Of a DNA stretch of 40,316 nt, positions 1 through 40,316 are shown one piece after another. Source of the stretch: a virus; the IMG/VR virus record IMGVR_UViG_3300009375_000007, positions 1 to 40,316 of that record; one strand, 5' to 3'. Within the stretch, counting starts at the first letter, position 1; each line of letters opens with the position of its first letter. Position numbers and translations under genes: made by a program. The notes beneath the pieces are model-generated. The model was not told the origin of the DNA and did no database searches. It saw nothing but the letters and a program-made list of their open reading frames with translations.

Positions 1-8
1 TTTAAAAG

Positions 9-812
9 ATGATATTAGATTTAATTACATATAATATACTTATTCAAACGTTTAACTCGCTTATAGGCTTTGGCTTTGAAGTTAGTAATATAAAAATAAG
101 ACATAAAGGGAAAATACTATTGTTTAATGATTTAAGCAGCTTCATGTCTCATGTTTTTTTAATGAACAAGGCCCATGTGTTAGATAATATATTTACAGCT
201 GATGTATTAAAGAAATTTAGAGGTGATTTAAGCAGAGGCTATATTCAGCATGAAATGTTTAGTTTAAGCAATGAAAATTTATATAGTAAAGGCAATATAG
301 TCGAGCTAATAGGGGTGCATCTTAGTAGAAGAAAAGAAGCATATGATATTATGCGAATTTCGAATATAAAACATATTATAGTTAATAGAGGTGATTCTGT
401 AGAAGCATTTAGAAATATAATTATGCAAACGTTAGACATGTACAAAGAAATATTACTAAAAGTTAAAGATCTTTCGACATTGCTTCCAGATAACATTTTA
501 AACAAATTAAGTAATTTTGATGTAGATGCACTAGAATTATTTGCAATATATTTTAATGTAATGAAATACAATACTAAATCTAAGCTAAACGACAACATAC
601 TGCAAAAGATGTATATTAAGAAAGAAGATCTAATAAATTACAAGACTTTGACAAATTCTATATTGATACAAAAAGCTGCGTTTAAGCCTGAATATGAAAA
701 TGAACTGATATTTGATAGTGAAAGTATAGGCGATGATGTGTATGATGGTGGATCTATTAGCGCTGAAGGAGAAGAAGTCTCTAGCAATTCTAGCGACGTT
801 ATATTAAAGTAA
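9..812 (+). CDS. Hypothetical protein, 267 aa
   Basis: I do not recognise this family. The 267-residue product is mostly helical in character, rich in Leu, Ile, Asn and Lys, with no signal peptide or clear membrane segment. The last 40 residues are acidic and Ser/Gly-rich and look disordered. It is the first complete gene, starting at an ATG eight bases into the window with no visible SD, so the true start could lie upstream. It precedes a baseplate gene cluster, so a tail-assembly or chaperone role (as T4 gp26 and gp51 play for the hub) is possible, but that is inference from position only. Confidence 0.75.
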   Translation: MILDLITYNILIQTFNSLIGFGFEVSNIKIRHKGKILLFNDLSSFMSHVFLMNKAHVLDNIFTADVLKKFRGDLSRGYIQHEMFSLSNENLYSKGNIVELIGVHLSRRKEAYDIMRISNIKHIIVNRGDSVEAFRNIIMQTLDMYKEILLKVKDLSTLLPDNILNKLSNFDVDALELFAIYFNVMKYNTKSKLNDNILQKMYIKKEDLINYKTLTNSILIQKAAFKPEYENELIFDSESIGDDVYDGGSISAEGEEVSSNSSDVILK

Positions 813-829
813 GAAACAAAAGAAGCACA

Positions 830-862
830 AGCTATATAATTAATAAATAATAGTATATAGCT
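830..862. promoter_or_regulatory. Inverted repeat abutting a start codon
   Basis: Perfect 9-base arms, AGCTATATA at 830-838 and TATATAGCT at 854-862, flank a 15-base A/T loop and end directly at the ATG of the next gene. In RNA the hairpin would place the base of its stem against the start codon; in DNA it could be an operator. No T-run follows, so it is not a typical terminator. The AT-rich stem is weak, and in such DNA short palindromes also arise by chance. Confidence 0.4.
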
Positions 863-1369
863 ATGGGACAAAAAATTAAATATCAATGGATTAAAGGTGA
901 TGATTTTGGAAAAGTTGTTGAATTTGATAGAGAAGATGACAAATTCACTTATTTTATAGACGGTACAAAAATATTTAGTAATGTTAAAAGTGAATTCTTA
1001 ATGCTAATAAATGATGATAATCCAGAATTGCCTGTTAATAAGACACAGACAGAAGCTACTAAGATAGCTAACGAAGATAGGTCTGACCCTGTGAAAGTTG
1101 AAACTAAAATAAGTCCAATTATGGATTTACTTACTAAGCTTAAGTCTAATAAAACAAAAGTAAACATAGAAATTGATATATCGCTCCCACCTGCTTCGCT
1201 ATATGATATAATGAAAGAAGCATTTGGAGATGAAGTAGATTTTTGCATAGAGTCGTATGCAATAAACAGCATAGATAAAGAAAGCATTTTTTTAAATGTT
1301 GAAAAAACAATTATTAATAAAGTTAAAAAATTTATTAAGCTACATAAAAAAGAAGTAATAAATGAGTGA
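863..1369 (+). CDS. Hypothetical protein, 168 aa, SH3-like N-terminus
   Basis: Unrecognised 168-residue protein. Residues 1-50 alternate short strands with turns (charged and aromatic, GKVVEFDREDDKF then FIDGTKI), suggestive of a small SH3/Tudor-like barrel. A charged linker (about 60-85) leads to a C-terminal alpha/beta region ending in a Lys-rich helix. No catalytic motif or membrane segment is visible. The ATG follows an inverted repeat and has no SD. Its stop overlaps the next start by eight bases, which indicates translational coupling. Function unknown; tail assembly is a guess from context. Confidence 0.75.
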   Translation: MGQKIKYQWIKGDDFGKVVEFDREDDKFTYFIDGTKIFSNVKSEFLMLINDDNPELPVNKTQTEATKIANEDRSDPVKVETKISPIMDLLTKLKSNKTKVNIEIDISLPPASLYDIMKEAFGDEVDFCIESYAINSIDKESIFLNVEKTIINKVKKFIKLHKKEVINE

Positions 1370-1781
1370 AGAACTTTCAATTAAACAGAGAACGATATTT
1401 AGATTTGTATACACTAAATCAAAAAATGCATTTTTAACATATTATAAAAAATCAAGTAAAGAATATACTAAAATCGACTATAGCGATATTTCTAGTAAAT
1501 TAATAAAAAATGATGTACTAGGGCATGAGCCTTCTCCTCTTCTTATAAATTTAGATATACATAGAAGAGTAAATAATGCAATAGAGAAGCCAGATATAAG
1601 CGCAATACTTTACAAGCTAGATTCTATTGATGAAAAAAATATCATAAAAGTTAAAAAATCTATATCTAAAGCAGCAATAGAAGAATTAGTTTTTGAAATT
1701 GTATTAATAAACTATAATGATTACGACTTCTCACCTTCTTTTATAGAAGGGTTTTCTTCTATAGTCTCTTTACATACATAA
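1362..1781 (+). CDS. Hypothetical protein, 139 aa
   Basis: Unrecognised small protein, basic in its first third, without signal peptide, membrane helix or known motif. It starts at an ATG lying inside the end of the preceding gene and its stop shares one base with the next start (TAATG), so three consecutive genes look translationally coupled. This arrangement is typical of small accessory or chaperone proteins made in fixed ratio, but nothing in the sequence identifies the job. Confidence 0.72.
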   Translation: MSEELSIKQRTIFRFVYTKSKNAFLTYYKKSSKEYTKIDYSDISSKLIKNDVLGHEPSPLLINLDIHRRVNNAIEKPDISAILYKLDSIDEKNIIKVKKSISKAAIEELVFEIVLINYNDYDFSPSFIEGFSSIVSLHT

Positions 1782-2386
1782 TGCACTCAAACAAGAAAAA
1801 GCACAAATTTATAGAACACAGGCTATTCAATACTGGTGAGAAAATTGCTGCACTATTAAGTTTATATCCTAAGCCCAGAATTTTATTTCCAGTTAAAGCT
1901 ATAATCATGGATGTAAAATACGACGAATATAATCCAAAATATTTAATTAAGCTAACGCATTTTCATGATTCATTTACGTTCATTAAGAAAAATTTCATAG
2001 AGTCTGAGCATCATTATAGATTAAGCGGTACCAGTAAGCAATCACTACCGTTAACTATTATTAATAAAGTTAAAGCAAAAGAAATAACTTCAAATGAAAT
2101 GCTGCTAAACGAATTTAATGCATATGAAAACCAAGCGAAACTTTATTATGTTGTTGATTCTGTCATGTGTACTAAAACACTGCCTTCTCTTATAGAAATA
2201 TTTAATAAATTACAAGATTATTACATTGAAGATAGTTTAAGCAGTATTAAAACATATGCTTTAAGAGTTTCATATACTGGGCAATATAAAATGAACACTT
2301 TACATGCTTTTAACTTGAGACTTAGAAAGTTTATAGGAGATTTAGTTAAAAATGATACATGGGAGTATTTTGCCAAATATTTATAA
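1781..2386 (+). CDS. Hypothetical protein, 201 aa
   Basis: Unrecognised 201-residue basic protein. The middle (residues about 40-75) is predicted strand-rich with aromatic residues; the C-terminal 50 residues are helical. No active-site motif, signal peptide or membrane helix is seen. Its start overlaps the upstream stop (TAATG). It is the last of four small unknown genes before the large baseplate genes and is followed by a 40-base AT-rich gap with several TATAAT words. Could be a tail completion or assembly factor; not assignable. Confidence 0.72.
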   Translation: MHSNKKKHKFIEHRLFNTGEKIAALLSLYPKPRILFPVKAIIMDVKYDEYNPKYLIKLTHFHDSFTFIKKNFIESEHHYRLSGTSKQSLPLTIINKVKAKEITSNEMLLNEFNAYENQAKLYYVVDSVMCTKTLPSLIEIFNKLQDYYIEDSLSSIKTYALRVSYTGQYKMNTLHAFNLRLRKFIGDLVKNDTWEYFAKYL

Positions 2387-2407
2387 TATAATTAAGATAA
2401 ATATAAT
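2382..2407 (+). promoter_or_regulatory. AT-rich gap with repeated TATAAT words
   Basis: TATAAT occurs at 2382-2387, 2387-2392 and 2402-2407, upstream of the first large virion gene (ATG at 2427). No good -35 box is visible, so if this is a promoter it would be a late or phage-modified type that relies on the -10 region. Such words are common by chance at this base composition. Confidence 0.25.
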
Positions 2408-2426
2408 AAATAAAACTTTTTAGTAT

Positions 2427-4067
2427 ATGCCGACATATGATGAGCAAAAACAGATAAAAAAACAAAAAATAACACCAAGCGAGGTTAAAGATTTTGGTAA
2501 AGGAGTTGAAGCTAGCTATAATCGTCATAGCTTATTTCAATACTCTGGCATGCCGTTTAATGGGAATAATTTAAGTAAAGACGCATATTTATTAGAAAAT
2601 TGGGCAAACGTGAGCTCTCCTGGCTCAAAGAACCCAACAGCAAAAAACATTATTAATAATCTATCTGCATTTACAGCTAGTACGTTTACAGCTGAAGATT
2701 TTATGTCAGCTAGATATTATGGTAAGATCCCAAATAATCAACTAATTACGTTAAGAAGATTTGCAATACCACATGCAGATAATTTATTTGAAAATTCAGC
2801 CCAAGATGAAGATGGAGACTGGCATAACACAGAAACACCAGATATGGCAAGGGCTGTAACCTGGATAAGCGAAGCTACTAACAATAAACTTTCTGAAATT
2901 TTAAACTTCGGTGTTGGCTTTAACTGGGGAGAAGTTGAAGGTGTTTCACAGACTTTAGATGCAACTGGTGGCTCTATGGCAGATAGTGGCATCGGTCAAA
3001 TCGATAGCGGCTTTTTTCAATCAATGCTAACAGCTGGACAAGGCTTAAATCCAGCACAGACTGCAAATTTAAAGAACTTTGAAGGCTCAGATCCGCTAGC
3101 AGAAACTTACCCAAATTTTATTCATGGGCCATTGAATGTTATACACAAAGTATTAATGCAAGAACGGGGCTTAAAGTATGAGCAGGAGTTTACTCTTAAT
3201 TTTTATTATGACTTAAGAGCTATTGATGGGGCTAATCCAAAACTTAATTTTCTTGATTTATTTTCTAATTTGCTTATATTGACATATAACACCGCACCAT
3301 TCTGGGGAGGCGAGTCTAGAATGAAGCCTAATTTTAGAGCAGGCAAACCGTTGGGCGATTATAATGCTTTAATTGAAGGAGACTATAAAAAATTTACAGA
3401 AACTGCATTTCAAGACATGAAAACCATGATTGATACTTTAACTTCTGAGGAAGATGGAACACAACCAGAAGGCTGGCTTTCGTGGTTTAAGAAAGCAGGA
3501 AATGCTCTCAGTAAGATTACAAGCAATACATTAGGTAGTTTTTTTATGAAAACTATAGCAGGCAAGCAGAATCATCAAGTAGTTAAAGCTTTATTAAGTG
3601 GAGATCCAGTGGGTCAGTGGCATTTAACAATTGGCAACCCTTTAAATCCAGTTGCAATGATTGGGAATTTAGTATTAGAAGATGCTAAATTTGAGTTTGA
3701 AGGGCCACTTGGTTTTGATGATTTTCCATCTGGCTTAAAAATGACAGTTACGTTAAAGCCTGGTAGAGCAAGAGATAAATCTGAAATTGAAAGTATGTTT
3801 AATTGCGGTAGAGGAAGATTATATTATGACCCAGAGAAACCAAGAGAAGGGTCGCCTTCTGTAGATTTTCTCAGTTCAGGGTATGAAGGAAATAAAGCAT
3901 CAGTATATGGGACGAATCCAGAAACAGACGGGCTATTATCTGGGAAATTTCCAGCGATGAATGAAGATCTTAAGATGCAGTATAAACACATGAATGCTGG
4001 AATGTCAAACGAATACAATGCTAACCATGCACTAAAAAATCATGTTATTAATTCAATAAATCACTAA
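2427..4067 (+). CDS. Virion protein, tail/baseplate (unassigned), 546 aa
   Basis: Large soluble protein judged to be structural from composition and position at the head of the baseplate cluster. Residues about 65-110 hold a YYGKIPNNQLITLRRF stretch and residues about 395-460 a beta-rich segment (WHLTIGNPLNPVAMIG, then LKMTVTLKPGRARDK), the two most conserved-looking parts. The C-terminal segment resembles the folded domains of tail-tube-end or initiator proteins (functionally T4 gp48/gp54), but I cannot confirm this without a structural search. It is too short and not helical enough for a tape measure. The ATG lacks an SD. The next gene begins one base after its stop. Confidence 0.8.
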   Translation: MPTYDEQKQIKKQKITPSEVKDFGKGVEASYNRHSLFQYSGMPFNGNNLSKDAYLLENWANVSSPGSKNPTAKNIINNLSAFTASTFTAEDFMSARYYGKIPNNQLITLRRFAIPHADNLFENSAQDEDGDWHNTETPDMARAVTWISEATNNKLSEILNFGVGFNWGEVEGVSQTLDATGGSMADSGIGQIDSGFFQSMLTAGQGLNPAQTANLKNFEGSDPLAETYPNFIHGPLNVIHKVLMQERGLKYEQEFTLNFYYDLRAIDGANPKLNFLDLFSNLLILTYNTAPFWGGESRMKPNFRAGKPLGDYNALIEGDYKKFTETAFQDMKTMIDTLTSEEDGTQPEGWLSWFKKAGNALSKITSNTLGSFFMKTIAGKQNHQVVKALLSGDPVGQWHLTIGNPLNPVAMIGNLVLEDAKFEFEGPLGFDDFPSGLKMTVTLKPGRARDKSEIESMFNCGRGRLYYDPEKPREGSPSVDFLSSGYEGNKASVYGTNPETDGLLSGKFPAMNEDLKMQYKHMNAGMSNEYNANHALKNHVINSINH

Positions 4068-4068
4068 T

Positions 4069-5355
4069 ATGCAATTTACAACGCTTACTAATAAAAAGAC
4101 CATAGTAAAGAACAGTACTTTACAAAAAGATATGGTAGATCTTACAATAAACCTGGATGGCTCTTTAAAGCCAGAATTTTTGCACACAGTTTTTAAACAC
4201 GAAGAAATGAGGCCAGACTTAATCTCGATATCATACTATAATACTCCAAAGTATGCAGATATTATTTTAAAGTTTAATGGTATTTCAAACCCGTTTTCCA
4301 TTAAAGAAGATGATATATTACATATCCCATATTTGATTGATATTACAGCTGCAGTAAAGAAATCTCAAAAGAGTAAAAATAAACCGAAAGACCAGTTTAT
4401 AAACAAAAAGAAGATGTCAGAAGCTGATAAGAAAAGGCTAGAGTATCTAAAGTCTCTCAATACTAAAAAGGCTTCAGCAGAAAATTTACCGCCCAATATG
4501 CTAAAAGACAATGAAGCTGGTATTACACGAAAAGATGGTGAATCTACTTTAGGGCTTTCTGGTAAAAAGAGTAATGCATTAACTGTAAATTTTGAAAAGC
4601 TGGGTGATTTACTAAGAGGGAAAAAAATTAAAACAAACAATGAACAAGACTTAATTCTGTTTAATGGGATTATTGCGCCAGTAGGGTCTCCTAGCGGAAA
4701 CCCGCCGCCGGTGCTAAGCAATCCATACACAGATATTAATGGTAATTTTTGGACATGGGTTAGCGTTCCGGCACCTGGGCATTGGGCACTAGTAGATAGT
4801 TCGATTATAGCACCAGCAGGCTCTCCAAGCGGAAACCCACCGCCGATGCTAAGCAATCCATACACAGATGCTGGTGGGAATGTCTGGATCTGGAACCCAG
4901 AACCACCACCCGGGCGTTGGGGATTATCTAGCTTAGGGGATGTTGTTTTTGTTGAAAAAAATCGTGGGAGTAATGATGAGATTGTACTCCCAAAAGGTAC
5001 TCGTGGAAGCAGTGGTAGTGCTGGAGATACTTCTAATGAAACAGAAAGCGATTGTGAAGATACTAAAAATGATACAAGTATAGAATTAAACACATGCGAC
5101 GGTGACACGCTAATTATTAAAGGCTCAGATCTTGATAATATAGCAGAAAAACTTGCATGCATAAAAGAAAATAAAACATATATGGATGATGCATTACAAA
5201 GCGTCTTAGATACACATCCAGATTGTTTTGTTTCATACTCAGCAAGTAATGAACTATTTAGATCAACTAGCAATGCTACAGACTATTTAGTTAAAGCAGA
5301 AGATATAGATGCAGAAACAGTTGCAAACTTCTGTGATAAAAATGCAGGAAGATAA
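4069..5355 (+). CDS. LysM/gp53-type baseplate connector with tandem repeat insert
   Basis: The N-terminal 95 residues have the layout of gp53/LysM-type phage proteins: RPDLISISYYNTPKYADIIL followed by an Asn-Gly turn, NPFSIKEDDILHIP, at residues 48-87. In contractile tails this module joins the tube or wedge to the hub. A Lys-rich linker follows (about 95-135). Residues 201-288 are two 45-residue tandem repeats rich in Pro, Trp and Gly. The remaining C-terminal part is acidic and Ser/Thr-rich with four cysteines. At 428 residues it is about twice the size of T4 gp53 (196). The hub gene follows, the same LysM-then-hub order seen in P2/Mu-type tails. The LysM call is fairly sure; the repeat and C-terminal functions are unknown. 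Confidence 0.72.
   Translation: MQFTTLTNKKTIVKNSTLQKDMVDLTINLDGSLKPEFLHTVFKHEEMRPDLISISYYNTPKYADIILKFNGISNPFSIKEDDILHIPYLIDITAAVKKSQKSKNKPKDQFINKKKMSEADKKRLEYLKSLNTKKASAENLPPNMLKDNEAGITRKDGESTLGLSGKKSNALTVNFEKLGDLLRGKKIKTNNEQDLILFNGIIAPVGSPSGNPPPVLSNPYTDINGNFWTWVSVPAPGHWALVDSSIIAPAGSPSGNPPPMLSNPYTDAGGNVWIWNPEPPPGRWGLSSLGDVVFVEKNRGSNDEIVLPKGTRGSSGSAGDTSNETESDCEDTKNDTSIELNTCDGDTLIIKGSDLDNIAEKLACIKENKTYMDDALQSVLDTHPDCFVSYSASNELFRSTSNATDYLVKAEDIDAETVANFCDKNAGR
4669..4932 (+). repeat. Two in-frame tandem repeats of 135 bp (45 aa)
   Basis: Unit 1 is 4669-4803 and unit 2 is 4804 to about 4932, in frame. The first 26 codons are almost identical (both carry GSPSGNPPP and LSNPYTD), while the second halves have diverged but keep a Gly-Asn-x-x-W-x-W and a P-P/A-x-G-x-W pattern. 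The DNA is more GC-rich than its surroundings. This is an internal duplication in the LysM-type protein. The Trp/Pro pattern resembles small surface-binding modules, which is only suggestive. Confidence 0.9.
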
Positions 5356-5358
5356 TAT

Positions 5359-6852
5359 ATGAGCAGCATTAAAAAGAACATACTAACTATATCAGAGCCT
5401 TCTTTAGATATAAATGACATTACTATACCAGATTTAGACACTATAGATATAAGTAAAGAATACGGCGATAAAGTACCCGTGATTAGAATTAATGCATATG
5501 AATTTGGGCAACAAGACATTCTTAAATTTAGTGTTAACATGCATGGTTTTTTACCAGTACTTAATCTTTCAGTTTCAGATGCACAGGGAATGTTTAAACA
5601 AAGATCATACCCACGAGATGGGGATTTAATTGAGTTGTATATAGCATCACCAGATGATAATGTATATAAACCAATTAGATGCGACTTTTTTATAAACTCT
5701 GTAGCATCAAAGACCAATGATGTATATAGATTTGACGGCGTCTTGTATATACCAGAAATTTTTAAAGAAGACTGTAAATCATATGAAGAAGATAGTAGCT
5801 TTAATCACTTACTTAGCACAGCAGATGAACTGCAAATTGGCTTTGCTAGTAATATAGAAAATAGTAATGACATAATGAAAAGAATCAACGCGTTCGATAC
5901 GTTAGAACATTTTATTAAAAAGACTTCTATGCATTCATATAAAGATGAAGAATCGTTCTTCGATTCTTACGTCGACATGTATTATTATTTAAACTTTGTA
6001 GATGTTAATGCTCAGTTTAATAGCGTGGATGATGAATTGGAAGAAAGTCTTATGGTATCTAGTGAAAATACTGCAATTTATCCAGATGATAATAAAAATA
6101 TAAATCAGATAGATGCGCCGTTAATTTTGTCAAACATATATTCTTTTAAAGGCACTAGAAATTACATTAAAAGTTATAAACTTGTAAACAACACTGGAGT
6201 CACTAATAAGAAAAATGGATATACGAGGGTTTTGCAATATTATGATTTTGGGGATTTAACAGAAACAAATTCTATAGCTAATTATTTATCATTTGAGGTG
6301 AATCCGCTCGCAAGTAATAAAATAAAAGATGGAAGCTTTACCTTAAATATGACAGGAGCTAGAGATAATCAACAAGAAGAAATTATCAAGTATAAGTTTT
6401 TAGGAAAGCATAGTGGTACTACGACATTCGGTAATACGCATGATAATTATAAATATGCAGCAATACAAAATCTACACAACATTGAAGAAGTTAATAAGAT
6501 AAGCTTAATAGTAGAATTAGAAAACGCAAACATGGCATTATATAAATACCAACAGGTTCCAGTAGGTATTTTTATACAAGACCCAACTACAGTAGAAGAG
6601 ATCAGGTTTGATATTGAAAAATTAAAAGAGATTGATCATAACGTAAGTGGAGATAGACAAGCTGCTATAGATGAATATATTACTATGATAGAAGAAGATC
6701 TTAAAATATATGAAGACTCAGAAGAACTAAGAGACTCAGTTTTATCTGGGATATATATTATCGGAAACATAGAATACAAATATAGAAAAGGAGATAAAAA
6801 TATGACACAGGTTTTAACTCTACTAAGAAGAGAATGGCCAGTTTGGATATAA
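5359..6852 (+). CDS. Baseplate hub protein, gp27/gpD-like
   Basis: Likely the trimeric hub ring that links the tail tube to the spike. The evidence is the pattern in residues about 45-185: strand-rich NMHGFLPVLNLSVSDA, RDGDLIELYIAS, then CDFFINSV, FDGVLYIPE, and a helix with DELQIGFASN and AFDTLEHFIKK, as in T4 gp27, P2 gpD and VgrG N-terminal domains. At 497 residues it is longer than T4 gp27 (391). Its C-terminus includes a beta strand set ending in LTLLRREWPVW. It sits between the LysM-type connector and the spike genes, as in other contractile tails. ATG with no clear SD. Confidence 0.68.
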   Translation: MSSIKKNILTISEPSLDINDITIPDLDTIDISKEYGDKVPVIRINAYEFGQQDILKFSVNMHGFLPVLNLSVSDAQGMFKQRSYPRDGDLIELYIASPDDNVYKPIRCDFFINSVASKTNDVYRFDGVLYIPEIFKEDCKSYEEDSSFNHLLSTADELQIGFASNIENSNDIMKRINAFDTLEHFIKKTSMHSYKDEESFFDSYVDMYYYLNFVDVNAQFNSVDDELEESLMVSSENTAIYPDDNKNINQIDAPLILSNIYSFKGTRNYIKSYKLVNNTGVTNKKNGYTRVLQYYDFGDLTETNSIANYLSFEVNPLASNKIKDGSFTLNMTGARDNQQEEIIKYKFLGKHSGTTTFGNTHDNYKYAAIQNLHNIEEVNKISLIVELENANMALYKYQQVPVGIFIQDPTTVEEIRFDIEKLKEIDHNVSGDRQAAIDEYITMIEEDLKIYEDSEELRDSVLSGIYIIGNIEYKYRKGDKNMTQVLTLLRREWPVWI

Positions 6853-6856
6853 TAAT

Positions 6857-8392
6857 ATGAAGAAGCATGGTAACGCAATACAAGATTTTTTAATTAAAGA
6901 CAGTGAAAAGATATTAGAGTTACAGCGACCCTATTCATTAAAAGATAGATACGACTTTCTAAAAAAAGATACTAGTCTTAATAAGCAACTAATCAGTGGA
7001 AGACAAGATCCTACATATCTTTCATTCGTCTTATTATTTGATAGTATAGATGCAATAAACTCTCCATTTTTATCAACAAGCATGGAAGATAATACAGCAC
7101 TTAAATATTTGAATGATATTAAAGATTTTAGAAGAGTAAAATATCTCGAACATTTTATAGAAGCATTTAAATCTATTAATAAAAATATGCCGTGGTTTTG
7201 GCAAAGCATTGATGGTATTGATAATTTATTTAAACTTAAAGGCTTAGAAGATACATATAGAGGTGGCGATGATTCTATTTTAACTATCAATACTCTTGAA
7301 TCAATTGAACTACCAATTAGTGGATTGATGAATTTATATAGACATATATGCTATGACACACAGTACGGGAGAGTTATATTACCAGAGAATTTGAGAAAGT
7401 TTGGATTTTTATTATACATATCAGAAATTAGACTTGTTAGAAATTCAAGACATTTAAAGAATACAGGAACAGGAGTGCTAAAATATGATACAGAACAAGA
7501 TCAACGAGATAAAGCAATAAACTATCTAGTTGGAGAAAATTCACCATATTATGTTTTTTCATTATCAAATTGCGAGTTTAATTATGATGAATCGTTTGAA
7601 TCATTTGGAAATTTAAGTAAAGAAGCACCAGAAGCAATAGGAGGCAAAATTGTCATTAATTATGAAAATGTTGATTTAATAGAATCTCAAACTATGCCTG
7701 GTTACTTGGGATATAAGATGACTAATAAAGAAAACTATATCATGCAAAGCGGAGATGGTAGCAAAGCTGAGCAAGCTGGGCAGTTTGGAAAAGAAAGCTT
7801 TGATCTAGATGAATCAGAAGAAGAAATTAAAAGAGCTAATAAGTTAAAAGATAATTCAGATACATTAGAATCTTTAGATGACTATATTAGTCAATCATCT
7901 AAAGCACAAGATAATTTAGGTATCGTGGATGGATATAAGGGAAAGCAAGAAACTTTACCAATCGGGCATGTAGAAGCAGAGTCAAACGCAGCAGACGCAC
8001 AGAGCGGCTCGCTTAGCATAGACCCTATCTATGAAAAAGAAGATGGTGGCTTTGCCCAAAGCATATTAGATCAAGTTAAAGAGCTAGGGAATAGTATAGA
8101 AGACTCATTATTAGCTGCGCCTGAACGATTAAAAAATTCTGCCATACAATATGGGCAGGATTTAGTTTCAGGCTATGTTAATTCGCTGTTACTTGGAAAC
8201 GTATATGGATTAAACGTACATACAGTAGGGCAAGCTCTTGAGCAGGCAAGCGTTCAAGGCTTAAGAGATGTATTTTCAGGTTCAGACGTAGAAGGTATTG
8301 GTCCAGCAATAGGAAGCAATGTGCATGAACGGGGTGCATCATCAAGCAATGCACAAAGTAATAACCCAGACAACGTATATGATGAGCAATAA
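6857..8392 (+). CDS. Virion protein between hub and spike, 511 aa
   Basis: Structural protein without a firm family. Residues 1-270 are folded, with MPWFWQSIDGIDNL (about 111-124), an ELPISGLMNLYRHICYD segment and a beta region ending CEFNYDESFESFGNLS (about 243-258), reminiscent of tube-junction proteins. Residues about 300-400 are charged and low in complexity; the last 110 residues are Gly/Ser/Ala-rich. Its position between hub and spike suggests a tube or hub-associated part (candidate tube initiator), which is inference. It begins four bases after the hub stop; ATG preceded by AT-rich DNA rather than an SD. Confidence 0.7.
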   Translation: MKKHGNAIQDFLIKDSEKILELQRPYSLKDRYDFLKKDTSLNKQLISGRQDPTYLSFVLLFDSIDAINSPFLSTSMEDNTALKYLNDIKDFRRVKYLEHFIEAFKSINKNMPWFWQSIDGIDNLFKLKGLEDTYRGGDDSILTINTLESIELPISGLMNLYRHICYDTQYGRVILPENLRKFGFLLYISEIRLVRNSRHLKNTGTGVLKYDTEQDQRDKAINYLVGENSPYYVFSLSNCEFNYDESFESFGNLSKEAPEAIGGKIVINYENVDLIESQTMPGYLGYKMTNKENYIMQSGDGSKAEQAGQFGKESFDLDESEEEIKRANKLKDNSDTLESLDDYISQSSKAQDNLGIVDGYKGKQETLPIGHVEAESNAADAQSGSLSIDPIYEKEDGGFAQSILDQVKELGNSIEDSLLAAPERLKNSAIQYGQDLVSGYVNSLLLGNVYGLNVHTVGQALEQASVQGLRDVFSGSDVEGIGPAIGSNVHERGASSSNAQSNNPDNVYDEQ

Positions 8393-8416
8393 GATAGTGA
8401 TTTTGGAGTATAAGTA

Positions 8417-9205
8417 ATGGAACTAACAGATATTAAAAAACCAGATAGATTAAGCGACATCGATTGGCTGGGTGAAGTCGTTGATATTGAAGATCCTCAT
8501 TTTTTAGGAAGGGTTAAAGTTAAAGTGTTTGGGAAGTTTGATTTGCTTGAAAACGATTTTATCCCATGGGCAACGCCCAGCACCTCTATAACTGCCGCAT
8601 CAGAAACAGGAGGAGGTTTTTTCTCTGTTCCAAAGCTTAATAGTATAGTAAGCATCAAGTTCGATAATAATTCTATATATGAACCTGTATATTTTTATAA
8701 TGTGCATATTTCAAAAGACTTAAAGACAGAATTAGAGCCAAGCTATTTAAATGCGCATTCTTTAATATATGATACTATCATAGAAGGTGGCTTAAAAATT
8801 TATTTCACAGAGAATGAATCTGGGAGTGGCACAACGGGGCTGGTGTTTAACTATAAAGACACCGTAATAAACATAAAGAACGATAGCTCTGTTGAGGTTA
8901 AGAACCCAAATGGTGATAATATCGAAATGCTTAACGATGGAAACATCAATATAAAATGTTCTAGCAATGTGACTTTAAAGAACGAAGGAAACACTATATT
9001 AACAACAAAGGGAAATATACATCTTAACTCAAGCAATACAGATTCAGTAAGACTTGGTGCAGGGTTTGCTGAGAAAATTCTAAAGGGCCAGACTTTTCAA
9101 AGACTTTATAACTCACATACACATCCGACACCTACTGGCCCGAGTGGCCCGCCAATCCAGCAATCAATACCAACAGATTTATCTAAAACAACAAAATCAG
9201 ACTAA
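8417..9205 (+). CDS. Baseplate central spike, gp5/gpV-like
   Basis: Forms the trimeric membrane-piercing needle below the hub. Residues about 15-100 are an OB-fold domain (WLGEVVDIEDPHFLGRVKVK, then FIPWATP), as in gp5 and gpV. Residues about 118-212 are short alternating strands (IINIKN, VEVKN, INIKCSS, VTLKN, IHLNSS) forming a beta-prism or helix. The tip region HTHPTPTGPSGPP (234-246) contains the HxH motif that binds iron at the spike apex in P2 gpV and phi92 gp138. No lysozyme domain is present, unlike T4 gp5 (575 residues). An SD-like GGAG lies about ten bases upstream. The next gene starts in its stop codon region (TAATG). Confidence 0.87.
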   Translation: MELTDIKKPDRLSDIDWLGEVVDIEDPHFLGRVKVKVFGKFDLLENDFIPWATPSTSITAASETGGGFFSVPKLNSIVSIKFDNNSIYEPVYFYNVHISKDLKTELEPSYLNAHSLIYDTIIEGGLKIYFTENESGSGTTGLVFNYKDTVINIKNDSSVEVKNPNGDNIEMLNDGNINIKCSSNVTLKNEGNTILTTKGNIHLNSSNTDSVRLGAGFAEKILKGQTFQRLYNSHTHPTPTGPSGPPIQQSIPTDLSKTTKSD

Positions 9206-10251
9206 TGATAAACTGGGATAATTTAAAGGAGAGCTTTATTGGGTATTTTGACTCATTTAATTTTAATGTTAGCAGAGGAGATTTTCAAACAGAAGAATTG
9301 ACTTACTATATTCCAGCCATAAAACCAGGGGAAAACATAAGGTATACCGGCACAGAGCTTTCAGATGTTTGGTTTAATTTATTTCAAAACGCGCTATTAG
9401 ATGGTAAGGCCGGTGGTCATAATTCTATTAACAGAAATTATGAAGTGCAAGCTGTTAATGAAGAAGGTGAGATTCAGGTTATGTATGTTGATTCTATATC
9501 ATATAATGTAACTGAATATACAATGGACGATGACAACAATTTAATTCAAAATACATATAATAATTTTAATAAGTTTAAAGATTCTACCGCTTTATTGTTT
9601 AATCAGATGTTTAGTAGCGATTTAAGTAGTAAAAAGGTTAATGGGAACTGGATCGTATATGATAATCTTAAACATAATGAAACTAAGCCTTATGGTAAGC
9701 TTCATGAATATGCAGATGCCCTAGCAAAGTATATAGGAAGTTTAAAGTTTAATAACGAACCTTATAATATTTTAAAACAAATACATCCTTCATTAGACGA
9801 TAGCAAAATTAAACCTAATCCCGGGATTATGTTAATTAGCTCTAGTTATAAAAATGCAAAAGAGGGCGAAGGCGAAAATAAAGAAAATGATGATATAATT
9901 TTTTTACAGGGCACTATTGAAGATGATGGTAATTATGAATATCCCGGTGTCTTTTGGACTTATAATGGTGAAAGATTGTTTGAACCTAACGTGTTTATAG
10001 ACTTTCATAGAAGAGTGCTAGAAAATGCAGAAGGTAATTTTATTGCACAAAAGAATTTAGGCATAATGGAACATGATATGCCTTTAGATTGTATGACACC
10101 TGAACTAGAAGCATTATTAATTGATTGGGATAACATAACAGACCCAGATAATATAAATGAAATGGAAGTTGAAAGTATAGATGAAAATGGAAATAGTATA
10201 ACAGAAATACAAAGAACAGAGCTTCCTATAAGCTGGAGAGGAATTTTATAA
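9205..10251 (+). CDS. Hypothetical structural protein, 348 aa
   Basis: Unrecognised 348-residue acidic protein, rich in Asn, Asp, Glu and aromatic residues, with no signal peptide or membrane segment. The N-terminus (WDNLKESFIGYFDSFNF) is a helix followed by a long strand-rich middle and an acidic C-terminal 70 residues. It overlaps the spike stop by one base and shares one base with the next start, so it is probably co-translated with the spike and belongs to the baseplate set. Possible tail completion or wedge component; function not determinable here. Confidence 0.7.
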   Translation: MINWDNLKESFIGYFDSFNFNVSRGDFQTEELTYYIPAIKPGENIRYTGTELSDVWFNLFQNALLDGKAGGHNSINRNYEVQAVNEEGEIQVMYVDSISYNVTEYTMDDDNNLIQNTYNNFNKFKDSTALLFNQMFSSDLSSKKVNGNWIVYDNLKHNETKPYGKLHEYADALAKYIGSLKFNNEPYNILKQIHPSLDDSKIKPNPGIMLISSSYKNAKEGEGENKENDDIIFLQGTIEDDGNYEYPGVFWTYNGERLFEPNVFIDFHRRVLENAEGNFIAQKNLGIMEHDMPLDCMTPELEALLIDWDNITDPDNINEMEVESIDENGNSITEIQRTELPISWRGIL

Positions 10252-10919
10252 TGGTAGATTTTAATGAATACCACAACAACTTAATAGCTATATTTGATCC
10301 ATTTCAAGAACCCAAATTTTTTAGTCCAATGCCAAACGCAACAGATTTTATGGGTTCAATAGACTTATTTTCATATGAGATGGCTAATTTATATTTGTCA
10401 ACAGTTGCTCCAGCAAGCGGAGTTTTTACAAACACAGCTGGAGGGAACTTATTAATGCCGTATATAAGTGTTATTCAAAGAGCTGTTGGAGTACCTATAT
10501 TAACTCTTGCGCTTTCAAGTATCTTAAAGAATTTATATACTAACTGTAAGACTATAACATACAAAGACTGTATACCAATAGGCGCAGCATTTGTTGGGAT
10601 ATGGTCACCTGGTCTAATACCCGGTGCTTATATGCCTTTGCCAGCCCACCCTCCGTCTTCAGTTATTCCAACGCCAGGGATACTTCAACTTGACCCAGGT
10701 TTTATTTCAGTATTTACAATTGCTGCTGCGTGGTATGCAAGTATGATAATTGGTACAGATGAGCGATTTAGATATATCCCAACTCAGTTTATTAATTCTA
10801 CACTAATCCGTGTTGCAATGGAGTTACATTTTAGATTAGATATAAAGGGATTATATATTGGCATAACTCCAGCTATTCCCCCTATCCCTACTGTGCTGCC
10901 CTGGTTTGGCTTGCACTAA
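10251..10919 (+). CDS. Hydrophobic proline-rich protein, 222 aa
   Basis: Unrecognised. Unusually hydrophobic for this cluster: residues about 75-95 (VGVPILTLALSSILKNL), 108-126 (IPIGAAFVGIWSPGLIPG) and 150-167 (ISVFTIAAAWYASMIIG) could be buried or membrane-inserting. The segment around 127-145 and the C-terminus (PAIPPIPTVLPWFGLH) are proline-rich. An SD-like GGAGAGGA lies upstream of the ATG. It is the last gene before the promoter of the S1 homologue, two genes after the spike. It may be a tail-tip protein that meets the host membrane, or a tightly packed structural protein; neither is proven. Confidence 0.68.
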   Translation: MVDFNEYHNNLIAIFDPFQEPKFFSPMPNATDFMGSIDLFSYEMANLYLSTVAPASGVFTNTAGGNLLMPYISVIQRAVGVPILTLALSSILKNLYTNCKTITYKDCIPIGAAFVGIWSPGLIPGAYMPLPAHPPSSVIPTPGILQLDPGFISVFTIAAAWYASMIIGTDERFRYIPTQFINSTLIRVAMELHFRLDIKGLYIGITPAIPPIPTVLPWFGLH

Positions 10920-10925
10920 TTTCCA

Positions 10926-10955
10926 TTGAAACATTCATAATTCTTCGCATATAAT
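10926..10955 (+). promoter_or_regulatory. Sigma70-like promoter of the S1 homologue
   Basis: TTGAAA at 10926-10931 (five of six to TTGACA) and a perfect TATAAT at 10950-10955 are separated by 18 bases. It lies in a 73-base gap just before the S1 homologue, with transcription expected to start near 10962. This is the best promoter I see in the window; it would let host RNA polymerase express the gene apart from the late tail genes. Confidence 0.7.
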
Positions 10956-10979
10956 ACATGTATGGAACATTTAACAACA

Positions 10980-10985
10980 GAAGGA
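10980..10985 (+). promoter_or_regulatory. Shine-Dalgarno sequence of the S1 homologue
   Basis: GAAGGA lies seven bases before the ATG at 10993, a good SD at normal spacing. It stands out because most neighbouring genes have only A/T-rich DNA at this position, and it fixes the start of the S1 homologue. Confidence 0.6.
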
Positions 10986-10992
10986 AAAGCAC

Positions 10993-12129
10993 ATGATTAA
11001 TTATTTAAGCAAAGATCTTTTAGAAGATGTTAGAGTCGTTAAAAGAGAAGATTTAAATGAAGAAGATGAATTTACTGGAATATCAGGCTTTAGTGATGAA
11101 CACTTAAAATTAATTTATGATTCACTAGATTCATTTTATATACCAAAGGGTGGAGATATGATAAACACCCGAGTAATTGGAAAAACAAAAACAGATATAA
11201 TTGTTGAAATGAATGGTAAGCAGTCAGCGTATATGTCTTTAAAAAAAGAACCTACACGCTTAACTGAGAAGATAGAAATAGGAGATATGGTTGATGTAAT
11301 GGTCTTAGAAGCTGACAGCAAGAGTGCTACTAAAAAAGAAAGCGAGCCTATTGAAGTTTCAATGGAACTAGCAGAACTCCAAACCACATATAATAATATG
11401 AGAACTGCAATTTCTGAAGAAGATAATACTGCATATCTTGGCACGATAAAAGATATGATTGATAACGGTGGCTATATAATTAACGTAGCAGGGGTTGATT
11501 GTTTTATGCCAGGTTCTCATGCAGGAATTAATAAACTTTATGATTTTGCAAGTATCATTGGTGATGAGGTTTATGTTATACCTATCAATTACGTAAGAAG
11601 TAGAGATATGATAGTTGTATCGCATAAAAAATTCTTAGAATTGCAAAAACCATTAGCACTAGAAACTCTTAGAGATAATATGAGTGAACAAAAAACGGGC
11701 TCAGTCACAGGTACTACTAAATTCGGAATTTTTTGTGAATTTGATGACTGTTTAACTGGGATGATTCATAAGAGTGAATTTACAGATGAGCTTAGAGAAA
11801 GACATAGCAATAGTCTAGTTAAACCAGGTGAAAGCATAGATTTCTATATTAAAGAGATTATATCTGAAAAGAAGATTATACTGAGTTTAGAAAAATATGA
11901 AAACCCATGGGATAACATAGAAGAAAAATACCCAATCACTAGTAACGTAGAAGTGACAGTTACTTCTATTAAAAATTATGGTGCCTTTATTAAATTCGAA
12001 GAAGGGGTCTTTGGTCTGGTACCCATTAAAGAACTAACTAGTAAAAAAGTCAACGAAGGTGATAAAATAGAAGTTACTATTACTGGCATTGATAAAGGAT
12101 CTAAGAAGATTTTTACAACTTTTCGATAA
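10993..12129 (+). CDS. Ribosomal protein S1 homologue with four S1 domains
   Basis: RNA-binding protein of 378 residues made of four OB-fold S1 domains, at about 50-125, 143-215, 232-302 and 310-378. Domains 3 and 4 are the most typical: GSVTGTTKFGIFCEFDDCLTG, then VTVTSIKNYGAFIKFEEGVFGL and VNEGDKIEVTITGID. Cellular S1 binds mRNA and helps the 30S subunit start on messages with weak or no SD; E. coli S1 has six domains (557 residues), and the product here is short. Phage-encoded S1-type proteins are known from viral genome surveys. It has its own sigma70-like promoter and SD inside a late tail cluster. It could aid phage translation, alter host translation or act in RNA protection; it is not a structural protein by sequence. 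Confidence 0.87.
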   Translation: MINYLSKDLLEDVRVVKREDLNEEDEFTGISGFSDEHLKLIYDSLDSFYIPKGGDMINTRVIGKTKTDIIVEMNGKQSAYMSLKKEPTRLTEKIEIGDMVDVMVLEADSKSATKKESEPIEVSMELAELQTTYNNMRTAISEEDNTAYLGTIKDMIDNGGYIINVAGVDCFMPGSHAGINKLYDFASIIGDEVYVIPINYVRSRDMIVVSHKKFLELQKPLALETLRDNMSEQKTGSVTGTTKFGIFCEFDDCLTGMIHKSEFTDELRERHSNSLVKPGESIDFYIKEIISEKKIILSLEKYENPWDNIEEKYPITSNVEVTVTSIKNYGAFIKFEEGVFGLVPIKELTSKKVNEGDKIEVTITGIDKGSKKIFTTFR

Positions 12130-12166
12130 GCTATTGCACTTATATTGTTAAGATTGTAATATATAA

Positions 12167-12174
12167 TATAAATA
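12167..12174 (+). promoter_or_regulatory. T4-late-type promoter word TATAAATA
   Basis: An exact match to the T4 late promoter consensus sits in the 57-base gap between the S1 homologue and the amidoligase-like gene; transcription would start near 12180, leaving a leader of about seven bases. TTGTTA at 12145-12150 with 16-base spacing is a weak alternative -35 box. In AT-rich DNA an 8-base match can occur by chance. Confidence 0.4.
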
Positions 12175-12186
12175 TAATGCACATGA

Positions 12187-13476
12187 ATGACAACAGAAAG
12201 TACACTTAATGAAGTTTTAATTAATTCACTAGTTGGATTTGAATTTGAATTTTATTATGATAAAAAGTCAGAAGAAGCTAGTAGAGAACTTCAAAAATAT
12301 CTTAATAAAGATGTTATTGTAATTGATAAAGTTCATAGTAAGCTTGAGCCAACTGATAAAGTCTTTAAGCTTGAGCCAGATTATTCAGGTGGCAAAGATT
12401 TAAAAGAATTAATTACAGGTCCTTTAAAATATAATGAAGCTAGATTATTGCTTATATCAATGCTTAAGTGGATTGATAAAAATGCATATACCACAGATAA
12501 ATGTTCGATTCATTTAAACATATCATTTAATTCAAGATTTGCAAATGTCTATAGGTTAAATGTATTAAAGTTTATTTTAGACTTTGATGAAGATAAAGTC
12601 TATAGCATGTTTCCGCATAGACAAAATTCTGTTTATGCAAAGTCTATCAAATATGTTGTCCCAAGACATATAGATTCTCAACCTAGTACATCTGAAGTTT
12701 CAATTACTAATTACGTATACCCTATCGAAAAATACTATGGTATAAACTTTAGTAAAATAGCAAAGAATTATATTGAATTCAGGTATATTGGTGGGAAAGA
12801 TTATCAAAAACAAGTTAATGATATATTAAGCCTGTTAGAGTATTTTATAGAGTTTTTATATAGTAACGTTTCAGATACTGAATTTACAGCATTACATAAA
12901 ATTAAACTTGATAAATTAATTAATGATAATAAAAAGATACACGAATCATTTAAGAGTGTAGATTATTTTATTAAGCATTTTCCAGATATACAATTTACAG
13001 TTGATTTAAAAGATGATATTGAGATACTTAAACTTTATTGGAATAAAATAAGAGTTCAAATAATTGATTTATTAGTTATTGGTTCTTTTTCAAAGGGTCT
13101 AATAAATTATGATTCAGATACTGGGCGCTTACAAGTAAAAGATGCTAAATTAGAAAGAATATATAATATAGAAAAACTAGATTTAATAAGTTGTAAGCTT
13201 TCTGGTAATATTAAAAAAGCAGATATATTTAAATCAGATATATCAAGTTCAATATTAGAAGACTGCAACTTATTTGATCACTGTAAATGTAAAGAAAGTA
13301 AATTGAAAAATTCATATATAAATAGAACATCAGAATTAAATGACTGTTATATATTTGGACCATTATCAATCATGAATGGAACTATGAATGGCGGCATTTT
13401 TAGAGAAGGTAAAATAACAGGTATCTCTAAATTAAATAATGTCAAAGAAATTGATGTAAAACAAATTGAAGGATAA
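12187..13476 (+). CDS. Amidoligase-like enzyme with pentapeptide-like C-terminal region
   Basis: Residues 10-235 carry the signature of the glutamine-synthetase-fold amidoligase family: GFEFEF (17-22), EPDYSGG with a following ELITGPL (63-80), CSIHLNISF (106-114) and YIEFRYIGG (195-203). Family members are proposed to use ATP to form amide bonds, for example on peptides or proteins. After a helical linker, residues about 320-415 show short repeats (KLDLISCKL, KADIFKSDI, SILEDCNLF, KESKLKNSYI) like a pentapeptide-type beta-helix. That fusion is unusual. The gene overlaps the next stop-start (TAATG) and lies in the baseplate cluster. ATG has no SD. Activity and substrate are unknown; a structural derivative that lost catalysis is possible. 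Confidence 0.6.
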   Translation: MTTESTLNEVLINSLVGFEFEFYYDKKSEEASRELQKYLNKDVIVIDKVHSKLEPTDKVFKLEPDYSGGKDLKELITGPLKYNEARLLLISMLKWIDKNAYTTDKCSIHLNISFNSRFANVYRLNVLKFILDFDEDKVYSMFPHRQNSVYAKSIKYVVPRHIDSQPSTSEVSITNYVYPIEKYYGINFSKIAKNYIEFRYIGGKDYQKQVNDILSLLEYFIEFLYSNVSDTEFTALHKIKLDKLINDNKKIHESFKSVDYFIKHFPDIQFTVDLKDDIEILKLYWNKIRVQIIDLLVIGSFSKGLINYDSDTGRLQVKDAKLERIYNIEKLDLISCKLSGNIKKADIFKSDISSSILEDCNLFDHCKCKESKLKNSYINRTSELNDCYIFGPLSIMNGTMNGGIFREGKITGISKLNNVKEIDVKQIEG

Positions 13477-14330
13477 TGGGAGACTCAGATATTAGAGTAG
13501 GCACAGAAAGCTGGGAAGATTCAAATGATAAATCTAATGATTTAAACAATAGCATTGGTAGTGCTTTAGATTTATTTATGAATGAAATTACTCAAGAAGT
13601 AACAGGCGGCGGGATGATCCCAATGAATTTGCCTAAGAAAGAAGTATATAGAATAATACAAGAAGCAAAGAAATGGTTCTATAAGAATTATGAATATTCA
13701 GTAGCAGAGAACTTTTATATCATACCAAATGCAGAATTTGAAACAGATACATTTAATGCTAAACGAGCGTTTAAGCTCCCATCAGCAAGAGAAGATGGCA
13801 GCGGAAATATCGTTTCTGTGCATGGGTGCAACTTAACTACTCCCAATGCTGGAGAATTCAGCACAGGGAGCTTAGGGTCTGACTTTGCAGTTGATAAGCT
13901 TATATTTCAAGGCATGATGAGGGGAGGAGAAGCTGCAGCAGGAGAAACTCTATTACAGTATGTAGTTAGAGAAAAATATATAGATATGATGAATAGCATA
14001 TTTATTAATCCGATTAGTTTCAGTTATAATCCTAATAGTCATATATTGAAAATACTAGGAGAAACTCCAGACGGGGACAAGCATCTGGTGCTTGAAGTAT
14101 ATGAGAGCATACCAGATGAAGATTTATTCATTGATGAAATTTTTATACGATATACTACAGCAAAAGTTAAAAAGCAATTAGGTATAATGCTAACAACTTT
14201 TGAGTACAATCTACCGGGTGACATAACTATTAACGGTGATGCTATTAAGGATAGCGCAGAAGCTGAGCTCGAAGCTATTATTGAAGAAATAAAGGGCGAT
14301 GAGGGCATTGACTATTTTCTTACCAGCTAA
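13476..14330 (+). CDS. Virion structural protein upstream of gp25, 284 aa
   Basis: Structural protein by position and composition. After a charged disordered start (1-30), residues about 48-75 form a helix (PKKEVYRIIQEAKKWFYKNYEYS) leading to a beta-rich core (ENFYIIP, RAFKLPS, IVSVHGCNL). The end is helical: FEYNLPGDITINGDAI then AEAELEAIIEEIKG. That final pattern recurs in neck or tail-completion-type proteins of large myoviruses as I remember them, but I cannot name a family. It shares one base with the upstream stop and is followed by a 24-base gap holding TATAAT words, then gp25. Confidence 0.7.
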   Translation: MGDSDIRVGTESWEDSNDKSNDLNNSIGSALDLFMNEITQEVTGGGMIPMNLPKKEVYRIIQEAKKWFYKNYEYSVAENFYIIPNAEFETDTFNAKRAFKLPSAREDGSGNIVSVHGCNLTTPNAGEFSTGSLGSDFAVDKLIFQGMMRGGEAAAGETLLQYVVREKYIDMMNSIFINPISFSYNPNSHILKILGETPDGDKHLVLEVYESIPDEDLFIDEIFIRYTTAKVKKQLGIMLTTFEYNLPGDITINGDAIKDSAEAELEAIIEEIKGDEGIDYFLTS

Positions 14331-14356
14331 TATAATATTAAAATATATAATATAAT
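14331..14356 (+). promoter_or_regulatory. TATAAT cluster before the gp25 gene
   Basis: TATAAT occurs at 14331-14336, 14346-14351 and 14351-14356, the last running into the ATG of the gp25-like gene. A late-type promoter is possible, but there is no -35 element and the stretch is simply AT-rich. Confidence 0.25.
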
Positions 14357-14711
14357 GGACATTTATATTAAAAACTCAGGTGACCCGAACTTTAACCCTA
14401 GAGCATTAGAATCACAGGATGATATAGATATATTGATTGAACAAATTAATATGTTACTTTATACTGAAAAAACTGAGGTTTTAGGCGAGCATCAGATGGG
14501 TTCTGGGTTAGAAGGGCTAATATACGAATTTAATCTAACAGCAGGGCAAATAGAACGAACGCTTGAAGAGCAAATTGAGAAATATATTCCAATGTCAAGT
14601 AATTATAACATTGAAGTAAAGTGCCAATTTTATAAAGGCACGGTGCGAGATATTGCAACACTTGATGTTCTTATAAATAGTACGCCAGTAACAGGAGTAA
14701 CCATAAATTAA
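14355..14711 (+). CDS. 25: Baseplate wedge protein gp25-like
   Basis: Homologue of T4 gp25 / P2 gpW, the small wedge subunit that nucleates sheath polymerisation at the baseplate. The key segment LLYTEKTEVLGEHQMGSGLE (residues about 34-53), followed by LIYEFNLTAGQIERTLEEQI and KYIP, matches the family core, including the conserved E-x-x-x-x-G and strand-helix pattern. The 118-residue length is close to T4 gp25 (132). It lies directly before the gp6-type gene, the order found in nearly all contractile tails. ATG has no SD and is preceded by TATAAT repeats. Confidence 0.88.
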   Translation: MDIYIKNSGDPNFNPRALESQDDIDILIEQINMLLYTEKTEVLGEHQMGSGLEGLIYEFNLTAGQIERTLEEQIEKYIPMSSNYNIEVKCQFYKGTVRDIATLDVLINSTPVTGVTIN

Positions 14712-14721
14712 AGAAATTTAG

Positions 14722-16452
14722 ATGATTAGTAACAAGAAAGATTTAAGATTTATAAGCAGAACTAGAGTTTCAGCTAATGACATGTTTAATGACGCAAAAG
14801 CATATTTAATTAGTACTTACAATAAAGCAAGCACAGTATTTACATCAGCTAGCCCATTTGCACAGATATTAAAAGTAATGTCAGAATTGACAGAACTTAT
14901 ATTGTATTATATAGAAGATGCTACGGTTGAACAGAATATTGCAACAGCAACAAACAAATCAAGCATTTACGGTTTAGCAAGACTTACTGGCCATAATCCT
15001 ACTAGAGGGATAAGTGCAATTGGTGAAATCAAAATTCGCTACATGCCAGAAGTTAAGTTAGATGATATAGCTGGAGATTATATTTTTATACCAAATAGAG
15101 CAAAACTTAAATTAGCAACTAATGGCTTAATTTATTCTATTTCTGATAATCTTGATTATATTAAAATGGATAAGACCAAGCTTAACAGGTTTGTAAGCGT
15201 AAAAATTACCCAAGGGATTTTTGATAAACAAACAGTTACTGGTACTGGTAAATCAATGCAAAGTTTTAACATCGATACGCAAGGTAGAACAGATCATCAC
15301 GAAGTAACAGTTACAGTAAATGGAAAGATATGGCCAAATTTCGATTCATTATATGATATGAGAAGAAATACAGAAGGTTGCTTAATTAAAACTGGCATTT
15401 CAGGCGGAATTGACATATTCTTTGGAAATAATCATTTCGGGAAAATCCCAGATCTCGGGTCTGTTATTGACGTAGAGTACATTAACACTGACGGGAGCAG
15501 AGGAAATGTCGCAGACTCAGCAGACGTATTCTATATGTTTGAAGATGAAGGCTTTGATTCTTTAGGGGCGCCGGTGGACTTAAACGAGTTTCTTGTGATA
15601 GAAACTAAAATTTCACCTAAAATGGGAGCAAATTCTGAAGATACAAACTTTACAAAAGTTATAGCCCCATACGCAAGTCGTAATTTTACACTATCACACC
15701 CTAGAGACTTTGAATACTTTTTGTCTAGATATGATTCATTCTCTCACATTGAAGCATATAATACGGCTGGAGATGACAACTTAGAAGATGATAACATCAT
15801 TTATTTAAATATTTTGCCAGATGTTGCTAAGAAAATATATGGGACTTACGACTATTTTCAATTTCCAGAAGAGGAGTTTACATTAAGCCCCTCAGAAATG
15901 CTAATGCTTAAGACAGCATTAAACAAATCAGGTCAGCTTATGATTGGGTCGGAGGTTCAGTTTATAGACCAGCATGTTACAAGATATGCAGTGGAATTGC
16001 ACATTAGATACTGGAATAATACAGACCCAGAAAACATATATTATGATATTAGAAAAAGTTTAAGTGAATATTTTTTAAATAATAAAAGAAAAGACAGAAT
16101 ACCAAGGTCTGATATAACAGGTATAGTTGAAGATATTGAAGGAGTTGACTCTTTAACAATTCAATATTATAGTCAAGATTATGAAGCACTTAAGCAAATA
16201 CCTAATGCTAATTTAGAACAGCTGCGTAATAAGTACTTTGATAAGTTAGGAGATATTCGCGTTCAAGAAGGAAAATTTCCAATCATAAGAGGAGGGTGGG
16301 TTACAGCAGATGGTATTGAAGTTATAGATGAACCCTATTATATGATAGGTAACAGCGAATCTGAAGAAGGAAGTAAAATGTATAGTTTAAAGGTAGTTTT
16401 TGATGAAGCTTTAACTTATAAATCAAACATTAGAATTAAATCATCACAATGA
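14722..16452 (+). CDS. 6: Baseplate wedge protein gp6/gpJ-like
   Basis: Main wedge subunit that with gp25 and the gp7-type protein forms the inner baseplate ring. The N-terminus (FISRTRVSANDMFNDAKAYL) and the helix MSELTELILYYIEDATVEQN (residues about 53-72) followed by ATNKSSIYGLARLTGHNP are characteristic of gp6/gpJ proteins. A beta-rich middle and the C-terminal LSEYFLNNKRKDRIPRSDI with ITGIVEDIEGVDSL match the J-domain layout. The 576-residue size compares with 660 in T4 gp6. It follows gp25 by ten bases, and its stop overlaps the next start by four (ATGA). Confidence 0.85.
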   Translation: MISNKKDLRFISRTRVSANDMFNDAKAYLISTYNKASTVFTSASPFAQILKVMSELTELILYYIEDATVEQNIATATNKSSIYGLARLTGHNPTRGISAIGEIKIRYMPEVKLDDIAGDYIFIPNRAKLKLATNGLIYSISDNLDYIKMDKTKLNRFVSVKITQGIFDKQTVTGTGKSMQSFNIDTQGRTDHHEVTVTVNGKIWPNFDSLYDMRRNTEGCLIKTGISGGIDIFFGNNHFGKIPDLGSVIDVEYINTDGSRGNVADSADVFYMFEDEGFDSLGAPVDLNEFLVIETKISPKMGANSEDTNFTKVIAPYASRNFTLSHPRDFEYFLSRYDSFSHIEAYNTAGDDNLEDDNIIYLNILPDVAKKIYGTYDYFQFPEEEFTLSPSEMLMLKTALNKSGQLMIGSEVQFIDQHVTRYAVELHIRYWNNTDPENIYYDIRKSLSEYFLNNKRKDRIPRSDITGIVEDIEGVDSLTIQYYSQDYEALKQIPNANLEQLRNKYFDKLGDIRVQEGKFPIIRGGWVTADGIEVIDEPYYMIGNSESEEGSKMYSLKVVFDEALTYKSNIRIKSSQ

Positions 16453-16703
16453 GAAGAAAATACGTAAAGAAAAGTTTATATGACGAAGCATACAATTCTG
16501 TGAATAGAGTGTATCGGACTAACTTCGGGTATCAAGGCCAGATTTTTGAAAAGACAATCTCAAATCACATCTTAAGAAATGAAAGAACTAGACTGTTCTT
16601 AAATTATATTGAAAGTATTTTTATTAAGCTGATTGATAGTGCTAGACAGTTACAGCTTTGGAAAGTATATACAGTAAGTAAAAAATACGATAAGATTAGA
16701 TAA
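16449..16703 (+). CDS. Small basic protein between wedge genes, 84 aa
   Basis: Unrecognised. A helical, strongly basic protein (many Arg and Lys) with no membrane segment. Its start lies in the gp6-like stop (ATGA) and its stop shares a base with the next start, so it is tightly coupled to both wedge genes. It could be a wedge-associated peptide or a small assembly factor. The tight coupling and the lack of a rival frame support it being real. Confidence 0.68.
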   Translation: MRRKYVKKSLYDEAYNSVNRVYRTNFGYQGQIFEKTISNHILRNERTRLFLNYIESIFIKLIDSARQLQLWKVYTVSKKYDKIR

Positions 16704-18109
16704 TGTCAGTTTACAATAAATATAGACATTTATACTTTTTTGATAAAGAAGGCGAATCATTAAATCTCATTTTTGATGTAGAAAACGATAGATGGCGCGG
16801 GAAGTTGTATTTCCCTAAAGTATCTGTTAAGCTTTTTGAAAGCATTAATATGTTTATTACTGAAGAATTTTCAAACACTGATGGTAGACACGGGTTCCCA
16901 AAGATTGGTATACCTAATGCAGATTCGAAGAACTGGAATTTTGAGTGGGAAGACTCTAATACTGAAACTATTTCACTATACGGGTTTGAATTTGATGAAA
17001 AAGAGAATGCAAATCTAATTATATATGAAGATTTATCACTGACTTTAGATAACCATCCCACATCAAACCCAGTATTTAGCGACGACTATCATAAAATAAC
17101 AAGCGATATTGATAGAAGATGCATGCAAATAAACTTTGCATTTAGATCATTTGACGAAGACATATATGAAAGAAAGCTTTTTATAAAAGAAGAAGAAACT
17201 AATGATATTATAGCAGAGATAGATTTTTACGCAGAGTCTGAAGCAGAAGATGATAGATTAAATGTGCTATTAGATAACTTAGGTCATGATGTTAAAGAAT
17301 CAGAATTTAAAGCACTTAGAGAAGCAGATATTAATGAAGACTTTATTGATTATGAATTACTTAATCAAAAGCGTAAAGAAATGCTACTAGAAGGACATAA
17401 CATTTACCCTTACGTTGGAAGCTATAAGGCTTTAGTAAATGTTATTAAGTTTTTTGGTTATGATAATATTAAAGTAAGAGAATACTGGAGATTGATAGGA
17501 AATCCGAACATAGAGTTTAAGGAAAACTCAGCCACAGATGACTGGGCCACTAAATATAAATCATTTGACGTTAATGCCATATTAGAAGACGGTGCAGATT
17601 TTTCAAAACCTAACATTAATTTGCCATCTAAAACATATAGAAAATCTAATAGGCTTTCACTAGTATTTCAAATTAATAAGCCAACCGGGAAGTATGATAA
17701 GTTTGATATTATGATGACAGAGGAGTTGCTGGAATATCCGATAGAAGAAGTGCTATTGAAACTTTTTGCTCTTAAAGAAATATTGCGTGATAAATATTTG
17801 CCATTAAATGCTAGGATTTGGGAAATAATTGGCGAAGCAGATTACTTTAATAAAGTAGAATTTAATGCATTTACTAATCAGCAAAGAATAGATGAAGTAA
17901 GTACAGGTATAAAAGCAACAATGAAAGTAACTCAAGCTGGTAGATTTATAAAAGATTTAAGAGGTCTCGGATCTGAGTTTATGTATGCATTTACTGAAAA
18001 AGAAGACTTTGAAGAAATAAACGACACAACGATGTCCATGTCCACAGATGATATAGCAGACTTTTATGTAGACCCTGGATATTATTATGCAGGATATACA
18101 GAAGATTAA
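16703..18109 (+). CDS. Baseplate wedge protein, gpI/gp7-type
   Basis: Likely the wedge subunit paired with gp6. The diagnostic region is residues about 230-265 (NIYPYVGSYKALVNVIKFFGYDNIKVREYW), which resembles the P2 gpI / gp7 core, and LLKLFALKEILRDKYLPLNARIWEI at about 350-375. The N-terminal 120 residues are beta-rich and acidic. At 468 residues it is much shorter than T4 gp7 (1032), so the following 595-residue gene may carry the remaining domains as a separate protein. C-terminal 60 residues are acidic and Tyr-rich. The start overlaps the upstream stop by one base. Confidence 0.6.
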   Translation: MSVYNKYRHLYFFDKEGESLNLIFDVENDRWRGKLYFPKVSVKLFESINMFITEEFSNTDGRHGFPKIGIPNADSKNWNFEWEDSNTETISLYGFEFDEKENANLIIYEDLSLTLDNHPTSNPVFSDDYHKITSDIDRRCMQINFAFRSFDEDIYERKLFIKEEETNDIIAEIDFYAESEAEDDRLNVLLDNLGHDVKESEFKALREADINEDFIDYELLNQKRKEMLLEGHNIYPYVGSYKALVNVIKFFGYDNIKVREYWRLIGNPNIEFKENSATDDWATKYKSFDVNAILEDGADFSKPNINLPSKTYRKSNRLSLVFQINKPTGKYDKFDIMMTEELLEYPIEEVLLKLFALKEILRDKYLPLNARIWEIIGEADYFNKVEFNAFTNQQRIDEVSTGIKATMKVTQAGRFIKDLRGLGSEFMYAFTEKEDFEEINDTTMSMSTDDIADFYVDPGYYYAGYTED

Positions 18110-18126
18110 ACAACAAAGATAAACAC

Positions 18127-19914
18127 ATGGGAGATATAGTACTGACAACAGCGGGTTTACCAATAAGCGAAGGCGGATACGCATTACTTCGTGAATTAGA
18201 AAATGGTGAACTTTATAACACAGAGACCAGTATGTCATATACTGTATCAGAAATAGCAGATGTTGTTTTAGGCTATTTTGATGCATACAATTTTGATAAT
18301 TTTTCTCAATTACCAGATACTGAAGGAATACCTGCAGGCTCTCCTGTCGTGTTAGAGAATACCTCATTTCACTTAACTTGGGCCGAAGCATTGACCACTT
18401 GGGAAAATTTAGATACAAACGGATTAATAACATATTCTTTTACTATGGACAATTTACAGGTCGGAACAGTGTTTGGCATAGAGAATAAAGCAACAGGTGA
18501 AAAAGCAGAAACCACAATGATTGATGGAGATTCTATTAAAAATATATTTGATAAAATTGTTGCAACAAATGCAAACTTTTTAAGTTCATTCAATATTTCC
18601 TTTATGGATGAAAGCGGTGATGGAAATGATGATACGATGCTCTTAAAAAGAAATACTTCTGTGCATGCAGATATCGACTTAATAGCATATCCAAGGTATA
18701 AAGGAGAAGGGAGACCTGCTTTATTGTTAACAGTTGATTCTTCTACGAACATTAATACATGGGAAAGTATTGGGAATGGTAATTTTTATGAAGTAGAATG
18801 GTTTATTGAAAAAGAAAGCAATGAGTATGAAGATTTTTACTATGAATCTAGAGGGCTAATATCAACGCACAATAAACTTGCATTAATATTGCCATACCCA
18901 GGCAATTATAATGTAATTATGAAGTTGTATGACTCATTTAATAATGTTGTTTTAAATCACAATAAAGAAAGCATTACTGTACACCCATACGAAGCTGAAA
19001 TAGCTGGAGTATATAAAACACTTGGAGATGAAGTTACATGGGAGAATGCAAAATATAGCTGGGAAGACTTTACATCAACATGGGAATTACCATTTTTACC
19101 AAAAGATATGCCGAGAGAAGAACTTAAATACTTGTATGGAAGCTTAAGTAGAAGTGGCTTTCCTGCTAGTGATAACCTTGATATGGCAATGTCATTAAGA
19201 TATATAGATGATAGCGATGATGGGTTTTCTACACTCCCTGGTCCTTATAGATGGGATAACTTAGAGGATGCAACATGGGAAGATACTAAGCATATTTGGT
19301 GGGATGCAACTCTGTTAGGGATTAATACTCCAGCCTCTTTTAGAATTAACACTGTTAGTAATGGAGGTACTTTAAGTATTGTTCAGCAGTTACCTATCCC
19401 AGATATTGGGACGATAGAATTTACGAGTAATATTCTTTCAGATGCAGTAAATCTATTAAATGCATCAACAGCACCAGTATTTAGTAAGTATGAGTATAAA
19501 CTTATAATTGATACAGATACTGGCGTTGAATACTTTATACTTGCGATTGCTAAAGAGCTTGGGGAAAGCGGAGATTGGTATCATATAGAACCAAATAACA
19601 TTGAGCTAAGTCATTTAAACTTACACAAAGATTTAGGTTATACGCAGAATAATTCAATTATATTTGAAGAACACCAAGAATTACCAAAGCTTACCCATGT
19701 TGTATTTTCTGCTGACCATTCTAGAATACCTGGAAAGACGAAAGCTAAATGGACATTGAATTACAATGATAATATAAGCGAGGATATATATTCAAACAGT
19801 AAATACTTTTCTTATCTTTTTAAGAAAGCTGGTAATTATACATTATCTTTAGAATTAGAAGATTCAAATGGAAATGTATATAACAAAAATAAAAATATAA
19901 TAACAATAAAATGA
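18127..19914 (+). CDS. Baseplate-associated protein with Ig/PKD-like domains and Trp motifs
   Basis: 595-residue beta-rich virion protein. Two Ig/PKD-like domains are suggested, at about 190-300 (ending PYPGNYNVIMKLYDS) and about 515-595 (ending KAGNYTLSLELEDSNGN), the classic final strands of that fold. A Trp motif recurs: LTWAEALTTWENL (about 84-96), VTWENAKYSWEDF (about 303-315) and ATWEDTKHIWWD (about 382-393). Such domains usually mediate surface or inter-subunit contacts. It follows the gpI/gp7-type gene and may be the outer portion of the wedge. ATG without SD. The next gene overlaps by four bases. Confidence 0.68.
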   Translation: MGDIVLTTAGLPISEGGYALLRELENGELYNTETSMSYTVSEIADVVLGYFDAYNFDNFSQLPDTEGIPAGSPVVLENTSFHLTWAEALTTWENLDTNGLITYSFTMDNLQVGTVFGIENKATGEKAETTMIDGDSIKNIFDKIVATNANFLSSFNISFMDESGDGNDDTMLLKRNTSVHADIDLIAYPRYKGEGRPALLLTVDSSTNINTWESIGNGNFYEVEWFIEKESNEYEDFYYESRGLISTHNKLALILPYPGNYNVIMKLYDSFNNVVLNHNKESITVHPYEAEIAGVYKTLGDEVTWENAKYSWEDFTSTWELPFLPKDMPREELKYLYGSLSRSGFPASDNLDMAMSLRYIDDSDDGFSTLPGPYRWDNLEDATWEDTKHIWWDATLLGINTPASFRINTVSNGGTLSIVQQLPIPDIGTIEFTSNILSDAVNLLNASTAPVFSKYEYKLIIDTDTGVEYFILAIAKELGESGDWYHIEPNNIELSHLNLHKDLGYTQNNSIIFEEHQELPKLTHVVFSADHSRIPGKTKAKWTLNYNDNISEDIYSNSKYFSYLFKKAGNYTLSLELEDSNGNVYNKNKNIITIK

Positions 19915-20354
19915 AACTAACAGAAGCACAATTAAGAGAAACTATCCAAGAAGTTATTAAAGAAGATGGAATTAATGAAGCTAAAGGTGAAGAAGCTAAA
20001 GCAATCTACAAAGAGTTTACAGATCTTGTTAAAGAATATAGAAAAAAAATTAAAGCTAAGGTTCTTCAAACGGGGCGCGGGTCTCATAGCTTAAACTTTG
20101 GCATTGAATCATTTTCTCATCACATTTTACCACAAACCACTGTTTATTTTGTAGATGAAAGTATTTTTGGTGATGATTCTCACGAGATAGAAAAAGTAAG
20201 TTTTTCTTCAAGCAACATGGAAAGTAAAAAAGATTTAGACGTTTTCATTACATTACTAAAAGAAATTCAAAACAATTGGGAATTAATGGAAGAATATAAA
20301 GAAAAAGAAAAAGAGATTCAAGCAAGACTTGATGACCTACGTACAAAAAAATAA
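19911..20354 (+). CDS. Small protein with capsid-targeting-like N-terminus, 147 aa
   Basis: The N-terminus MKLTEAQLRETIQEVIKEDG is an amphipathic helix followed by INE (21-23), matching the (L/I)-x-E site cut by T4-type prohead protease. Two other proteins near 36.6-37.4 kb have the same design. T4 uses such 10-20 residue sequences to send internal proteins into the capsid, so this may be packaged and injected. The mature part has a central strand region (residues about 45-100) and a charged coiled-coil C-terminus (EYKEKEKEIQARLDDLR). No known domain. It sits between structural genes and begins in the upstream stop (ATGA). Confidence 0.68.
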   Translation: MKLTEAQLRETIQEVIKEDGINEAKGEEAKAIYKEFTDLVKEYRKKIKAKVLQTGRGSHSLNFGIESFSHHILPQTTVYFVDESIFGDDSHEIEKVSFSSSNMESKKDLDVFITLLKEIQNNWELMEEYKEKEKEIQARLDDLRTKK

Positions 20355-20362
20355 ATTAGACT

Positions 20363-20983
20363 ATGTCAATTACAACAAAAGAGCTATCAGCAACAGCTTC
20401 ATTATATCAGTCAAGATTTGATATTAACGAAAATTTTGCTATAGTAACAGATGCGATTAATGATGTACATGCGTATTTAGATGTAGATGCACAGATTTTA
20501 GACGGCATGACGAATGTTAAGTCAAATGCACTTTCAATTGGAGATCAAGCAGATCCTTCATTTTCAGTGACATCAAGCTTAGCGTCATTTACATGTCCTA
20601 TAACTTTTAATGATCTTGCAACATTTAATAAACCAGTTATTAGTCCATCATACGCAGATAAAACATTCGATGGCGGTTCTACATATACTTTAAGTGAAGT
20701 TTCAAGCGACCCAGATAACGTATATAAGCTTAAGGTTGCTAACGGAGACGGGAGCGACGTTAATGTAACTTTACCAGCTGGGGCAAACGGACAAAAAGTT
20801 ATGCTAATCTCAGAAGATTCATCAGATTTTACAGGTAAAGAAATGATTATAACATCAGATTCATTGTTATTGCCAGGTTCTAGTACTATGGTAAAATTTA
20901 CAGGACAGAATCAAACTGCAACATTTATACAGGTAGATAACAACTGGTATTTGGAATCATCTTTTGGCATTACTGTAGCATAA
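20363..20983 (+). CDS. Small fibre-like structural protein, 206 aa
   Basis: Residues 1-45 are helical (SLYQSRFDINENFAIVTDAI), like the N-terminal attachment segment of phage fibre proteins. Residues about 90-206 are beta-rich, Thr/Ser/Asp/Gly-heavy (TLPAGANGQKVMLISEDS, then NQTATFIQVDNNWYL), typical of a fibre or baseplate decoration tip. No receptor-binding domain is recognised. It begins eight bases after the preceding gene. Best read as a short tail fibre or baseplate appendage; chaperone or other roles look less likely. Confidence 0.65.
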   Translation: MSITTKELSATASLYQSRFDINENFAIVTDAINDVHAYLDVDAQILDGMTNVKSNALSIGDQADPSFSVTSSLASFTCPITFNDLATFNKPVISPSYADKTFDGGSTYTLSEVSSDPDNVYKLKVANGDGSDVNVTLPAGANGQKVMLISEDSSDFTGKEMIITSDSLLLPGSSTMVKFTGQNQTATFIQVDNNWYLESSFGITVA

Positions 20984-21002
20984 ATAAAAGAAAATAATAA
21001 CA

Positions 21003-23090
21003 ATGGCAACACCATTAATCAGAACATTACAAGTACAGGGCGGTACTTTGTATGCATTTACATCAGCGTCGCAAGACTTGACTATGGCGTTTGGTAATGA
21101 AGATCTTAACTTTGAATTTTCAAAGTTTGCATTAATAGATATTCCAGATATGGATGTCCCTTCACAGGGTGAAAATTTCATACAGTTTAATACTATTGAT
21201 GGAAGAATTTTTGATCAAGAACCAAACGATACTAACGTTGAGCTTGCTCAATCATTACAGAATTATGCATTAAATCTAGAATCATTATTATTAATAGATG
21301 ATGATTATAATTCAGGTTTAAAGAGAACAGTAGCTGAGCGTGTATTCTGGAAATGGATGAAAGAACTGGGGGCAATAAGATTTCAAGAAGCAAGCGCAGA
21401 TGATACTTTATTAACAAACAAGTATAAAGAAGAAAATAGCGTAGATAACCAATATAACCGCGTAGTAAAATATATGGGAGATATCGAAATAACAAACAAC
21501 GTGAACTACGCAGGAAACTCGTATTCAGAATTATATCTAAATATACCGAGTCATGTCGGTGCGCAACCTGCCATACTATTTGATACAATTTCAGATGCAA
21601 ATTATTATCCATCAATGGCTGTACTAAATTCTAGCGAATATGTTTATGGCAGAGATGATAGTACAATACATCCAGATGGGCTAAGTATTAGTGCATATTA
21701 TGACTATGATGCACTAGTTAATTATGGTACAGCAGAGACTAGCGATGGCACAGAAAATGCAAGATGGCATGAGGCATGGGAAGAAGACTCATATTATACA
21801 GATTTAACATTTGATAATGTAGAAAATGATTTAATTATAAAAGATCATGCTGATTACCCAACAGCAGACTCATTTACAACTATAACATACAAGCGTAGTA
21901 AATTAGACGGAATAAGTCTCGATTGGAATCCTGAATCATATAAAGAGATTCAAGATGAAGTAAATATGGAAACTTTATATGACTATGCACAGGCAAGCAA
22001 CTCAAGCTCATTTAAGTTTAATGCTGCTTTGATTTATTATGATTTATACAATACATCTAATAGGGATGATTCTGTGACTAATTTGTATGGCATACTAATT
22101 TTAGATAACATATATGAGACTACGAATAAATCATACATTCAGCGATATGATAAATTTAAGCCAGATGCAGTTACTAAACTTAATGGTAATGCATACGGGT
22201 TAAAAGTTAATATTAAATTCGATACAAGCATTGATAATGTAGCAATAGAATCTAACATTAATGACTATAATACTATGTCAATGGATCTTTTTAATGATGC
22301 AAGTTTAATTATTCAAAATTCTGCGCACTTAGTTGAAAATATACAAGAACAAAGTAACTCATTCGCAGCTAGAATAGACAATTTAGAAGCACTAGCTTTT
22401 TCAAGCACAAATGTTGTAGAAATGCAAGCTAAGTTAGCTGAATTTGAACAATCATTAATAGATGCAAAGATGATGTATGATAGTGCAACTTCTTTAGTTG
22501 ACTTGATAAGTCAAAATGCAAACGATATTACTGCATTAGCAGATGGAGCACTAAATAAAAATATTCAATATAATCTCGATGTATTTGAAGGAAGTGATGG
22601 TATTTCTATAAGCAAAGCTTCGCCTAATTCAATTAAAATCATTAACAGAAATCAAGCATACAATATAAATAGATTTTATGAGTATGATAAAGATACAAAT
22701 GAAAAGTTTAATGAAGTCACAGCAGCTTCACCGTTTTCATTATTGACATCATCTAGTAAATCATTATACTTGAAGTTAATTCCGTTTACGAATATGGCAA
22801 GGGTAAGCGTTGAAGATTCTGCAAACGATAATCTTAATATTTACATTGATGATTATATAAACAGATTTAAAAATGGTCAAACATTAAAAATTTCATGGAA
22901 TAGCGAAATGGATTTGAATGGCTTTAATGTTAATATATTTACAGATTCAAGAAATAGATTTAGAACTGGAACATACGGTAAAATTATAAAATCTATCTCA
23001 AATAGCAGTTTTATAACAAATAAACCAGTCATAGAAATTATATGTATTAGTGAAAGTACATATGAGTTCGGCATAGACATTTTAAGATAA
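21003..23090 (+). CDS. Large virion structural protein, 695 aa
   Basis: No family recognised with certainty. Beta-rich and acidic for most of its length, with a long helical region at about 425-510 (VENIQEQSNSFAARIDNLEAL, then AEFEQSLIDAKMMYDSATSL) that is likely a trimeric coiled coil, followed by a beta domain of about 170 residues. The N-terminus begins TPLIRTLQVQGGTLYAFTSA. The layout of head-coil-tip fits an outer baseplate or fibre-network subunit. It lies in a run of five large virion genes. ATG with A-rich leader and no SD. Confidence 0.7.
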   Translation: MATPLIRTLQVQGGTLYAFTSASQDLTMAFGNEDLNFEFSKFALIDIPDMDVPSQGENFIQFNTIDGRIFDQEPNDTNVELAQSLQNYALNLESLLLIDDDYNSGLKRTVAERVFWKWMKELGAIRFQEASADDTLLTNKYKEENSVDNQYNRVVKYMGDIEITNNVNYAGNSYSELYLNIPSHVGAQPAILFDTISDANYYPSMAVLNSSEYVYGRDDSTIHPDGLSISAYYDYDALVNYGTAETSDGTENARWHEAWEEDSYYTDLTFDNVENDLIIKDHADYPTADSFTTITYKRSKLDGISLDWNPESYKEIQDEVNMETLYDYAQASNSSSFKFNAALIYYDLYNTSNRDDSVTNLYGILILDNIYETTNKSYIQRYDKFKPDAVTKLNGNAYGLKVNIKFDTSIDNVAIESNINDYNTMSMDLFNDASLIIQNSAHLVENIQEQSNSFAARIDNLEALAFSSTNVVEMQAKLAEFEQSLIDAKMMYDSATSLVDLISQNANDITALADGALNKNIQYNLDVFEGSDGISISKASPNSIKIINRNQAYNINRFYEYDKDTNEKFNEVTAASPFSLLTSSSKSLYLKLIPFTNMARVSVEDSANDNLNIYIDDYINRFKNGQTLKISWNSEMDLNGFNVNIFTDSRNRFRTGTYGKIIKSISNSSFITNKPVIEIICISESTYEFGIDILR

Positions 23091-23102
23091 AAATAATAAA
23101 AG

Positions 23103-26100
23103 ATGGCAAATAACACAATAAATTCAGACGGTGATATTATAACAGAAAACCCTGTAACAGATATCCCTACAAATTCGTTAGCTAGTAAAGTTGCACAGTA
23201 TGTAAGATTAAACACAAATGCAATAGATACTTATTCTAAGATTAGCGAAGCAGTTTATTCTGACAAAGATAACGTCACGCTTACGATATTGAAAGATGAT
23301 CATTCAAGAGTAAATATCAATATACCTACATTTGGGTGGATGGTGAAAGAACTTGAAAGACTTAACTTGAATTTTGAAAATTTATCAAGTTTTTCAGGGC
23401 AAGAAGTTGCTGTTCAATTAGCAGACGGGACATTTCAAAAAGTAATAAAATCAGAATTGCTAAAAGAAGCAAATGATATCTCAGGGCTAGAAGTTCCAAG
23501 TAAATTTAATACTAAATCAAACTGGTTCTTTGAAGACTTTTTAAATCCACAGCTCTATATAGCGCTTGACTTTTCAGATAAAATTGACATCGCAACAGAA
23601 GATGTTAAAGTAAAAAGGTATATTCTTGATTTAAGTGAAAGCGTTATACAAGAACACTTTGATAATAATTTCAAAGGAAGCTCCTCTATTAATCATGATT
23701 TGTTTAACAGCTTTTTAACTGATAATAACATATCATATGAATTAGATGAAGATATTGTTAAAATGCCACCAAGAACAGTTAATTATGAGGGTAATTTTTC
23801 AGTTATATCAATACTTAAAGACGCTAATGATAATAAAAACATTTATCAATTAAATAAACTTTCATACACAGATTTAAAGAGTGGAGTAAGTGACGGTTTG
23901 ATGATAAACACAGGAGATACATTAAAGCTCAATAATACTAATACAAGATATACAATTACAGCTATTGATAAAGCTACTAAAACTATTAAAGTTAATTTAA
24001 TGGACGGGAGAGATATACTCAAGGTAGGAGCAAATGTTCTATCAATCTATAAGGGATATGAGAGTGATTTATCAACTAATATAAATATAGGATTTGATGA
24101 AAATTTAGTTATATTCGTTAAGGGAATCAATCCAATTAGTAAAATAGAGTCGAAGCACTGGTCAAATGGTATTGGATTTAGTAGTAATGAACTAACGATT
24201 ATAGATAGTGCTGGTAAACATATGAGCTTAGCAGATTATTATGATGAATATGTCGTAGACTTCGGTAGATTTATACATTCATATCAATTAGATAATGTCC
24301 CGCCATCAGCATTTGGAGTTACTCCAAATGCACCAGAACTTGATAGTAGAGATTTTAGAGTAACATCTATTAACGATCATCTTACAGGTTCTGATGCATT
24401 TAAAAATGTACAAGATTTACAATCAACGAAAGAAGAAGCAGAGAGTAAGGTTAAAGCATTCGATACAGAGCTTAAAGCTCAACGAGATCTAATGAGTAAC
24501 AAAGAGTACTCGACAGATGCTGAATATCAAGCAGATAGAACTGTATATAGAAGTTTAGTAAATGACCGTGAAACTGAAAGCACGCTATTTGCTTCAGTTG
24601 TAAGGGATATTAAAAGTACTATTAATGATACTAATTTAGTTAACGTAAGCCCAAAGTACAGAGTTCGTGGTTTTTGGGAGATTCCACAAGCACAAACTCA
24701 TAAATCTACAGGAGACCAGAAAGTTATAGGGTTTATACTTAACTATAGATATTTAACAAAGTCTGGAGATTCTAGCAATACTGAAACATTTGACTTTGGT
24801 AGTGAAGATTCAAAGAAGCGTGGTACATTTTCTGATTGGATCGAAATGAAATCACCAGTATTAATACGAGCACTAAATGCATCAGGTAAATACGAATGGG
24901 TTAGTAGCTCAGTTGAGAATGGAGATCTTATAAATATCAATCAACTAGATATTCCGATTAACTATGGTGAAACTGTAGAAGTTAGAATTAAATCAGTTTC
25001 AGAAGCAGGCTATCCAAGTAATTCTATGATGTCAGAATGGAGCAACTCAATTAGAATTAATTTCCCTGATTCTTTAAATAAGTTAACACCACTAGGCTCT
25101 ATTATAAAGGAAAATTTACAAGATTTATCTAAAATCAAAATGTGGGAAGAGCTACAGGGCTTAGGCGTTTTTAGCCATGTAGAATCATCTTATAAATCAG
25201 GAGGTAAAGAGTATTTGCATGATGCAAATTCAATTTCATCTGGCTTCTTTACACCAGAACAAAGCCCAATAGCATTATATGATAAGCTTAACGAATTATC
25301 AAATATGATTAGCCAGTTGCAAACAGAATTAAGTAAAACTAAAGGCGAAATGAGTGTTAAAGTAATTGCTCCAGATGGTACTATTATTCCAGTTAAGATA
25401 AATGGAACTACAAACATTTTTGCAGGATTTTATAAGAATGACGTAGAAGGCATGGCTATTAAAAAAGGTGCAATTATTAGTAAAGAATATGAAGTGGTTA
25501 TAGAAAATATACAAGCTGGACCAGTCGAACTTGCAAGTTTACTCCCAGGGAGTGTAAATACAGAAATTTACTCATCTGGAGATTTTTTCAATAATGGTAA
25601 TGAAGTTTCATCTGTAGTCGACAATAACTTATATTTTATGAATAACGGGAGATATGACTATGTGCCTGTTAATTATATGTCTGAGCTAGATCAATTACAA
25701 CCATATCAGGGAAGACAGACAAATGGACAGAGCGTGTATGTAAGACTTAAGTCTATCGATGGTGCGCATAATAACTATTCAGATATTGATTTAGATACAA
25801 ATTCTGTTCCAGCAAATGCAAATAGAAATAATTATGAATACAGTGCAGATTCTATTCCAAGTACAGAAGTTGGAGGTAGCACAGCATTTATATGGAAGTA
25901 TAAATATTTTAACATGCACCCAGAGTTAATAGACACAAGCAATGTAAATGATTATGCTAATTCTTTATATGTGCATAAAGATCACCCTATTGTAGCAGAC
26001 TATCACCCTGCAGCATTTGAATATAGCGCAGAAGTTACAACAGCATTGTCAGATATAAATACAAACGGCAAAATTGTTCATAATAAGTATTTTAAAACAA

Positions 26101-26552
26101 CGCTCAATAACGCATATTTTAATGACGGAAATAGAGCAATGAAGTCACAATTTGTTGAAAACGATCAATATCTACTAGGCGGCAGAAGCTGCGGGTGTTA
26201 TCTTTTTGTCAAATTAAACAACAAAGAAAGTTTAAATATTGGAGGTGAAACTCAATTCTCATATAAAAATATAGCAATGGGCTCAGAAAATGCAATAAGA
26301 TTTCCTATAGTATTTCAATACAGAATGACAGATTATTCTGGAGCGAATGATGGTGGCTCTGGCTTTATAGACGGAGATCCAGAAAATTCAGGCTTTTTAC
26401 AATACAACAAAACAATAGGTTTTGATATTAAAGAAAAAGATAATGATATTACAAGCTTTGATTTGAAATTTAATGTAACGTATAAAGAACTAGGATTTGG
26501 GAGTACGAAATTTAGCCCACAGGACTTAGGTAACACCGGCGGTGAACAATAA
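23103..26552 (+). CDS. Very large virion protein with coiled coil and FnIII-like domain, 1149 aa
   Basis: Structural protein of unassigned family. The N-terminal third is beta-rich with short helices (TFGWMVKELERLNLNFENLS at about 76-95). Residues about 437-505 form a charged coiled coil. Residues about 517-655 have a fibronectin-III-like layout: VIGFILNYRYL in an early strand and TVEVRIKSVSEAGYPSNSM then WSNSIRI at the end. A second helical stretch (about 728-750) leads to a beta-rich C-terminus. FnIII-like modules in phage tails usually contact host glycans or other tail proteins. Probably outer baseplate or side fibre. It starts 12 bases after the preceding gene. Confidence 0.7.
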   Translation: MANNTINSDGDIITENPVTDIPTNSLASKVAQYVRLNTNAIDTYSKISEAVYSDKDNVTLTILKDDHSRVNINIPTFGWMVKELERLNLNFENLSSFSGQEVAVQLADGTFQKVIKSELLKEANDISGLEVPSKFNTKSNWFFEDFLNPQLYIALDFSDKIDIATEDVKVKRYILDLSESVIQEHFDNNFKGSSSINHDLFNSFLTDNNISYELDEDIVKMPPRTVNYEGNFSVISILKDANDNKNIYQLNKLSYTDLKSGVSDGLMINTGDTLKLNNTNTRYTITAIDKATKTIKVNLMDGRDILKVGANVLSIYKGYESDLSTNINIGFDENLVIFVKGINPISKIESKHWSNGIGFSSNELTIIDSAGKHMSLADYYDEYVVDFGRFIHSYQLDNVPPSAFGVTPNAPELDSRDFRVTSINDHLTGSDAFKNVQDLQSTKEEAESKVKAFDTELKAQRDLMSNKEYSTDAEYQADRTVYRSLVNDRETESTLFASVVRDIKSTINDTNLVNVSPKYRVRGFWEIPQAQTHKSTGDQKVIGFILNYRYLTKSGDSSNTETFDFGSEDSKKRGTFSDWIEMKSPVLIRALNASGKYEWVSSSVENGDLININQLDIPINYGETVEVRIKSVSEAGYPSNSMMSEWSNSIRINFPDSLNKLTPLGSIIKENLQDLSKIKMWEELQGLGVFSHVESSYKSGGKEYLHDANSISSGFFTPEQSPIALYDKLNELSNMISQLQTELSKTKGEMSVKVIAPDGTIIPVKINGTTNIFAGFYKNDVEGMAIKKGAIISKEYEVVIENIQAGPVELASLLPGSVNTEIYSSGDFFNNGNEVSSVVDNNLYFMNNGRYDYVPVNYMSELDQLQPYQGRQTNGQSVYVRLKSIDGAHNNYSDIDLDTNSVPANANRNNYEYSADSIPSTEVGGSTAFIWKYKYFNMHPELIDTSNVNDYANSLYVHKDHPIVADYHPAAFEYSAEVTTALSDINTNGKIVHNKYFKTTLNNAYFNDGNRAMKSQFVENDQYLLGGRSCGCYLFVKLNNKESLNIGGETQFSYKNIAMGSENAIRFPIVFQYRMTDYSGANDGGSGFIDGDPENSGFLQYNKTIGFDIKEKDNDITSFDLKFNVTYKELGFGSTKFSPQDLGNTGGEQ

Positions 26553-26570
26553 AAATAATATTTAAATATA

Positions 26571-29500
26571 GTGAATGTAGATTTAACTCATGATGCATCA
26601 TTTCAACTATTACGAACAAATCCTAAGTTAACTGGAAACGTTAAACTGATTGCTAATAGTTCAAATGATATTTTTTTAGAAGCTTTTGATGTTGGGAGTG
26701 CTTTAAGTAAAAAGAAGTATAAAAAGTACCCAGTATCAAGTTCTGGAAAGTATGAAGAAGACTTGATTCGTTTTTATGATAACGGAAATTTATCTCTAAA
26801 GAATATTTTTGAAATTGAAAATATACAATTAGATGTAAAGCGCAAGTTTAATTCACAGTATTATACGAAATATTGGTCTGGTGGTGATTACGCTCCAAAT
26901 TACTATGATGAAAATTTTAGCTATTTTGCTCCACTATGGCTTAATAAAAATGTTCCAGATTATTTTATAATTTTTAGAAATGAAGATAGTTTAACAGAGC
27001 ATATTGATGAATCTAATTTATTTGAAAAATCAACAATTGTTAAAACATTTAGTCTAAAGGAAGATAGTTCAATAGGGAAGTATATAAGAAGCTACTCAGA
27101 TAGGCTTTTTCAATACTCAGATGCTCTATCAATTTCATTTAATAAAAATATAGGTGCAACTATTACAGGCATCGATGTAACTAAGGGTGGTTTTGTCAAT
27201 AAAAGCGAAATAATAAACAGCAATTTTATATCGACAGACGGGAGCATTATTAACGATGATGAATATATTACTTTAGGGTTTGAACGAAATGGGTTAGCAA
27301 TTGGAAATATCTTGAATCTTGAATTTATGTTTAACGATGAAAATGCTGAAATTTTTAAGCCTTATAGATATTTCGGTTTATATATATCTGAGAATGAACT
27401 CGGGACTTTTAGATTAGACGGCTCAGCTGCGCTACGTGATATAGATAATGAAAAAAATCAAATACCTAAAATTTCTAGCGAGTATGACACTAATGAAACA
27501 AATTTAAGTGACTTTATCCAAGCGAATATAGACGGAATAGCAGTATATCCAGAATATGAATCTACGCCAAAGTCTCAATATATGAGTGATAAGCCAAGTT
27601 ATTTAATCCCGAATGAAGAAGACTTGCAGTTTAACTCAGTATTTTATTTAAAAGGAAAAAGCGGTGATTTTTATAATTTTAAGAATAATTCTGATAGTAG
27701 CTTTAAGAAGATTAGACTTGCAGCTAACAAAATTAACTGGAAAGATTTAACAGGTGGTAATGAAATAGTACTATCAGCGCATGTACAGCAGAATAATATA
27801 AATGGTATAGCAAGATTTGAATTTGCAATGAAAGATGCTCCTAAGCATGGTGATAGATTTTTTATAGCTAGACCTAAAAGACAATCATATGAACTAATTC
27901 TTTCAAATGTTTCTGAGTTTGACACTATTAGAATAGCATATACAGAAAAAGATTACATCGATTTTGCAATACCACCAGATTCAGGAGATATTTTAGGTGA
28001 AGCATATCAAGCTTGCATAGATGCATGGGAATCTACGCCTGTTCTTGAATTTACAAAGTACCAAGTTTCTAGACAGGGAGATAAGCTTGTAATTCTTGAA
28101 AATGATTTTCACGGAGAAGACTCAGATTTTAATGTTAGTAATTTATCAGGCGGAGATACCTCATGTACTTTAAATAAATTGGTATCATCAGAATTTAAAA
28201 AATATGTAGTAACTGCTATTGATCATAATCTTATAAGCGAGGGTGAATTATTAACGCTTAAAAGAGGCAAGCATTTAAATAAATTCTTTTCTAATCAAGG
28301 TACTCTTAAAGAAGTTACTAATGCACTTGTTGATGCATTAAACGAGGGTGAAAATCTCCCATATAAAGTTATTATCATAGATAAAAATTCACATAAAATT
28401 CTTGCTACTGCAAAGAGCGATGGTGAAAGATCAAATTCTATAATATTTGGAGAATATAAATTGAATACTGGAGATTCTATAAGTTTAGAATTTCAAGCAA
28501 TATCTCAGCATAACATCGATGGATATAATAGCTGGAGTTTTATTGGCGGGAGTGATTCCCCATATAATAAAATAACAATAGATAAAGATTTGTTTTCAGC
28601 ATTTAATGAAGATGAGAAATTTATAAGGGGAATTAGACCGCCAAGTAGAGATAACGAGCTACTCCAGATAGCATACGTATGTTCTTATATCGACGAACCA
28701 ATATATGATACGCTAAACAACATAATAGATTTTAGAGATATTGATACAAAGGTAACAGTTTATACAGAAAAAAATACAAAAATATACATAGACTCAACAG
28801 AATCAATTGGCTTGTATGAGCTATATAACATACCATTTGGTGCACTATCTATATTTAAAGTAAAAGACTTTGATTTTAATTTCTATAGCACAGAATATAG
28901 TATTTCCGATGAATTGAAAAGTGAATTAATTTTTTATAAAGACATTTTTAATAATGCGACTAATAACAACCCAGATATAGAATACTTTATAAATAACGTA
29001 GGCTTTAATTCTGTCAACACAGTTGATTCAAATGGAACGATAATACCAGCAGAAAATGAGTATACATTGTTTAATGAAAATGCAGGAAATAATAAGCATA
29101 AGTCTAGAATAAATCCATATATTACTAAATGGTCATCATTATCAAATACAGATTCTAGATTAAATCCGCATAGATTAAATTCTTCGATAGCATTTAGTAA
29201 TGCAGGCATTTTGCCAATCACAAAGGCAGATGAACGACTTTCTTTTGCATTTACGCACGAATGGTTCTATCTTCATACAATGCCAAATTGGCTAGGAGCG
29301 GTTGATTTAGAATTAAACGATATTAAAAACTATTTTGACTATGCGATAGACATAAGCGAAGATGGCTTATATAATAGCAATGTCAATTACTTTGAAAAGT
29401 ACTTCACGATTAATACACTAAGGAAAGTTATTTTAGATGATTTAGCAAATCCATATAGTGCAACTGTAACTAGAGGAGAACAGGAAGTTGTAGAAACTCA

Positions 29501-31232
29501 GCATAGATATAGCAAAGTTAATGCACATGGTGAAACTATTTTTAGAGGAGTAAAGTTTAAAATTAGCAATACCATCCCATCTAACGGTGATATTAATGAA
29601 ACTAACTATAATAACTATAAGTTTTCTGCTATTCTTATTCCTCACGACGGCACTAACTATGGAGAAGATAAGAAGCGTTTTGAAATTAAAATCATAATGA
29701 ATAAAAAGTTTAAAAATATAACATTCTTAGTATTTTTACAGCTTGACCACTTCATGACAGACTTTGCAGTTGATAGAACGTTACTTTACTCATTAGATAC
29801 TTTTTATGAAGATTTATCTGGTACATCAGTAGGTGATTTACAAATCCAAGGCATTATTGACTGTAGAGCTGAAGAAATTAGCGGCACAGATTTTTTAAAT
29901 GGGATTGTTAAAGGCAGCTATGACGATAGAGGAATGCCAAGCAGATTTAAAGAAGATATTAAGCTTAATGAAGAGGGCGTGTTTAATTCAATTAGAATAG
30001 ATTATTTAGATTTAATATTTGACGTTGATAAAGTTATTTCAAATGGTGAACTAAGTTGTAGCAATTTTAGATATATTTCAACTGGAGAAATTGCATCACA
30101 GCCAACTACTATATCAAATTCAATATTAAGAGAATCAGAGTATGTTTATGAAAATGGTAGATTTAAAGCTGCATCTGGCATTTTAAGTAATTTAGCGATT
30201 GGGAACGTAGCTAAATTGCTAGCAGAAAACTCAGATTTTATTTCGTATGAAACTATTGATGAAAATGGAATTCTTTCGCAAAGCCAGTATAGCGTATCAG
30301 TAATTGACCAGACTGCATATTCAACAGCATTTGGAGATTTATATAGATATGGAGATAAATTTATGCCTAAGTTTAATGATGTAATTAGAACGTCCCATTA
30401 TAGAATTAATGAATTTGATAATGCTGAAATAACTGAGAATGATAGAAACGCTGTTATATTTAATGCATTTAAAAATAGAAGCACAGAAGTTTTTAATGAT
30501 ATAGGTGGTGCTTTAATAGAAGGGCTATCATATAATGCCGTGATGAATAATTATATACCAAGCAACGGGGGTGTGCTAGGTTTAATAGACCCTGTAAGAA
30601 TGAAAGATTTAAACGTTTTTGATAGCACATGGGCCAATGGCTATTACACGCAAAGCTACTCTGTTAATAAACATGTTCTACAGAACGACATTCCAAATTT
30701 ACTAGAGCATAAGGCGATGTTTGGCTCTAAGATGATAAATTTAATTGATGAATTCGAAGCTGAGTACTTTATAGCAGATGAATTAACTTACACAGAATTA
30801 AATGAAGTAAGGTATATAGAAGGTGGAAGTAATATTAGATATGCTGAAACGCAAACACAGATACTATTAGATATAGACGTAACAAAAATAGCAATAAATG
30901 CTATATATGATACGTTTGTTAAGAACACGCTAAGCTTATATTTAAATGAAAGAGATAGTAAAGAATATATTTTTAATAATTTATTGGATAAATATAATGT
31001 AGAAAGTATACAACTATATTCTGTTATTTCAACTGATGCAAATTTAAATGAGAGTTTACCGGTAGTTAACTTTCTAAATATGAATGACAAACTTAACTTA
31101 GGATATTCAATAAATAATAATTATAGTACTGAACAGTCTATAAAAAATAAATATGATGTGAGAATTATAGTTAATAAAACTAAAGGCTATAACTATTCAT
31201 TTTCACCTACAATAAAAATGATAAAGATTTAA
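26571..31232 (+). CDS. Giant virion structural protein, 1553 aa
   Basis: Largest protein in the window; GTG start at 26571 with no SD and no in-frame ATG nearby upstream. The N-terminal 130 residues (LRTNPKLTGNVKLIANS, then FSYFAPLWLNKNVPDYFIIF) look like a compact conserved head. The rest is beta-rich with repeated hydrophobic-polar alternation and many Asn, Asp, Ser. No signal peptide, catalytic motif or membrane segment was found. Size and place before the fibre genes suggest an outer baseplate or tail-fibre scaffold protein. I recall similar proteins only as unnamed virion proteins in large marine phages. Confidence 0.72.
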   Translation: MNVDLTHDASFQLLRTNPKLTGNVKLIANSSNDIFLEAFDVGSALSKKKYKKYPVSSSGKYEEDLIRFYDNGNLSLKNIFEIENIQLDVKRKFNSQYYTKYWSGGDYAPNYYDENFSYFAPLWLNKNVPDYFIIFRNEDSLTEHIDESNLFEKSTIVKTFSLKEDSSIGKYIRSYSDRLFQYSDALSISFNKNIGATITGIDVTKGGFVNKSEIINSNFISTDGSIINDDEYITLGFERNGLAIGNILNLEFMFNDENAEIFKPYRYFGLYISENELGTFRLDGSAALRDIDNEKNQIPKISSEYDTNETNLSDFIQANIDGIAVYPEYESTPKSQYMSDKPSYLIPNEEDLQFNSVFYLKGKSGDFYNFKNNSDSSFKKIRLAANKINWKDLTGGNEIVLSAHVQQNNINGIARFEFAMKDAPKHGDRFFIARPKRQSYELILSNVSEFDTIRIAYTEKDYIDFAIPPDSGDILGEAYQACIDAWESTPVLEFTKYQVSRQGDKLVILENDFHGEDSDFNVSNLSGGDTSCTLNKLVSSEFKKYVVTAIDHNLISEGELLTLKRGKHLNKFFSNQGTLKEVTNALVDALNEGENLPYKVIIIDKNSHKILATAKSDGERSNSIIFGEYKLNTGDSISLEFQAISQHNIDGYNSWSFIGGSDSPYNKITIDKDLFSAFNEDEKFIRGIRPPSRDNELLQIAYVCSYIDEPIYDTLNNIIDFRDIDTKVTVYTEKNTKIYIDSTESIGLYELYNIPFGALSIFKVKDFDFNFYSTEYSISDELKSELIFYKDIFNNATNNNPDIEYFINNVGFNSVNTVDSNGTIIPAENEYTLFNENAGNNKHKSRINPYITKWSSLSNTDSRLNPHRLNSSIAFSNAGILPITKADERLSFAFTHEWFYLHTMPNWLGAVDLELNDIKNYFDYAIDISEDGLYNSNVNYFEKYFTINTLRKVILDDLANPYSATVTRGEQEVVETQHRYSKVNAHGETIFRGVKFKISNTIPSNGDINETNYNNYKFSAILIPHDGTNYGEDKKRFEIKIIMNKKFKNITFLVFLQLDHFMTDFAVDRTLLYSLDTFYEDLSGTSVGDLQIQGIIDCRAEEISGTDFLNGIVKGSYDDRGMPSRFKEDIKLNEEGVFNSIRIDYLDLIFDVDKVISNGELSCSNFRYISTGEIASQPTTISNSILRESEYVYENGRFKAASGILSNLAIGNVAKLLAENSDFISYETIDENGILSQSQYSVSVIDQTAYSTAFGDLYRYGDKFMPKFNDVIRTSHYRINEFDNAEITENDRNAVIFNAFKNRSTEVFNDIGGALIEGLSYNAVMNNYIPSNGGVLGLIDPVRMKDLNVFDSTWANGYYTQSYSVNKHVLQNDIPNLLEHKAMFGSKMINLIDEFEAEYFIADELTYTELNEVRYIEGGSNIRYAETQTQILLDIDVTKIAINAIYDTFVKNTLSLYLNERDSKEYIFNNLLDKYNVESIQLYSVISTDANLNESLPVVNFLNMNDKLNLGYSINNNYSTEQSIKNKYDVRIIVNKTKGYNYSFSPTIKMIKI

Positions 31233-31233
31233 T

Positions 31234-32682
31234 ATGTCAAATATAAAAATTAAAGAATTAACAAGTGCTGATAAACTTTCTGAGTTAGTTGGGAAGCTTA
31301 ATTATAATTTTAACCAAATTTTAATCAATGGCGGAGGACCAGCTGGGTTTCGTGGAGAGGAAGGGCCCCAGGGTTTAATGGGTTTAATTGGACAACCTGG
31401 AGAACAAGGCATACAGGGTCTTCAAGGAGATGCTGGCTTAGATTTAACAGAAGAGTGGATTCAGCATAATCAAAACGGTGCTAGAATACTAACGCCTGGC
31501 ATTGATGAAACTGGAAACCCTGCCAAAATATTACTAGGGGCAAACGACTATGCATCATATGATGATTGGAACGAAATTGGTAACTACTCTGATGGAGGGT
31601 ATATTTCAAGTATTGTAGATGGGACAAATATAGTCAATAATGCTATTTTTGGGCATACTACCATGATAGGTGGAGATGGAAAATATCAAGCTTCTCAATT
31701 TGCAAGGTTTGCTGTAGATAATACAGGTACTTTACTTATACAGGGCGCGCAATCAATTGCTTCAGGAGCAGAAAATGGACTCATTATAGAATCTATAGAT
31801 GCATTTATTAAATTACAAAATTCTGCAGCAGGAACTCCGTCATATACAATAGAAGATTCGCATTGGTTTAAGGGTGGTCATGTAATATTAGAAGATATTG
31901 ATTTACAGTTATCCTATAATGAGCAAGGTCCGGGTGGTTTTATTAAAATTCTTGATCAAGATGGCAATATTCATAATTCGTTATGGCTTGACATGGATAA
32001 CACTTTACATATAGGCCCAAACAGTTCTCAAATTGATCAGATTACTTTTTCTACAAATATAAATGGAAAGTACGTAAGCATAGATGAAAATAGATTACTT
32101 ATTAATTCGGGTGCAATAACAGAGTCTAGTGATTTAAAGTCTAACTTTCAAATTGATAAAGATTTTGCAATTGAAACAAATGAAAGATGGGTTATATTTG
32201 GAAATAACTTCCATAGTATAACTACAGGAGATGAGCCTATTGAGAAGACTTGGAGTGAGGATGACAGTTTTGCACTTGCAATTGATAAACTAAGCAAAGA
32301 GTTTAATATTATTGCATTTGATGGAGATGCTGGAGAAATAGATAATTACAGAGTAGCATTTAAAATGGATAAAAACGGGAGTTTAGAAATAGACTCAAGT
32401 TTTTTAAACCCGCCATTAAAGACAGGGAGTTATTTAAATCATTCTGCACTTGAACCAAGATATGTTTCTCAAGGTGGATTTAATAGCACTATTGCTGGAT
32501 TTACAGAAGATGTTTGGATCAAAAGTTTCACTGGATATAACGCAGAACTTAAATGGGTCGATGCTACGTATAAAGCAGTATATGAACCAGATGAACAAAC
32601 TGGGATAGATGGAAATGGTATGATAAGTTTTATAACAGGAGATGGAAAAATGCATTTTGCAGGAGTACATGAAAATAATTAA
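31234..32682 (+). CDS. Tail fibre protein with short collagen-like segment
   Basis: Residues 1-32 are a helical attachment segment. Residues 35-70 are twelve Gly-x-y triplets (from GPAGFRGEE to GDAGLD), a collagen-like triple-helix module common in phage fibres. The remaining 410 residues are beta-rich with Gly, Asn and Asp, containing repeated short strands (about 145-300). This supports a trimeric tail fibre, with the collagen part as a stalk. No receptor-binding tip is recognisable. It starts one base after the giant protein's stop and is followed by a second fibre-like gene. Confidence 0.75.
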   Translation: MSNIKIKELTSADKLSELVGKLNYNFNQILINGGGPAGFRGEEGPQGLMGLIGQPGEQGIQGLQGDAGLDLTEEWIQHNQNGARILTPGIDETGNPAKILLGANDYASYDDWNEIGNYSDGGYISSIVDGTNIVNNAIFGHTTMIGGDGKYQASQFARFAVDNTGTLLIQGAQSIASGAENGLIIESIDAFIKLQNSAAGTPSYTIEDSHWFKGGHVILEDIDLQLSYNEQGPGGFIKILDQDGNIHNSLWLDMDNTLHIGPNSSQIDQITFSTNINGKYVSIDENRLLINSGAITESSDLKSNFQIDKDFAIETNERWVIFGNNFHSITTGDEPIEKTWSEDDSFALAIDKLSKEFNIIAFDGDAGEIDNYRVAFKMDKNGSLEIDSSFLNPPLKTGSYLNHSALEPRYVSQGGFNSTIAGFTEDVWIKSFTGYNAELKWVDATYKAVYEPDEQTGIDGNGMISFITGDGKMHFAGVHENN

Positions 32683-32697
32683 ATAAAAAGATAAATA

Positions 32698-34101
32698 ATG
32701 TCAGTTAAAAAGAACTTAACTAATGATGAATTAAAGAATGCTATAGCATTTACAATTGATTATAAGAATAAAAGAGTAGGAATTAATAAACCAGAACCTG
32801 AGTTTGAGATGGATGTTAGTGGAGACATTAATGCTTCAAATAATATACAAGGTTCTAAAATTATTGGCTTAAGTAATAACAATACATTCGGTAGTACTAC
32901 AGTAACTGGTGTTTTGAATGTAGATGGGATTACACAATATACTCCTTACGCATTCCCACCAGATGGAGTTTCACTAGGCTCAGAATATTTTAATGCAAAT
33001 ACTAAGAAAAAATACTACTATGATGGTAATAACTGGATCCCTGTGGTTGGTGACTTAAACGATTTTCAACTAATACTCGATATTGAGCCGATAGCAGATA
33101 ATATAGAATTTAGAAAAGTAGCAGGGTATAATACTATTATCACAGCAAACGGGGCTGTTCCTTCAAACGGCGACCCTACCTCACACCACTATGTACCTTT
33201 TATTACTACTAATAATTTTGGTACTGCACTTATTGCGAAGTTATCAGCAGAAACTATTACCACAAGAGGCGTTGGCGATGATAATAACGTAAGTCATTTA
33301 AGTATAGGTGATGTGACATTTAACGGGTATGCAATAGGACAACATACTATTCAAGTTTTAAATACTGATAATAGTGTTCATAATTTTATGTACTATCCAA
33401 ATGACCAAGATATAAGCTTCGATTTAGAAACAGTTGAAGCAAATCCAGTAATATTAAAGGGATTAAGTGAGTGGGGTATCGGAGAAAGTGAAGTACAAAT
33501 AACTGTAGATAATTTAGTTACAAATGACGCAGGCGGTGCATATATACCAGCAGAAAATACCATAGATGGAGTTAGGTGGAATTTGTCAGGATGGGAAATT
33601 GAATGGGTTGGTTTAGATGAAACTATTGAATTCTTAGTAGAAGGCGATTCTTTTCAATTTGGAAATTCAACGCTTGGTGCATCAGTTGGAGCTACAGCAG
33701 CTGATAATGACGTAGGAAAGCTAACGCTTTATATTAATAACATTACAGGAGATGGTAGAAGAGTTGCAAAAGTTACAGGGAAGTTTTCACAAGAGCAAGG
33801 CGCTGTAACTCATGAACTTATATTATCTCAATTAGGCTTAGACCAAGGAGTTGAACCATTAAATAATACATTAGGAACAAGCACATTAAATGAAAATTCA
33901 CAAATTGGATTATACGTAAAAGATGAAAGTGACTATAGAGAAAGATTCATGTATTGGTTGGTTAACGGCGTTCAGTATAATGGGTCTGGTTCAGCATTCC
34001 TCTTGATGCTAACTATGGATTCAGACAAAACAGTGGTTGCAAGATTTGGTCCACCGAGTCCTGACGGTGATGAACAGCTAGGTGGCGGACCACAATTTTA
34101 A
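32698..34101 (+). CDS. Tail fibre-like protein with InlB-repeat-like C-terminus
   Basis: Residues 20-75 show the fibre stalk pattern RVGINKPEPEFEMDVSGDI, NIQGSKIIGLSNN, TVTGVLNVDG. A beta-rich body follows. Residues about 416-450 (MYWLVNGVQYNGSGSAFLLM, then DSDKTVVARF) match the divergent InlB B-repeat / Flg_new type module, often found in bacterial surface proteins. The last 17 residues are Gly/Pro-rich. Likely a second fibre or a tip partner of the collagen-containing fibre 15 bases upstream. ATG with no SD. Confidence 0.68.
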   Translation: MSVKKNLTNDELKNAIAFTIDYKNKRVGINKPEPEFEMDVSGDINASNNIQGSKIIGLSNNNTFGSTTVTGVLNVDGITQYTPYAFPPDGVSLGSEYFNANTKKKYYYDGNNWIPVVGDLNDFQLILDIEPIADNIEFRKVAGYNTIITANGAVPSNGDPTSHHYVPFITTNNFGTALIAKLSAETITTRGVGDDNNVSHLSIGDVTFNGYAIGQHTIQVLNTDNSVHNFMYYPNDQDISFDLETVEANPVILKGLSEWGIGESEVQITVDNLVTNDAGGAYIPAENTIDGVRWNLSGWEIEWVGLDETIEFLVEGDSFQFGNSTLGASVGATAADNDVGKLTLYINNITGDGRRVAKVTGKFSQEQGAVTHELILSQLGLDQGVEPLNNTLGTSTLNENSQIGLYVKDESDYRERFMYWLVNGVQYNGSGSAFLLMLTMDSDKTVVARFGPPSPDGDEQLGGGPQF

Positions 34102-34115
34102 AAATAAAAGCTAAT

Positions 34116-34355
34116 ATGCAATTAAGTAAAAAAGAATATTTTACAATAAAAAACATGATAGATGATTATAAAAATGTCTATAATAAGATTTGTGAATTAG
34201 AAGATGAGATGAAAAAATGTCATGAAACACAAATTAAATTAGAAGAACATTTAAGATATATTAGAGAAAATGAAAAAAGATTCTCAAATAAACTAGAAGA
34301 AAGATACGGTCCTGGGAAATTAAACGCAGCTACCTTAGAATATGAAACGAAATAA
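34116..34355 (+). CDS. Small coiled-coil protein, 79 aa
   Basis: Residues 5-60 are one long charged helix (MIDDYKNVYNKICELEDEMKK), a predicted coiled coil, followed by a short tail. No known domain. It starts 14 bases after the fibre gene stop. It could be a fibre-assembly chaperone or an internal structural peptide; position between fibre and tail genes favours the first. Confidence 0.62.
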   Translation: MQLSKKEYFTIKNMIDDYKNVYNKICELEDEMKKCHETQIKLEEHLRYIRENEKRFSNKLEERYGPGKLNAATLEYETK

Positions 34356-34367
34356 AGAAGTATAAAC

Positions 34368-35723
34368 ATGGGAGAAAGTTCAAAATATTTTAAAATCTCT
34401 AGCGAGATATTAATGGAATACATTTATCATGACCCAAGCGCTGCAGCACAGGGCTATCATGTTAAGGGTAACTCGAATCATCCAGATTACCCTGATGATC
34501 CAAGAGGGCCTATTATTGAAACAGACTTAAACGATGCAACTATCAACATATTAGAGAATTTGCATAACGGTAGTAATTATTTCTCATTTGCAAAGTACCT
34601 AAGTCACCCTGGTATAAACACAGATCTATACCCGCTAGGAAATTATAGAGATAGGAGCTCTTTAGAAATCAATGCAGATGAAGCTAAATATGCATTACTT
34701 AATGATAATAGCCAAGTCAATTATATAGACTTTGATAGTAATATTACAGGAACTGATGCGCTAAACGCGCAAATTACAGATGCTTTAAATGTTGCACCTA
34801 AGAAATCTATGGTATATGATACAGTTAAGCTTCATTTAGTAAATTCATATGACATAAGTAATGAATATGGTGGATTTATATTAGAACTAAATATGCTAGA
34901 TTCTATAGATGTTAAGCACTATTTATCTTCTTTGTTGTATCTAAATTCAGACTCATTTGAGAAGATTAACCCTAGACCTTTTATCTTAGGTGGGGCAATG
35001 TTTAATAAGTATATAGAGTTTAAAGTACCATCGTTAAAATGGATGGAAGAAGACTGGAATAATGACCCGACACAAACAGATACTTTTGTTTATGCATTTA
35101 CAAATGGTAATGGGCCAAAAGAAAATGGTAATATTGATGTATCATTAAGATTTATTAGTAATATATATGAAGATTCAGGCTATACGTATTTTAATGCACC
35201 AGAATCTATGGGATTTAATCTTAATAGAGAAGATGAGTATGCGGGATTAATTGCAGTGCTAGAAGAAGCAGAAGATGGAGAGTATTTTAAACTTTATGGA
35301 GAATATGATGGTGAAATTTATGAAAACTTTATTACTTCTTTAATGAATACAAGTAATGCAGATTATATAGTATTTCATGACATCCAAGTATTTGAACAGA
35401 TTGGTCTTTTAGGAGAAGGGAGCACGAGCAGTTTTATTGAAACGAGTAACATTACATTTGTGCAAACATCTGACTTTGAAGATCCATATCTATTTAGACC
35501 GATTATAAAAAATGCGAATGCTGCAGTTTCATATAGAATTGAATACAACTTAAGATTATATAACAGTATCGATAATTCACAAATAATTAAACGAGCAAGC
35601 TTCGGCAGCTTTGATACAAAGAAGTATGGAAAAAAGATGAAAAGAATAAATTTAGGCACAGTTCCTACTGTCACGAAGATTTATAATGTTATTGATAAAC
35701 TTGCAACTATGGAGATTAAATAA
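34368..35723 (+). CDS. Tail structural protein, 451 aa
   Basis: No clear family. The N-terminus (YFKISSEILMEYIYHDPS) and several strand-rich stretches (KLHLVNSYDISNEYGGFILE at about 153-172, DYIVFHDIQVF, SYRIEYNLRLYNS) look conserved. The end is basic (KYGKKMKRINLGTVPTVTKI). Acidic and beta-rich overall, with no membrane segment. It shares a base with the start of the tube-fold gene, so both are probably made together for tail assembly. I recall similar unnamed proteins in large marine myoviruses. Sheath-associated or tail-terminator roles are only possibilities. Confidence 0.68.
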   Translation: MGESSKYFKISSEILMEYIYHDPSAAAQGYHVKGNSNHPDYPDDPRGPIIETDLNDATINILENLHNGSNYFSFAKYLSHPGINTDLYPLGNYRDRSSLEINADEAKYALLNDNSQVNYIDFDSNITGTDALNAQITDALNVAPKKSMVYDTVKLHLVNSYDISNEYGGFILELNMLDSIDVKHYLSSLLYLNSDSFEKINPRPFILGGAMFNKYIEFKVPSLKWMEEDWNNDPTQTDTFVYAFTNGNGPKENGNIDVSLRFISNIYEDSGYTYFNAPESMGFNLNREDEYAGLIAVLEEAEDGEYFKLYGEYDGEIYENFITSLMNTSNADYIVFHDIQVFEQIGLLGEGSTSSFIETSNITFVQTSDFEDPYLFRPIIKNANAAVSYRIEYNLRLYNSIDNSQIIKRASFGSFDTKKYGKKMKRINLGTVPTVTKIYNVIDKLATMEIK

Positions 35724-36265
35724 TGTTATTAAATGCAAGAAATAATCAGTTCGACTTTAAATTCCCTAGAAACTTTATTCCAGAAGCAATTGAAGAGAAA
35801 TATGGGTCTTACTTAAACAGAATCCCAGGGAATGTAGTTGAAAAAACTATAGATTTTATCAATTATACAATTCAAAGTGTATCAATACCAAGCTTTGGCT
35901 TTGACCCCGCAGAAGTTCAAACTAACGACGGGACAGTTACATACTTTAAGGGAAGTCAGCCGCTTCAGCAATTAATTGATAGGGAGTTTACTGTGACATT
36001 CCAGCTTGTCGACGGGTATATAAACTATTGGATATTACTAGACACGCTCTTATATTATTACGTGTTAGATAATAATATTGATGATTTTTTATTAAGAATG
36101 AAAGATTCAGAAGGGAATGCATTGGTAACAATCAAAATGATTGAACCGATTATGAAAATGCTAACTGAGCTAGAGTTAAGTTTTGCAAGTAATGTAGCAG
36201 AGTTCCAGACATTTGATGTTTCTTTTACATATAATATTATGGAAATAAATATGGAGATTGATTAG
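35723..36265 (+). CDS. Tail-tube-fold protein (gp19-like)
   Basis: The 180-residue protein follows the tail-tube layout: TIQSVSIPSFGFDPAEV (about 49-65), FTVTFQLVDGYINYWILLDTLL (strand then helix), FLLRMKDSEGNALVTIKMIE, and a final strand pair MLTELELSFASN with FQTFDVSFTYNIMEI. T4 gp19 (163 residues) has the same order of strand, helix, strand and last FTVTF-type strand. It could be the tube subunit itself or a tube-like baseplate or terminator protein. It overlaps the MscS-like gene start by one base (TAGTG). Confidence 0.55.
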   Translation: MLLNARNNQFDFKFPRNFIPEAIEEKYGSYLNRIPGNVVEKTIDFINYTIQSVSIPSFGFDPAEVQTNDGTVTYFKGSQPLQQLIDREFTVTFQLVDGYINYWILLDTLLYYYVLDNNIDDFLLRMKDSEGNALVTIKMIEPIMKMLTELELSFASNVAEFQTFDVSFTYNIMEINMEID

Positions 36266-36624
36266 TGGAAGATGTAGTACAAGAAATAACAACTGAGCTT
36301 ATAGGTAAATATGGCTGGATGGCACTTGCATTTTTTACTCTTTCTATATTTAGAAACACTATAACAGAAATGATAGAGGCGTTAGGCATTTTTATTGGAA
36401 ATGATTTTAATAATGATGATGTAATATATGTAAATGGCAGAGAAGCCAGAATTATTAGAGTTACTTTAAGAAAGACAGTTTTTTATATGGTTGAAGAAAA
36501 TACAAAGATGGTAGTTAAAAATACAAGATTAAAGTCTTTAACACTGGAGAAAAAATTACCAAATACTGAGTATAGACAAAAATATATAGAAATGAGAAAC
36601 AAACATAAAAAAGATAATATATAA
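36265..36624 (+). CDS. Mini MscS-like membrane protein
   Basis: 119 residues with a GTG start that overlaps the preceding stop by one base. Residues about 16-29 (YGWMALAFFTLSIF) form a membrane helix, then a helix with RNTITEMIEALGIFIG. Residues about 46-92 (DFNNDDVIYVNGREARIIRV, then RKTVFYMVEE, VVKNTRLKSLTLE) match the beta-domain of MscS-type mechanosensitive channels, where the typical pattern is GDxIxVxGxxGxVxxIxLRxT and VxIPNSxL. The C-terminus is basic. MscS has three membrane helices and about 286 residues; this is a reduced version. It may form an inner-membrane pore, a holin-like lysis factor or a regulator of turgor on infection; this is inference. Confidence 0.62.
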   Translation: MEDVVQEITTELIGKYGWMALAFFTLSIFRNTITEMIEALGIFIGNDFNNDDVIYVNGREARIIRVTLRKTVFYMVEENTKMVVKNTRLKSLTLEKKLPNTEYRQKYIEMRNKHKKDNI

Positions 36625-36627
36625 TTT

Positions 36628-37005
36628 ATGGAAACATTTTTAGAATTTATAGAAAAGGAAGATAAAATTTCAGAAGCTGAAGTTGAATCGCTTAATGAAA
36701 ATCTCAAGTCAGAATTAACTGAAGAAGAAGAAGCTGAAGTTGATGCAGCAATCGATGCGTTTGTTGAAGAGTACTTAGATAAAGGAAAAACACTCGCGGA
36801 TCTTAATGAAGAAATGACAAATGAAGGCATACTTGGTGGTATATTTGGTGGACTTACCGGATTTGCATTTGGCAAGAGTGTAGGAAAGCTTATTGCAAAA
36901 GTCTTAGGAATTAGTAAAGGAGTTTTATATGACTTATTGACTTCAAGACTTGTAGGGGCAGCTCTTGGTGCGGCAATTGGAAATAGTTTAGGTAAGAAAA
37001 AATAA
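36628..37005 (+). CDS. Glycine-zipper protein with capsid-targeting-like N-terminus
   Basis: Residues 1-16 (METFLEFIEKEDKISE) resemble the T4 internal-protein targeting sequence MKTYQEFIAEA; ISE (14-16) and LNE (22-24) are candidate prohead-protease sites. Acidic residues follow (about 25-65). Residues 67-122 hold Gly-x-x-x-Gly runs (GILGGIFGGLTGFAFG, then LVGAALGAAIGNSLG), two hydrophobic segments able to insert into membranes. This suggests a packaged protein injected with DNA that acts in the host envelope. It begins four bases after the MscS-like gene. Alternatives: a scaffold part or a holin-like protein. Confidence 0.65.
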   Translation: METFLEFIEKEDKISEAEVESLNENLKSELTEEEEAEVDAAIDAFVEEYLDKGKTLADLNEEMTNEGILGGIFGGLTGFAFGKSVGKLIAKVLGISKGVLYDLLTSRLVGAALGAAIGNSLGKKK

Positions 37006-37016
37006 AATAAGATAAA

Positions 37017-37355
37017 ATGAAAACATCAGAATTACAAAAAATAATTAGAGAAGAAATTCAAAGCTTGAATGAAGGCAACATTGCAATAAACACTAAGCAT
37101 AGATATTGGTATGGTGTAGATTCTCCAGAAAAGCAATCTGATAAATTTTTAGTTGCAAATAAAGGTGTTGATAAGAAAAAAATAGAAAATAAAGATTTAC
37201 AAATATGGATTACTAAATTTGTAAAAGATAATAAATTAAAAGATGCTTGGGATTATAATTGGATTGCAATGTTTTGCTATTCTATGAAGTATACAAATAA
37301 ATATAAAAACGTTGATTTAGGTAAAATGGACGAATGGGCAAGAAAAAACCATTAA
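37017..37355 (+). CDS. Small protein with capsid-targeting-like N-terminus, 112 aa
   Basis: MKTSELQKIIREEIQSLNE is an amphipathic helix ending in LNE (17-19), a (L/I)-x-E cleavage-type site, followed by Gly. The remaining 93 residues are basic and Lys/Trp-rich (DAWDYNWIAMFCYSMKYTNK), with no domain I recognise. By analogy with T4 internal proteins it may be capsid-packaged. N-termini of this form recur in marine phage proteins as I recall them. Its stop is directly followed by the TTG start of the RuvC-like gene. Confidence 0.65.
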   Translation: MKTSELQKIIREEIQSLNEGNIAINTKHRYWYGVDSPEKQSDKFLVANKGVDKKKIENKDLQIWITKFVKDNKLKDAWDYNWIAMFCYSMKYTNKYKNVDLGKMDEWARKNH

Positions 37356-38018
37356 TTGAAAGACATTTTCATAGGCATAGACTTTAGTCTTAAAAGCCCA
37401 GGCATTTGTATTTATAAAGATAACACGTATAAGTGGTTAAGCTTTATTTCACTTGATAAAAAACACACAAAGAAAGAGATTAAAGTCATTGAAGAACTTT
37501 CTACATTAGCAGATGTTGAGGTTATAGAATTAATTTCAAGAGATATTAAAAAGAAAGTATTGCGTTCAGAATTTGAGAAACTCAGGCTTTACACAGATAA
37601 TGCATTACTCATATTAAAACATCTTAAGTTTGCAATTGGACAGAGGACAGATGATACAAGTTTACACTTTATATTTGAAGGATATAGCTATGGAAGTCAA
37701 ACAAATAATTTGATAGACATTGTAGGAGCTACCACAATCTTAAAAAACATGATAATATTGGAATTCATATATGCAGAAGATTCTATGATAGTTCTTGCTC
37801 CTACTACTATTAAGAAACAAGCAGGTCATGGGAGATATAATAAAAGAGAATTATGGGATGTCTTTTCAGAGAATAGACTAGGTGATAAAGATATAGTGAA
37901 GTCAGATTTTTATAACTTTGCAAAAGAATTAGAAATAGGTAAGAAAGTCTATGCACCATTAGATGACTTAGTTGATTCATACTTGGTTATTAATGCAGGA
38001 ATTAGATTAAAAGATTAA
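37356..38018 (+). CDS. RuvC-fold Holliday junction nuclease
   Basis: Resolves branched DNA before packaging and in recombination. Metal-binding acids fit the RuvC/RNase-H fold: D9 in FIGIDFSLKSPG, E108 in FIFEGYSYG, and D204 with D207 in PLDDLVDSYL. The loop PTTIKKQAGHGRYNK (149-163) is typical of RuvC-like enzymes. The 220-residue length is slightly over E. coli RuvC (173). A TTG start follows directly after the upstream stop; the MKDIFIGIDFS start fits family N-termini, and no better ATG lies near. It replaces the endonuclease VII fold used by T4 gp49. First gene of the DNA metabolism block. Confidence 0.8.
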   Translation: MKDIFIGIDFSLKSPGICIYKDNTYKWLSFISLDKKHTKKEIKVIEELSTLADVEVIELISRDIKKKVLRSEFEKLRLYTDNALLILKHLKFAIGQRTDDTSLHFIFEGYSYGSQTNNLIDIVGATTILKNMIILEFIYAEDSMIVLAPTTIKKQAGHGRYNKRELWDVFSENRLGDKDIVKSDFYNFAKELEIGKKVYAPLDDLVDSYLVINAGIRLKD

Positions 38019-38045
38019 ATACATAAACAAATAATCATTATTTAA

Positions 38046-38051
38046 TATAAT
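38046..38051 (+). promoter_or_regulatory. Candidate -10 element before the ssDNA-binding protein gene
   Basis: TATAAT at 38046-38051 lies 68 bases before the ATG. No -35 match is found at 16-18 spacing. A 15-base palindrome, AAATAAT-C-ATTATTT at 38029-38043, sits just upstream and could be an operator. The 100-base gap is the longest non-coding stretch in the window, which favours a promoter here. Confidence 0.4.
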
Positions 38052-38080
38052 AATTGTTAAAGAGCTAATAGGCACTTTAC

Positions 38081-38118
38081 AGGCAATAAACAAAACAAAG
38101 AAGTTAAGAGGCAATAAA
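38081..38118 (+). promoter_or_regulatory. A-rich leader with direct repeat AGGCAATAAA
   Basis: AGGCAATAAA occurs at 38081-38090 and again at 38109-38118, where it ends right at the ATG; AGGCA also occurs at 38070-38074. Between the copies lies unstructured A-rich sequence. T4 gp32 represses its own translation by binding an unstructured leader, so this may be the autoregulatory site. AAGAGG just before the second copy also serves as a weak SD. Confidence 0.42.
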
Positions 38119-39033
38119 ATGGCAAAGAACGAACTAGACATTTTTAATATCGGCGTAGACGATATTGAAATGCATAAACGAGAAAAGACACAATCTGATA
38201 TTTATAAACCCAATGCACTAGATGGGAAAGATGGCGTTTATAAAGCACTAATCAGATTCATCCCAAACATAAACAATCCTACAAATCCATTAATTCATAA
38301 ATGGGTATATTGGCTGACAGATCAAAATGGTGATGGCAAACTTATAGATTCACCAGGCACTGTTAATAAAGAAGATCCAATTGCAAAGTTGTTTTTTAAG
38401 CTTCGTAAATCTGAATCTGCAGTAGACCGCAAGAATAGCGAAAAGCTTAAGCGCAGAGAACAGTTTTATGGCATTGTTCAAGTTATTAAAGACCCACAGA
38501 ATCCTGATTTAGAAGGTACATTGAAGGTTTTTAAATTTGGTTACAAGATTAAGCAAAAACTTGATGAAGAATTAAAACCTGCATTTGGTGAAGCTACTCA
38601 AATTTTTGATCTTTTTGATGGAAAGAACTTTGAGTTAATTATCACAAGACAGGGCGATTTTAATAATTATGATTCAAGTAAGTTTTCTAACTCAACATCT
38701 CCAATTGCTATTGATGATGTAGAAATGGAACGCAACACAGAAAGTATGGATCTTATTAGAACGCATTTGACTGATAATACACCAAACGTCTCTGTATTCG
38801 AGTATAAAGAATGGGATGATGAAACACATGACTGGGTAAATACATGCTTAAACCAGTATAGAAGTCCTGGGGAGTATATCACATCCACATCTGCTCCAGT
38901 AGTTGAAGAAAAACAAGTAGCGACATCTTTAGTAAATGATGAACAGCCGACTGATACAGAAGTAGCTGGTGATACCAATAAAGATACAGGCGACGAAGCT
39001 CTTGATGATTTCCTTAATAACTTAGATATTTAA
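38119..39033 (+). CDS. 32: Single-stranded DNA-binding protein, gp32-like
   Basis: Coats ssDNA during replication and recombination. It aligns with T4 gp32 along its length: basic N-terminal KREK (20-23), IRFIPN (45-50), IVQVIKDPQNPDLEG (119-133), FKFGYKIKQK (138-147), DFNNYDSSKF (180-189, gp32 has GFSNYDESKF) and an acidic tail ending EALDDFLNNLDI used for protein contacts. Length 304 against 301. The zinc site of T4 gp32 is missing: there is only one cysteine, and residues 68-87 replace the zinc loop. Followed after ten bases by the primase gene. ATG with AAGAGG upstream. Confidence 0.9.
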   Translation: MAKNELDIFNIGVDDIEMHKREKTQSDIYKPNALDGKDGVYKALIRFIPNINNPTNPLIHKWVYWLTDQNGDGKLIDSPGTVNKEDPIAKLFFKLRKSESAVDRKNSEKLKRREQFYGIVQVIKDPQNPDLEGTLKVFKFGYKIKQKLDEELKPAFGEATQIFDLFDGKNFELIITRQGDFNNYDSSKFSNSTSPIAIDDVEMERNTESMDLIRTHLTDNTPNVSVFEYKEWDDETHDWVNTCLNQYRSPGEYITSTSAPVVEEKQVATSLVNDEQPTDTEVAGDTNKDTGDEALDDFLNNLDI

Positions 39034-39043
39034 GGTATAACTA

Positions 39044-40111
39044 ATGGAGGTAAATTCAGGTTTATTTGATGAAATAACAAGTTTAATTCATCAAATTTTA
39101 ACTGAGCAGCACTCTAATCATTCTAAACAAAGCATGCGGGACATGCAAGGTCGTTTAAACTTTGCATGCCCGTATTGCGGGGATTCTGCAATTGACAAGA
39201 ATAAAGCAAGAGGCAACTTATATTTCGATACGCTCCAGTATCACTGTTATAACTGTGAAAAGCACACAGACATATATAGATTGTTTAAAGACTTTTCAGT
39301 TTCATTCAAAGACCCAAACACAACATTAAATGTTTTAGATTATATTAAAGCAAATGCCAGTTTTGGAAAACAAGCAGAAGTTTTAGAATTTGAACTATTT
39401 GAGAAACTTAAAAGATATGCAGTCCCAATAAGTAAAATTCAAGACAAGTTTAAATGCTATCCAATTTCACAAAATAGCACAATCTATCCGTATCTTAAAA
39501 AAAGACTTATACATATATTCTCCCAGTCATTTTTGTATTCTGAAAAGTATGATAAGTTGTATATATTAAATCTTTTGCCTACTGGAGATGTAGTATCTTT
39601 CCAAATTAGAGATATGAAAGGCGGGCCAAACAAGTATATGACATTTAATCTTGAAAAAATTATAAACAACTGTAAGCTAGATTCAATGCATTTAACAGAA
39701 GAAGCTGAAGAAGTAAAAAACATTAATAAGTTATCAACATTGTTTGGTATTGGGACTATTGACTTTTCAAAATCTTTTACTTTGTTTGAAGGGCCATTAG
39801 ATGCAAAGTTTTTATATAACTCATTAGGTCTAACCACAGCTGGTAGAAATACTATAGAATTTGACGAGCTAAGTACAGTCAGATATTTATTTGATAACGA
39901 TGAAGTAGGTAAGCGCATTATGCTTGAAAAGTTAAAAGCAGGAAAGCACGTTTTTTTATGGAAAAAGTTAATTGATGATTATAATTTATATAAATATAAT
40001 ATCAAGGATTTGAACGATTTAATGATGATATGTTATAAAAACAAAATAAATGCACATAGACATATTGAAAAGTATTTCTCAAACGAAAGTTTGGATATGA
40101 TTTATGTATAA
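39044..40111 (+). CDS. 61: DNA primase, gp61/DnaG-like
   Basis: Makes RNA primers for lagging-strand synthesis. The zinc-binding motif is C42-x2-C45 (CPYCGDSAID) and C68-x2-C71 (CYNC). The TOPRIM domain has the catalytic glutamate E249 in LFEGPLDAKF and the acidic D284-N-D286 followed by EVGKR. The 355-residue length is near T4 gp61 (342). It works with a helicase not in this window and with the SSB encoded upstream. The start ATG carries a GGAGG two bases in, so the SD-like string lies inside the gene; I found no better start. The next gene overlaps by eight bases. Confidence 0.87.
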   Translation: MEVNSGLFDEITSLIHQILTEQHSNHSKQSMRDMQGRLNFACPYCGDSAIDKNKARGNLYFDTLQYHCYNCEKHTDIYRLFKDFSVSFKDPNTTLNVLDYIKANASFGKQAEVLEFELFEKLKRYAVPISKIQDKFKCYPISQNSTIYPYLKKRLIHIFSQSFLYSEKYDKLYILNLLPTGDVVSFQIRDMKGGPNKYMTFNLEKIINNCKLDSMHLTEEAEEVKNINKLSTLFGIGTIDFSKSFTLFEGPLDAKFLYNSLGLTTAGRNTIEFDELSTVRYLFDNDEVGKRIMLEKLKAGKHVFLWKKLIDDYNLYKYNIKDLNDLMMICYKNKINAHRHIEKYFSNESLDMIYV

Positions 40112-40310
40112 TTATATGATTGATAAAGAAATAGAAGAATTTTTAAGAGATTCAATTTTAGACGAGCGAAAGAATAAGTTACTGATTGACTTAAAGCTTG
40201 AAGATACAAAGGAAATAGAACTGCCCGTTTTAAAAATTGAAAAGCCTAAAAGAAAAAAAGTAAAAGTATTTAAGCATTGGAAAAAGAAGAGCAAAAGGGA
40301 TTTGTTTTAA
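40104..40310 (+). CDS. Small basic protein, 68 aa
   Basis: Unrecognised; acidic N-terminal helix (EIEEFLRDSILDERKNKLLI) and a strongly basic C-terminus (PKRKKVKVFKHWKKKSKR) that could bind nucleic acid. It overlaps the primase end by eight bases; an in-frame ATG at 40116 would remove most of the overlap and may be the true start. Downstream of replication genes, so a replication or nucleoid-associated role is possible. Confidence 0.6.
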   Translation: MYNYMIDKEIEEFLRDSILDERKNKLLIDLKLEDTKEIELPVLKIEKPKRKKVKVFKHWKKKSKRDLF

Positions 40311-40316
40311 TGAATG
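40310..40316 (+). CDS. Start of the next gene (truncated by the window)
   Basis: ATG at 40310-40312 overlaps the preceding stop by one base (TAATG), the spacing used repeatedly in this genome. Only two codons are visible, so nothing can be said of the product. Confidence 0.35.

Follow-up and report, generated by a model that had tools for sequence, protein, structure and literature searches.

A bS1-like ribosomal protein gene in the baseplate cluster of very large phages and the late-promoter-like box upstream of it

A ribosomal protein gene among the tail genes of a phage raises the question of when that protein is made and on which ribosomal or other target it acts. The locus considered here lies in a window of 40,316 nucleotides (the whole of IMG/VR record IMGVR_UViG_3300009375_000007), in which an open reading frame at 10993-12129 on the + strand, beginning with ATG, encodes a 378-residue bS1-like protein of a very large phage. 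A sequence-only reading of this DNA had described a phage S1 gene that carries its own signals for separate, probably earlier, expression; the gene and a separate promoter-like element upstream of it are confirmed by our analysis, while the sigma70 promoter and the Shine-Dalgarno (SD) sequence that it read there are not.

The S1 gene and its product

The gene and the parts of its product are as follows.

10993-12129, + strand: phage bS1-like gene, 378 amino acids; a tail, a short helix and OB1-OB4, without OB5-OB6
10993-11091, + strand: N-terminal tail, codons 1-33, predicted to be disordered (pLDDT below 50)
11095-11124, + strand: helix before OB1, codons 35-44, with the conserved aromatic Y42; candidate uS2-docking helix
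11152-11361, + strand: OB1, with E72/K76 at the positions of E. coli D39/K43 (uS2 contacts)
11428-11622, + strand: OB2, with Y161/F171 at the positions of E. coli F120/F130 (mRNA pocket)
11686-11889, + strand: OB3, from the AlphaFold model
11938-12123, + strand: OB4, from the AlphaFold model

Judged by its sequence, the product is a real, truncated bS1 homologue with OB1-OB4. Its description as a four-domain S1 homologue is borne out by the Pfam S1 domains (2.3e-24), by phmmer searches of the PDB, in which bS1 chains were matched at 1.7e-38 (9zcd) and 5e-31 (E. coli) with OB1-OB4 aligned collinearly and unbroken, and by four predicted OB folds. A profile of the family, built from 42 phage relatives, matched E. 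coli bS1 over residues 16-347 (7e-62) and Flavobacteriia bS1 with OB1-OB4 in register (1.7e-27); a search of PHROGs gave no family for the window's S1. With four OB domains only, the protein does not have the six-domain layout of Gram-negative bS1; the domain number of cellular bS1 varies among bacteria from 4 to 6 (PMC6375957). The AlphaFold model (pLDDT 84.6) comprises a disordered tail, a helix at residues 35-44 and the four OB folds, and its top Foldseek match is bS1 in the 30S mRNA-delivery complex (2.1e-26). Over the whole chain the TM scores are low (0.39 against this top match), a result to be expected were the domains hinged differently; lower-ranked matches include NusA and RNase R.

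In E. coli, bS1 docks on uS2 through F5 and F9 of an N-terminal helix together with D39 and K43 of OB1 (PMC4288201), and K117, F120 and F130 of OB2 hold the mRNA (PMC10123108). We compared 42 phage S1s with E. coli bS1 at these positions. The position of D39 is occupied by Asp in 39 of the 42 and by Glu in three (E72 in the window), and that of K43 by Arg in 41 and Lys in one (K76 in the window). In the OB2 pocket the F120 position is Tyr (Y161) and the F130 position Phe (F171) in all 42 proteins; K117 is not kept among them. The position of Y42 is aromatic (Tyr or Phe) in 41/42, within the helix 35-44 that is predicted at low confidence, and the 42 phage proteins do not match E. coli F5/F9 residue by residue. 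An N-terminal F.W..[YFH] motif is found in 57/66 phage S1s and in 80/80 Flavobacteriia bS1s, and is missing from the N-terminus of the window's S1.

The general idea of ribosome docking, raised in the sequence-only reading, gains support from the kept uS2-contact positions and OB2 aromatics and from a fold like that of bS1 on the 30S subunit. Since OB4 of bS1 has been placed near mRNA positions -12 to -15 (PMC6847099), OB1-OB4 make up the piece that spans uS2 to the leader. Docking of the phage S1 on the 30S subunit, and a preference for phage mRNA, may thus be proposed from its sequence. Lak-phage S1s have a charged tail in place of OB4 and seemingly lack that domain, so the full set OB1-OB4 is not essential everywhere.

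A fixed slot in the baseplate cluster and the ancestry of S1

The genes that define the surroundings of S1 are the following.

2427-4067, + strand: g5, third box-bearing gene of the cluster (26/28 relatives)
8417-9205, + strand: g9, gp5-like baseplate hub protein (Phage_base_V), bounding the conserved slot on its upstream side
12187-13476, + strand: g13, Amidoligase_2-like (PF12224), always adjoining S1
14722-16452, + strand: g16, baseplate wedge subunit, S1-independent bait

S1 does lie inside a tail cluster, given the gp5/base-V hub protein g9 and the wedge subunit g16; its description as lying between spike and wedge is a loose one, in that the immediate neighbours are the uncharacterised g11 and the Amidoligase_2-like g13. 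For the latter, the PF12224 match is seen in 8/20 relatives, at 8.5e-7 at best, and a search of the PDB with the g13 profile found nothing. Further along the same strand, after the tail cluster, the window carries a gp32-like SSB gene (38119) and a primase-like gene (39044) within 38119-40111.

An alignment search found relatives of S1 in at least 586 encoding stretches of IMG/VR. Among the best 80 of these at least 586 stretches, which we used for synteny, the order is g4-g9, a variable gap, S1, g13-g19 and g22, at about 40% identity, with the gap between g9 and S1 ranging from roughly 0.5 to 3.7 kb. The wedge protein g16 was then used as bait, so that contigs were picked independently of S1; 63 of them were testable, having both g16 and g13 with enough upstream sequence, and S1 stands immediately before g13 in 62, with the remaining one 2 kb upstream. 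The placement of S1, from which the sequence-only reading argued, is no peculiarity of this phage: all related contigs tested have S1 in this fixed slot. Moreover, S1 identity tracks that of g13 (r = 0.95) and g14 (r = 0.92), and none of 500 permutations reached values as high.

The nearest relative found among annotated phage records is LR756500 (462 kb), which has the same gene order as the window, and S1 relatives are found in the megaphages LR756500, LR745206, LR756501, LR756502 and LR756504. In several megaphages S1 lies outside the baseplate slot, in four of them near homologues of the tail genes g23/g24 or g27/g28. In a phylogenetic tree, the 29 sampled phage S1s, among them the proteins of Lak phages and further megaphages, group in a single clade with support of 100/100, separate from the sampled cellular S1s and not placed inside Bacteroidota. 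An origin of S1 within Bacteroidota is hinted at by the N-terminal motif and is not seen in the tree. That S1 is a recent stray host gene is ruled out by the clade, the synteny and the co-divergence with its neighbours; on the best explanation, S1 would belong to the core genes of a large huge-phage lineage and have been passed down vertically.

Five phage-labelled records (CAKLQH020000011, OR846668, OR846962, MT835655 and MT836417) carry ordinary bacterial S1 genes, which adjoin cmk and ihf genes or are fused to IspH, and resemble host DNA. The small phage-labelled records with bS1 (Acinetobacter, Enterococcus, Listeria and faecal scaffolds) likewise look like host DNA; they entered the tree as outgroups only, and a misaligned Listeria row was left out.

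Upstream signals, the late-promoter-like box and translation starts

The elements upstream of S1 and g13 are these.

10926-10931, + strand: TTGAAA, the supposed -35; at chance level and not conserved
10947-10956, + strand: S1 box, some 45 nt upstream of the ATG; it reads CATATAATA in the window, a variant of the clade consensus GATATATAAT
10980-10985, + strand: GAAGGA, the supposed SD, 7 bases before the ATG; at chance level
12160-12167, + strand: g13 box TATATAAT, of the same class as the S1 box

TTGAAA (10926), an 18-base spacer, TATAAT (10950) and GAAGGA (10980) are all present as the sequence-only reading had them. Its view that they form the best sigma70 promoter of the window dissolves into chance: 20 kb contain 103 sigma70-like sites, against 106.8 +/- 9.6 in shuffled sequence, and a match of 11/12 is reached at three scanned sites, the S1 site and two others. 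Upstream of S1 in 58 relatives, a -35 with at least 4/6 bases occurs in 11, where 14.3 are expected from shuffled sequence, and no conserved -35 was found at a spacing of 16-18 bases. A host sigma70 promoter for S1 is rejected on the chance number of sites and the unconserved -35.

What is conserved is a single box, with which the TATAAT half in the window coincides in position. The box GATATATA is found exactly upstream of S1 in 49/58 relatives (0.3 expected) and with at most one mismatch in all 58 (8.7 expected); the window's own S1 box (CATATAAT) is a weaker variant. The exact box also stands before g13 in 53/57 relatives (0.4 expected) and before g5 in 26/28 (0.3-0.4 expected), at a median distance to the start of 28-37 nt for these three genes; the 15 other scorable cluster genes lack it. 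Beyond the cluster, the tail sheath, tail tube and head maturation protease genes have this box upstream in 4-5 of 5 long contigs, whereas the SSB and primase homologues g33/g34 do not in the five. In the first 12 loci the exact GATATATAAT had seemed to belong to S1 only; the wider GATATATA proved to occur at g5, g13, sheath, tube and protease too, and the idea of a promoter specific to S1 was given up. S1 does have a promoter-like element of its own, as had been claimed, of a kind other than host type: a single box without a -35, shared with late genes.

A gp55-like late sigma factor of 95-127 amino acids is encoded in 5/5 long contigs, including the window's, with matches to phrog_234 at 9e-11 and 1e-11 and a weak match to T4 gp55 itself (phmmer, 0.008). 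The clade shares the features of T4-type late promoters, namely an AT-rich -10 box without a -35 before late structural genes, and T4 late transcription (gp55, TATAAATA) likewise uses a single AT-rich box without a -35 before structural genes; the boxes differ (TATAAATA in T4, GATATATAA here) and the gp55 similarity is distant. The simplest reading of these sequences is that the box belongs to a T4-like late promoter class. As the box is common to late genes, lacks a -35 and is accompanied by a gp55-like sigma factor, a late promoter of its own is probable for S1, in place of an early host-type one. The earlier expression suggested for S1 sits poorly with a box common to g5, g13, sheath, tube and head protease and with the presence of this late sigma factor. 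The gap between S1 and g13 is typically about 54 nt, and as g13 is preceded by another box of this class, S1 forms a one-gene segment between two boxes.

A TTTTAA-type element lies downstream of the box in the S1 leader in 47/58 relatives, and before g5 and g13 in 1/27 and 9/57, respectively; in the S1 leader it is a candidate autoregulation site. Other motifs (GTATATTTACA, TATATTAGTA and TTTTATGTCA) are strongly over-represented upstream of genes in four contigs and may be further promoter classes.

The SD before S1 had been called clear. AAGGA is the sole 5-base SD core among 32 starts in the window, with 1.1 expected, and is what a chance match would give; an SD specific to S1 is rejected, as SD cores are at chance in the window and in its relatives. 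Start-site statistics on 715 genes from five contigs show 5-base SD cores at chance, an A frequency of 0.56-0.63 at -14 to -11 and of 0.61 at -3 (flank about 0.40), and depletion of ATG within -20 to -1 (68 against 171 +/- 11). The starts of F. johnsoniae have the same pattern (PMC6847099), and in vitro, initiation on an SD-less mRNA rose twofold when bS1 was added (PMC9976891). In the window's own contig, 4-base SD cores are somewhat enriched (15, with 7.0 expected) and the A peaks are weak, so the case for SD-less initiation and for a Bacteroidota host is better in the relatives than in this phage. The start sites suggest a Bacteroidota host for the lineage, and for the window's phage such a host is only probable.

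A model for late use of S1, its alternatives and known systems

We propose, with an even measure of confidence and doubt, that a late-made bS1 docks on the host 30S subunit and favours A-rich, SD-less phage mRNAs. S1 would be transcribed from its own copy of the phage's late promoter, a single box of the GATATATAA type that host RNA polymerase would recognise together with the gp55-like phage sigma factor, at the time when sheath, tube, head protease and the tail genes nearby are transcribed. The protein would then dock on the host 30S subunit, replacing host bS1 or beside it, and hold the A-rich leaders of SD-less phage mRNAs, which would raise initiation on phage messages during mass production of virions. 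The homology, architecture, fixed slot, single clade, box class and contact residues can be read from the sequences, as can the SD-less A-rich starts in related contigs; from them we infer that the promoter works and when, that the protein binds ribosomes and prefers phage mRNA, and to which phylum the host belongs. Translation takeover, now placed in the late phase, is a good hypothesis on these grounds.

The retention of OB1-OB4 alone, with OB5-OB6 lost while the uS2-contact positions are conserved, would also suit a decoy or inhibitor, a truncated S1 that competes for uS2 or mRNA and shuts off host translation with no service to phage messages. We consider this unlikely, as placement with late structural genes is late for host shut-off, and a pure decoy would need neither the invariant OB2 pocket residues nor the kept RNA-binding domains OB3-OB4. 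Host S1 is a cofactor of the T4 RegB nuclease, and the phage S1 might similarly act away from the ribosome, whether by assisting a nuclease, by chaperoning RNA or by joining RNA polymerase during late transcription. Many kinds of RNA-binding protein contain S1 domains (PMC6375957), NusA and RNase R are among the weaker fold matches, and the docking helix is of low confidence; an off-ribosome role is nevertheless improbable in our view, given the full OB1-OB4 collinearity, the top fold matches to bS1 on the 30S subunit and the conserved uS2-contact positions. A third alternative takes S1 for a virion protein, made late, packaged or attached with the tail and delivered to the next host cell for immediate action there, much as packaging has been proposed for phage bS21 (PMC9723584); the fixed baseplate-cluster slot and a promoter class shared with sheath and tube would fit, but S1 has no structural motif and in several megaphages lies by other structural genes, outside the baseplate slot, which makes this alternative quite unlikely. 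That S1 is expressed early from a host sigma70 promoter and is supplied with an SD is very improbable: TTGAAA-18-TATAAT and GAAGGA exist, but such sites and SD cores occur at chance, the -35 is unconserved and the box is shared with late genes.

Phage rpS1 and the takeover idea are already known: Al-Shayeb 2020 reported rpS1 in huge phages, proposed possible ribosome takeover and noted that the carriers rarely have SD sequences (PMC7162821). That protein belongs to the same family, and few SD sequences are found in the relatives described here as well. There, S1 was seen in few genomes and a true rpS1 was described as difficult to confirm, whereas here it appears as a core gene in a fixed slot, with OB1-OB4 that carry bS1 contact residues and with a late-class promoter-like box. 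The open-licence literature searched yielded no earlier account of the slot being fixed, of conservation across the lineage or of the late-class box. Bacterial bS1 (E. coli, Flavobacterium) has OB1-OB4 in register with the phage S1, which differs in lacking OB5-OB6, in forming the separate 100/100 clade and, in the window, in its N-terminus. A bS1 gene is likewise carried by the jumbo cyanophage PhiMa05, beside bL21/bL27 and traced to Vampirovibrio-like hosts (PMC13157829); the likeness is one of gene presence and was compared by description only.

The bS21 of Bacteroidota phages is reported to be expressed late with structural genes, and its packaging has been proposed (PMC9723584). Like S1, it is a protein of the 30S mRNA exit encoded near structural genes and proposed to favour phage mRNAs late; it differs in lying beside capsid genes on the opposite strand, whereas the window's S1 is a coding-strand gene of the baseplate cluster. 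Among the phages with S1, bS21 is also encoded in 7/14 contigs and in 4/7 megaphage records, and was not found in LR756500, the closest complete genome. These bS21 genes (62-79 amino acids) sit about 18-30 kb before S1 in a compact block of small genes, where their neighbours are alike in size in each of the seven contigs. Control of bS21 by the same box as S1 was not found, its gene lying in another block without the box.

A wider reading, which we regard as doubtful though worth stating, is that of late 'phage ribosomes' made in Bacteroidota by a very large and ancient phage lineage, with phage bS1, in many members together with bS21, and with S1, a late unit of one gene, perhaps regulating its own translation through its conserved TTTTAA leader. 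Phage bS1, with or without bS21, would take the place of the host's proteins at the mRNA exit of the 30S subunit, and SD-less A-rich phage messages would outcompete those of the host.

If late docking of the phage S1 on host ribosomes is correct, a ribosomal protein would be a core gene of this lineage, deployed with the structural genes, and not an occasional stolen gene. A bS1 that reads the A-rich leader is the leading guess for SD-less initiation in Bacteroidota, and the phage S1, which keeps the uS2-to-leader part of bS1, would be a natural minimal protein with which to test it. The locus would then provide a checkable, concrete case of huge phages redirecting host ribosomes.
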